Below are positions 1 through 64,000 of a DNA stretch of 64,000 nt, one piece after another. The position numbers and the translations under genes are program-made. The DNA comes from Pratylenchus scribneri (lineage: Eukaryota; Nematoda; Chromadorea; Rhabditida; Pratylenchidae), in contig JAQSEB010000146.1 of NCBI GenBank assembly GCA_030063045.1, forward strand, positions 310,001 through 374,000, in the 5' to 3' direction. The notes below the pieces were generated by a model that was not told where the DNA came from, made no database searches, and worked only from the letters and a program-made list of their open reading frames with translations. The first letter of the stretch is position 1, and every line of letters begins with the position of its first letter.

Positions 1-216
1 GGGCACATTTAAGGGCATTCTTTGGGTGTTGATGAAGGTTGAGGAAAGGCATTGAGAAAATTTACAGCCAAAAATATGGAATTTTAATTAAGTTTAAATA
101 GTTGATCTAATATTTAAATTTCATTTTTGGCCGTAAATTTCGTGCACCAATTCAATTGGGATGAGAGGAGGAATGAAGGAATTGATTATGTTTTAATGCG
201 AATCATGCATCAATTT

Positions 217-1936
217 TCAATTATTATTATTCTTGGCCATTGTTGTTGTTGAGGCGGATGATGTCGAAGATGAAGAAGTTCCCTCATTGGAAGATGATGA
301 TGAGGAAGTTACATTCCCTTTTATTGAACTCCAAAGGCGAGAAAGTGTTGGTGACATGCTGGATTCGGCCGTAGCCGTTGGTTGCCTTGCGGTGACCGGT
401 GCCGAAGTGGATGAATCACTTTGGGTTGAATCGGTGTTGCCATTGCCGTTCCGCCGTTGGAAGAACCTCCAACTTTGGGTCAATTTTGCAGTGCCATTTT
501 TTCCTGAAATTGGTGGAAAATATTCTCCGATTTAACTGGTTTAAATTATTAATTACATATTTAGTAAGTGATTGGATAATAGATATTTGTTGTCGGATGC
601 AGATTAGAAATTTTTTTTTAAATTCCAATTTTATTTTTCTTAAATATATTTGTAAAATGATTGAAAAATACTATTTTTGGGATTAGAATCTTATAACTAA
701 TTCTGCGAATACATAGAATGAATCTGGAGAAGTTAAAAATTAGCATCTGTATGCACTCAATACCCTCCATCGCCTAAGCAATTTTATTGTTTATTTGAAC
801 TTCAAAAATGAATGCAAAACCTGTTGTAGTTGTTGAAGTTGAGGATTTGTTATCGGCCGTCATTTGTTGCCTTCCATTCTCTTCTCCATTGTTGGCTGTG
901 GCTTCCCTGCTGTTCACTCGAATAGCCGCCGTGTTCATTCCGGCCCGATTTGTTACGGCATTTGGGTTGGGGGCGGCGGGTATTCCATTTCCATGGTTTT
1001 GGCGGGCTTCCCTATCCAATGATTGTTGAAGGGCAATTGGCGTTAGCCATTCCTACAAATTTGCATTTATGAATTGATTAAAAATACTATATTGTAAAAT
1101 TTTCAGATAGATTTTTGAAAATTTTCGACCAATAGAGGGAATGGACCCTTCACTTTTGCTAAATTAGGATCTCGGGTTCGAAGCCGCTTGGAAGGTAATT
1201 TTTTCGGGTTCATTTTTTACATTCTATAGTAAATTTCTAGCCGAAATGCTGTTATTTACCGGGAAAAGCAAGTACCGAAATATTAATATTCATTTTCTCT
1301 TCTCTTATTAAATAAACTTTATTTTAAACTTTTTTGTTATTCAATAAGTTAAAAAAAACCTGGGGTATCCATCGTTCAAGGAAAGGTAATGAGCCGGATA
1401 TGTTTGCAAGCCGATTGATCCATGAAGGCAATTCTTGGCCAGTTAGGGTCTTAAATAGGAAAAATCTAAATGGTGGTGTTAAAAGTAAAATAAACTTTGC
1501 TCAAATGATTGCTGAAATGATTGCAATTTTTTGTAATCAAATGATAGCGATCTCCTCGATATTCTAGGCCAAGCTGTTGGATCATTTTCCGCACATCTTC
1601 CGGCGAAAAGTCGGTTTGGCCAAGGCAAATGCTTTCCCTAGAATAAAAAATATTTATTATTGAATGTTTTATAAACTTGAATCGGAAATTGTCGCCCAAT
1701 TCTTCAGCATCGCGAGGTGCATTCTCAAAAATGCCAGAGAATGGGAAGGGATGACCGCCGTATGCATATTCTAGAAATTTGAGAAAATTAAACTTCAATT
1801 AATCGCTATTAATTATTTTATTACCTGTTCCATAAACTTCGATGCCACTGTGGAAAACGCCAACCCCAATTGTTGAAGCATAATCATTCAGCCAAAACAT
1901 ATCATATACATTTAAATACACTGGAGCTCTGGCCAT
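217..1936 (-). CDS. DESI2: DESI2-like PPPDE (deSUMOylating isopeptidase-family) cysteine protease
   Basis: Six exons (1936-1825, 1770-1677, 1637-1496, 1449-1360, 1052-821, 503-217) give 318 residues in one frame. The PPPDE family are papain-like isopeptidases; DESI2 members have been linked to SUMO or ubiquitin removal in the cytoplasm. The catalytic pair is visible: His29 in [12 protein letters not shown] and Cys107 in TKNCNHFSN. These are followed by the family's LPSWINRLA and EWLTP stretches. The catalytic domain ends near residue 150. The remaining ~165 residues are a Ser/Thr/Asn-rich, low-complexity tail ending in four Asn, making the protein much longer than human DESI2 (about 194 aa). 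The start was chosen because it begins the conserved domain directly ([13 protein letters not shown]). The family is clear; the substrate is not. Intron 4 (1053-1359) carries a tRNA-like repeat. Confidence 0.9.
1105..1285 (+). repeat. tRNA-derived SINE-like element in DESI2 intron
   Basis: The stretch opens with gaaaattttcgacc, has a box-B-like cgggttcgaag at about 1171, and continues with attttttacattctatagt and atttctagc. Related sequence occurs near 10.3, 23.5 and 33.9 kb, twice in reverse orientation. That points to a dispersed, diverged family rather than a working tRNA gene. No full cloverleaf can be drawn. Confidence 0.5.
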
Positions 1937-2780
1937 TTTGATTTGAACAAGTTGAAGTGAATTTTTTGGAATGAAGAAAAATAAATGAATAAAATAATTA
2001 ATTCTTGCCCTCAATCGATCTATTGAAATTTGGAAAAAAAATGATTGATGATGGGAGAATAAAATGTGTAATCCCTATTTTTCCCCACCAGCGTCCCATC
2101 CCTCGCACTGATCGGATTGAGATTGAGTGAGACTGGTTTTTTGAATATTCAAATTTTGTAAACAAATCCCGTCCGTCCCGCAATTCATTCTCGAGTCTCG
2201 GAAAAAATTTTAATTATTCTTTTCAAGTTTTATTTTTATTATGGGTTTATTTTTCATTCTAGTCCATTTCATCAATCATAAAAAATAAACGCTTAAATTA
2301 TTAATGTCCATCAGCAGCTCTTCATCATTCAACAGCAATCTAGTTTGCAATCTGCAAAATGTCGAGACTCTCGAGCATATACCTTCCCAATGGCTTGGCT
2401 TTATTATTATTATAGGTCCATCCAAACACAAATTGTGAGATAAGATATAAGAATGCTAGTAAGCAAGAGCGATTGTTGAGATTAAGATCGCCCGCCGCTG
2501 AGAAATATAGGTTCTAGCGATATTATTATGGGCGACAAATGTTGGTTTTTCTTTGCCTCAATTTTCCATGCAATAAGATGCTTTAGTATCACAAATTATC
2601 TGCTGCTGCTGTTGCTTGGAAATGGGATTTGGGATTAGATCCCCAAAACCAATCAATGAAGGAAAGCATTTGGACCCGGAGAAAAAGCAAAACTCCCCCG
2701 CAAATATTCTTGCAACTTTTTATTCAATGATTAAATTTCTTAAATTTTATTTAGATTTATTTAAATAAAAATTCCATAAA
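1937..2780. other. divergent intergenic region between DESI2 and kindlin genes
   Basis: No coding frame or RNA gene is convincing here. It must hold both promoters. An acceptor-like tttattttag at 2745-2754 lies 26 nt before the kindlin ATG and could take a spliced leader. Confidence 0.5.
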
Positions 2781-5700
2781 ATGGCTCATCTCATCCAAGA
2801 TGGCTTCGTTGTCAATGATGCCAAATGGAAACTTGGCATTTTCGTCACCGATTTGAACATTTCGCGTGAGATTTTGGTCAAAGGGGATCTCACAATTGGC
2901 AATTTGATGATGCAATTGGTCGAGCAAATTGGCGAGAACCAAGACTGGAGTGATCATGCATTATGGTGGCCGGATAGACGCAAATGGCTGGTTTGGAATG
3001 TTTTTTATGCAAAAATACATTAAACATTTATAGAAACACACGCGAAGTACGCTGGATCAGATTGGCGTGACAGCGGCAACATTCCTAGAGTTTACGCCAA
3101 TGCATAAACCAGCGAGGTATTCCGTCCATAGATATTAAATGAATATTTTAATTTTTCAGAGTCGAAATTCCCGATAGACAAGTTTGTAATTATTAAGATA
3201 ATTTTAAAAAATAATTTTTTCCTATTAAAAAGGTTCTTGATGCTCGCCTCGATTTCTCTGTGCCAATTCTCAAAGTCACTCAAAAACTTTGCCAAGAAAT
3301 GGGAATTCGTCACCCCGAAGAGCTCTCTCTAAAACGCGATATCCCGCCGGAAATTCTTCGCAAAGGTGCCCATGTCGAATCCGAGGCACAAATTCAGCCT
3401 TATATGAAGCCGGGCGAGGTGAGCAAAAATGGAAATTATAATTGGATGTTTATAAATTTTCGAATAAGCAAATGGAATGATTCCTGTTCCTGATCTTCAT
3501 AAAAATTTTTAATTTAATTCATTAAAACATCAATTTAAGTAATTTTCAATTTAAGGAATCTGTCGGGCCAGGTACTTTGCGCACAATGAAGCCAATTCGT
3601 GCATCCACCACAAATCTGAGTGGACGAGGTTCACCCGTTTCCGGCGCTTCCCATATGGGCCCTGGCCATATTTTCAACGTTCAATTTTTTATCCAAATGT
3701 TTATTTAATTATGGTTTTTAAGGCTTCCGAGATTGGCACTTTACCAAAATCCGGCACAATTCCACGGGGGATGAGCCCCGGCCCAGCGGCGGTAAATTTA
3801 TAAATTTTACCCCCGTTGAAAATTTATGCATAAATTGTTCAATTTTAGTATCGAGAATGCCTTGGCCGCACCCCAGAGCCGGGACTTTGTGAAGGACTGG
3901 ACGATGAATTCTTCGACCAAAATTTAATCAATTCGCCAAAAATCACACCCAGTCGGGATTCCTTCAAGCCCCAAAATTTAATGGAGAAGGCGGCTTTGAA
4001 CAGAGGATGGCTTGATTCATCACGGTAAGTAAATAAATTTTAACAGTTAAAAAATTTTTTAAAAAATCTACAAATAAATTCATTCCTCTCAATTTTTCAG
4101 CTCACTAATGGAGCAGGGCATTTGCGAGGGGGACACGGTGCTGTTACGTTTCAAATTTATGGTATTTTGCAATTTATTTCCGTATTTAATGACCCATAAA
4201 ATATTAAGACCTTCTTCGACATCAATCTAAAATATGACCCAGTTCGGATCAATCAGCTTTATGAGCAAGCAAAATGGTCAATTCTGTTGGAGGAAGTAGA
4301 ACATACCGAGGAGGAGGCCGCCCTTTTTGCTGCACTTCAAGTAAAATAATTTTTTCGAATTGATAAATTTATTAGTCTACATTAAATTTTTCTAAATATT
4401 GGCTTATAAGTCTGGGATAAACCACTGAACCGTCATTTTAAAAATTTTTTTATATTTATTGATATTAAATTTCTCCCTATTTAAAGTTGCAAGCCACACT
4501 TCAACGAAGCACCCCCGAACGTGAATCGCCGGAACGCGATGAAGTAGATGTGATGCTGGATGAGTTGGAACAAACATTGGACGCCGCCGCCTCAATCAGT
4601 CGCCGCGACCTTACATATGTGCCCGAATTGACGGAATATCTGAAATATTTGAAGCCGAAGAAAATTGGCTTCAACAATTTCAAGCGGGCTTATTTCACAT
4701 TTCGAGACCTCTATCTCAGTTATTACAACACGGCACAGGATGCGAATGGTAAGTAAAGCGGGAATTTATTTTTGGTGATTCTTGTTAATGTGTTTTCGAT
4801 TGTAAAATTGTAATTGCGATTGTAAATTTATTTTTAATTTTAAATATTGTTAATATTGTATACATTTTTTGTAATGGGATTTATTAAAACCTCAAAATTA
4901 ATTCGGAAAATTTATCAATTTTCTATCAAATAATTTTCAAATATTATTTATTAGGCCCCCCACTCGGCCATTATTATATGAAGGGCTGTGAAGTGAGCCA
5001 AGAGTTGAGTGTTGCGCAAGGCAAATTTCACATCAAATTACAATTGCCAAGCAGCGAGGGAATGACCGAAATGGTGTTAAAATGCGAAACGGAACAACAA
5101 TTTGCCAAATGGATGGCCGCTTGCCGCCTGGCTTCACGCGGTAAAACAATGGCCGATTCATCATACAATGCGGAGATGGAATCCATCAAGAAAGTGCTTC
5201 AAATGCAGGCCGGAAGTGAGTGAATAAATAATTTTAATATTTAAATTAATCACAAGGAGCCGCCCAAAATGGCTCGCAAATGAAGAAAAGTCGGCAACCG
5301 GTCCAACTCCCATCCGATTTCAATGTAGAGGAATATGCCTCACAACGATATGTGCGCCGGGCTGGCAATAAAAATGTAAGAATTTAAGGGAATGAATTAA
5401 CACAAACAGAAATTAAAAAATAAAAATTTCAATTTAAAGTTGCAACATCGAATTTCGGATGCCCACTCAAATGTCCGCAGTTTGAGTTGCAGAGAAGCAA
5501 AATTGCAATATATTCGAAATTGGGAGGCATTACCAGAACATGGCCTTCATTATTTCATCGTAAAATTCAGGTGCCAAATTTTTTAATTTGTTCATCAAAT
5601 TATAATTTATTCCAGAAATGGTAAAAGCAAGCCTGAATTGATTGCGGTCACCCATAATCGCATAATGAAAGTGAACAGTGAGAATGGTGAATCCACGAAG

Positions 5701-6118
5701 ACATGGCGTTTTGCCGGAATGAAAAAATGGCATGTGAATTGGGAAATTCGGCACATCAAAGTGCAATTCGATACGGAGGACATTGAATTCAAACCACTTT
5801 CGGCCGATTGCAAGGTTTTTATTGGGCGAGAATTTGGGGGTTATTTTTTGCAATGGAATTTGTGATTTAAACAAAGAATGGAAGACGCAAAAGTCCTGCT
5901 GATCTTTTCTTCTGAACATAAATTCTAAATATCCTTCATTCTTTGTTTCAATAAAAAATCACAATAATTAATTCTTTGCAAAATTTTTAAACAATCCATT
6001 TTTGAAGGTCGTTCACGAGTTCATTGGCGGCTACATTTTTATGTCACTCCGCAGCAAGGACCAGAACCAGGCACTGGACGAGGAAGGATTTCATCAATTG
6101 ACTGGTGGATGGGGATGA
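2781..6118 (+). CDS. unc-112: kindlin (FERMT / UNC-112), integrin-activating adhesion protein
   Basis: Fifteen exons (2781-2990, 3034-3116, 3160-3181, 3233-3418, 3556-3678, 3723-3791, 3849-4024, 4101-4161, 4209-4340, 4487-4748, 4955-5215, 5257-5375, 5440-5570, 5616-5814, 6008-6118) give 714 residues, close to the family's usual length. Kindlins bind integrin beta tails and the ILK complex at cell-matrix adhesions; in worms this is the muscle dense-body protein UNC-112. The F0 lobe contains the hallmark [16 protein letters not shown], then [11 protein letters not shown] and a long F1 linker. The F2 lobe carries [12 protein letters not shown], with an inserted PH domain at about residues 405-500 ([13 protein letters not shown]). 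The F3 lobe follows, ending with [10 protein letters not shown]. Nothing looks broken. The start matches the family's F0 start, and an acceptor-like site lies 26 nt upstream. Confidence 0.96.
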
Positions 6119-6510
6119 TGAAGAGAAGAACAATTCCAAAGGAATGCTAGTCCAATTGCAATAAACCAACAAAATAAATTACGATTGATGAAATTGGCCA
6201 TTTTTTAAATTCATTTTTAACCTTTAATCATTTTATTACTCATTTTGTGCCACCCTCCTTTCTTTAACCATACTTATACTGCCTTTTAATCAAAACACAT
6301 AAAACAATAATAATTCCCAAATTTTATACATTTTTTTATTAATGAGTTTGAATAAAATTAATAAAAATTTACAAAGCCTGATGAACATTAGAATATATAA
6401 AAAAACATCATAATATATTTTTGTGGGAATAGATTAAAATTATTTGAGATGTGAGTGAATTCAAAAATAATACAACGCATCAAAATCAAGTATATTCCAC
6501 AAATTTCTTC
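6119..6510. other. convergent 3' intergenic region
   Basis: Between the kindlin stop and the stop of the opposite-strand RRM gene. AT-rich, holding the two 3' UTRs. Nothing else seen. Confidence 0.5.
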
Positions 6511-8238
6511 TCATTCTTCATTTGAGCCGCCGGTGCTGGTTAAATTCAAAAAAACTTTCTTCAATGTAACATCAATGCAGTGGGCAGTGGCCACTTTTTC
6601 TTTCTCTTCTTTTGGCAATACATCCCGTTTCCCATGAAATTGGAGCATAAATTGTTTAGCATGTTCGTGGCGTTCGAAAATCACGTGGCAATCGTCGGAT
6701 CCATCTCGCCAAATTTTCTATTAATTTTATTAAATTTTATTGATTAATTTGGAATTTCCTAACCTTAACCGGACCGACGGTGGCAGCCAATTGACTGACT
6801 TTTTTCTCAGCCTGGCCAACCCCTCGCAAATTTGTGACCACCACTGCCAAATATGGCCTCAATTTATTGTTGCTGACGACGCTCTTCTCCTTTGTTGCTG
6901 TTGCCCGGCCATTTGGTCCTTGAATTTTAGGTCGTTTCTGAGCTGGGCCACTGTCCAAAAATTTTGTTGTTTCCATTTTTGTTTCTGCTATTTCCTGGCG
7001 GCGATGTTGACTTTTTCGGCGGGCAATCTCCTCACGAAGTCGATTCTGTTCTTCAATCTTCTTCAAATATTCATCGTCCAATCCAATGGCACGAGCGCAT
7101 TCAATCGTCTGATGTGTAATATTTACCTTTAATAAATTTCATAAATTATTAACTCATTCAATCAATAAACCTGCTCATTTTTGGATTTTGTCGGTTGGCC
7201 ATGCCTCCTGGTGTCAGAAGTTGATTTGTTGAATTTATTGATGGCATTTTTTGTTGTATTTTTCCATCGGCTGCTGGAATCCTTCCTCTCTCTGCCGTTT
7301 GGACTGGAACTCGGCGATCTACTTGCGGAATGGGAACGCGATGTGGAGGAATTTGCGGAAGTACTCCTTGAAGAGGATGAAGAAGAAGGACTCCGGGAAT
7401 AGTGCTGGCGGTGGCGACGGGCTATGAAAAATATTTTAATATTTAAAAATAATTAAATAACCTGAAATATTTTTGCGCACAAATTCATCGACCATCATAT
7501 CCCAATTGTTATTGTTTGTGGCTATTGCATTTCGATTTATGTAAATATTGCCGCCGCTGCTGGCCGTCGGAATTGATGGTGTTGGAATTGTTGGAAGACC
7601 CAAATGATGATGGAAATTGGAAGCTGGTGCATGAGGAGGGTGAGAGGCAGGAAATGCGGCAGACATTTGATTAGCTTAAATTAAATTGGATTATATTTAT
7701 TAAATGAAATTGAATTTACCATGAAGAAGATGGCGAGGTTGATTCAAATAAACCTGTTGTTGAGGATTTTGATAAACGGAGCCGGCCTGCCGGAATCGAT
7801 TAGCCTGGAGATGTATTTAAAATAAAAATTTGCAATATAAACAAAATTAACCTGTCCATGTCCATATGTGGTGGGTAAATTGGGAATGTTCGAATGGTGA
7901 AGATCTAGAAAAACGTAAATTTAATGTTGAATTGAATATTTAAAATCGCTTACTTCTGGGTTTGTTGAAATTAGGATTGACATAATAGCGGAAATTGGGC
8001 CTTGGAGTAGCCGAATTTGTGGTTATCGTCTCAATGGAATTTGTGCCAGAAGTCTGAATTTAAATATGTAAATTAGTCATCATTTGATTGAAATTAAATT
8101 TACCGTTGATGGCAAGGATGAGGGCTGAATGCTGGATTGTTGGCTGACAATAAGTTCCTGACGCAATTCCTTGGCCTTTTTCTGGGCGGCTTCGAGCACA
8201 TCCTCGTCGTAATCAAGTTGTTCACTTTCCTCTTCCAT
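6511..8238 (-). CDS. RS-rich protein with C-terminal RRM-like domain
   Basis: Eight exons (8238-8104, 8053-7954, 7904-7852, 7804-7720, 7674-7462, 7421-7171, 7108-6764, 6717-6511) give 462 residues. The acidic N-terminus (LDYDEDVLEAAQKKAKELRQ) leads into a long Pro/Asn/His-rich disordered part. An Arg-Ser segment follows (about residues 200-250), then a charged helix (DDEYLKKIEEQNRLREE). Last comes a fold resembling an RNA-recognition motif (about residues 355-430): LAVVVTNLRGV as a degenerate RNP2 strand and DDCHVIFERHEHAKQF as the RNP1-side strand. An RS region plus an RRM suggests nuclear RNA processing. I do not recognise the orthologue group; the RRM lacks the aromatic RNP1 pattern and may not bind RNA in the usual way. 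Confidence 0.75.
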
Positions 8239-8972
8239 TAGGTATTTTATACCCTAAAATTTAAGATTCTGATTTTTTTAATAATTTAGGTAAAAATAAA
8301 AAAAAAGTGGTCCAGTGTAAAATAATAAAAAAAAATTCAGAAGCAACTTTTATAGGGTAATTTATGGCACTGAGCTGATTGATCAGTGAACGAAAACGAA
8401 TCTAAATCTAATATTCATTTTGCACATCTTATCAATTATTTATCATCATGTTGTGTTTATAAGATAATTTCCTAACTTTTATTACTCAGAAAGAAAATGC
8501 ATTTGTTTTTGTATGAGATTGACTGAGATGAAAAGAGGAGAAGAAGAGGGAAGGGGAATTCGCATGATTTAAATTTACAACAAAAACAAATAAAATTTTA
8601 TGCCAATATGGCGCGAATTTCTTAATCAAAAATGGAAATTTGACGCGGCTGGTTTTTAGCGCAGGTTTTAACTTTTAAAGCAAAAAAAGAATAAGTAACT
8701 CGGTTCCGATTTCCGAATATTTTGTGTATTTGGATTTTTTGGAATTGAATGGACAAAATAAACAATGGGAAGGACGAAGGAGGGTGTAGATTCGAAATTC
8801 GAAATTGGGTAGACCTAAAATACCTCCATTCCATTCCACGATCGACCAACATCAGTTATAGTGTTGTAATTAGGTATTCATTAGCCAAATTCCTCTATCA
8901 TTTTTTCCCAAAATTGATTTTATTTCATTTTTAGAATTTAGCAGAAAGATTAAATTTATTCACTTTATTAAA
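8239..8972. other. divergent intergenic region upstream of RAD51
   Basis: AT-rich, no supported gene. An acceptor-like ttcatttttag ends at 8934, 38 nt before the RAD51 ATG, and could be a spliced-leader site. Confidence 0.45.
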
Positions 8973-10816
8973 ATGATGAATCAGAAAGGTCGACAAAAGG
9001 AGAAAGCAGTGGTTTTGCCCAAGGAGAGCATATTGACACAAGCAGCCGCCACCAATGTTGTGATTGAAGCAATGGAGATGGAGCAGCCGAAAAATGTGCC
9101 ATATACACAGGTGGAGAAACTCGAGGTCAGTTCAATTTCAATACATCAACAAATAATAGTGAAGCAATTAAATGTGAATGTGAAATAAAAGTTTTAGCTT
9201 TTAGGGTCTAAAATAGGATTAGAAGAAGAGTTCATGGGAATAGGAAAGATTAGTTAAATACGTAGAAAATTAGAAGAAAGAAAAAGAAGAGTTATGATTA
9301 TGATCGTAAAACGTAAGATCAAGAAAAATTGAACAAATTAATCGGATCAAGCTAATACAAAAATAAATTTCAGTCGCATGGAATCGCCATGAATGACATC
9401 AAACGTTTGCGCGAAAACGGATTTTTCACCATCGAATCGGTTGCCTTTGCTTCCAGGCGTGAGTTGGAACGATGCAAAGGCATTGGTGATGCGAAAATCG
9501 AGAAAATTCATGTGAGTTTATATTCTTTTTATTTTTAAATCCATTTTATCTTCTTTAGGGTGAAGCAAAGAAATTGGTGCCAATGTCATTCAAATTGGCC
9601 AGTCAAATCTACATCAAACGAACTCAACTCGTCCAAATCGAAACTGGAAGCCGCGAATTGAACAGACTTTTGGGTGGCGGCATCGAAACAAGCTCAATCA
9701 CAGAGGTAAATGTCGGAGAAAATTTAAAAATTTAATTATTTTTTTTCAGGTCTTCGGGGAGTTCAGAACCGGCAAAAGCCAGCTTTGCCACACATTGGCC
9801 GTAATTTGTCAACTTCCAGTGGAAATGGGCGGAGGCGCTGGCAAATGTTTGTGGATTGACACGGAGGGCACATTCCGCCCCGAAAGACTTCTTGCGGTTG
9901 CGGAAAGGTTTATTTCAATTTTCAAAACCAATATTAACATGAACATTCTTTGAAGGTTCAAATTAGACGGTCAAATGGTGCTGGAAAATGTTGCCTACGC
10001 CCGTTGCCATAACACCGATCACCAAATGCGCCTGTTGATGGAAGGTGCGGCAATGATGGCCGAATGTCGCTATGCATTGGTTGTGGTGGACAGTGTGATG
10101 GCCCTGTACCGAACAGACTACACGGGCAGAGGAGAACTTTCGGCGCGACAACAACATTTGGCGTGCTTCTTGCGAGGATTGATCAAACTGGCTGAGGAGG
10201 TTGGCTTTCAATAATTTGGGTTTTGGATATAAACACTAGTCCAATTATGGTTGGTTTGTTCTAAGCATTATATTCCAGTTAAAAATTTACCATAGAATAT
10301 GTATAAATGAATGAAAATGACAAACAAAACCGAAAAAATTACTGTCCTCTGAGCGGGTTCGAACCTAAGACCTAAAATTTGCAAAGTAAGGAACCCCTCC
10401 TTTTGGTCGAAAATTTTCAAAAATGGTAAAATCTTATTTATACAAAAAATCTTGATCGATTTCCAATTTTCAGTTCGGTGTCGCTGTGGTCATCACCAAT
10501 CAAGTGGTCGCGCAGGTGGAGGGTGGCGGTGGAATGTTCCAGGCAGATCCAAAAAAACCAATCGGAGGCCACATTATTGCGCACACATCAACGACAAGGT
10601 AAAAAAAAACCGATAAAATATTTGAATTCATCTATTCTTCAGACTTTACTTACGCAAAGGAAAGGGCGCACAACGCATGTGCAAGGTAAATTAATTTTTC
10701 CCAATAATTTCTTTTCAATTTTTCAATAGATTTACGATTCGCCGTGTTTACCCGAAGATGAATGCACTTTTGAGATCACCCAATATGGAATTGATGATGT
10801 GCAAAATCCAGAGTGA
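8973..10816 (+). CDS. rad-51: RAD51 recombinase
   Basis: Eight exons (8973-9125, 9374-9511, 9559-9705, 9750-9907, 9956-10199, 10474-10598, 10643-10685, 10730-10816) give 364 residues. RAD51 forms ATP-dependent filaments on single-stranded DNA for homologous recombination in the nucleus. Visible features: an N-terminal helix-hairpin-helix region ([14 protein letters not shown]); Walker [10 protein letters not shown] (about 149-157), with Ser where most RAD51 have Thr; Walker [10 protein letters not shown] (about 239-247); [17 protein letters not shown]; loop-2 region with [16 protein letters not shown]; and the C-terminal IYDSPCLPE. It reads as RAD51 rather than DMC1 because of its RAD51-like linker and C-terminus, though that is judged by eye. 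The sixth exon is separated by a 274-nt intron that contains a repeat. Confidence 0.97.
10240..10445 (-). repeat. tRNA-derived SINE-like element in RAD51 intron
   Basis: On the minus strand it reads gaaaattttcgaccaaaagg, then an aggttcgaacccgctc box-B-like motif, then attttttcgg and a diverged tail. The order matches the element at 1.1-1.3 kb. It fills most of intron 5. Confidence 0.5.
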
Positions 10817-11222
10817 GCGGAAAAAACGAAGAGAAGAGATATGGATCTTTTGTGTGTTTTAATTGACAAAATTGAGATGAGAATTATGGATGAAGAGAAG
10901 AAGAAGAAGGACGGGTTTTATTAAATCATTCCGCCAATAAATCCACTATTTTTTCAACATTTTTATATCGACTCTCGATTTTATTTTTGTTGTGTTTTTG
11001 CCACTTGGCATTCCATCCGTCCAACAAATTCCATCTTTTCTCATCGTTTTCTCTAAATTCATCGCATATTTTTGCTTTATTTTCTCTCTCATTATATTTA
11101 CGAATAAATTTTTTTTTGTTTACTTTTCAATAATTTTTTGTTGATGAAAATTGCCAACAATGCAATTTATTATTTAAATTTTATTAGTGAATAAAAATTT
11201 TACTGAAAAAAGTGAATAAATA
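10817..11222. other. intergenic region RAD51-ACBD3
   Basis: About 400 nt of AT-rich sequence between two same-strand genes. Acceptor-like ttttattag ends at 11187, 35 nt before the next ATG. The spacing allows either a separate promoter or a loosely spaced operon; I cannot decide. Confidence 0.4.
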
Positions 11223-14200
11223 ATGGCACAAAATGAACAACTTTTGGAAGTCCCTGGCATCGAAGGCGTGACACGGCCTGAATTGGATGAGAAAGTGCTC
11301 GAGCAGGAATATGGCCTAACCGTTGAGAGCGCCTACAAATTTGCAATTTCACAATATCGAGGTTTTTTTTTTATAAAATATTAAAATAAAATTAACATTT
11401 TTTAACGAGTTGGATTAGCAATTCAATAAAAGAAGGGCAGTTAAACTAATTCAATTCATCCTTTCTTGATTATACCGTTTCATTTACCATCCACAGATAC
11501 AATTTACCACAAAAAAACGTTGAACAAAATATTAAAAAAAATGAGTTTAGATTATAGAAGCCTTCATAATCGCTTATTACTAAACAATCTTCACCTATTG
11601 GGATTTTTATTAAAATTTTCCTTAAACTAGATTCTTAACCTAACACATTCATCTATAAATAAATCCATTTCAGAACAAGAGCGCAGCCGAACCATTCTGA
11701 TCGACTATCATCATCGCCTTAGGTTCATTGCTCTGTCCAAACAGGCAAAATATGGTACATTCAAAGAGGATGGAATTGAATGCGGATGGTTCGATTTGGT
11801 CGGCAACGATGCAAAGTAAGTCAAAAATAATCGGGAAATGCCGTAAAAATTGAGGGAAATTGCCGATTTTTGTTTTCAAGCAAACAATCAGTAAATTCCT
11901 AAACTTATCATCATAGGTTTTCGATTCCATTGTAAAAAGCATCTAAATAAATTTCCTTCCTTTTCCTTCATCATAGTTAAACTTGTGCCCAAAAATTATT
12001 GGTTACTTATGTGTCAAAAACATTCTACGGTTGTCAAGTTTATAAATTGAGAAAACAGAAAATGTTGAGTAAATTTTAGGTTCAAAATTTGATTATTTTG
12101 GGGTAATCCAATTGATACAAAACTTGGACTTGGAGAAAATGGGGAAAATATTTCCTCACTTTATCCACCCGGGACCATAAAAATTGAATTTTTCCTGAAG
12201 TAACCGCGCTAAATTCACACAATCCAACGGTAGCATTGTTGCCCCTTTCACTCCCCAATAAAATTAGAATCCACATCTCCTTAAGCGGCTTTTCCCGCCA
12301 CTTTCCCCTTTTTCCTCCTCATTCGAAATGAACAACACAATTGAATTTGACTAGCTTCCCTCCTTAACGCCGAAATTTCATCCTTTCCTATTCCTTCAAT
12401 TTCCCCATAAACCATACACACATTTCTCATCCATTTTAGTGGCCAAAAGGCACATCCTCCATCGCCCCTATAAAATGGCCATGCTCTTCATTTTAGTTAA
12501 ATTGCAAATACACACAAAAAACCACCATCAAAAAAAATGTAGGAGGCATTTGTTGGGGGGGGGGGGGGGGGTATTTCTCATTTGTCAAACCGGAGAAGGA
12601 TGTTCACCCCTTTTTGGAGACATTCTTTTCACCCCTGAAATATTTCCATGTTCTTCCATCCCCAAGTTGACAAATGTATATTTGCCTTTTTGCCTTCTGT
12701 GTCTCCATTCCGATCCATTGTGCCCCCATTTTAGGGGGAAAGAGGATGCTCTTCTCTTTTCCAAAATTGGGGCCAATGGACCCTCAGGGGCTTAGTTAGC
12801 CAAGACCCCCTTTTTGTGTTGTTGTCACTTTTTGGTGATGGAGAGTTTTGGGCATTTGGGGGGGGGGGGGGTGAAGAGAATGGAATGGAGAGGAAAAGCC
12901 TTGTTTTGGGGCAATGAAACTCGAAAAAGATGTCTCCCTTGAGGAATGGGATCCTCCTCCTCATAAACTTGGATATCGAAGCCACAAATCCCTTCACTTT
13001 TTCCTCCGTTCTTCAAATATCCAAAATGACCAAATTTCATCAATTTTGAAAATTTAGAATTAATTTTATCAATTTTTACAGAAAAACGTGGAAAGCAATT
13101 GCTTCAATCAGCCAACAAGAGGCCATGCTTGAATTCATTCGATTGCTGGACGCCGTTTGCCCAACATTCCGCACTCAGATTGAGCATCAACGCAAAATTG
13201 AACATCACCAAAATCAGCAGCAGAGGAAACCATCAACACCTGCATCAAATAGGCAAGTCCCTTTGAAATATATTTTATTGAATTCATTTTGGCTTTTAGA
13301 AGGGTATAAGGCAAAATTTTTTACATTAGAAGTCAAAGGAATTTCGTGAGAAATTTTTTAATTTCAAGAATAAATTGAATTAATTTATTCTTTTAAATTC
13401 CGGAAATCTGAGTTCTAGACTATAATCTTTCAGCAGTTTACGATTTTTTTTCTCTTTAACCAAAATTAAATTCCTTCTACTATAACATTTTACAAAAATT
13501 CTTACTCAATCAAGAAATAAACTTAGAAACTTTAAAAATTCAACAAATCACTTCTCGAGTTCGAATGTCAATGTCCCCACTCCCCACCCCATCCAAACCA
13601 TTTTCACATCCTCCACAATCCACTTAATTTAATACATTTGTTCCTTAACATTCCATTACAAACTCACTAGGCCAAATTCTGGGAAGAAATAAGCTCAACG
13701 TTTGTTCCCGCACACTTCATCCACCCCTTCCAAGCCTATATTGATTTTCTTGTTAGCGGATGGATGCCCTTGCCCTCCCTCATCTCCGCCGAATGTCCCC
13801 TCTGGCATAGGAAAACACAAAGGGGGATAGGGGATAACATCAAATTCATTTCATCAATTTTTTGGCCAATTTTTAACAAAAAATTTTATTTTTCAGCGAG
13901 AACCACTGCATCAACAATTATTTGAATCAGAGACAAAAATTGCTCCAAGTTGATAATAGCCCAATTGAATCAGAAGAGATTTTACAACAATTCGAACAAC
14001 AAAGGCAAGTTTATTCTCTAAATTTCATCATTTCCCAATATTATTTTCAGGCGCCAAATTCAAGAGGCATTGAACAAACAAACATATCATCAATTCTTGG
14101 CATACGCTCAGCAGACACATCCTGGTGAAACGGAAAAGGCAAGTCAAATTTATAAAAAAACATTCGAGTAAAAATAGGAATTGCAAAACAATCATTCTAG

Positions 14201-16318
14201 CTAATTTTCACTGCTAATAATTGGATGTTTTTGGCATTTTCGTCTCTACTCTTCCCTACCAAAAAAAAAGACTTCCTTTCCAAATTTATGTCTCAATATT
14301 TTCCAAACCATCCCATCTTTTCGGTACGTAAAGTTTCCTTGGCAACCGCGAACATTCTTCATTATTCATTTACCAAAATTATTTACTCACATTTCTTTCA
14401 TTTATTGTGCGAGAATGTCATTGAATTGGTCCATCAAAAATTGGCATTTGTCCGCCGCGCAAAGATAATTCCCATTCTTATTCTGCCTAGTCTCTCGATA
14501 AAATATGACAAAATTAGCCTTAGAGGAATCATCTTCTGGACAAAAAATCTATTGTCGCAGTAAATAAGTCATCTATTTTTACTGATTTCTAGTTTTCATT
14601 TTCATATAATAACAACAAAAAAAAACCAAACCTTGAACAATTGGATTTTAATTATTTATCTTTACAATTACCAAAATACCAAATAAAATTTCAAATTTTC
14701 CATTCAGCAAGAATATTTGATTCGGCAACTTCAAGAACAACATTATCAACAATATATGTCGCAAGTGTATGCACAGGCGCAAGCCGCTTCACAAGCCGCA
14801 GTTCCCGCCAATGTTCCAAATCATCAGCAGCCGAACCATGATCCGGAGGCCGGAATTGGCACGGCAACCAAGTCCAGCGGAAATGGAGCACAACCGCCTC
14901 CAAATGGGAAAATAAAAAGTGTGGATGAATTGGCAGAAGAAGCGGCTGAAGCAGCGGACTCCGATGTCAGCGATGAGGATGATCCATCCGAAACACCCGG
15001 TGAGTTATACACCTAGGTTTTCGTTTCGACCTTTTAATAAAAACAATACGTCTCCAAACTTTTTTGGGGTTTCTATTTGGTGATGGCACTTTTTTTCTTA
15101 TCCAATTTCCTTTCACGTTTCCAATTTTTTTTCCAGTTTCCTCAATTTACGCTCAAATGGGCATGTTCTGCCATAGTAATTTACACTTTTCTATTCTTTT
15201 TTTTTCTATCTTGCTAGTTTTGTCCTTTTTGTCCTTTTTTGTTTATTTTATTGTGAATTATTGTTTGGCAAAAGGAAAACTGCAAAAAAAAATAATTTTA
15301 AAATATTTTTAAGTTACTTTGCATTGTTATTGAATTTTAGTGCATACTGAGCAAAAATATCGCTTTTTTATTTTATTAATTTTTGATATTAATTAATAAA
15401 CCATTAAATTTATAGCAAATCCAAAAGTGGCACCGGCCTCAATGTGGACAACAAAAAATTTGGCCGAATTCAAGGAAACAATCAAGAAGGACGGACCCGA
15501 AGGAATTCTCAAAATTGGACATGGCGAGACGGTCACTGTTCGAGTGCCGACACATCCAGAAGGGTAATCCACATTTTTGAAAATTTTTCTATCCATAAAA
15601 AATTTTAAGAAATTCACTCTTTTGGGAATTTTGCACCGACCATTACGATTTGGGCTTTGGCGTCTATTTCGAATGGACCGTTGCCGAGAATAATCAAGTT
15701 TGTTTATGATTTTAATGTTTTAATCGTATGAAAATGAAAATTAACGGTTAAAGAAACTATTAGAAATAAATGCTAGTAAATTTTTAATAAACCAATTTTT
15801 CACAAAAATTTAATATCATCAATTGAACATTTTTCTTTCCAAAACTTTTATATTTTAATTTTAAGGTGACCGTCCACGTGGACGAAAGTGGTGATGAATA
15901 CGACGAAGAGGAGGCCGAATCCGGTGGTGGCACAACAGCAACATCGACCACCGGAAGCAGCGGAGATGTGGAGGCGGAGGCCGTCAAAAAGCAACCCGAT
16001 CCGAATAAACCACGCATTGACGAGATTATTCCGGTTTAATTTCACTAGTTTAAATTTGATTATTTATTTTCATCTTTTTAGACATTTCGTCGAGATTGCC
16101 ACGAAGAAGTAAATTACCATTATTAAATTTAAAATAATTAATTTATTTAAATTTAAGGTATTCTTCGGTTCGCATGTTTATCCAGGCCGTGGTGTTTATC
16201 TACTCAAGTTCGACAATTCCTACTCGCTTTGGCGTTCAAAAACGTGAGAAATGGGTCAAATTAATTTTAATTTCTATTTTTATTTAGTCTCTACTATCGA
16301 GTTTTCTACAGCAAATGA
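11223..16318 (+). CDS. ACBD3: ACBD3/GCP60, Golgi acyl-CoA-binding and GOLD domain protein
   Basis: Twelve exons (11223-11361, 11674-11815, 13082-13252, 13897-14004, 14051-14138, 14708-14999, 15416-15563, 15610-15697, 15866-16033, 16082-16108, 16158-16243, 16288-16318) give 495 residues. ACBD3 is a Golgi scaffold that binds giantin and PI4KB. The N-terminal acyl-CoA-binding-like domain (about 20-115) has KQAKYGTF and [11 protein letters not shown]. The middle is Gln-rich and probably coiled (about 120-240), then acidic. The C-terminal GOLD domain (about 330-495) runs through [22 protein letters not shown] and [21 protein letters not shown] and ends as family members do (YYRVFYSK). Oddity: introns 3, 4 and 5 have GC rather than GT donors, all within AG|gcaagt; only these sites keep the frame. 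Intron 2 is 1.27 kb and holds two poly-G runs. Confidence 0.93.
12555..12571 (+). repeat. poly-G tract (17 G) in ACBD3 intron 2
   Basis: An uninterrupted run of G. A second run of 14 G lies at 12858-12871 in the same intron, only about 290 nt away. Long monoG runs can fold into G-quadruplexes and are unstable in worms lacking the DOG-1 helicase. Confidence 0.9.
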
Positions 16319-19114
16319 GAACAAAAATCCTTCTTTCTTTCTTCATCCCCATATCTTCTTGTGATGGCCGAACTTCCTTCCCTTTTGAACGAACAAAAAA
16401 TATGAAATAATTTATTTTCCTCGAAACACACACAAAATTTACTCTAATGAAATTTTTAATTGTTATCCTCACCACATCAAAATCAAATCAAAATCCGCCC
16501 TTCAACCAAATATTGTCTAATTTTAATGAATATTAATTTCCTTTCTACATTTCCTTTTCCTGTCATTGTATTTTTCTCCTTAATAATAAAAATGATGAAA
16601 TTTAATTTGAATTTTAAAATACGAATGAATTAATTTCTTATTCATTTTATTTTTTTGGAAAGAAGATAATTTAAATAAATCTTTAGGTTTTATTCAACGA
16701 ATAAAAATTGTTGGCAATTTAATAAAAGAACGAAGAAAAGGATTTATAATGGAGCCAGCAGGCAGCAGCAGACAATTGCATACTCAACATCAATAGGCGC
16801 TTAAAGGCAACGAAGCAGTCAAGTCAAACAAAGTCATTCAGTGCGCAAGGTATTCAATTCTATTCATTTTACCAAAATTATATTCCATTCATTCGCACAA
16901 TTCACTTTCCCATACGCTCATCGCCCACTTCGCCATCTCTTCTTCATCCATCCAAAACTAATAAGAAAGTGGCCCATATTGGCCTTTCATTTCCTTTCAA
17001 TTTCCTATTCACCCAACCCATCTCACATACACGTACCAACTTCTAACATTCACCACCACCGACGGTGAAGTCGATTCTTACACACTAATAAAAGGGAAAG
17101 AAAAGAATAAAAGACACTGCTATGTGTCCCCCCAAGCGCCTCTTTAATTCTCCCTCATCATTTTCGTGTGCAGAATGCACAGAGAAGAGAAAAGGTTCGT
17201 CGCACGGAAAAATCCATAATGTAAATTATGGGGGAGCGAAGGAAAATTCCTCTTTTCGTCGCCAACAACGACGGAGTCGCACATTTTCCAAGAATAGCAT
17301 TTTAAAAAGCCAACAATTTAGGCGGCCCCCGGAAATTCGTAAAAAGACCGATTTTGCGCTTTTATCCATAGGTAGGTAGAATTGTAAAAATGTTAATTTT
17401 CATTTATTTTCAAAGCATTTTTTGTTAAGTTTAAGTTCTCAACCCTCAGTTTTAATTATTTCTAAAAGAAATAATATTCCTTCATCCGTCCTCTACTCTT
17501 CTGCTACTTTACTTCCTTATTATAAGTACAAAAACATGCTGGCGGAAACGATCATTTTATAGTTTAGCAAATAAAAAGTTCACAAAATTCCTCAATATTT
17601 TCGTGTAAAATAAATTGATTACTTCAATTTTATATTAATTCTGCACAAATCTCCCTGCATCATTTTCCCTTTTAAATTCCTTGAATTTAATTTATTTAAT
17701 TACAAAATCCCTCAATTTTGTGCTCTACTCTCGCATTATTATTTTCTCACCAAAATCCTATGTCATTTTAATTCGTTTCCATTTTTCAATTCTTCGAACC
17801 CACATGGCGCTATGCCCACTCTAGGACTCCTTAGTCCTCATCCACCAATCTCCGCGCGGACATTTGCAATTTCGTCCGCAACAAATCGATATTTGACCAA
17901 CCACCAAAATCGACCATCATCATTCAATTCTGCTGCTCATCTTTCATCCACCCACCCCCACTACCAAATTCCTCGTCCAAAATTTCGTCTGGTTCTTCCC
18001 ATCTTCTTCTTCCTCTTCACCTCTGCCCCCTTCGTCCTCCCCCCAGTCGCACCCTCCTAGACCACCGCGCGACATCGCCGCCGGGGGGCCGATTACTGGT
18101 TTTACAACACATCGCACACATAAAAAGATTGGAGGGATGAAGAAGATTCGCTCTGAAGAATCCCCTCATTCATCCTAATCCACCAAATGTGGTGGATGCG
18201 CCCCAAAATGGAAGAGTTCATACATCTCCTCCGATTCCCCAAATCCTAGACATGCCCCTTGCCCTTTTGTATTTGTACACACAAAAAATATATAAAAATG
18301 TTGGCGAAGAGGCTCATTACTGCTAATTGCAATTGCTGAAGAGAAGAGGATAAGGATTGATGCGCTGAAACAACCAACAAAAAATAGAACCTAAATATTT
18401 GCGATTTTATACGAATTATGTGTTTTATGGAGCAAAAAAGTACTTGATTTGATTCCCAATCCCAACATACTTAATCGCAAAATTAAATACTTTTTTTTTT
18501 CATAGAAACCAATACATTTTAAAACCATTAACCAATATTCAATCAACAAAATATTCCCAAATTCTCATTTTTACTAATTTCTAATTCCAATTTTGCAGAA
18601 AAGAAGAGGGAATTGTTGAATTGTGAAGAATCGCCATCGCCGCCACATCTTCAAATTCCTTCAATTTGTTGCTTTTCATTCAACAACGGGCCGGCTGGCT
18701 GACTTCTTCCTTCCTTAATTACCCCTTGCCCCCATCTGTGTTGTCTGCTGCACTCAAATCCAGCCCAATCCGGAGAGCATCAATTCCTCCATTCCAATCA
18801 TCCACAAAATTCATCTTCGGCTGAACAATTTCCAACATCGGCATCCATCCAATTTCCAACACAACCAACAAATTATTGCCGCCGCTCATCTTCACTCCTT
18901 GTTCCCGTCCATCATCCAAATTCTTGCTCATCCAAAATGCAGCACATCTTCATTTAAACAACACGCGGCTGCCAGCAATCCATTAAATATTCTTCTAAAA
19001 GAACAAAGCTCATCATCATCCACTCACTCCAACAAATTTGACATTTGTATTTGACGGATTGGATTCATCGCCGCCAGAAAAGGAACAAGAACCGAGAAGA
19101 AAATATAAAAGAAA
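16319..19114. other. 2.8-kb region upstream of dre-1
   Basis: No coding frame has domain or splice support. The plus strand is strongly pyrimidine-biased at about 16850-17060, 17640-18060 and 18600-19060. It probably contains the dre-1 promoter and perhaps non-coding 5' exons. I see no RNA gene. Confidence 0.4.
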
Positions 19115-22100
19115 ATGGCAGATCCAGCTGAACAAGATGTATTAAATATTGGCCTGCCTGAGGCACAACAAGCATCAACATATCAAGTCGTGAAAATGCT
19201 GAATAGTGCCACAGGACAAACGGCATCGAATAGAGGTTTGTTTTATGTGAATTAAATTTTTTTAATGCATTAGGGATCAAAATAGGCGAAATGAAGAAGA
19301 AAGCTTTATAATAAGCTCTTCCAGCCAGGGAGCATTCTTCATCCTTTATTAGAGGAATTAAGGAAGAAAAAAGTGAACTTTTTCTCCTCCATTATAAATT
19401 CGTAAACTTCAAACAATATGTTTAAATATCAAAAATAATAATAAATTTATCGATGCTAAATTCACATAAATTTACAGAATTGGACCATGTCTGCACCAGT
19501 TCCCAGACGGCGAGCTTTCAAACTGGTGAACATTCCCCAAAATCGCCAGTCTATATTCCACCTGAAATGGTATTTTTTAATCAAATAGAAAGCCTTAACT
19601 TTTTAAATAACGTTGCAGATGACCTATCGAAAACGGCACAATTTGCATCATCCAAATGAGGAGGCCAGCTGTCGAAGTTCATTGGCCGCAACGGCGGATG
19701 AGGCCGCGTCCGAGCCACCATCCAAATTCACAAAACCCGACTCGCCGGGAGAAGCCGATGAACAATCTGCGGCACTCGACTTCACCATAATCAAAATCAA
19801 TTGCCAAGGCGATGCGGTGATCGAGGGGGATTGGGACGATGAGGACGATTGTCCATTGGAGAAAATACCAGACGAATTGTTGGTCACGGTAAATTTTTAT
19901 TACATAAATTTGATTAATTATGCAAAAAACCTTAAGATTTTTACTTATCTTGTGGAAAGTGATTTGGCCCAATGTGCTTCCGTCTCGAAACGCTTTAATC
20001 GAATCTCAAACGATCTTGGATTATGGTTTGTTTTGATTTTTAAATAAAATATAAATTTTATTGACCCAAAAATATTACCAAATAAATTAAAAAATTTTAT
20101 TACTTGAAAACTTTATTCCTAGTTTTAATTGGACTTAAATTTTGCAGGAAGCAACTTTTCATCAGCGTTTACGAATATACGACCCCACTTTATAATTCGC
20201 TGACCTCGCCTTGCAAATATGAGCTTCGAGAACCACACCGTTGGCGAAATTGCTCGAATCCTTGGCGTGAGAGTTTTATCCATTTGGTAACTTTTTTGAA
20301 AATAATCAAATAAAATCAAATTTATAATATTTTTAGCGTCACGGAGTGCATGTCCGCCCAGGCAATGGCGACATCTACAGCCAACCTGGCCGTCGCATTT
20401 CCCATTTTGAGAATGTGGAAAGTGCCCTAAAATTTGTGGAGGCCCGTCCCCATATGGCCAAATTGATTTTCTTGCACTCTGGACGACATTCGCCAGAGCC
20501 AATTGTGATTGGAAGTGCCGTCCAAATTATTGGGGCAGCAGCCGGCACAGAGCTGGATGTGATGCGCCGAGTCATTGTGGAAAGTCAAAAGGATACCACA
20601 ATCAGTTTTGTGGACGGCTCGCTGGGCGCATACCTTGGCTATTGCACAACCCTTTTCAATCCGGACAAGGTTAATTTAGCTTATTAGTGGAGTAAGACAT
20701 GGATTAAATAGACACAGAATCCTTAAAGAATAGATTAGTAATTTTATTTAAAACATTAAGCTTTCCGAGTGATTCATAGATAATTTTATTACAAAATCGT
20801 TATTAATTTTTAATTAACACAAAAAATTAATTAATATTCCAAATTTTTATTCTTTTCAATTAAGGTCTCGTGTTCGCCGCACATCAACCATTATGCTCTA
20901 CAGGTTTGCTTTATTCAAAATTCAAATTTCTCATTCAATTCTAATAAAATATCTTTGGAAAAAATACAAATTGAACAATTTTCCTATTCAAAAATCATCT
21001 ATTTATTAATTTGATAGGTTACGGACGAGACCGATGTGATGGTCGACCATGTGATAGTGCACTCGAGCAGTTTGGTTGGGGCTGCACTTTGTGTGAAAAA
21101 ACAGCAGGCAAATCCTCGATTCCGCGTTCGTTTCAATAATTTTAACAAAAATTAATTACTTATTTTTTCAGCATTGCATTGTTTCGGATTGCGAAAATGT
21201 TGGAATGTTCATCAGCGACAATGCCCAAGGACGATTTGAGGATTGCGAGGTTTTATTTTAATTCTACTGAATTAATTATTTGGGAATAATGAAAGGGTAA
21301 AACATTGAATATAATGGATTTGATCGGCTTAATCCTAAAAATACAAAATCGATCCAAATCGATGATTTAAATAGGCCACGATAAACGTTTAAAATCTCAA
21401 AAAATACTGGTAAATATTTGAGGCAATTCGGTGTCAAACTCCAAAGGAAATGAATAAATCTCACCGAGATTAGGTATAGGGTTTGCGAGGATTAAGACCT
21501 GTTAAATTAAAAATGATTCTTGACCAATTTTTTTTCTCTCCTCGAAAACCCATTCCGAGTAAATAGAATAGTATATCCAAATTGAATTCCAAATTAATTA
21601 ATAAATTATCATAAAATATTTAAGATTGCTCGAAACAATTTGGCCGGCGTTTGGGTGAAAAACCATGCCAATCCAATGTTCCGTCGATGCCACATTCACC
21701 ATGGAAGGGATGTGGGCATTTTCACATTTGAGAGTGGAATGGGCTACTTTGAGAAATGCGATATCCATTCAAATCGCATTTCCGGCATTGAGGTTTGTCA
21801 ATTCGTTGAGAGGGAAATTTTGAGGGAATTTTTAAGCTTAAAAGTCTAAAATTTCTTCTTTCGATAGGCAACATTCCTTTAATTTAAATAATGAACTCAA
21901 ATCACAAGTTTATTAATAGAGAAAAAAAATCCAACCTTTGGCAAATGCCCTACCCTCAAAAATGATTCCACAACCTCAGAAAATCATTTCCCACATCCCA
22001 CTTTTATTCATCTAAATTCTAAAAAAATTATTTGGACTTGGTCGGATTCGAACCCACAACCATCTTTCCTTTATAAGTCGCCGCTCTAACCCAATAGGCC

Positions 22101-25061
22101 AATGAAACAAATATTTTTTCCGACTAGCTTTGGGAATTGACTTCTTAAGAATTAATTTAAAATAAAATTCAAAAAATATTTTTAATCGAAAATGCTTAGG
22201 TGAAAAACCACGCCAATCCAACCGTTGTGCGCTGTGACATTCATAATGGACAAACCGGTGGAATCTATGTGCATGAGAAGGGCCGTGGCCAATTCATGGA
22301 AAATCGAATTTATTCCAATGAATTTGCCGGCATTTGGATTACTTCCCAATCGGAGCCAACAATTCGAAAGAATGAAATTTTCAATGGCCAACAGGGCGGG
22401 GTTTACATTTTTGGCGATGGGAGGGGCCTTGTTGAACAAAACAACATTTATGGGAATGCATTGGCTGGCATTCAGTATAATTTGTTTTTAATTTTAATTT
22501 AAACATTTTATTTTTGTTAGAATTCGCACTGGTTCGGATCCAATTGTTCGACTCAATAAAATTCACGACGGCCTTCACGGTGGCATTTATGTTCACGAAA
22601 AGGGCAAAGGATTGATTGAGGAGAATGAAATTTATGAGAACACTTTGGCCGGCATTTGGGTCACAACCGGTGAGTACATTTTTTTATATATAAAATATTC
22701 AAAATGAGAAAAATTTCATCAAACAAAAAATTAAATCTGAAAAAATATTTTTCCTACAAAAGGGATTCCCTATAGAAAAACATATTGTGCATATGTGATC
22801 GTGATAAGATAACATTTTAATTACCGTTAAAAATATTTAATATAATTTACAAATTCATATAATTTCCTCCATATTTAAAGGTTCTTCGCCAATTCTTCGA
22901 AAGAATCGCATCCATTCGGGCAAACAAGTTGGCGTTTATTTCTACGATAATGGCCATGGATTGTTGGAGGAAAATGACATCTTCAACCATTTGTACTCGG
23001 GCGTCCAAATTCGAACTGGATCCAATCCAAAAATTACTCGCAATAAAATTTGGGGCGGTCAAAATGGAGGTTAAAACCAATTTATTTACAATTTAATTTA
23101 TATTTCTGCTTTAAAAGGTGTTCTTGTTTATAATAATGGAAATGGAGTGTTGGAGGACAATGAAATTTTTGACAATGCAATGGCCGGCGTATGGATCAAA
23201 ACGGACAGCAATCCAACGCTGCGACGAAATAAGGTTTGGGTATTTTAATTGTTGAGATTTAACATTTAATTGATATTTTGGGTCCTTATTTTTTAAGGAA
23301 GGATTTAAATTTTTATTAAGGCCTTTTTATTAAATTGAATAAAAATTCAATAAAATTGAATTAAAAATTGATAATTCATAATAAAAAAAATTTTAAACAG
23401 AATCAAAAATATTTTAAAAACGCTAAAATCAGGCGATAACACTAGCACCTTTTCTACCTCATTTTTGGTTCAATATTTCATCTAGAAATATGCTGTAAAA
23501 AAATAAAATGTGCACCAAGCTCGGAAAAAATTTCTCTAGGCGGATTCAAATTTTTAAACTAAATATTGTAAAAGTGAAGGATCCTCCTTTCCTTTGGGTC
23601 GAAAATTTTCGAAAAAATCTTTAAAACTCTAATCAAACTAAACCTAGCCATATCCTAAAGCTTTAAGCCCAACTGAAATGCCAAAAATATCCATTCAAAT
23701 CAAACTAATAAATAAACTATATTTCATCAGATCTACGATGGCCGTGACGGCGGTGTTTGCATTTTCAATCGGGGCCGAGGCCTGCTCGAAGACAATGACA
23801 TCTATCGAAATGCCCAATCTGGTGTACTAATCTCCACCGAATCGAACCCAGTCCTCCGCCGCAATCGAATTTTCGAAGGCCGTGCGGCCGGCATTGAAAT
23901 CACGAATGGGGCCAGTGCCACCCTGGAACACAATTTACTCTACAACAATCGATTCGGTGGCCTTTGCATGGCCACCGATGTACGGCCAACCTGCCGGGAC
24001 AATCGCCTCTACGACAATTACAACGCAGTGGAGAGGGCCATTGCCAAGGGATATTGCCTGTTCAAAATCAGTTCGTGCACTTCATTTCCAATGCATGATT
24101 TTTATCGGTTTGTGTTTTTTTCATTTAATTTACATTAAAAAATTATAAAAAAAAGAGTACTTAACGCCAAAATAATTGGTTTAAGGAAGAGGGTTTTGTG
24201 CTATATTCGTAAACCATATACTCAATTGGATAAAATTAGTTCAAAACACATCGAATTGAATATAATTTTTCGTCGTTTGTTCTCAAAATTAAACATGAAA
24301 TTAGACGGTTTTAAACTAATTTTGGTTTAATCGAAACTTTATTAATCTTATGCCAAATATTATCAATGCTTGAACATAGTATATGGTTTGAGGATCTTAG
24401 ATATATCGCTGAACCGTTAAAAATTTTTTTGAAATTTTCCTAAATAATAATGTCCAACGAATTATTATCAAATTGAACATTTTTATTTCTTTTTTTTTTC
24501 ACTTTTATGATATTAATTTAATTAGGTTGAGTGATCAAAAAATTAATTTAAATCAATTTAAATATATTAAATTCAAAATTCCTCCACCATTTGTAGCTGC
24601 ATCACCTGCAACACGACCGAGCGGAATGCCATTTGCGTTAGTTGCATCAATGTTTGCCACAGAGGCCATCAAGTGGAATTTGTTCGACATGATCGGTTTG
24701 TCCAAAAATGAGGAGGGAAAAATTATTTTAATTTAAAGTTTCTTCTGCGATTGTGGCGCCGGCACTTTGGAACAACAAGTTTGCTGCCTACAAAATGAGA
24801 TTCGAGACAATGGTTTGTTTTTAAACTATCAAAAAATATAAACATAAATTTGAAAATTATTGCGATTGACCAAAAACAAATTCAAAAGATAATCTATTTA
24901 AAGAAAATAAAAAGTGATCAATAAAATTATAAATATATTTTTCAGACACCGTCTACGACTCGGCCCAACCAACGGAAAGTGAAACTGGCAACAACAATGG
25001 AGCGGCCGGGGGACCTGCTGCCGGACCAGTTGCTGCACCATTACCACCACCAAATCCTTAG
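19115..25061 (+). CDS. dre-1: DRE-1/FBXO11, F-box + PbH1 repeats + UBR zinc finger
   Basis: Eighteen exons (19115-19235, 19478-19569, 19619-19888, 19937-20025, 20148-20286, 20337-20669, 20865-20903, 21018-21125, 21172-21249, 21625-21792, 22200-22474, 22521-22669, 22881-23069, 23118-23233, 23731-24107, 24597-24695, 24739-24812, 24946-25061) give 943 residues, near worm DRE-1 length. It is the substrate-recognition subunit of an SCF ubiquitin ligase, known for developmental timing. The F-box lies at about 152-195 ([14 protein letters not shown]). A long right-handed beta-helix of PbH1 repeats follows (about 300-830), with repeated GGIYVHEKG- and [12 protein letters not shown] units. A Cys/His-rich UBR zinc finger (about 845-905) has [16 protein letters not shown] and FFCDCGAG. 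The tail is Pro-rich. Introns contain tRNA-like repeats. Exon 12 is the source of the inverted copies found in the RBM25 gene. Confidence 0.96.
22012..22140 (-). repeat. degenerate tRNA-like element in dre-1 intron
   Basis: Minus strand shows an A-box-like ttggcctattgggttagagc and a B-box gtgggttcgaatcc at about tRNA spacing, followed by aataattttttt. Acceptor arms do not pair well, so this is probably a SINE head or tRNA pseudogene, not a functional tRNA. Confidence 0.5.
23440..23625 (-). repeat. SINE-like element in dre-1 intron 14
   Basis: On the minus strand it has gaaaattttcgacccaaagg, ggatccttcacttt, a decayed B-box (tttgaatccgcc) and attttttccg, in the same order as the element at 1.1 kb. 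Confidence 0.5.
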
Positions 25062-25902
25062 CATTTTATTCCCCATTCTCCCCTCAGCCCTCACTCATTC
25101 AAATTATTCCTTCCCACTTCCCTCATTCATTTATTCTATTTAAAATTAAATTTTTCTGTATTTTGTAAATTTAAATTCAATTTTTCATTTTGGACGTATC
25201 ATTTTCCTAATTTTGATGATAAAAATTTAAAGAAAAATACTGTTTTTCTATATTTACCGAGATCTTTTGGGTTTGCTTTTAACTGGAAATGGAAAGGATC
25301 AATTTCCAGAGATACCTTCTTTCCAGTGTCAGAAAGTAAGCGCATCATTAGTCCAGTGGTAGTGCTTCCATTTTTTATTCACCACAAGTTAGCTTTGGTT
25401 CAGGTTCGAATCCTGGAGGATTCTTCATTTTTTAGCAAGTATTTATCGATTAAATAAAATACAAGAATGAATAATCTTTATACGGTCAAATAAAAATGTT
25501 GAAATTTTTCGACCCTAGGTTCCTAAAAATTCTGAAAATTTTTCGACCCTATGTTCCCGGATTTGAATACCATAAAAATTACTTATTTTTCACTAGCAAA
25601 TATTTTATCAAATTTTATCCATGAAAAAATTATGAGAAAAAACAAACATCTAAATGTAAAAATATATTTTGGACAAATAATAATAGAAAAATTGATTGCC
25701 AATGAATATTTATTTTGGAGTATTGAAAAATGGGTAATTTTGAGGAAGAAAATTACGATTTAATGGGTTCGGGCATCCAAAAAAAAAAATTGATAAAACA
25801 TCACAAAAGCAAATTTTATTCATATTTTAAATTCCTCCTTCCATTCCATTAATTATTTCCATCCATCCATTCATTCATTGATCCAATTTTGATTTCGATG
25901 AT
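25062..25902. other. dre-1 / RBM25 convergent intergenic region with a tRNA-like element
   Basis: Holds the two 3' UTRs. At about 25350-25432 (+) there is an A-box-like ttagtccagtggtag and a B-box caggttcgaatcctg at about 50 nt spacing. The acceptor arms do not pair, so it is called a tRNA pseudogene or SINE head. Two close copies of a tttttcgaccct-atgttccc-type motif lie at about 25505-25560. Confidence 0.5.
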
Positions 25903-28900
25903 TTAAGTGGATTTGGAGGCGGGCATCACATTCAGTCCCAATCGTTTGGCCTCACTTTCGTACACAATCAGACGCCATAATTTGACCATGAACACGTCTG
26001 CCTCATCGTCAAGCACCTTTTTAAATAATTGGAAAATTTATTGATTTTTTATTGTTCAATTTTTGGAAATTTCCGTGAATAAAAAATTAATGACTAAAAG
26101 TGATTATTCGATCAAATTTTTGTTTTATATCCTCTTTTAATTTTCCCCTTACCATTGAGAGATCCTGAAGAATGTCATCCGGCGACGTTTTGGCCTCAAT
26201 CTTCTCACAAATGAACGACACCAGCGATGGTTCCTCCTCGCCAATGTATTCTGAAATTTCACGGTGGCATTTATGTTCATGAAAAGAGCAAAGGCCTAAT
26301 TGAGGAGAATGAAATTTATGAGAACACTTTGGCCGGCATTTGGGTCACAACCGGTTGGCATTTTTATAAAATAAAATATTCAAAATGGAAAAAAAGAATA
26401 TTTGCACTACCATTTTGTCAAATATAAAAATTGTCAAATTCCGAACCCAAGAAACCTCGCCGTTATTCCATTTTTGATGATTGAATGACTTGTTTTTTTC
26501 CTGATATTTTTCTCTATTTTTCGATATATTCCCTGATGTTTATGTTTGTTATTTTTTTCCATTTTCTTTCTAATAAAAAATTGTTTTCATTATTTTGTTT
26601 ATTTTTGTTATTGTTGCATGACAATTTTTATATTTGACAAAATGGTAGTGCAAATATTCTTTTTTTCCATTTTGAATATTTTATATAAAAAAGTGCCCAC
26701 CGGTTGTGACCCAAATGCCGGCCAAAGTGTTCTCATAAATTTCGTTCTCCTCAATTAGGCCTTTGCCCTTTTCATGAACATAAATGCTACCGTGAATTTT
26801 TTTGTTGATCCATGGCCGGACCCTCTGCTCCATCAATTGTTCGTCCAAAAATTCCCAACTAATTTTGAATGCGAACAAACTTTCCCGTTCGGTTGGAATG
26901 CGTGAAATCAAGTCCTTTATCAACTTCTTCCTTTCTTCCGGCGTTAGTGAATGGATTCGATCCTGAAAAATTAAAAATTTCATTCAGATTAAGAATAAAT
27001 AAATTATTTCGACAATATGGAATTTTCAATTCACCTAAAGTTATGACAAAATTCTTAATATTTTTTCGATTAAAATTTTCTCTTAAAAACGGAAAATTGT
27101 AAATCATTCCTCAAGTAGGGAGGATTTTTGGGGTTTAATCTAAATTTTGTTTTGTCAAATTTAATAAGAATTGCAAAATAAAAATGTTTTAAGCATTTTT
27201 TTTTTTAAATTTTTTGACTAATTTTCTATTTCGGATACTTTTTTAGAATAAGTTTCATTATAAATTGTAATTAATAAAAATTATCTATTTTAAGGTTATC
27301 CGAAACTAATTTTGTCAAATTCCAACATAAAAACCCTTTCCATTTCTTTTTATAATATAAATTAAGACCCTCCTCCCTTCCACTTACTTCTCGCGTAATT
27401 TCGAATGGTTTAATCTTCTTCTTGATTTGGTGGAGGGTGTCCACTTCTTCCTCCTCCTCCTCAAAAACGCCATTCACCGGGGCTTGCAATGTTTTTTGCT
27501 GCAATGTGGTGACAACTTTTTGTTGTTGTTTTGAAGATTTGGCCGTTGAATCTTCGCTGCCCGCCGGTGTCAATGGCCCAACGGGTTGAGGTGTATTTGT
27601 TGATGATATGGCCGGCGATACCTCAATGCCCCCACCACCACCAGCATTATTCTTTGGCGCTTGAGCGTCGTTGGCACCAACTAAGAAATTTATTAGAATT
27701 GATTGTGTTTAGTGTAAAAACCTGTTGCCCAGGAAGCCTCCTTTGCTGGTCCTCCATTGCCATTTTCGACTTCCTGCTTAAAATGTAAAAGAATTTAGGA
27801 AATTGAGAATTTTTATTTTGATTATTTTTTGATTCATTTATAATATTTTTTGAATGTGAATTTGATGGAAATATATAAAAATTAATCCAAAAATATATTT
27901 TAGATCCACATCCCCCAATCAAAAACCAATCAATTTTATTCTATTCCACACCAAAATAATAAGTCCCTGTATATTTGTGAAAATGGCAGTTTTGACCCCA
28001 ACCCATCCGGGAAATAATCATTTTTCAATGTTTTAAATGCGATTTATAATAATAATTTTTACCTCTCCCTGTCTACTGGCTGCCCGGCTGCTGCTGTTGG
28101 ATTCCTCCTTCCGTTGGTCCTTCAAAATCAATCTTTTCACCTCCTCCAATTCCTTTCGCTCTTCATGTCGATCTTTCACATCCGCCTCCCTTTCTCGCTC
28201 ATAGTTTCGTCGACGATCGAAGAGAGCCGAGCCTCTTAAAAATTTAATTTAATTAAATTAATAAATTAAAACTTGTAATATTTGGGGTCGTCCCGCTCGT
28301 CCTGATAATCTTCAAGGAATTGGCGCAATTTTTTGGCCTCTTTTTGAATGGTTCGTTGCCTCTTTTCCTCTGCTTCTGCGTCCTTTTCATATTGTTTGGC
28401 CATTCGTTTTTCCCTTCAAAAGCATTAATTTAAAATTATGAATAATTAAATTAATTTTATAAAATACGGCCAAATTAGGCTCACTTTGTAAAACGCCTAG
28501 TCTTAAATTGCTAAAATGCCTTTTAAAATAATTTTTTTATTTTGGATTTTTTTTATAAATTAATTTAATTAAATTTAACCTATCCTCCCATTTCTTCAGC
28601 CGCCGAATGTAGGACTCCTCGCGTTCCTTTATTTCCCTTTTGAGTCTTCGTTTTTCGGCAATTGCATCCGAATCCTCGGAACTTGGCGTTCGTTTACGGT
28701 TCGATGTCTTTCGGCTTGAATGCTTTTTCTCCCTCCGTTCTTTGCCGCTGCCATCCTTTGAATGTCCAGTTCGAACACTGGAACCGGAGGAAGTGGATGA
28801 GGAGCTGCGAGAAGAATGATGACGAGAACTGAAAATTATGCAAAATTTTTTCATTTATTTAAAAAAATTCCCCTCTAATTTACCGTTTCGATCGGGAATG

Positions 28901-31308
28901 CCGGCCTTTGGGTGTCAAACTTCGTTTACTCCCACCGCCTCGACTGGACCGACTCGACGATGACCGTGAACGTTTTCGTCTTGATGAGGTGGGCGTCTGT
29001 AAAATATTTTGGGAGATTAGAATTTTTAATTTGTAAAATGTGGGCGCGCCAAAAATGCAACTTTCTTCCTTATTTGTTTATTAAAACATTCTAGTCCGAA
29101 AATGAGTTTAATTTTCATTTTTCAAAGAAAGTCGCATTTTAGGCGGAATGTAAAAATTGGGAAAAGGTGGGGGGGGTGGGGGTGGCAATGATGTTAAATT
29201 GGGAAGAGAAAATGCAAATGAAAACATACATATATTCGTGTGGATTTGATGTTTTGTGTTTAAATCTATTTAAAATTTGATTGTTGATGTTGGAACATTT
29301 TCCAACACATTTTTTCCCATTTTCTTCCCCTTTCTACTTACATATCCATTTGAATTAGTTCGCTCCTCATTTATTCACAATTCACATTAGATTCATTCAT
29401 TCATTTCCCTGACAATTTTAGTTCGACTTTTTTTTCGTATTTTTTAATCAAATTCCATTTTTGTTTTAACCCAAACCTACCACACAAGTTGGCATTGGGC
29501 CCCTCAGCTTTCAGGGCTACAACAAAATTGAATGATGTTCTCAAATGCATTGGACCCTAATAAGGCGAATATGTGTGATGGGCGGTTGGGAGGATGGATG
29601 GGTGGGTGGAGACTGGAGAGAGCATGGACAATTTGAGAATAAAGAAGAATGATTGAGAAAATGAATGGAAATTTGGATTATGTACAGATTTGAGGAAATA
29701 AAAGAGAATGGTGGAATATTAAAAATTGGATGGACGCACCTTTGAACGGTCGGCAGTGCCTTTCTCACCATCCTTTGCGCCATCTTCTGCGGTCGTTTCT
29801 GAAAAATTTTGTTGTAAATTTTATTCATTCTTGCAAGAAGATAGCAATATTTAATTAAAAGAAAGGTAACCGTTGAAATTAATTCACATCTCCAACCTAT
29901 CAAGAAGAAATTTTCCTCTTCTTCTTATTAGGTATGAACCATGAAGTTTTCTTACTATTGACATTTTCTAGTTTAAACTTCTTTTTTTACTTTTAATATT
30001 TTTCAAAAGTTGTCTTCTAATCTTATAATTGTCAAAATATTCGTTTGAAAAGTGAAGTGACTTATGCCAAATGCCATTTATCCTCTACACATTCAAACAT
30101 CTCCAACCCCCAGGGATAGTTGATGTACTAATTATTAAAGATGCTATCTGTGATTTATGCCGGTCTATAGGAATTTAAGCCATCTAGGGAACCTCTGCAG
30201 ATGAGTCAAAATCAACCCCTCCCCCAAATAGTGAGTACCGAGTTTGGTTCCATCCTGATAAAGATAATAGTAATTTGTAAATTTCCTTATTAGTTTAAAA
30301 AACGCAAAAATAAACCTTCTTCGGGTGGCTTCAACTCAAGCAATTCCGGTGCCTTTTCCTCAATGATTTTCTTGATGCCCTTCTTCAGCAGTTCATCATT
30401 CACTTCGGCCGCTACATTTTGCACATTTTGGCCATTCACTGCCGCTGTTTTCAATTTATTTTTCGCAAATTCCTCCAAATTCTTTTCCGTCTCATCGTCC
30501 ACCTTTACAGATGAATTTAAGATGGAATTTATGTTAAAAAAAACCTTTAAATTCAATCGTTTATCGCCGAGTGGATAATTTTTGAGGACTCGAAGTGCTG
30601 AATTATTTATTATAAATAATTTCATAATAAATAAATCAACCATTGCGTGCCCCTTCTGGGCTGGCAAAATCGCAAAAGCCGAATGCCTTGAATTTTCCAT
30701 TGGAGTCTTGCAGTCGTTTCCAATTGGAGACCAAACCACATTTCTGAATTTAACATTGACTTTATTGATTAGGTAAGGCAAGTTAATTAATTTGTTTTTG
30801 TTTAAAATGTTCTTCCATTTAATAAGTTAAACAAATTCATCATTCATCAAAGTATTTGATAAATCTATTTGTAATTCATTATTTTGTGTCCTTTTTAACT
30901 TACACCAAGAATATCTTGAATGACACTGTCATGACATTTGTCCGTTATGTTACCGATGAAAACGGTGGTCACTGGAATTGGAACCGACTTTGGCGGGGCG
31001 ACATATTGTTGTTGTGATTCTGGCTAAATAATAATTTAATTTTACTCGTTTATTCAAAATGTTGGCCTACCTTTCGGACGAATGGATGTCGTGGTGGGCG
31101 TAACACAATTGGGATCCCGCCGACCATTGGCATTGTTGGTAAAGTTGGTGCCGCGGTTTGTGGTGAAAAGAATCCGAATTTCTGCTGGCCGGCGCCCATC
31201 ATCGGTGCTATTGAAAAAAATGTTAATTGGAATTCAGTTTTATTTAAAACCTTGTCCTTGTGGGCGCGGCGGCATCATTGGATTGGGGAAGGGCGGTGGA
31301 AATGCCAT
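25903..31308 (-). CDS. RBM25: RBM25, splicing regulator (RRM + RS/RE-rich + PWI)
   Basis: Sixteen exons (31308-31251, 31207-31071, 31023-30904, 30743-30641, 30597-30545, 30502-30316, 29798-29740, 28996-28884, 28828-28580, 28413-28273, 28234-28063, 27776-27722, 27680-27388, 26962-26791, 26250-26153, 26016-25903) give 707 residues. RBM25 is a nuclear U1-associated factor that tunes splice-site choice. Order of parts: Pro/Met-rich N-terminus ([10 protein letters not shown]), RRM at about 80-158 with TTVFIGNI and KAFGFCDF, Ser/Arg-rich stretch (about 240-360), charged helical region with [14 protein letters not shown], and a C-terminal PWI domain (about 590-700) with [19 protein letters not shown]. 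The start was chosen because it matches the family N-terminus; the frame is open a little further upstream. Intron 14 (26790-26251) interrupts the PWI core and is a hairpin built from dre-1 sequence. The His at the junction, where relatives usually have a hydrophobic residue, is encoded by the insert's edge. Confidence 0.95.
26251..26790 (-). repeat. hairpin intron of RBM25: two inverted copies of a dre-1 exon/intron fragment
   Basis: Arm 1 is 26256-26436 on the plus strand; arm 2 is 26619-26798 on the minus strand; the loop is about 180 nt. The first ~135 nt of each arm match dre-1 exon 12 and the start of its following intron (22574-22706). Each copy still encodes the run [20 protein letters not shown]. 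Both arms share changes not in dre-1 (ggcctaattg for ggattgattg) plus about 45 nt absent from dre-1, so one copy was duplicated in inverted order. The arms' outer edges supply or abut both splice sites. Confidence 0.93.
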
Positions 31309-31984
31309 CAATAATTGCTGTTTTACAATATCAAAAATCTTTTGCGAATCTAAATTTTGAGTGATTTGTTAACAGCAGCAGGTCTTTAAAATGTCTTGTC
31401 ATATTAAAAATAATGGAATTTATTAGTGTTTATTACTAACGATAAAAGCTATTATAAAAGTCTTCAATTTAAAGGTAAAGGCTTCGAGTTTCGACCATCT
31501 TATTTTATACAAACCTAATAAATTCTGGGTAGAACCGAAAAGGCGAAACGGTAGCGAAAACCGAAAAGATCCGGTATCCCTATCCGGTTCGGTTCCGGCG
31601 ATCCTTAATTTGGGTAAAATGTCTGGTAAAATTACAAATTGCAAAACGCCAACATGGTTAATAATATTATCGATTTTTTTCCATGCTATGTTAGTGCTCG
31701 TGCTAGAAGAGCTAGGCTATCTAGCTAGTGCTAGTGCTAATGCTAACTGCTAACTAATATTAGTCGTCTTACAAAAAATTTAGAAGTCGGTTCTCGACTT
31801 TTTAAATTCCTTATGCCTTCTATCCATGTTTAATGCTTATAGATTTTATGTTGGAACTAACTTGTAAGGAGTTTTTACTTTTTACATCCATCCATCCCCA
31901 AAATCACAACTAATTCTAAAAATTGTAATTTTTTAAATAATTTTAGAAACAATCCAGTTTAATCAACAATTCAAGAGCATAAAA
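31309..31984. other. divergent intergenic region RBM25 / SDE2 with simple repeats
   Basis: No gene seen. A cryptically simple gctagtgctaatgctaac-type block lies at about 31686-31765. A ccggttcggttccgg-type block lies at about 31530-31605. An acceptor-like ttttttaaataattttag ends at 31946, 38 nt before the SDE2 ATG. Confidence 0.5.
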
Positions 31985-32946
31985 ATGCGTCCAACTCGAA
32001 ACTATTTCACCCATGACGATATTGAAATGGTGGATTATGTTAATTCTTTGCCCAAGGAGGACTATTATTTTGTGAGCGATGGTCGAATTTTCCATGATTT
32101 GGAGGCGATCGAAGTTGGTAAACTTATCGCCCTAAATTTCCGGATGCTCGGTGGGAAAGGAGGTTTGCTAAATTGAAAAGCCATTCTTCTGAATATAAAT
32201 AAATTGAATTCAGGATTTGGTTCATTACTTCGCAGTTTTCGCATTCACAAATCCCACAACCAATTGATGTGCCGGAATTTGCATGGACGAAGACTCGCCG
32301 ATGTCAAGGAGGAACAGCGACTGAAGAAATGGGTCGAGAAGAAGGCACAACGCGAGAAGGAAAAGGAGGAGAAAGAGTAAATTTGACTTTTTTTAAATTG
32401 ATTAAATTCCAATTTTAGGAAGGAAAAGATTGAGAAACTAAAAAGTGGCAGCAAAATCAAACATGAATTCAGCGACCAAACTTATTTGCGAAAAAGGGAC
32501 ACAGTACTGGACGATGTGGAAGATGCTATTGAAGCAGGTTAATCACACTGAATATTAAAATTGGCAATATTTAAATTCATTAGACCAATTATAATGAACG
32601 AATTATAGAATAAACAAGATATCCAAAAATAACAATATAAATCCTAAAATCAATCTTAATCTATAACAATAATTCGGTAAAATTTGCAGGTATGAAAGCG
32701 CTGGAGGAGAAGAATGCATCCGAATCACCAGAACAATCGGTAAAAGAGCAGTCAACTTCATCGAGCGAATCTATTGAAGAGGACGAAGCATTGGACGACG
32801 GGCAAGGACCATCCACCTCCAGTGGCATTTTGGCCAACAAAGATGAGAATGGAAAGGATGCGGCAAGTGATTCTTCCGATTCTGACTTGGATTTGGACGA
32901 ACTGCTCAGCGCTGGTCCCATAAAGAAGAAGACAAAGAGGGCATAA
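31985..32946 (+). CDS. SDE2: SDE2, splicing / replication-stress factor with ubiquitin-like N-terminus
   Basis: Four exons (31985-32162, 32214-32376, 32419-32537, 32690-32946) give 238 residues. SDE2 is made as a ubiquitin-like precursor and cut after Gly-Gly in GGKGG. The Lys-starting product acts in the spliceosome and in the replication-stress response. Here a short ubiquitin-like part (1-55) is followed by GGKGGFGSLLRSF (Gly56-Gly57|Lys58) and CRNLHGRRLADVKEEQRLKKWVE, both family hallmarks. Then come a charged helix and an acidic Ser-rich tail (SDSSDSDLDLDELLSAG) ending in basic residues. It is about half the length of human SDE2, which has a longer tail. The next gene starts ~215 nt downstream on the same strand. 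Confidence 0.92.
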
Positions 32947-33162
32947 AGATAAATAATCGAGAAATGATGGAAGAACAAAATGATAATGAGTATTTTTGAA
33001 AGAGCTAATCGAATTTTTCTATGTATTTTTGATAAAAAAAAATGTTTTAAAGAAGAATTTACGTTTTTTATTTTTTGTTTATTTGTCCATAATTATCAAA
33101 ACAATTTAACCAATTTTCAACTTTTCCATTTAATTTTATAGAATTTGCAAATTCTAATTGAA
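32947..33162 (+). promoter_or_regulatory. possible operon intercistronic region
   Basis: Short gap between SDE2 and RSL1D1 containing a T-rich stretch and an acceptor-like aattttatag ending at 33141, 21 nt before the next ATG. This suits spliced-leader trans-splicing of a downstream operon cistron. No transcript data to confirm. Confidence 0.45.
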
Positions 33163-35312
33163 ATGTATGCGAATATTGGCGCTGAAATTACATCGCAGGT
33201 TTGTTTTTGTTTTAAAAAAATATTCAAGAATTAGTTTAGAAAATAGAAATAATAGAAGAAAAAAAATAATACTGGTTCTTATTATTTATAAAACAAAAAG
33301 AAACCAATCAATAATTAAATTAATTTAAGGGTGTTTTGGCATTGAACGCGTTGAAAAAATACAATGAAAAGAAACAGCCTAAATTACTCATTGCCGACCA
33401 ATCCAATGTGTTCCTGATGGCCAAATACAAACGAATGCCAATGAACGACAAAATGAATCGAAAATTAATGTTCCTTTTTAATTTTGACTTAAATTAATTT
33501 TTAATTGAATTTTAAGTGAATTGCCCGCATCGGATCGGAACGCTTCGAACACGTCGATTTGTCTGATTGTGCCGGACTTTGATTTGTCGAATCAGGCAGC
33601 CAGGGAACCGGATGTGGATCGACAAGCTCGGGAATGGGAAAACCATTTGGCCGTGAAATATGGCATCAAACGGGGAGAACATTATGCAAAGGTTCGTGAA
33701 AGAAAAGGGAGAATGGAAGAAAAAAGCTAAAAGAATATCGAATTTTTTGAACAAATAAACATTATTTTATTATTATTAAGTATAAGAGGGAAATTTGAAA
33801 GGAAAATTTTAAGGTAATACTAGTACTTTTGGCAATCCATTTTTATTGCTCTTTAGATTTACGGTTGGTTAAAATTTATAAAAAAGATTTAACCCTGGTG
33901 ACTAAAAACGACATTTTTAGCCTAGTGGGCTGACGCCTTTTTGTAAAATTGAGGTCTCGGGTTCTAACCCTCTCCGAGGCAAATATTTTTTCTGGCTTGA
34001 TTATTATTTTTTATACATTCTACTTATATTTCTAGTAAAAAATAAAATTTTTGGTGTCTAACGCGCTAATCTAACCAATAAAACAATATAAAAAAATTTG
34101 GCCAATTCAGATTTTGACAATGAAGCAAATGGAACGGGAATACACTACGCAGCCGTATCGCAAGAAATTGGCCGAAACCTATGACATTTTCATGGTCGAC
34201 CGGAAATTGATGCTGAAAGTGATGCATTTAATGGGAAAACATTTTTTTCGAGGCACAAAGTAAATAATCATTAACAATTAATTAATTTTAAATAAATTGT
34301 TTAAGACGTCCACTACCCTTCAATTCTTGCCGAGGCGATTTCACCAAATCACTGGAATGGGCATATAAAGTATCGCAAATTATGTTCACCACATTAACGG
34401 ATACAGTCACAGTCAGGTAACAAAAATTTTAATTTCTATGGTATTAATTGTAAGACATTTTTATGGAAATTGACATTTTTCAACTTTTTCATTAAAATTA
34501 AAAATAATTAAGAAAATATTATTTAAAAAAACAATTTTCTCACTATTTACATTTTTGAGAAAAAATACAATTTTATTTCTATTTCCATCAGAATTGGCAA
34601 CCTGATGAACCAATCGGTGGATCAACTTCAATCCAATTTGGGTGCCGTCACAAAAGTTCTGCTCAAACATTGCCCCGGTGGCCCAATCAACATTCGAAGT
34701 TGCTATATTGATTCACTGGGTATAACCTTGCCCATTTATGTTGATTTTGGCTCCGCAAATGATGTCAAATCGCTGGCAAAACAAAAACCACCCAAAATAG
34801 CAACGGTGGTGGAAGAATGCACAACCCTTCCGGATGGATTGGCTGCAAAGGTCCGGGCCGATGGCAAAGTCCGCATTGTTGAAGCGAAATGTAAGTAAAA
34901 CATTTTATTGGATTTTAAACCATACATTTTATGGGTCAAAATTAAATTACTAGTTATTACTACTATAAATAGTCTGATTAATTATTATTCTTACTTGGTT
35001 AAATTACAAAATAGGCCAGAATTTAATGCCAAATATATTCACATTTTTTCAGCTGGCAAAGAAGTGATTTACCCAACGGAACAGGACGAATGGGAGAAGG
35101 GAGACGATATCAAGCCAATGTCCCAACAAACGGTGGATTCGATTATACGGAAGGCACGGAAAGGAAAGAAGAAGAGGCAATCGACCGATGATGAACCAAA
35201 AAAGGAGGAAGAAATGGAAGAAGGGAAGATTGAGGAGGAAAAAGCAAACGAGGAAAAATTGGAGAAGAAAAGTGAAAAGAAAGCAAAAAGGAAGCGTAAA
35301 CACACACAATGA
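33163..35312 (+). CDS. RSL1D1: ribosomal L1 domain protein 1 (RSL1D1 / Utp30-Cic1 family)
   Basis: Seven exons (33163-33198, 33330-33469, 33517-33691, 34111-34259, 34306-34416, 34592-34890, 35053-35312) give 389 residues. The family binds pre-ribosomal RNA in the nucleolus during ribosome assembly. The L1-type fold spans about 10-260: ALNALKKYNEK, KLLIADQSNVFLM, ICLIVPDFDL, FMVDRKLMLKVMHLMGKHFF, RPLPFNSCRGDF and TVRIGNLMNQS. The C-terminal tail (about 310-389) is a strongly charged Lys/Glu helix ending KRKRKHTQ, typical of nucleolar proteins. The start lies just after an acceptor-like site; a longer N-terminus via another exon is possible. Intron 3 (33692-34110) contains a SINE-like repeat. 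Confidence 0.92.
33870..34075 (+). repeat. tRNA-derived SINE-like element in RSL1D1 intron
   Basis: Contains an A-box-like tttagcctagtgggctgac, a B-box ctcgggttctaaccct about 45 nt on, then caaatattttttctgg and tacattctacttatatttc. It is the clearest head-plus-tail copy of the family seen at 1.1, 10.3 and 23.5 kb. Confidence 0.55.
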
Positions 35313-35451
35313 AATGAAAAATGAATTATAAATCATTTGTTTTTGAGTTAATTGTTATTTTTTCACAAATAAAATATAATTGAATTTTTATGTCTGTAAA
35401 TATTATTTGACTAGAATGGGAGAGATCTTTTTATAATTTTACTTCCTTTCA

Positions 35452-37316
35452 TCAATTCCCCAAAATATTGGCAATGCCGGTAGATGGTGTTGACGAGGGT
35501 GGGAAAAAATGGCCAGGAAATTGACTATGTTGGCAATTCCAATTGGCCAATCCGTTTGTCAATCTTTGTGCTTCAATGATTGGGTATATCCAGGCCAATC
35601 GATCCCATTGAAGACGCAATATTTCCATTTGTTGCCTCACACAACATCCATTATTATTCATTCCCGTTGGATTGGATTGGAAGGATAGTTGTTGTGGTTG
35701 AAGGGCAGCCTTATTTGGAGGAGGAAGAAGAGGCTTTTTCCCGTCAGTAATTGATGGCCTTTTTCCATTTGATGGACGTCCTAAACTTTTTTATCGGTTA
35801 ATTCGTCAATTAAAATATATCCCTTTTAATTCACCTTTTAATGCCTTACGGGCAACATGAGCAGTTAGCCGGGGCAACGATTTTTGTACCAAAAAAGTGC
35901 ATAGCCTTGGGGTCAAAGGAGGAATATTGCCGGAATGAAGTTTCGGATTAGGATTCGCAGAATGGCGATTTCTGGAAAATGGATTTTATAATATTTGATG
36001 GCAATACATTTACATTAGTATGATTAGAATTGTAAAAATTACAACTTTCCGGAAAACCGGAATTATTCTTTCCGGTTAAAACTTTCCGGAAAATAGGCGG
36101 AATTATTCTTTCCGGTTAAAACTTTCCGGAAAACAGGCGGCATTATTCTTTCCGGTTAAAACTTTCCAGAAAACAGGCGGATTTATTCTTTCCGATTAAA
36201 ACTTTCCGGAAACTAGGCGGAATTAATTCTTTCCGGTTGAAACTTTCCGGAAACTGGGCGGAATTAAATCTTTCCGGTTAAAACTTTCCGGGAAACAGGC
36301 GGAATTATTCTTTCCGGTTAAAACTTTCCGGAAAATAGGCGGAATTATTCTTTCCGGTTAAAACTTTCCGGAAAACAGGCGGCATTATTCTTTCCGGTTA
36401 AAACTTTCCAGAAAACAGGCGGATTTATTCTTTCCGATTAAAACTTTCCGGAAACTAGGCGGAATTAATTCTTTCCGGTTGAAACTTTCCGGAAACTAGG
36501 CGGAATTAATTCTTTCTGGTTAAAACTTTCCGGAAAACAGGCGGCATTATTCTTTCCGGTTAAAACTTTCCAGAAAACAGGCGGATTTATTCTTTCCGAT
36601 TAAAACTTTCCGGAAACTAGGCGGAATTAATTCTTTCCGGTTAAAACTTTCCGGAAACTAGGCGGAATTAATTCTTTCCGGTTAAAACTTTCCGGAAACT
36701 AGGCGGAATTAATTCTTTCCGGTTAAAACCTTCCGGAAAACAGGCGGATTTATTCTTTCCGTTAAAACTTTCCGGAAAACAGGCGGATTTATTCTTTCCG
36801 GTTAAAACTTTCCGGAAAAAGACAAAGGAAGAATTGAAATAATCTAAAGGGCTATTCATTTATTGTGGGGGCCAATCACCTGCTTCTTCTGGAAGAGAAC
36901 ATCATTTGACATCCTTCAACAGTACATCTAAATAAAATTTCCATTATAATTTTTGTTTTATAGGATTTGAAAATTTTTCTGATTGAATGACCTCAACATA
37001 ACAAATTTCCCCTTCTAAATCATTTCCATTTGATTAATTTTCCCCAAAAATTATCCCGAATTTCCCACTTGTGCATCTCTCGAAGATGGACGGCGCTATT
37101 GTGAATTTTCAGGGCTCCTTTGTCACAAAATGTTTTCCCGCATTTTTGGCATTGGACACGCCTTTTCTCAGCTTTAGCCCTGGCCGCTTCCCTTCGTCTT
37201 CGGGCCAAGTCAGCATCTTCCACCTTCTTTTTCGCCATTGTTCCTTCTTTTGTTCTTCCATCATCGGCACTGGCTGCTAGGAATTCTGCATTGAATTTGA
37301 TCGAATTGGATGACAT
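35452..37316 (-). CDS. basonuclin/disco-type C2H2 zinc-finger protein, copy A
   Basis: Four exons (37316-37069, 36927-36880, 35971-35835, 35780-35452) give 253 residues. Basonuclin and Drosophila Disconnected share a paired C2H2 unit and act as nuclear transcription regulators. Finger 1 (about 56-77) reads CQKCGKTFCDKGALKIHNSA, then VHLREMHK. Finger 2 (about 84-111) reads CTVEGCQMMFSSRRSRNRH then SANPNPKLH, a near-diagnostic family signature. Finger 2 is split after SSRRSR by a 0.9-kb intron that is mostly a 40-bp minisatellite. The rest is low complexity or Pro/Gln-rich, with a C-terminal part (LRLQWDRLAWIYP) I do not recognise. A longer paralogue lies 2.8 kb upstream on the same strand. Confidence 0.92.
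36043..36820 (-). repeat. 40-bp minisatellite array, about 19 units, in zinc-finger gene A intron
   Basis: Unit of about 40-41 bp of the form tttccggttaaaactttccg, then gaaaanaggcggaattattc, containing the self-complementary pair TTTCCGG / CCGGAAA. Variant units (cagaaaac, ccgattaaaac, aggcggcatt) recur in the same order at about 36100, 36380 and 36540, showing a higher-order repeat of several units. Confidence 0.95.
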
Positions 37317-40086
37317 TTTGGAATGGAATTTTGGCAGATATTGCGGTAAAATTGAATCGGAGATGCTTTTATAAGAGATGTAGAGGAGGACAATTTCTGG
37401 CAATATGGTCGACTGGCAGCCGATGACGGGAATTGGGAGAAACAAAAGAAGTGCCAACCGGGAAGGAGGGTGGGGACAAGAAAAAGCAACGATGGACGGC
37501 CGCCCGGATGACAGTCAATGTCCCACCAAAACGACAATGGCACCCACCCACCCATGGGCCAATGGGCGCTATTGGCCCAGCCCATTTGGCTGAATGAGAG
37601 GGAAATGTGGGCATGACATGGGGACACAGGGCCAAGGAAATGGTGTGGTGTGGTCGCCGTCTCTCTCTCTTCTCCTCGTCGTTTCTTTGGTTGTCTCTTG
37701 TCGAAATGTGAGAAATTCTGTTGTCCCCTTCCTTCCTTCCTTTCTTTCTCGCCGCTCCCTTCCAATTTCCAATTCTCGAGAGTCCCACTCCAGGCCCAAA
37801 CACCGTATACCCACAAAAGTGCCGTCCCGTGGAAAGGAAAAGAAGTAGAGGATTTAACAAGAGATTACCCCAAAGGCAAATTAATTAATTTGCTTCAGCA
37901 ATGGAATCAAAAAATGCCTAAAGGAACTTCAATTTCCTTACCATTTCCATTAATAAAACCCCTGCCTTTTTTATTTGTCCTCAATTGTCGCCTCCACTTT
38001 TCAATCATCCTTTTATTCTTCCCACCAATTATTTAGTTCATCCTCGGGCTCCATCCATATTGTTGGCCTCTCTCCGTCCATCGTTTTTGTTGATTCCAAT
38101 TTGCATAATCGGCTTGACTTCCTCCTTTTCCCTCCCACCCAATTTTCAATCCATCCGATATGGTCATCCGGCATCCAATTCACGAGGGGAAATGGGGGCA
38201 AGGAACGAGGGTGGCCAGTCCACAATGAGTTGTGTGCCTCGGCTATTGGTGGCCAAATCCCCGTCCTATGCAATGTCTTCTCCTTTGGGACGTCGTTTTT
38301 GGTCGTCAAGGGTGGGAGGGCCTTTCCACACCATTTTTGGGCCCAGCCAAGATTAATGGGCCGAAAGAGTGCAAGTGAAGGCGATGATTGTCGTCCAATT
38401 CGCCAGTGGATTGGCAAATGGCAGAGTAACAAAAATTGTTGGCAATTGGAGGAACTGTTTTTTTTCAATGAATATATCCGATTAGTTTGGCCATCGCAGA
38501 TTCTATTTTCATTCGGAAAAACCAAAAATTCTAGACCGAGTTTGTTGTAATTGTAACTAATTTTGATCCTCGATACCAAAAAACTTAACAAATTAATTGA
38601 TAATATATAAGCCACGTAATTCGGCCACTATTAAATTTTGTCAGTATATTTACCGCATCATTTATTCATTCTCTTTTCATAGAGAAGGAAAATACTATGC
38701 TTCCATGCATTAGTATTCAGTTGATGTGTGTTTTTTTCCAATTGGCCAAATAAAATCCACCCAAAATGAGAATTTGCCGAAAATGATGGCGTGCGAGGTT
38801 TGGCCGAATTGGTGTGCAACGGGGAAATTGGATGGGATGGATGGGCCCCATTTCCTCCTAATTGCATGTTTTTGTGTTGGTTTGGGGCCTCCTTTGAGAC
38901 ATTCAACAAATGCGGCTGCCCCAAAATGGAATGGCCGCCAAAGGATTTGGCCACCTTCACAAAAAACGGACTACGATGGATGGCATTTCGCCCCCTTTTT
39001 AGGTGCCAAAATGGTGGTTCCAAATGGAGGCCAAAAATGTCACAAAAAGCACACATTTATTTTGAATCCTTTTTTGACAGAAAAAATTGGTAAAAATGGA
39101 AGAAGAATTTGCATAAAATTCAAATCAAAATATTGCCCAATTTTGTCCATTTTTAGATGAATAATTGTGGGTAGAAATAATTAGAATTCTTCCATTTTCT
39201 TAAATTCATCCATTCAAGCATTCCCATTGCCAACAAATTCATCCCCATTTTTTTCCTTTTTAGTTGGCTGTCAACACTGCCAAAATTCCCTCCTAAAAAC
39301 TCCTCGGCATAAGGCCATCCATTTTCTGGCCAAAATGTGCTCATTCTTCTCCCTTTTATTCTTCCCAACCGATGGAGACTGTCAACTTTGCCCTATTCGG
39401 CAAAGTCCCTTGAAAAAAGGGGTGAATATGTCCCCAGGGATCTGGCACAACTGCCACTGAATCCTTGCATTTTCATTGAATAATTTTCCAAAAACATAAG
39501 ACGAATTTGACGATCGTTCATTTCAACTTACAATGAATATATAAAAAGTATAATGAAATTTTTATGCACTCGGTTTATATTTTAAAAATTATTAATTATG
39601 GCAAAAAAGCAGATCAGAGAATACATAAAATAAACATTAATAAATGATAATAACACTAAATGTCTGGCTAAATAAAATGTATTTTAAATTCATTTTTGAT
39701 TATTGTTGATGTTTGGGTCTGTCGTCGTCCTAGAATCGAAGGGTCAGGGAAATGAGGAATTAGATTAAAAATTAAAATATATTGTTGTGATGGGTAGAAA
39801 TATTTTTGGAAGTGAATCTGCGAAAGGCCAACGGCAGACACCGAACATTAAATAATTGTGAAATGAACCGGAAAATAGGGAAAATGTGCTTATAATCTAT
39901 TAAAATTGTATTGACGGTTTGTGGACGAAAATAAATAGAATATAAGGTATTATAATAAAGGCATTTTGAATTTATATCGAATCTAATCTACTAAACCCTA
40001 AATTAAGTAAATTTCATAATAAAAAGTATTCATCCTAGTTAAAAAGGAAAAGTTCTAATTGTGAATGAATTATTCCATTTGTTTAA
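37317..40086. other. 2.8-kb intergenic region between the zinc-finger paralogues
   Basis: Upstream region of copy A and downstream of copy B. From about 37400 to 39460 the sequence is less AT-rich than other intergenic DNA and full of ggccaa / ttggcc words, with long but unsupported open frames on both strands. I found no domain or splice pattern, so I treat it as probable regulatory DNA of a transcription-factor gene. 39460-40086 is AT-rich with nothing seen. Confidence 0.4.
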
Positions 40087-42549
40087 TTAATTTATTGCTT
40101 CAGCCACCGCCTTTGGTTTGGTTGCCTCCAGCAAACGAAGAATTTGATGGTGGATTGGTGACAAATGTGCAGAATTGTTGTTTTCCTCTTCTAATTTTTG
40201 CTCCGGCTTTTGCCCTTCCACTATCATTTTCGAGTGGTCCTTTTCTTTTTCAATTCGCCCTCTTTTTTGGAGATTTTGTCCACATTCTTCGGCCTCTTCC
40301 CAATCGCCGATGGCAAATATTTTCGAACGTCTACCACTTTTGGCCAACAATCCAGCATGCATATTCAAATTTAGGGAATGTCGATTTCTGGAAAATGATT
40401 TTATTACTATTTGAGACAAAAGTAAAATAATGAAATTTGTATAGGATTCTATTTTTACGTTTCCGGAAAAAGGCGGAATTAATTCTTTCCGGTTAAAACT
40501 TTCCGGAAAATAGGCGGATTTATTCTTTCCGGTTAAAACTTTCCGGAAACTAGGCGGAATTAATTCTTTCCGGTTAAAACTTTCCGGAAACTAGGCGGAA
40601 TTAATTCTCTCCGGTTAAAACTTTCCGGAAACTAGGCGGAATTAATTCTTTCCGGTTAAAACTTTCCGGAAACTAGGCGGAATTAATTCTTTCCGGTTAA
40701 AACTTTCCGGAAACTAGGCGGAATTAATTATTTCCGGTTAAAACTTTTTCTCAATATTCCGGAAAACAAAAGATGATCTTTTTCTATTTCTATAATGTGT
40801 AATATTAATAGGATAGGCCAAATAAATTTCCCCATTATTTTCACCTGCTTCTTCTGGACGAAAAAGCTCGGTCGCATCCTTGAATCTGAAGTAATCAGTA
40901 ATGAAAGAAAAGCTAGTAAATATTAACATGTGATAAAATAAATAATAATATTATATTTTATATTTATGTGATTTGATTGGCTTTCTCCTATGAAATAATT
41001 ACCGTGCAAAAATGAGTTTCCTTCAAATGCACAGCACTATTGTGTATTTTCAGTGCACCTTTGTCACAATATGTCTGTAAAATTGGTTAATTGTTAATAT
41101 ATAAATCACACAAAAATGATCCCATTTCCTACCTTTAAACAAATCGGGCATTGTACTCGCCTTTTGCCCCCACCGGTCATTTTTGTTTTGCCTTCAAACT
41201 CTTCGCTACACAAATCCTCTTCAACGCCGAATTCTTGGCCAATTCCTCCGCTTTCAATTTCCAATTGCCCCTCTTTATTTAAGCCCAAATGACTGCCATC
41301 CACTTCGGCCGAATCATCGTCCTCAATTTGGGTGCTCGCCGTCGTCGCAGGATTTGTGAGCTCCTCTTCGGCCTCTTCTTCGCCTCTTTCCCGCTTCATT
41401 ATTTGGCCATCGAATTCATCGGTGTGGTCTGCAATGAATAAATTGGTGACTTGGAAATTTGGCCAAAAATAAAGATAAAATTTCTACTTCAAAATGAATG
41501 TAACCCACAAGTATTTTTTAGAGAAATAATATCAAAAGAAGGGGTTGATATTTATTTAGAAATATTTTAAATTTTTATGGCCATAAAATGGGATTCACCT
41601 GCACTTTTCGAAGGCGATCTTCCAGTTCCAATGTCATCCTCTCTCTCTTCCTTCTCCATTAATGTTTCCATTTCCATTCGTACTTTCCCTTCATTATCGC
41701 CTCCATTTGGGGTGCCAAAAAATTGTTCTGATGCCAAATTTGTGGCCCCTAATTCCGCCTCCTCCCTTGCCACAATCCTCTGCTGCTGTTCACCACCACC
41801 AGCCAATGCCAATGCCAAAAGGGAATGGACAGCGGATTGGCGTAATGAATGGACGAGTGGGGCCATTTCGGGCAAAAGAACATTGGCAGAATGCAAAAGT
41901 TGCAACTCCAAATGTAGAGGAGCACATTGCCAAAGTCCAGACGGAGAGGGTGGCTTAAAAATTTTTGGGGAATATAAAATATTGGAAGTGTTATAAAAGG
42001 GCATTTGATAACACACAAATCTAAAATGCTTACATTTTGATGATAGCCACGACGAAAATCGGCCATTGTCCATCCGCAGTTGGCCAACAAGCATTCCGCC
42101 TCCTCCTCTCCGGCCAATAATTCCAACGCTCGATCCATCAGAATCTGTGAATGCAACAAATGAAGACATAAATAAATGGAAAAAAAAGCTAATCTGTTCA
42201 CCTTCATTCGCATTGGAATTGCCTGGAAGCCATTTAGCAATGAATTGAGAAGTGGCCGAAAGCGATTAGTAAATGAGGCGGATTGTTGTGCGATTGTGGG
42301 CGAAATTGATGGAGGAGAAGGGAATAGAAGAAGCCCATTTGAAGATGATGATGGACTTTGGCATTTGAGGGAAGGAATTGAGTGCAGTGGTGAAAGTTGT
42401 GGAAGAAATTGTTGTTGCAAAATAATTGGGGACAAGGCGGCCAATTGTTGAGGTGGATTTTGTTGTTGATTGAGGGCGGCAAGAAGGACTAAATGTTGAG
42501 GAAGAATTTGGGGCAAAATTGGGACCAATGTTGAATCTGATGAGGCCAT
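40087..42549 (-). CDS. basonuclin/disco-type C2H2 zinc-finger protein, copy B
   Basis: Seven exons (42549-42202, 42144-42034, 41953-41599, 41428-41133, 41074-41003, 40885-40845, 40387-40087) give 507 residues. The same two-finger unit as copy A sits at about 364-420: CPICLKTYCDKGALKIHNSA, HLKETHF, CTIQGCDRAFSSRRSRNRH. Upstream is a Gln/Pro/Leu-rich region (1-116), a conserved-looking LLANCGWTMADFRRGY segment and an acidic Glu-rich stretch. The C-terminus is charged (about 430-507). Finger 1 is split by an intron absent from copy A, whereas finger 2 is split at exactly the same codon and phase as copy A, again by an intron carrying the 40-bp minisatellite. Likely a DNA-binding regulator; target unknown. 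Confidence 0.92.
40459..40766 (-). repeat. 40-bp minisatellite array, about 7 units, in zinc-finger gene B intron
   Basis: Same unit as the array at 36.0-36.8 kb (tttccggttaaaactttccg plus ggaaactaggcggaattaat). It sits in the homologous intron of the paralogue. Units are more uniform here, mostly the aactaggcggaattaattct variant. Confidence 0.95.
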
Positions 42550-45500
42550 TTTTGGGAGGGATTTCTGCTTAAAATTATGGGAAAATTAGGGGGTAGAGAA
42601 TTAGGCATTTATAAAAGAAAGGGAAAATCTGGAATTAGAGGCCAAAAAGGCAGAGAAAAGCCAATTTGTTCGATTGTTTTTAATAAAAAAATTGAACCGG
42701 CAGTAAAATCTTATTCTTCCATTTTGTCCCTTTGCAATTCTCAGAGGTTTGTCCCCTGCATCTCAAAGAATACGGTAATGGAAGGATGGAAGAAAATTGT
42801 CCTCTTTGGTGACGGATCGCTCCGCTCTTTATGAAGCCCCCAACCCGCCGCGAGCTGTCCCCATATTTTCCATTTTTGCACATATTGACAGGGGAGAAAA
42901 TGTTGTGAATGAATCAGAACATTACACGGCGAAAAGGGAGAATGAAGGCAAAATGAATGGCTTTATATGGAATATGGATGGATGAAGTGCTCCTGTGGCT
43001 ATGGGAAATGATCGGGGCCAATTCAAATGGAAGGGAAAATGTCACGAATATGGGTTTGATATAGGAAAAAAATAGAGGGGACAAGCCGACAAGCACAAGC
43101 ACAACATTTTCTCCGTACCTTTTTATATTTGAGACGATTTGTTATTTTGAATTTTGTGTGACACCGAATAAATAAAATACTAATATTGTGCGGTTGTGAA
43201 AAATGGCAAAGGATGGCGGTCTGTCATTTGTGTTTTTTTTGAAGGAAGCCGCTAACACTGTTATTATTGCCACCTTCTCTCATTTTCCGCATTTGTTGTG
43301 ATTGTGACCTTTGGGCTTTTGAGACAAGGGAATATATCGCTCACATGCACATCAAAAGCAGATTTCTTCTATCAGAGAATGACAAAAAGAGAAACTTATC
43401 CAAATGGGGAAATTGGGTGGATAAATTGCAGAATTTATACACAGAATTGTTGTATGAATTTATGGCCTTTTAATTTTGTCCCTCTAAATGAGAAGGAAAT
43501 GGACATATTTTTGTTGCGCAAAAAAAAGATGGATTCATTTGCATAATTCCCCTTTTCCCACTTTCTCCTTCATCGACCATTTTTATGGCCAAGGAGTTTG
43601 ATGGCTGTGAAGTTAACTATTATAAATGCAAATTTAAATAGGCCATATGGGTTTATTTTTTATTTGAATGAATTCATCCTTTTCTATTCGCCTTTGGAGG
43701 ACAAGGAAATAAAACGGAAAAGAATTGCATTTGGCAAAAAATTGTTTGTAACCCAGCCGATTAAATTTGCCAAACATTTGAGATTGGAATGGACCGAAAA
43801 GGGATAAATTTGCATTTCCCCTTTATTTATTTTTTTCATCCATTTCTGGACATTTCTTTTTGGCCAAACTTCCATCCCCCATCAGTTTGGGTTAATCTAA
43901 AGGACATTGGATAAAATTTTCGAATAAATGATGATTGAAGAAAAAATTGTTAATGGGGAAATTAATTTTAAGATGGAAAAAAATGAAGGATTCCAAGGCT
44001 ACAAGTTGCCATTGCCAGCGAGCCAAATGATAGGCTAATTAAGCATGGGCTGGCAAAATTCGCCACTCCATCCATAATGAAGGTTTGACGCCAATGAATG
44101 AACTAATTTGAGTTTGAATGGTTTATGTCGCCTCCCATCTTATTCTCCGCCCCTCCACCCCCAATTTTCCTCCAACCAAGCAACCAAAGTCCACGATGGG
44201 CGGCCAACAAAAAAATCGTCGTTGTCCCCTTCCTTCTCGCTTCGGGGGCTGTCCTCTTTGCTGCCACCAAAATGTGCGACCGAGGGGGCGAAATTTCTCG
44301 GAAAAACCCAAACCCAACAAAAACGATGGGCAACAAGGCGTTGGTCTCTAAATCAACCCCCAAGGCGACAATTGTCATCGTCAATTGTGCTCCTTTTTTG
44401 TGAGTCACATTCTTTGCATGATGGACCCCATTTTCAATGTCCCCTCCCCATCCTCTTCCATCATCAAAAGTCAAAAAAAAAACCCACCATTCACATTCAT
44501 TTTGGGTGCTCGGGAGTCGTGAAGGGCTAATGAGAAGTGATTTGTGGCGGTGGGAAAAATTGAAGAGGGAAAAGCGACGGAAACAATCATCCATGGATGG
44601 CGAGGAGGAGTCCACCTGACACAACGATGCTGCGACAATTGACACCCCCACCCGCCCTTCCGACTTGGCCCCTTTTGACGGCCAAACAATAGGTCCCCTT
44701 TCCTCTCTTCCGATCCTTCCTTCTTTCACGGCCAGCGGCTGTCATCAAAGTCAAAAAGGTCCACCAAACCAAACGGGGAATTGGGAAGAAGGAGGACAAT
44801 GAAGATTGAGGAAAGGAAGCCGAAAATGATTGCGGAGAGTAATGGAAAGAAGTTTTGCAGAATTTTGGGAATAGGCTGTCAACAATTGTCATTTTTTTGA
44901 CGTCGTGAAAATTGCCAATGAGGAAGTGGAAAAATTAAATTAGTTTTTCTAAGAAAATGGGAATTATTTTTTCAAATGTATAAGTGGGAATTGTGAAGTA
45001 CAATAAAATTAAATAATGAATTCATAAATGTTTCAAGAAATATTGGCCAATTTGCTTCAGATTGTGTTTAGCTAGCGTATAAAAAATTGAGTAGAAGTTG
45101 AAATGAAAAATGAGTTACGAGGAGGACCATTGATGGTCAAATTTAAATTTTATAAAAATTATATTTTTTTTCTCTCACTTCGTTTTCTATAAATGTCAGA
45201 GAAAAAATATGGCGATATAATATGATGAACAATTAAGAGAGAGAAATATACAAAAAGTTAGCAGCAAAGAGCAAACAAAAAATAAAACGGAATTTGAATC
45301 AATCCGGATCCAGTCTCGGTCCCGGTTCCATTCCCCGATTCACGATCATGGTTTATAATTAAAAATTTGAATCGAAATTGGCAAATATAAACTAGGGTTG
45401 CCCCGGAAGTTCCGGTTCCGGTCAAAATCCTGGTTCCGGGGCAACCCTAATATAAACATATTCCCGTCTTATATAAATCAAGTAATGCCTGATTATTTAT

Positions 45501-45696
45501 GTTGTACAACATACAACTGTTATATGGTCGAAAATTCTATACAAAATAACCCAAATCAATCCTCTTATCAATCCCGTTCCCATTATCATAGCATCATATA
45601 AAAATTACAATTAGTACAATGCAATCAAATAATATTTAATGCATTCTTTCAGAGTTATTCATTCATTCAATTATATTATTCAAATCTGAACCATTG
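42550..45696. other. 3.1-kb intergenic region between zinc-finger gene B and the LOTUS-NADAR gene
   Basis: Divergent promoters. 42550-44900 resembles 37.4-39.5 kb in texture (ggcca words, unsupported open frames on both strands); 44100-44750 is the most GC-rich part. 44900-45690 is AT-rich, with a cryptically simple ccggttccgg block at 45300-45440. An acceptor-like gcattctttcag ends at 45652, 44 nt before the next ATG. No gene supported. Confidence 0.4.
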
Positions 45697-48600
45697 ATGC
45701 CACCTGACAATCATAATTTTCGAAGAATGGCCGACAATGGCCCACAACATTATGAAGGTGTGGTGCTGGATGATGACGACGACGATATTGGACTCCCAAT
45801 CATGAACAATGGAACTGAAGATGAAGATGATGAGGAGATTGGACTAGAAATGCCACCAGTTGAGGTCGCTCATCAATTATTGGCCAACCGACAGTCACAA
45901 CGAACAAGCGATGATGCCACAGAAACCGGATTCGAGGAGTTTGACAACCTCGTAGTTTCGCCGCAAAATCAGAACGATGATGATCTCACAATGCGCACCC
46001 AATATGGTGAAGTGAATTTCCAAACATTCATCGAGGAATTGATCTTCACATTGGCCTCAAAATACACTGGATACACAGATTTGAATGAATTGCGCCATGA
46101 TCTCGGGTTTAATCTCTTAATTTCTAAAATTTAATTTCAACAATGCTTTTTAGCAGAGATGCGGGCTTCTCACCTGATTTGCTTGTTCAACACTTCGGCT
46201 TCCCCAATTTCACCGCCCTGATGAATTCTGATCGGGTGCTCAAATATATTCAAGTCATACCAATTGATGGAAAATTGTGCTATTTGCCCCGTGATTTTTC
46301 CCGTTTTTCGCACATTCGAGATGCTCAGGAAATAACACAAAATGTCACAATGCTTCAGTACGGTTTTTTTGATTTTAATTAAATATTTAAAAAATATTTT
46401 CATTAATAGTAACTAAAAATGGAAATAATTTAATTTATTCCAATTTTAGCATGGATCAAGAAGAGCGCGACAAATTCTTTCGGTCTCTACTTCCCGCGAA
46501 TCGAGACGCAGCGATCAGAGGACGACAACGCATTTCGGAGATTCTCTATGAGTTGGGCGGCGAAACTAGACCAATCAATTGGCAGGAAATCCAAAAGAAA
46601 TATAAACAAAAATATGACGTCGAATTGGCAGGACAGGTTTTTTTTTTTGACTATTTTGAAGGAGGAATTATTAAATGTTTTTAAGGAGCTGAAGAGAATG
46701 TTTCAACGGGACAAAGCACTTTCCATCATCCACACATTGTTCGAGAAGGAAGTGAAGACGTTTGAAGGGAATTTGGCTGGTCATTTCTTCTTGCAATTCA
46801 AAATGCCTTATCATGGTTTAAATATTATTTTTACATTAAATTAATTTTAATATTTATTTTTTTAGAACTCGTTGAATATTATGAGGAACAATTACGAACA
46901 CACAGCGAAGCAGAGGCCTACCTTAGACAAGGACGCCACAATGCAAATTTGCCAGCAGTCAAACATAAAATTGTAAAATATTTATTTAAAAAATAATTTA
47001 AATTTGAATTATTTTTTATTTTAGGGTGCTTATCCAATTGGTCCAATGCAACTTCAAGGGAATCCGGCGGTCGATCGTTTTTTGGAACAGGGACCGTCGA
47101 CTTCGGCAGCAGCCGGAATTCCTCCTCCCAATCCAAAACCCACTTCGAATGGCCCAATTCAATCTGCGACGAATCCGCCGAATACAATTCTTCAAAATCA
47201 ATCCAATGGGCCGCAGCCGCCATCTTTTAGTAATTCTCAGACTAAAAGGTTAATAAATATATTCAAAATTAATTTAAAAAAATTATAAATTTTAAGCAAA
47301 TTCGCCACATTCGATTTGGATGCAATTCCAACCAAAGCCAATCCAAGTTTGAGTGAACGTCTGGCAATGATGAATGAACATCCAATCCATGATGCAACGG
47401 TCACCAATTCGCCGTCGAATAGGTTTCGATTTAATGAAGACGATATGGAGGCATATTCTGGACCGGGAAATGTTCCAAGGAATGAAGCAAATGATGGAAA
47501 TGGAATGTCGGAAAATGGGAACACCGCCAACCATCAAGTAAGTGAAAATATACACTTTAAAATATTAAATAAATTAGGCTAACTCAAAAAGACCTGCACA
47601 AATTAATTGCTAAGAAAGCATAAATAAGCTGAGAAATATACTCCAAGAGCTAAAGCCAAAACCTAGCCTATATAGGTCTTTGTCTTTAGCAGTGAAACTT
47701 GGGGCCCGGACTCCCCCGAAATCGGGAAAAATCCGGAAAATAGAGGTATTTTGTATTTTGGTAAAAAAAAGAGGAGAAAAATAGGAAAAAATGTCGAGGG
47801 ACCCGATCAAAAACCTATGTACCCCCCCCCCCCCCCCAAAAAAAAATAATACTGGCACCTGGTCTGGTCTTTAGGTTGCATGTTTTTCGGATGTAGCAAT
47901 TCTGGGGTGAATGAACAAACCCGAATAAATAGTCCTATATATAAACTCTTTCTTCGAGTGGAAAATGATTAATATTTAAATTTCCATTAAAAATTTAGCA
48001 GCCGGCATCAAACAAACAATTGAAATATACAAATTGCGTTGCTCCCAATGATATGACCGATTCGGAGGCGGAGGAAATGGATGATGAGGATGATGCCGCC
48101 AGTGTTGCCATTGCGCCTGGAGGCACTCGTCCAGTGGCCCGGGCAAGCCACGAATCGACGTTGCCCGCCTTCAATTTGCCATCCAACAATCCAATTCAAA
48201 GTCAAAATGCTGAATTTGGTGGCATGGGCCAGAATAATGCCAACAACAATGAGAATGGCACTGCCGGAATGGGAATTATGCCACCAACTTCGCGTCATTA
48301 TCATCAGAGAAACATCTTGAATTACATGACGGAAAAGGTTACTTTTTATTTTCTAAAATCATCACAAAAATCGAAAATAAAAATGATGGAAAATTAAAGC
48401 CAAAACTTGGCCCTAAATTTTTCTCCATTGAGATTTGAGTTTATCAAAATATTGTTTACTATTATTAAAATAATTTTTTAATATTTTAGGTTAATAAGAA
48501 AAGGGCAACCACACCAACTGCTGCTGCCGGTTGCCATACCCAAACAATGATGACACCCGCTCTTCCTGAACGAACCCCGACGCCCCCTCCTCCATTGCGT

Positions 48601-51600
48601 CAAACACAACCTTCACAACAACAACAAAAGAATGTTGCATTCAATTCGGAAGATGAGGAAGAGGAGGATGGCCTGCCAGTTCGCCACCAGCCTTTTGGAA
48701 ATCAGCCGAACAATTCAAATTCAGTGAATGCGGCATTTTCTTCATCCGGTTGGTCAATATGATGATGTCAAAATTTAATACCAAAATTAATTCATTTTTA
48801 GTACCACAATTCCGTCCTCCAAACCAAAATCAGCAATTCATCACTTCCAATCCGAACGCATCCACATCATCCCATCAAATTCATCAAATTGGCAATACAC
48901 CGAGGGCTATTCCTGCCAATGTCAACAACAATGGAATTGGTGGTGGTGATTTCCAGATGTCCAATTCTTCACTGTTTCGTCCACCCTTCTCCACCGCAAG
49001 GCCAGATTCCGCAATGCAGGGTGAATCGGCGGCAAATTGGGAACTCATGAACCATGTGGGAGCAATGTCTGCTTTGGCCAATCGAATGCGTTTGAACTTT
49101 GAAATTCGAGGAGATGAGTAAGTTATTGAAGGGTTGATGGGTGTGGGATAAGGAGGTTAAGATAGGAATTTTAAGTCTGCATTTTGCAAAAGGGGAGGGG
49201 GAACATTATTGAACATTTTGGAAAAATTGTTCATAAAACCTTGCCCTAGTCTAAGTTTGATTTTAAGAACTAGACCGAAAAACTAATAAGAGTGTCTCTC
49301 TTCATCATTTTTCCAAATTGTGAAAGTAAATTACACAAGTTTTCCTTAAATATTTACCCAAAACATTTTATAAAAAACTGAAATTTAAGGGGATCCGTCA
49401 TATTCCGCAATGGCTCTGCCATGGTTTTGGTGCTCACTGAATTCGGTGACCAAATTCGTGTGTCCTGGCATTCAAGTGGCTATATCCAAAGGGAGCGCTA
49501 TTATGCAAAGGTAAAAGTATTCCAAAATTGATTCAAATTTGGCCATTTTTCACAGGTCGATTGGGAAATGTTCTCCCAATTTATGTACGGCATCGTTTGT
49601 CAAACATTTGTCGATGGTGAGTGAATTGAATTGGAATTGAAGTGTGGAAAAATCTCATCGGAATTGATTGTTACCTACCTATATAATTTTTTGATCATAA
49701 GCCCCGATTCGCTCATTCGCTTTTAATGTTTTTTTTTGTCTTTCCCATCCCCCACATTTTTTGCCTTTCTTTTTGACTTGTATTCTTCGATTTGCCTTAA
49801 ATTTTACGGATACTTTTTCTCTCTATAAACCTGAAAAATAAATATGGACTAAAATTATTTAAATTTGTTTGGATTAATGTTTCATTTAAATCATTTATAT
49901 TTTTTGAAATTTATTATTTATATAAATTTTGATTCAGAAAAACGCCGAGCATTGCCGCGCAAAATGTTTGAAGATGAGGCCGAGGACAGTTGCGGGTGGC
50001 AATGCGAGCCAAATACAAAGCGATGTACTCGGTTAGTTAATTATTTGAGGAAAAATAGGAAAAAGCATTGAAAAATTGCTATTAAAATTAACTCAACTGT
50101 ATTTTTTGAGTCGAATGACATTATTCTATCCAAAAAATTAAAATAGAATATAGAAATGTGTAAAAGTGGTACAAAATTCAAAAACACGCGAAATTGGAGT
50201 TAATCACGGCTATGATTGTTATGCTTTTTTTAATATATTTAAGTTCAATAAAAATGTTTAAAAAAATCATTTTTAGTTGGGGCGAATGCAGCGGACTTTT
50301 CAATCAAAATCAACAACCACAACCGACAGCCTCAATGGATGAAAGCAGTTATCAATGGGATGAGAGCGATGGATGGGGTCAACCACCCAATTCTGCGGAT
50401 GCCGACATCAATTCATTTCCTTATGGGCAGCCACCTTCGGCAACAACCAGCAACAACATCAATGTTGACACCATTCCGGGCCATATGACAATGACAATGG
50501 ACAACATTGGACCACAAATACCACCACAAATGCAGCAGCAAAAATGGGGATGTCCACCAACGCAGGAAGCAGTGGCCAATTATGACGAGGATGCACCGGT
50601 GATGCAAAGAAATGTGCGCCATTACCTTCTGGAAAAAGTGCCATCCCAATTTGGTTAGTTTTTAAAAGGGGACACGTGGAAAATATTTATTAAAAATTCC
50701 AAACAAACACCTTATACTCCACAGAATTTGAAGGGTTTAATATAAATTAGTTTGAGTGGGAATATTCCCTCTTATCCAATATAAAAAGTTAGAGACTTAA
50801 ATAGTAAGCCACTATAGCTCAGTGGTAGAGCGTTGGTTTTTTATTCCATTGGAATATCAACCAAAGGTCAATGGTTCAATCCCGCATGAGAGCAGTAATT
50901 TATTTTAGGATTAAGATTATTTAACTTTTTTGAAAGCATAATTTTTTCAAAAGTAAATATTCAAAAAATATTTTCAGAATTCCTTGAGCCCCCATATCCG
51001 GCCTATATTAAGACTGCTGATGGCCGTGACTTCCTCGCATTCTTCACCAAAATTTACGGATTCAGCAATCATTACTCGACGGAATTCACAATTGATGGTA
51101 AGTAAGGGAAAAAAATAATTTTATTTGATTTTCGGGTCTAATTCTAGAAAAAATAACAAAAATTAATTAAAATATTTTGGATCAAATTCTTAATATTTAT
51201 TAATTTTAAAATAAAAAAGACCAAAAATATATTTAAAAAAAAATATTTAAGGGGTGACATATTGCTGCTCGGAGCAGTATTACATGTACATGAAGGCCAC
51301 CCATTTTGGATTTCATGCCGCCGCCGAGGAGATTATGGCCACAACAAGTTCTGGAAAAATCAAGGAATTGGGCACGGCGGACACACTTCGAATGCGACAA
51401 GCTTGCGGATTGGAACCGGGGGCCGGCGTGTTTGATCATGACGAGTGGAGACGCGTCAAACCGAAAGTTCGAATTTAATTTATAATCGTCAAAATGACCA
51501 AAGTATTAGCAAATTTTATCTAAAAAAAATTCGAAAAATTTTAAATTTTTGATGAAAAAACAATAAAATATTTTATTGAAAATCCCAAATTTTCTCAAAA

Positions 51601-52046
51601 AAATATACACAGATGCAAAATAAAATCACAAAATATTATTTCAAAGGTTATGATGACCGCATTGAAGGCAAAATTCCAGCAAAATACCCTCTTGTTCAAC
51701 ATGCTCATTCAAACCGGAAATGCTTATTTGGTGGAAGCCAGCCCAAGCGATGTTTTCTGGGGTTTATTTTTATCAATCAAATTTTTTAACCAATATTAAT
51801 TTTTAGGGATTGGATGCGCCATAAATTCTGATCGAATTCGTGAACCATCGCAATGGCGGGGCGAAAATTTGTTGGGTAAAAATTTTAATTCAAAATTCTC
51901 CAAAAACCTTAATTTTTTTAGGCGTTTTATTGATGCGATTGAGGACGGAATTACAATCAAAATTCAGCGATTTTGATCGAAAGAGGAAGAGACCACGATC
52001 GGCAATGACCCATCAACAACGACCAATGATGAATCGCCACAATTGA
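45697..52046 (+). CDS. LOTUS/OST-HTH-like + NADAR domain fusion protein
   Basis: Nineteen exons (45697-46106, 46154-46357, 46450-46636, 46686-46815, 46866-46972, 47025-47248, 47297-47537, 47999-48337, 48490-48748, 48802-49117, 49390-49510, 49556-49616, 49938-50031, 50277-50653, 50978-51097, 51252-51466, 51647-51761, 51807-51875, 51922-52046) join without a frame break into 1,237 residues. Residues ~98-183 (VNFQTFIEELIFTLASKY, then QHFGFPNFTALMNSD) and ~225-310 (ISEILYELGGETRPINWQEI) look like winged-helix LOTUS domains, which bind RNA or Vasa. A long Asn/Gln/Pro-rich middle follows, with a small globular part at ~800-866. The C-terminus (~1030-1225) is a NADAR domain: GFSNHYSTEFTIDGVTYCC, SEQYYMYMKA, ALKAKFQQN, LVEASPSDVFWGIG and ENLLGVLLMRLR. 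NADAR proteins act on ADP-ribose-type N-glycosidic bonds. The NADAR call is strong; LOTUS is by eye; the pairing's function is inference. Confidence 0.85.
47822..47837 (-). repeat. poly-C/G tract (16) in LOTUS-NADAR intron 7
   Basis: Uninterrupted run of C on the plus strand followed by an A run, in a 461-nt intron. Third monoG-type tract of 14 or more in the window. Confidence 0.9.
50803..50895 (+). repeat. degenerate tRNA-like element in LOTUS-NADAR intron 14
   Basis: Good A-box (tatagctcagtggtagagcg), a paired ttggtt / aaccaa anticodon-type stem with an enlarged 20-nt loop, and a B-box-like atggttcaatccc. The acceptor (gccacta vs tgagagc) and T-stem pair poorly, so I do not call a functional tRNA. 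Confidence 0.5.
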
Positions 52047-52274
52047 AATGGACACATATTTTTGGGAGAAAAGATGATTTTTTGTGACTTATTTGGCCAT
52101 TATTTCACTGCCTTTTAATTAAGCGGGAATTATTTAATATTTAATTTAATATTGTTTTCGGGAATAAATTTTGTTAATTATTTTATTTTTTGTGCAAATT
52201 TATTGTTTATTTCAAATAATTATTTTCATTGATTTAATCGAATTTCTTTAAATAATAAAAAATGTTAGGCAAAA

Positions 52275-55200
52275 ATGAAAAAATCACCAGGCCCAAAATC
52301 GAATCGAAAAATGAAACGCCAAAGGGAAAAGGCACAAAAGAGAATCAGCAAAATGGCCCAAAAAGGGAAGCTACGAAAACACATGAAGGACCGGGTCAAA
52401 GCAGTGCAGGAGAAGAGGAAAGCGGCCAGCCAGAAACGGCGTGCACAGGTTTACAATAAAAATTTTAAAAAAAAACAATAAAAATACTTCGGATTAACCA
52501 TAAAGATAAAATTATTGACAAAAAAGATGATCACTGGAAAAAGTCACTTACGGCATTCAAATCGGATTTCAAATTTAGCATATACACTTAGGTTTCACAA
52601 CATGCTTTAATAAATTCTAAACTAACAAATTCAAGGATTAATTGAAATGCTTAAAAATCTATTACTTAAAAGCTAAAATTTTCTCATCTTTGGGCAACAA
52701 ATATTTTGCTTTTTCTTAATACTTAAATAATTAAAAATTAATATTTGAAAAGGGAATATAAAAAATTTTTAAAAGTTAAATATTATCGATTTCGAAATGG
52801 AACAAATTCTGCTTAGTAACTTCACAGGCAATCCAAAAATGTTATTAAATTACTAAATCCATATATTATTATTCTTTCATTGTCAGATCCATCAAGATTG
52901 GCTAATCGATCGACGCCATCGAAAGGCAGAACGAGAACGCCTTTCAGAGAATGAAAGCAGCAATGATGATGAAGAGGAAGACCGAATCCTTCCAATGGAC
53001 ATGTTGGATCCGGACTTCCCGTTGGATGCAAATTTTTACAAAATAATGTTGGCCAAAGAGAGGGCAAAGGGAAGAGGAGAAAATGAGGAAGAAATGGACA
53101 CGGAGGAATGGGAAAATCAAGTGAGAACATTTGTGGACGAAAAGGAATTATTGCCGGTGAAAATTGATGGAAAATTGGTGCGGAGATTTAGAAGAGAAAA
53201 GATGGGAGGAAGTCAACGGGAAGAGGAAGAGGAAATGACGGATGAGGAGGATGATGGAATAAAAAAGGAGGAAATTGAATCGGATGAAGATGAAGAAGCG
53301 ATTTACCTAACAGAAAAAGGTTAGGGGAAAAATTTATTTTGGGACCAATTTAATCAAATTTTATTTTACAAAAATTTAAAATTTAATTTTAAAATTATTT
53401 TGCAATTGGAATTGATTTAAATTTCGGGAATAGAGAAAATTTACTAAAAAAATTAAGTTAATTTAGAGAAAAGAATTTTTCTGGCCCAATTTATTCTTTT
53501 TTAAAACTAAAAAACATTTTATTAATCTTTTTGTAAATTATTTAGGTAATTAAATATTGAATATATTTTTAAAAAAATAAAAATAGGTTTAATTAATAAT
53601 AAAAATTCAAATAATTTTTTCCACTAATTTTCTAATCCAACCAAAATCATTTTTAGATGAACAAAATGCGGAGGAATTGGCCACAATGGACGATAAACAA
53701 TTGGCTGAATATTATAAAAAATTGTTGGCTCAATCCGAATCTGTGGTTGCCTCCGCCGTCGACCAAATCATTGTTGATCCACAGGAAAATGTTTGTTTAA
53801 TTTTTGAACATTTTTTAGTAACCAAATATTTTCTAAGGTCTCAAAATTTCGCACTTTGCTGAAAATGGCAGCCGGCGAAGGGGGCATTCCCGAATTGATC
53901 CGTGAACCCATTCAAAAATTGACGACCGCCTCTTTGGCTGAATTGTTCCGAAATGTGCTGCCCGGCTACCCAATTCATGTCCTCTCGGAGACGGAAAAAT
54001 CACAGAAAATGCGCAAAGAGACAAAAAGGTTGGAATTTTACTTATATATTTTTACAAATATTAGCTAAAGACAATTTTATGAAAATAATCGACCTTTTAG
54101 GGTGGGAGGAAGAGCTTTTCTTCCATTTCTATTTTATTTAGTATTTTTGGATTTTTTAAATTTAGTTCATGCCATATTCTGGCTATAATTTAAAATAAAT
54201 AAGAAAATCCAATAATTTATTTCACATTTTTGGTTCGAAAATGATAAAAAATATTTTTTGCGCCAACTAGTTTTTCCTTAACATTTTTCTACAAATTAAA
54301 CATCAATTTTACTTAAAATTTTGCTTTTTATTAAAAATGTAAATTAATTTAAATTTCCTTTTTTTTTCACAGATTGGCCGCCTATGAACAATCCCTGCTA
54401 AATTATTACGTCAAATATTTGAAATTTTTGGAGAAAAATGCTCTAAGTAAGTAATTATTTTTATTAATTCTCAATGATTTCTCAAATTTTTAGGGTTAAA
54501 TTCCATCAAAAATGTTGGCCAACAAAATGAAGAATCCAATTTTTCCACTCAATTTGGCTTCCTCTGTGCCCAATGTCTTTGCAAATTGGCCACCGAATGT
54601 GCACATTTCAATTATGGGCTGAATATTATTACATGTTTGGTTCGACTCAGCTTAAGCAAATGGCAAAAGGTTTTTGATTTTTTTCAGTTTTATTTAAAAA
54701 ATATTTTGGTACTTCCATAAATTATTTAGTGAAATTTTCATTATTCTTTTCTGATTATCTTGAGACCTTGGACCCTGTTGGGTGTTGGGGAGGGAGAAAA
54801 CTGGGCTAGAGCCACCATCTATTTAATTTCAATTAGAGTCTGGCGCCAGGCCGGGCCCGAAAAACCTGGCATTTTTTATGAGCCTGGAACCCGGCACATT
54901 TTAAAAAACAACCGGGCCCAGAAGTCGGCCCGATAATTTTTTCGTATTTTCCGAAAACCGGCCTTTTTTTTGCCGGGCCCGGGTAATTTTTTCTGAAAAA
55001 AAAACCCGGAACCGGGCCCGGAAATTCTGAAAAACCGGACTCTAATTTCAATATGCACTCTTTTTGGGTTGTTCAAAAAATATGGGCACAAATTAAGCAA
55101 TTAATACCAATAACAAAATACGATTTTGGGTAATATTTCTCTTAAACAAAAATCCAACAAAATTTGATATAAGTAATAATAATAATAATAATTTTTGCAA

Positions 55201-56550
55201 AAAAATAATGGAAAAAATTTGTATTGGTTTCCCAAAAATAATCCCAAATTCCTAAGAAATTCTCAACTATTTAATTAAAATGTTTTGGGCCTAGCCTAAT
55301 TATTTTTATATTTATTTAAATTTCTTTATTTTTTGCAGCTCATCGATTTGGTTTGCTCCTCAATTTCTGCAGTTTTTGCCGCCGATTTGGAATTGAAAAT
55401 TTCCCTGCATGGTGTCAAGGCAATTTCCACATTGGTCAACAAAAAGAAGGGAAATGTTCCACCGGCGCTGATTTCCACACTTCTCTCATTGAATATTAAG
55501 GTTTTTGGAATTAATTTTAAAATATTTATTTTATTGAATTTTATAGGAAATTGATCAAAAAAATTGCGCGGAAAAGAATAAAAAGAATCAACGGAATAAT
55601 TCAAAAAAGATGGCAGCGCCGAATGTGCCCAAAAAGAGGAGAAAGGTTTGGTCCAATTTTTGAATTAATTTAAATTTGAATTTAATTTGGATTTTTTTAA
55701 TTCAGTAAAAAAACTAAAATAAGCAAAAAATAATTTTAGAACTCTATAAATAGATCAAAAAGACCATAAATTTGAAATAGTAACAAATCTGTGGCTTTTG
55801 GACTTGCAATTTTTGGATTTAAAAGGAATCTTCTTTTTTTTAAATATTTTCCCTAGAAAGACAACGGATGAATTTATAAAAAAATATTTCCAAAAATTTC
55901 CATCATTTAAATTAACAAAAATTCACATTTCAGTTCGACAAACAACTCAAAAAAGTTGAAGTGGAATTGGAGGAGGCCCTGGCCACCAACGCCCATGCAA
56001 CCAAATTACGGTTGGGCGCCGAAGTGATGCGCTTTGTTTTCCTCACATTTTTCCGTGTCCTCCGCCGAATGCCCCAATCCGCTCTGTTACGACCCGTTTT
56101 GGAAGGCCTCACCAAATTCATTCATTTGATCAATGTGGAATTTTACGATGATTTAATTGACCATTTGGGTCGATTGGCCGGACAAACGGTTTGATAAAAA
56201 TATTTTAGTTAACTTTAAACTATTCAATTTAGTATGTGGAAATCACCGATGATGAATATGCCAAACAAGGACATTTGCTTCAATTACTCGACCTCATTAA
56301 AAAGGTTACTAATTTTATTTGTTTTGGGCGCTTCACTCTTCTCATTTGCCCTAAACAAATTGGCAAATGAGTTTTGAAAAGCGCAAAAATTAAAATTAGA
56401 GCCAATTTGCAACCATGATTTTGTCTTTTCCAAAATGGATATTTCATGTACTAAATTTTGGCTACATAAAAATTTTTAAAAATACAAAATTTTCACTTTT
56501 TTTTACAAAATAATTTTCAGCGTGAATGGAGGACGCGCATCATTCGATGA
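52275..56550 (+). CDS. NOC3L: NOC3 nucleolar complex protein, C-terminally shortened
   Basis: Eleven exons (52275-52448, 52887-53319, 53657-53790, 53838-54028, 54373-54446, 54494-54669, 55339-55500, 55547-55645, 55934-56188, 56233-56304, 56521-56550) give 599 residues. NOC3 helps pre-60S ribosome maturation and export from the nucleolus. Seen: a very basic N-terminus (KSNRKMKRQREKAQKR), IHQDWLIDRRHRKAERER, an acidic region, the NOC3 N-terminal domain (GEGGIPELIREPIQKL, SETEKSQKMRKETKRLAAYE), and helical repeats ending at LEGLTKFIHLINVEFYDDLI. Human NOC3L (800 aa) continues with a CBF/Mak21-type domain; here two small exons add an unrelated-looking tail and a stop. Mobile elements fill the next 7 kb, so the gene may be truncated, or its true last exons may lie past the window. 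An acceptor-like site ends at 52268. The gene is 229 nt from the upstream gene on the same strand. Confidence 0.9.
54830..55046. repeat. CCGGGCCCGG-rich element with short inverted ends in NOC3 intron
   Basis: Ends are attagagtctgg and ccggactctaat. Inside are repeated ccgggcccgg, ggaacccgg and aattttttc words in both orientations, so it could fold on itself. It stands out in GC from the surrounding AT-rich intron (54670-55338). Confidence 0.7.
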
Positions 56551-56865
56551 AACCTGTGCTGCCAATGATCATCAAATCAACTTTATCATCGAAATTGAAT
56601 GGATGGATGAAAATAATCAATTGAGGAGAGATTTATATTTTAATTGTTTTTTTTTTCATTAATATTGTTGATAAATGATAATTTAAGTAAAAATGTTTTA
56701 TTATAATTGATAGTCCTACTGATATTTTACCAACTTGAAATTATACTTAATTCGGCCATTATGCGTCGAATGAGCCGTGGCCGAGTACTTCATTCTCAGT
56801 CCTAAAATGCCGAACACAATTCCCTCCCCATTGCCCTTTCATCCTTTAAATAGAAGTAATTAAAT
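56551..56865. other. intergenic remnant downstream of NOC3
   Basis: AT-rich. 56738-56800 (ttaattcggccattatgcgt, then cgaatgagccgtggccgag) resembles the internal repeat of the foldback element at 57.4-58.1 kb, so it is probably a remnant of that family. No exon matching the missing NOC3 C-terminus was found. Confidence 0.5.
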
Positions 56866-57300
56866 TCATTACTCAGTGATTCGCCTAGCGCATTGGTAAT
56901 GTGCTTGGGTGAAAGTGAGTCGGGTTCGATTCCCGGCCGGGGATTGTATTTTTCCCCCTGCTTCCTTGTTCGCATTGAAGTGATGTCGTTGCCTCTCATG
57001 AACCAATAGAGTTAATACACAACTGCCGAGTTCCAGAGGGCTAGCCCTCCTCCAAAAGGAGTTTGGGAGCGCTTAGGCGACTGTGGGCCTCTAGGTTTGG
57101 GTTCCTAGACGGATACCATGCGGCACTATATGTGTCGGCGGACATGGGCCGACGTCCCCATTGGAACATGAGAGGTGTCGATGTTCCCGATTTGTGGCTT
57201 GGAAGTTAGGGCCATCTTCCCTAATCGACCAAGAGCTAGACGAATATACTCAATGGAAGAACTGGCAACTGATCGCCGACATTGAGGAGCCCTCATTTTT
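56866..57300 (+). mobile_element. tRNA-derived SINE
   Basis: Head has an A-box-like cgcctagcgcattggtaatg and a strong B-box gtcgggttcgattcccggcc. It is followed by a GC-rich body (gccgagttccagagggctag, gggccgacgtccccattgg) quite unlike the flanking AT-rich DNA. Length about 430 nt. No protein-coding potential. Different family from the intronic tRNA-like repeats. The 3' limit is uncertain. Confidence 0.6.
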
Positions 57301-57356
57301 AGCATTTTTTTTTCAAATTAAAATCATTATGGAATTGGAAATTTGGAGAAAAAAAG

Positions 57357-58078
57357 GATGAAACAAATGGATTTAATTTGTATTTTGCCTTCATTTTTGC
57401 ACACTTTTGCTTCATATTTCAGATGTTAATCATCGTAAAACATGGTGAATAGACTCGTTTGATGCGCAAGAGTGGATTTAGTATATAAAATTTCAAATCC
57501 AAATTGATAATAGCCCAAAAATAATTGAGGAATATAAAGGGAAATAGTTTTTTGGCCATATCTTTGCTGGATGGCCATTTATCGAACTCGAAAATTGAAA
57601 TTTTACCTGTTAATTCGACCATTGAGCGTCGAATGAGCTATGGCCAAGCTATTTATACCGAAATTTGGATTTAACCTTTAAAATCTCCATAATAGCCCAT
57701 TGGAATAAGGTGAAGTAGTTTTTTGGCCATATCTTTGCTGGATGGCCATTTATCGAACTCGAAATTGAAATTTTACCTGTTAATTCGACCATCGCGCGTC
57801 GAATGAGCTATGGCCAAGCTATTTATACCGAAATTTGGATTTAACCTTTAAATTCTCCATAATAGCTAGCCCATTGGAATAAGGCGAAGTGGTTTTTTGG
57901 CCATATCTTTGTTGGATGGCCATATATTGGAATCGAAATTGAAATCTAGACTACTAAATCCACTCTTGCGCATCAAACGAGTCTATTCACCATGTTTTAC
58001 GATGATTAACATCTGAAATATGAAGCAAAAGTGTGCAAAAATGAAGGCAAAATACAAATTAAATCCATTTGTTTCATC
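57357..58078. mobile_element. non-autonomous foldback (TIR) element with perfect 127-bp inverted repeats
   Basis: 57357-57483 and the reverse complement of 57952-58078 are identical over 127 bp, starting gatgaaacaaatgg. The 470-nt interior holds two full copies and one partial copy of a ~160-bp direct repeat (starting at about 57541, 57715 and 57890) with the words ttttttggccatatctttg, ctggatggccatttatcg and cgtcgaatgagctatggcc. No transposase. The perfect identity suggests recent amplification or gene conversion. A retrotransposon LTR begins at the next base on the right. Confidence 0.9.
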
Positions 58079-58443
58079 TGTCGGGATTTATCCCGATCTT
58101 TGAATTTTGTTTCCATTTTTGTTAACCAATTTTATTTGTTAATGTCAAAATTTTCTTGCCTCCCTTTTGCCATTTTCTATCCATGAATTGTTAGCCGAAT
58201 CACCGTTTTTTGCCTACGCCTTTGGGCAATTTTTCCTTCTATTCAAAAAGAGGCAAATAACGGCGATTGGGCTCACTTTTTCCACTCATTCAAAAAAGAC
58301 CCATTGCTTTATTCATTCGTTCCGAACAAATTGAATTTATTCGTATAATTTGGAAATTGGAATAAAATTAAAGTAAAATATTCGTTTATTTCGTTCGTCT
58401 TGGGAAAAGTCACAGTACGTCAAGTCAAATTCAAATTTTGACA
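58079..58443 (+). repeat. 5' LTR of Bel/Pao retrotransposon
   Basis: 365 bp beginning TGTC and ending GACA, the expected inverted dinucleotide ends. It lies directly before a primer-binding-site-like sequence and the gag-pol frame. The matching 3' LTR must lie past the window, so the borders are not yet confirmed. Confidence 0.75.
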
Positions 58444-58445
58444 AG

Positions 58446-58462
58446 TGGTGCCGCTACGAACC
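58446..58462 (+). promoter_or_regulatory. putative primer-binding site
   Basis: TGGTGCCGCTACGAACC starts 2 nt after the LTR. TGG plus a complement to a tRNA 3' end is the usual minus-strand primer site. The primer tRNA was not identified. Confidence 0.6.
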
Positions 58463-58592
58463 TGCCCATTTTTGCGAAACCAGTGATCCTCTATAGGGTC
58501 AGGTTATTTACGTTATTTAGAAAAATTCGAAAACCAAGGGCGGGCACTCGAAAGGACCAAATTAAAAAATTCGAAAAATAATTCGTTCGTGA

Positions 58593-59207
58593 AATACAGG
58601 TCAAAAAGCGATCAAACTGAACCAGCAAAGAGGACAGAGCCGATCGCCAATTCGAAACCAAAACCGGAGAGTCATCGAGCAAAACCGCAATCAACAAATT
58701 CGTCTCAGAAGCGGTCGAAGAATTGAATTTCATCAACGGTGGGCAAGGCATTTTGAACGGCAAGGACGACAACAAATTCGGAATCGCCCTAACCAAAACC
58801 GAAGAAGCAACCAAAGAAGAGGCCGAGGGGGATACGCAGTTCCCCAGCAAATTGTGATCCAAATCCCGGAGCAACCGCAACAACAAATCCAACAACAAGC
58901 ACCTCCTCCTCCTCCTCCACCACCGCCTCCGGCATATTACGCTCATCAACCGCAACAACAAATCCAACAACACTTGCTTCCTCCTCCCCCACCGCCTCCG
59001 GCTTACTACGCTCATCAGCACCCAAATCCTTACGTAATTCGAGTGCCTCACCAAATCCAAGTGCCTCATCCAATTCAAGTGCCACAAATCCAATATGTCG
59101 GCAATCATTATGGCCAATATCAAGCCTACCCGGGAACGCCTCAAGCGGTACGTGGACGAGGCAGCCGCCGCGGACTTCACAATCAACCGCGATTTGATTG
59201 GCGCTGA
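58593..59207 (+). CDS. Arg- then Gln/Pro-rich open frame overlapping start of gag
   Basis: An open frame of 205 codons without an ATG. The first half is Arg/Gln/Asn-rich (RRGRGGYAV); the second has two copies of a QQQIQQ-polyPro-AYYAHQ unit. It ends 113 nt inside the gag-pol frame, in a different frame. The gag frame itself is also open at 58621-58854, before a TGA. This might be a retroelement leader protein made from a non-AUG start or a spliced RNA, or chance openness in low-complexity leader DNA. Confidence 0.35.
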   Translation, partial: NTGQKAIKLNQQRGQSRSPIRNQNRRVIEQNRNQQIRLRSGRRIEFHQRWARHFERQGRQQIRNRPNQNRRSNQRRGRGGYAVPQQIVIQIPEQPQQQIQQQAPPPPPPPPPPAYYAHQPQQQIQQHLLPPPPPPPAYYAHQHPNPYVIRVPHQIQVPHPIQVPQIQYVGNHYGQYQAYPGTPQAVRGRGSRRGLHNQPRFDWR

Positions 59208-62200
59208 AAAAATGGCACGATGTGAGTCTATTAAAAAGTCCCTTGAATCGTTCATTGAAAAAATTGAAAGGGCAATAAATTTATTGGAAAGCGCCAATTG
59301 GCGTTGGGCTGAATGGATGGGAAAATTACCAATAGCCCAAAAGGAAGATGAAAAAACAGTTTTCGATAATTTTTCGAATGGGGATGAAGGCCATCTAAAA
59401 TTAATGGAAACAGGGCGAGAAAGTTTGAACCAATTATATGAAAATTTACGCATCTTAAATGATTTGATGAAACCGCCCGATTTAGTGCCTAGACAAGAGC
59501 AAACCCCAGCTCAAGCCCAATTAAATGCCACTTTTATGGATGCATTGCCTAATATTGAACTCCCAAAATTCGGGGGAGAAGTGGCTGAATGGGAAACATT
59601 TTACGAGGATTTTATTAGCCTCATTGACGACCGCCCTCTTTCGGACAAATTAAAACATTCGTATTTAAGAAAAGCATTAGTGGGCGATGCTGATGATTTA
59701 GTTCGAGGATATGCCATTACGGCAAATAATTACCAAACCGTTTTGGATGTTTTGAAGGATCATTACGGAAATAAAAATCTAACAAAAAGTGCCTTACACG
59801 GCGAATTGAATAAAATGAAAAAAGCCACACAATACGTGCCCGAAATAAAGGCAACTTTACGTAAAATCGACTGCATTATTCGCCAATTAAAAAATTTGGG
59901 AGAAGATATTAATCACGAGCAAATAAGAATCCAAATACAGAAAAAAATGCCCAAATGGATTTTAAAAGAAATTATCAAAAAAACTAGGGCAAATCCAGAA
60001 TGGGAAGTAGAACAAATGTTAAAATTTCTTGATGAAACAATTCAGCTCGAGGAGCAAGTTTTTAAGGCCCAAAATGATTTTAATGACGAATTCGTAATTG
60101 AGAAAGATAAAAAAGGGCCTAAAAAGCATAATAATAATAAAAATTATAAATCCACGGCCATGTATGGATTGGCCCAAGATGAAAAGAAAGAAAATAAATG
60201 CGCAATGTGTCAAGGCGCTCATTTTGAATCCAAATGCCAAAAATACAGTACCCGTAAAGAACGGGTTGATAAATGCCAAGAATTGGGCCTATGTTTTAAG
60301 TGTTTAAATAGTGGCCATTTCTCAAAAAATTGTAAAAAAGAAATCAAATGTGTTTTCTGCAAAAAACCGGGCCATAATATTCTATTTTGTGCAAAAATTT
60401 ACCAAAATAAAGGCAAAGAAAAAGAAAAGGAAAAGCCAAAATACAAAAAGACGAATCAAGGGCCATCAAAAAAGATGTGCGCCGGAATTGAAGAAAATGA
60501 GTCAGATTCTGATTCTGAAAAGGAAAAACAGCAATTGAATGCTGGAATTGAGCAAAAAGACATTGAAAAGGAAGAACCCGTTTTGCTCCAAACAATTTTT
60601 GGCAAAATTTCGGACCCAAATAATTCAAACAAAAATGAAACAGTACCAATTTTTCTGGATGGTGGTTGCCATATTTCTCTATTAGAAAATAATTGGGCAG
60701 AAAAAATGGGTTTAAAACCAATCAAAATACATGAATTCAATGGCTCTGGCATATTCGGTCGAAAAATTAAACAAAAAATGCCCGTTTATGAAATAAACTT
60801 ACATTGTGAAAATGGTGAAACAATTTTAATTCGTGTCAGGGGCGCCCAGGATGTGACGCGCCGAATGCGGATCCAAGGCCAACAATGTGCCAATGCAGCC
60901 GAAAGAATGAAGTTTATTCCGGAGAATTATTTTAAAATAACAAAGCCCACATTATTAATTGGATCCGATATTTACGCCAATTTGTTAAAATTAAAGGAAA
61001 CTAAATCCGGGTTCTGCGTATTGCATACTAAATTAGGAAAAGTGTTAACCGGGCCAGGGAAAATTGAAAATGAAATGTTGTGTCATTTAAATGAAAATGA
61101 CTTCCACCAGTATTGGGAATTGGAAGGGATAGGCATCAATGACTGCCCCAGCCAAAATGATGACCTGGTGGCAATTCAGCATTTCAATCGAACAAAAAGA
61201 ATTGCACAAGATGGCCGCTATGAAATCACTTGGCCGTTGAAAAACGATAAAATTCAAATTGAAAATAATTATTTCCAGGCTTTTTCAATATTGAAATCGG
61301 TTTGGCGAAAATTGAAAGAAAAGCCGGAATTGTTGGAAAAATATGACAAAAAGTGGAAGGAACAAATCAATGACAAAATTTTAGAGATAGCCCCTGAGAG
61401 GGAAACTCCTGGCCAAACCTTTTACTTGCCCCATCATGCCGTTTATAATAGTGAAAAAGGAAAAATACGGCCCGTGTGCAATGCTAGCTTCAAAAAGAAG
61501 GGCCAAAAGTCACTCAACGATCAAATGTACAGAGGCCCAGTATTGCTTCCGGAATTGGCCGGCCGGTTATTGGTCTTTCGGATGGGAAAAATTGTCGTTG
61601 TTGCAGATATAAAAGGGGCCTACCATCAAATATCCATCGCCGAAAGCGATAGAGATTTAATGAGATGTCTTTGGTTAAGGGACCCCAATTTGCCCCCAAC
61701 ACAAGAAAATATTATAAAATTGCGTTTTTGTCGCATTGTTATGGGGGTAATCTGCTCACAATTCCTGATGAATGCATGCATTAATGATCATTTGGACAAA
61801 TGCCCTTTGGCTTTAGCAAAGGAAATTAAAGAGAAAATTTATGCTGACAACCCATCATTCGAAGCAGAATCCACTGAGGAGGGAATGGAAAAATGCCGAC
61901 AGGCAAAGGAAATTTTCAAGCAAATCAAAATGGATTTACATGAATTCCACTCCAACGATGCCAAAATAAATGAATTATTTTCTGATAATCCCGGGCAAAA
62001 TATGGCCAAAGTGCTCGGTCTTGAATGGAATTTGAAAAATGATGAGATAAACTTGAAAATGAGCCAACTCCCAATCGAACCAGTTTTAACAAAACGAAAA
62101 ATTTTGAAAAATGTGGCCAAAACTTTTGAACCCTTAGGGCTTTTAATTCCAGTTTCTCTGCCCCGGAAATTGTTGTTCCAAGATGCTTGGCGAGAAAAAT

Positions 62201-64000
62201 ACGAATGGGATGACCCAATACAAGGGGATATTGTTCGAAAATGGGAGGAATTAGCAAAACAAAATGCTGAAATTAATTTTTGTATTAAAAGGCGAATTTT
62301 TGAAAAAGTTAATGCCGATGAATTTGAATTGCATGTTTTCGTTGATGCATCGAAATTAGCATATTGTGCTGCTGCCTATTTGAAAAATGGCGATCAAATA
62401 AATATAATATTTGCCAAAAATCGATTAAGTCCCGTCAAAAACAACGTCAGCATTCCTCGATTAGAATTAATGGCAGCTTTAGCGGGGAAAAGACTGACTG
62501 AATATATTGAAAAAGAAATGAAAATTGAGTTCAAAAATATCGTAATTTGGGGTGATAGCAAATGTGTGCTTGCATGGATATTGAGCACAAAACTTGAAAA
62601 AATGCCGAAATTTGTAAAAAATCGAATTGAAGAAATTAGAAAGAAGAATAATGTAACATGGCGATATGTGCCAACCGCCCAAAATCCAGCGGATTTAGGC
62701 ACCCGTGGGTGCACCGCTTTTGAGCTCAAATCCAGTGAATTGTGGTGGAACGGGCCAAAATTTTTGAGAAATGGAGAATGGCCTGAAATGCCAGAATTTA
62801 AATTAAAAGAAGAATTTAGTGAATCCATTAGTGATGATGAGGACAATATCCAACTGAATGCCCTGTTAAAAGGCGAAATTAATGTTGAAAAGTACAATTC
62901 GTGGATTAAAGTTGTCAGCTATACCACATTTTATCTGAAATTTCTGAAAAGTATTTCGAAAAATATTAAATTGGAAAGCGACTTTATGAAGGATTTAAAA
63001 AAGGTGGATTCAATTGCCAATTTAAGGAAAATGGCACAAATTTATTTATTTATGCAAGCCCAAATCGAATATCCACCTGATGAAAAAACAATTAAAGAAA
63101 ATGTGTTGAAGAAAGGCAAATATGGCCTATGGGAATGTTGGGGCAGATTAGAAAATAATGATGAAAAGCCCCCCATTTTTATACCCAAAAAATCGAAAAT
63201 TGCGCGCATTTTATGTGAATTTTATCATGAAAGGAACGATCATTTCGGTTTGCGCATTTGTTTAACAAGTCTTCGTGAACATTTTTGGATCCCAAAAGGA
63301 CGCGCATTGATGTTAAATGTGGTTGAAAAATGCCTATATTGCGCAAGAAAAAGGTTAAAACCATACGCAATCCCTCCAATGGCGCCGCTCCCAAAAGAGC
63401 GTATCAATAAATCAAAAGTATTTGAACATTGCGGAATTGACTACTTCGGCCCCTATCTTTTGAGAAAGGATAATGGGGAAATTGGGAAAATCTATTGTGC
63501 GATTTTTGCGTGTGCTTCCACCAGAGCCATTCACTTGGAAGCAGTAATGGACCTTTCCGCCCAAAATTGTGTAATGTCATTGCGAAGATTTTTAGCGGAA
63601 TTTGGGAAGCCAAAAAGTATTTTGTCGGATAATGGAACGCAACTAAAATTGACGGCAAAAGTTGTGAAAGAAATTGAAAAATACGCCGAAAATGAATTAA
63701 TCGATTGGCGTTTCATTCCGGCATTGTCACCAAGATTTGGTGCTCATTATGAACGAATAATTGGAATAGTCAAGGCCGGAATGAAATCAGCCGCAGGGAA
63801 AAGGCTTTTAAATTTTGAAGAATTTCGAACGTTGATTTTGGAGGTTAAAAATATTGTAAATTCTCGTCCTCTCACTTATGTCCATGAAGCACCTGAAGAT
63901 GTGATTGAAATTTTAACCCCAATGAAAATTTTACAGCCAATGAGAAATGTGGAAAATTTTGATGTTGAATTTGAAAATTTTGAAATTTTTTATGAAAAAG
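59095..64000 (+). CDS. Bel/Pao retrotransposon gag-pol polyprotein (runs off window)
   Basis: One frame with no stop for more than 1,630 codons; starts possible at 59095 or 59110. Order: gag with a DUF1759-like region (about 59540-59800, LPKFGGEVAEWETFYEDF), two to three zinc knuckles (60200-60400, CFKCLNSGHFSKNC and CVFCKKPGHNILFC), retropepsin-like protease (LDGGCHISLL, about 60655), reverse transcriptase (ADIKGAYHQI at ~61610; YADN at ~61848 in the YxDD position), Pao-type region, RNase H (VFVDASKLAYCAAAY at ~62335; WGDSKCVLAW; NPADLGTRG), integrase zinc finger (HERN..H..C..C, ~63220-63350), and integrase core (GIDYFGP, SDNGTQ, then Glu in HYERIIG). The domain order and PBS make this Bel/Pao. 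The intact frame suggests a young copy. The C-terminus and 3' LTR are outside the window. Confidence 0.95.
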   Translation, partial: MSAIIMANIKPTRERLKRYVDEAAAADFTINRDLIGAEKMARCESIKKSLESFIEKIERAINLLESANWRWAEWMGKLPIAQKEDEKTVFDNFSNGDEGHLKLMETGRESLNQLYENLRILNDLMKPPDLVPRQEQTPAQAQLNATFMDALPNIELPKFGGEVAEWETFYEDFISLIDDRPLSDKLKHSYLRKALVGDADDLVRGYAITANNYQTVLDVLKDHYGNKNLTKSALHGELNKMKKATQYVPEIKATLRKIDCIIRQLKNLGEDINHEQIRIQIQKKMPKWILKEIIKKTRANPEWEVEQMLKFLDETIQLEEQVFKAQNDFNDEFVIEKDKKGPKKHNNNKNYKSTAMYGLAQDEKKENKCAMCQGAHFESKCQKYSTRKERVDKCQELGLCFKCLNSGHFSKNCKKEIKCVFCKKPGHNILFCAKIYQNKGKEKEKEKPKYKKTNQGPSKKMCAGIEENESDSDSEKEKQQLNAGIEQKDIEKEEPVLLQTIFGKISDPNNSNKNETVPIFLDGGCHISLLENNWAEKMGLKPIKIHEFNGSGIFGRKIKQKMPVYEINLHCENGETILIRVRGAQDVTRRMRIQGQQCANAAERMKFIPENYFKITKPTLLIGSDIYANLLKLKETKSGFCVLHTKLGKVLTGPGKIENEMLCHLNENDFHQYWELEGIGINDCPSQNDDLVAIQHFNRTKRIAQDGRYEITWPLKNDKIQIENNYFQAFSILKSVWRKLKEKPELLEKYDKKWKEQINDKILEIAPERETPGQTFYLPHHAVYNSEKGKIRPVCNASFKKKGQKSLNDQMYRGPVLLPELAGRLLVFRMGKIVVVADIKGAYHQISIAESDRDLMRCLWLRDPNLPPTQENIIKLRFCRIVMGVICSQFLMNACINDHLDKCPLALAKEIKEKIYADNPSFEAESTEEGMEKCRQAKEIFKQIKMDLHEFHSNDAKINELFSDNPGQNMAKVLGLEWNLKNDEINLKMSQLPIEPVLTKRKILKNVAKTFEPLGLLIPVSLPRKLLFQDAWREKYEWDDPIQGDIVRKWEELAKQNAEINFCIKRRIFEKVNADEFELHVFVDASKLAYCAAAYLKNGDQINIIFAKNRLSPVKNNVSIPRLELMAALAGKRLTEYIEKEMKIEFKNIVIWGDSKCVLAWILSTKLEKMPKFVKNRIEEIRKKNNVTWRYVPTAQNPADLGTRGCTAFELKSSELWWNGPKFLRNGEWPEMPEFKLKEEFSESISDDEDNIQLNALLKGEINVEKYNSWIKVVSYTTFYLKFLKSISKNIKLESDFMKDLKKVDSIANLRKMAQIYLFMQAQIEYPPDEKTIKENVLKKGKYGLWECWGRLENNDEKPPIFIPKKSKIARILCEFYHERNDHFGLRICLTSLREHFWIPKGRALMLNVVEKCLYCARKRLKPYAIPPMAPLPKERINKSKVFEHCGIDYFGPYLLRKDNGEIGKIYCAIFACASTRAIHLEAVMDLSAQNCVMSLRRFLAEFGKPKSILSDNGTQLKLTAKVVKEIEKYAENELIDWRFIPALSPRFGAHYERIIGIVKAGMKSAAGKRLLNFEEFRTLILEVKNIVNSRPLTYVHEAPEDVIEILTPMKILQPMRNVENFDVEFENFEIFYEK

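Follow-up and report, generated by a model that had tools for sequence, protein, structure and literature searches.

The stretch of Pratylenchus scribneri DNA analysed here (64,000 nucleotides, hereafter the window) carries a 19-exon gene whose product joins an N-terminal domain of predicted LOTUS fold and a second winged helix to a C-terminal NADAR domain. The gene and the fusion are confirmed as a real observation: because of the open frame, the Pfam matches, the three intact genomic copies and the whole-length alignment with cyst-nematode proteins, this pairing of LOTUS and NADAR lies far beyond chance. The features discussed below are listed in Table 1.

With the 18 GT-AG introns removed, the 19 exons form a single open frame of 1237 codons and a stop, with no internal stop codon, which bears out the original prediction of 19 exons in unbroken frame. 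Exon 8 has two adjacent acceptors and, because the second could be used, a protein of 1236 aa is also possible. At the CAG upstream of the ATG, the sequence TTTCAGAGTTATT is conserved in all three genomic copies, and this CAG is probably used as a splice or trans-splice acceptor. Using the Pfam profile search that had been suggested together with the original prediction, we found three families on the 1237-aa protein, in the order DUF7515 (E 1.3e-17), DUF7516 (E 8.7e-28) and NADAR; no fourth family was reported at an E limit of 10, a search in which, despite this limit, the HMMER filters remove most matches above about 0.1.

Table 1. Position, strand and supporting details of the features of the LOTUS-NADAR gene and of its surroundings in the window
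Feature	Position	Strand	Details
19-exon gene	45697..52046	+	spliced frame, copies, cyst-nematode colinearity
CAG, probable 3' splice or trans-splice acceptor	45650..45652	+	44 bases upstream of ATG
DUF7515, domain 1, predicted LOTUS fold	46015..46295	+	aa 107-184, exons 1-2, one intron within
DUF7516, domain 2, predicted winged helix, LOTUS-compatible	46514..46870	+	aa 227-312, exons 3-5
Long linker, probably disordered, with acidic, Q- and N-rich stretches	47025..49031	+	aa 347-777
Conserved middle domain	49032..49942	+	aa 778-868; predicted helix, five strands, helix
NADAR domain	51052..51956	+	aa 1049-1208, exons 15-19, Pfam E 9.2e-39
tRNA-like sequence	50808-50894	+	intron 14; Rfam RF00005, 35.5 bits
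NOC3p-type nucleolar gene	52275-56250	+	Pfam E 4.8e-19; starts 228 bases past the stop codon
BEL/Pao retroelement	59038-63999	+	at least 1654 codons; DUF1759, Peptidase_A17, integrase; 7 kb downstream
Right-handed beta-helix repeats	22200-24135	+	Pfam Beta_helix E 3.6e-19 and 7.2e-18

The genome (227 Mb in 276 contigs) was found to contain two further full copies of the gene, on contigs C4 and C184, the window copy lying on C146; DNA identity to these two along the gene is 85-96% and 76-89%, and in both the 19 exons are all present and the frame is open. Across the three copies the donors are GT in 54 of 54 cases and, in the raw alignment, 52 of 54 acceptors fall on AG, the two remaining being those of exon 8 in C4 and C184, which have an AG within two bases. 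Whole-gene omega is 0.20 for the pair C146-C4 and 0.26 for both C146-C184 and C4-C184. With the pairs in this same order, omega is 0.12, 0.08 and 0.07 in the NADAR domain (the lowest or near-lowest values in the protein), 0.13, 0.17 and 0.14 in DUF7515, 0.06, 0.21 and 0.27 in DUF7516, and 0.10, 0.56 and 0.64 in the middle domain. Judged by these ratios, purifying selection on the NADAR domain is strong, and the middle domain is under less constraint between the distant copies. The tRNA-like sequence of intron 14 is recognisable in all three copies; ARAGORN called no tRNA at this position.

Whole-length relatives were recovered from three cyst nematodes, Globodera rostochiensis, G. pallida and Heterodera schachtii (P0001-P0003), all sharing the order DUF7515, DUF7516, NADAR and with 36% identity to the window protein over the full alignment. 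By region, identity to these proteins is 33-37% for DUF7515, 44-51% for DUF7516, 40-48% for the middle domain and 52-55% for NADAR, and falls to 21-30%, with many gaps, in the linkers. Their colinearity suggests that they are orthologues and, since the domain order is the same and colinear in the cyst nematodes, the fusion is one conserved gene. A Meloidogyne record (P0007), which came from a protein search with three of the four sequences as queries (P0002 being omitted), is partial and has DUF7516 and NADAR joined without DUF7515. The same architecture, which was to be sought in other nematodes, has accordingly been found in Globodera and Heterodera and, in part, in Meloidogyne; these relatives suggest that the source worm is kin to the tylenchid plant parasites. 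Another G. pallida protein (P0006, GPALN_012685, 831 aa) consists of an unrelated N-terminal part followed by DUF7516 and linker, with no NADAR; either a rearrangement of the gene or a fused gene model could account for it. Protein searches gave no relative from C. elegans or vertebrates and, because they require shared five-letter words and similar length, do not establish absence from these animals.

At the C-terminus, the PF08719 match (133.7 bits; curated cut-off 35.1) covers positions 10-163 of the 163 in the profile, so that the NADAR domain is full, as predicted, and the two motifs originally quoted for it are both present, the second one crossing the junction between exons 17 and 18. 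All the conserved motif residues are there, namely the Glu and Lys of SEQYYM..K, the Trp, the Glu of LVEA and the Asp and Trp of D..WG, and E1071, K1078, W1129, E1165, D1170 and W1173 are identical in all three cyst-nematode proteins. According to our own mapping, E1071 and K1078 are spaced like E88 and K95 of the E. coli C7 NADAR (PMC11543638), and E1165 corresponds to the YbiA-type glutamate (PMC11125620, PMC11543638). A search of solved structures matched E. coli YbiA (2b3w, E 3.8e-10) and the Phytophthora nicotianae NADAR (8bau, E 8.8e-10), orphan YbiA-type proteins with the same domain and the same key residues; such NADARs mostly stand alone, whereas here NADAR forms the C-terminal tenth to sixth of 1237 aa. 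The profile search of solved structures with a four-row alignment returned NADAR structures only. On these sequence criteria we class the domain as YbiA-type with a complete active site, and it is putatively a hydrolase. A NADAR tree of 18 rows has long branches, leaves 7 of its 15 forks open and supports no conclusion.

The N-terminus was originally described as two LOTUS-like winged helices. A first full-length model, from a five-row alignment, was poor (mean pLDDT 42.6), and with it Foldseek gave no match at E 0.001, TDRD7 at rank 28 and LOTUS rows for domain 2, which we take as a lead only; the structure alignment took five of the seven sequences, P0004 and P0005 being omitted, and from the 30-row alignment seven rows were removed (four exon-1 tails and three badly aligned or too short). 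In the structure comparison the top four matches are LOTUS domains and, among the 50 matches listed, those restricted to domain 1 are LOTUS in six cases out of six. The Foldseek match of domain 1 to TDRD7 (3rco) has a probability of 1.00 and a TM of 0.74 (by target), in a search with no match at E 0.001 and a best LOTUS E of 0.092. Using hhalign, in a profile comparison from which the C4 copy was omitted, domain 1 scored 17.9 against the LOTUS profile, a score equalled by none of 200 column shuffles, yet with a probability of 3.9%. For domain 2, 19 of 200 shuffles scored as high and LOTUS is not supported by this method, while the hhalign link of domain 2 to domain 1 spans just 14 columns. The predicted structure of domain 2 fits the Oskar LOTUS domain and PadR-type regulators about equally, and Foldseek placed Cdt1 at ranks 11, 12, 14 and 19. 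Searched as a profile against solved structures, the two N-terminal domains gave just two chance matches (E 1.2). On the predicted structures, then, both domains are winged helices and domain 1 has the LOTUS fold; this much of the original description stands, and domain 2 is better described as LOTUS-compatible, PadR regulators (from which it could not be separated) and Cdt1 fitting equally well.

Pfam did not report OST-HTH for the protein or for any of five homologues; a match to this profile is helpful and not defining, known LOTUS members often being missed by sequence (PMC9200344). A whole-genome Pfam search for OST-HTH likewise gave no match and is uninformative, because 14 control genomes also gave none. 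Exons matching DUF7516 and DUF7515 occur elsewhere in the genome (34 and 23 matches, respectively); on contigs C124 (L028) and C42 (L029) the order is DUF7516, linker, DUF7515, with no NADAR piece within the fetched 6 kb, and these LOTUS-like exons make up a family that has expanded and been rearranged. In the long linker, the homologue model has a pLDDT under 50 across 303-688. The middle domain was assigned to no fold, its weak model having matched only common alpha/beta layouts, and Pfam reported no Tudor family on the protein.

Several known activities bear on what such a protein could do. LOTUS domains are known to bind either G-rich RNA or helicases of the DEAD-box type (PMC9200344, PMC5458760, PMC8331183). 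The Phytophthora enzyme has shown that a eukaryotic NADAR can act on ADP-ribosyl-guanine in DNA (PMC11543638), bacterial and phage NADAR enzymes are active on RNA and, among the hydrolase families tested, NADARs alone reversed guanosine-base ADP-ribosylation of RNA (PMC11833690); the role of NADAR in animals is described as open (PMC11125620). In favour of action on RNA, SNA-3, the other NADAR protein known from nematodes, acts within an RNA complex (PMC9303266). We propose that the LOTUS-fold domain and the second winged helix would tether the protein to RNA or to an RNA-protein complex, that the long flexible linker would connect this pair to the catalytically complete YbiA-type NADAR, and that NADAR would there hydrolyse the N-glycosidic bond of an adduct of ADP-ribose or of a related NAD derivative, the simplest substrate being ADP-ribosyl-guanine in RNA. 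We give this proposal an even chance of being correct; what we infer is the site (RNA), the reaction (hydrolysis), the base (guanine) and also the partner. A more specific version, a dedicated animal eraser of guanine ADP-ribosylation on RNA that LOTUS would place in the nucleus or in germ granules, is tentative and rather unlikely. The eraser had originally been called RNA-guided; as there is no sign of a guide RNA, we have dropped this term.

An RNA-processing factor that uses NADAR for binding or structure, and not for hydrolysis, is the first alternative, and the model for it, perhaps, is parts of SNA-3. This C. elegans protein is an essential nuclear factor for SL1 spliced-leader trans-splicing, found in an RNA complex; it has 937 aa and three NADAR domains, one without catalytic residues, and its authors concede that their mutations may act through folding (PMC9303266), two points that would favour a structural NADAR here. 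Both are nematode NADAR proteins tied to RNA complexes, by prediction in the present case, and catalytic-type residues are kept in two of the three SNA-3 domains. Compared by architecture, SNA-3 has three NADARs, with no LOTUS domain reported, whereas the present protein has, according to Pfam, one C-terminal NADAR stretch, not three, and two N-terminal winged helices. A hint at RNA biology also comes from the NOC3p-type nucleolar gene, which follows on the same strand 228 bases downstream; homologous DNA extends into it in all three copies, and the two genes are a candidate operon. Against a purely structural NADAR, all six active-site residues examined are kept in the three orthologues, NADAR omega is 0.07-0.12 and there is one NADAR domain instead of three, and we consider this alternative unlikely.

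The second alternative is defence or repair, in which the protein would clear ADP-ribose from guanine bases of DNA or RNA following exposure to ADP-ribosylating toxins, or in conflict with NADAR-bearing retroelements or viruses. Bacterial NADARs are antitoxins against guanine-specific transferases (PMC11543638, PMC11125620), and NADAR-bearing BEL/Pao elements are abundant in this genome; because of this abundance, the substrate may matter in conflict between element and host. We counted 19 NADAR matches (123.8-126.6 bits) in open frames of 1,918-3,697 aa, at C10:3301167-3312227 (L033, L008, L034) and on other contigs. One copy, which was scanned piecewise, is a BEL/Pao element with DUF1759, DUF1758, RVT_1, Peptidase_A17, integrase domains and DUF5641; NADAR and an MTPAP-like nucleotidyltransferase come after the integrase, and the nucleotidyltransferase is followed by a stretch that weakly matches a viral fusion glycoprotein (20.1 bits, short of the cut-off, 27). 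The BEL/Pao element and the beta-helix repeats of Table 1, the latter perhaps part of an FBXO11-type gene, also lie in the window. NADAR in Gypsy and Tx1 elements was already known (PMC12477816). The NADAR domain of the present gene, however, shows strong purifying selection and not fast change, and nothing links the gene to infection or damage, which makes a defence role quite unlikely.

A germ-granule scaffold in which LOTUS recruits Vasa and NADAR is the cargo is the third alternative, by likeness to LOTR-1, MIP-1/MIP-2 and TDRD5/TDRD7, in which two N-terminal LOTUS-type winged helices are also followed by long disorder; the second LOTUS domain of LOTR-1 resembles Cdt1, as does domain 2 here in Foldseek, but LOTR-1 and TDRD5/7 carry Tudor domains and MIP none, where the present protein has NADAR instead (PMC9200344, PMC8331183). 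In Oskar, A162 contacts Vasa and A162E abolishes Vasa binding; LOTUS domains that bind Vasa have Ala or Ser at this point, a small residue being common to those of Oskar, TDRD5, TDRD7 and Tejas (PMC5458760). In our mapping, for which residue 162 was identified from the construct range, all seven family rows have Phe (F117) in this column and all five LOTUS rows have Ala or Ser; the present protein differs at the contact from the LOTR-1/MIP/TDRD5/TDRD7 group. Local hhalign runs and MAFFT concur on the position of F117; one hhalign -glob run misplaced domain 1 (score 7.3, 33 columns) and was rejected. Vasa-binding LOTUS domains are defined by an alpha-5 helix, which is modelled here at a pLDDT of 40-65 only. 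Phe in place of a small residue weakens a germ-granule role through Vasa and, together with the low-confidence helix, disfavours a plain Vasa recruiter, so that we regard such a scaffold as very improbable. Going by this column, RNA or a non-Vasa helicase would be a likelier partner than Vasa; LOTR-1 binds ZNFX-1 and not GLH-1 (PMC9200344).

That two adjacent genes were wrongly joined is hardly credible: P0006 has DUF7516 and linker without NADAR and the gene is known here from genomic sequence alone, but frame and intron phases are continuous through three copies, three independent cyst-nematode gene models share the domain order and conserved linker patches, and DUF7516 and NADAR are joined in the Meloidogyne record.

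In the literature searched, from which subscription journals mostly fall outside, we found no description of LOTUS and NADAR in one protein and no mention of DUF7515 or DUF7516; the sole co-occurrence of NADAR and OST-HTH proved to be the author name Nadarajah. The original statement that no such animal protein had been described holds for this literature and needs amending for the databases, which already contain unnamed NADAR records from Globodera, Heterodera and Meloidogyne with the same Pfam domains and order (the partial Meloidogyne one lacking DUF7515) but without function or LOTUS assignment. The combination is new and its parts are known; it is conserved, and the reading of an RNA- or RNP-anchored NADAR hydrolase is plausible. 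DUF7515 gains a predicted fold and a family, DUF7516 less surely, and the use of NADAR in nematodes extends beyond the trans-splicing factor SNA-3. A conserved animal protein that ties NADAR to a LOTUS fold is a concrete place to seek RNA ADP-ribosylation and, if it were a dedicated eraser, this would imply that ADP-ribose put on RNA bases by nematodes is a regular mark that can be reversed.
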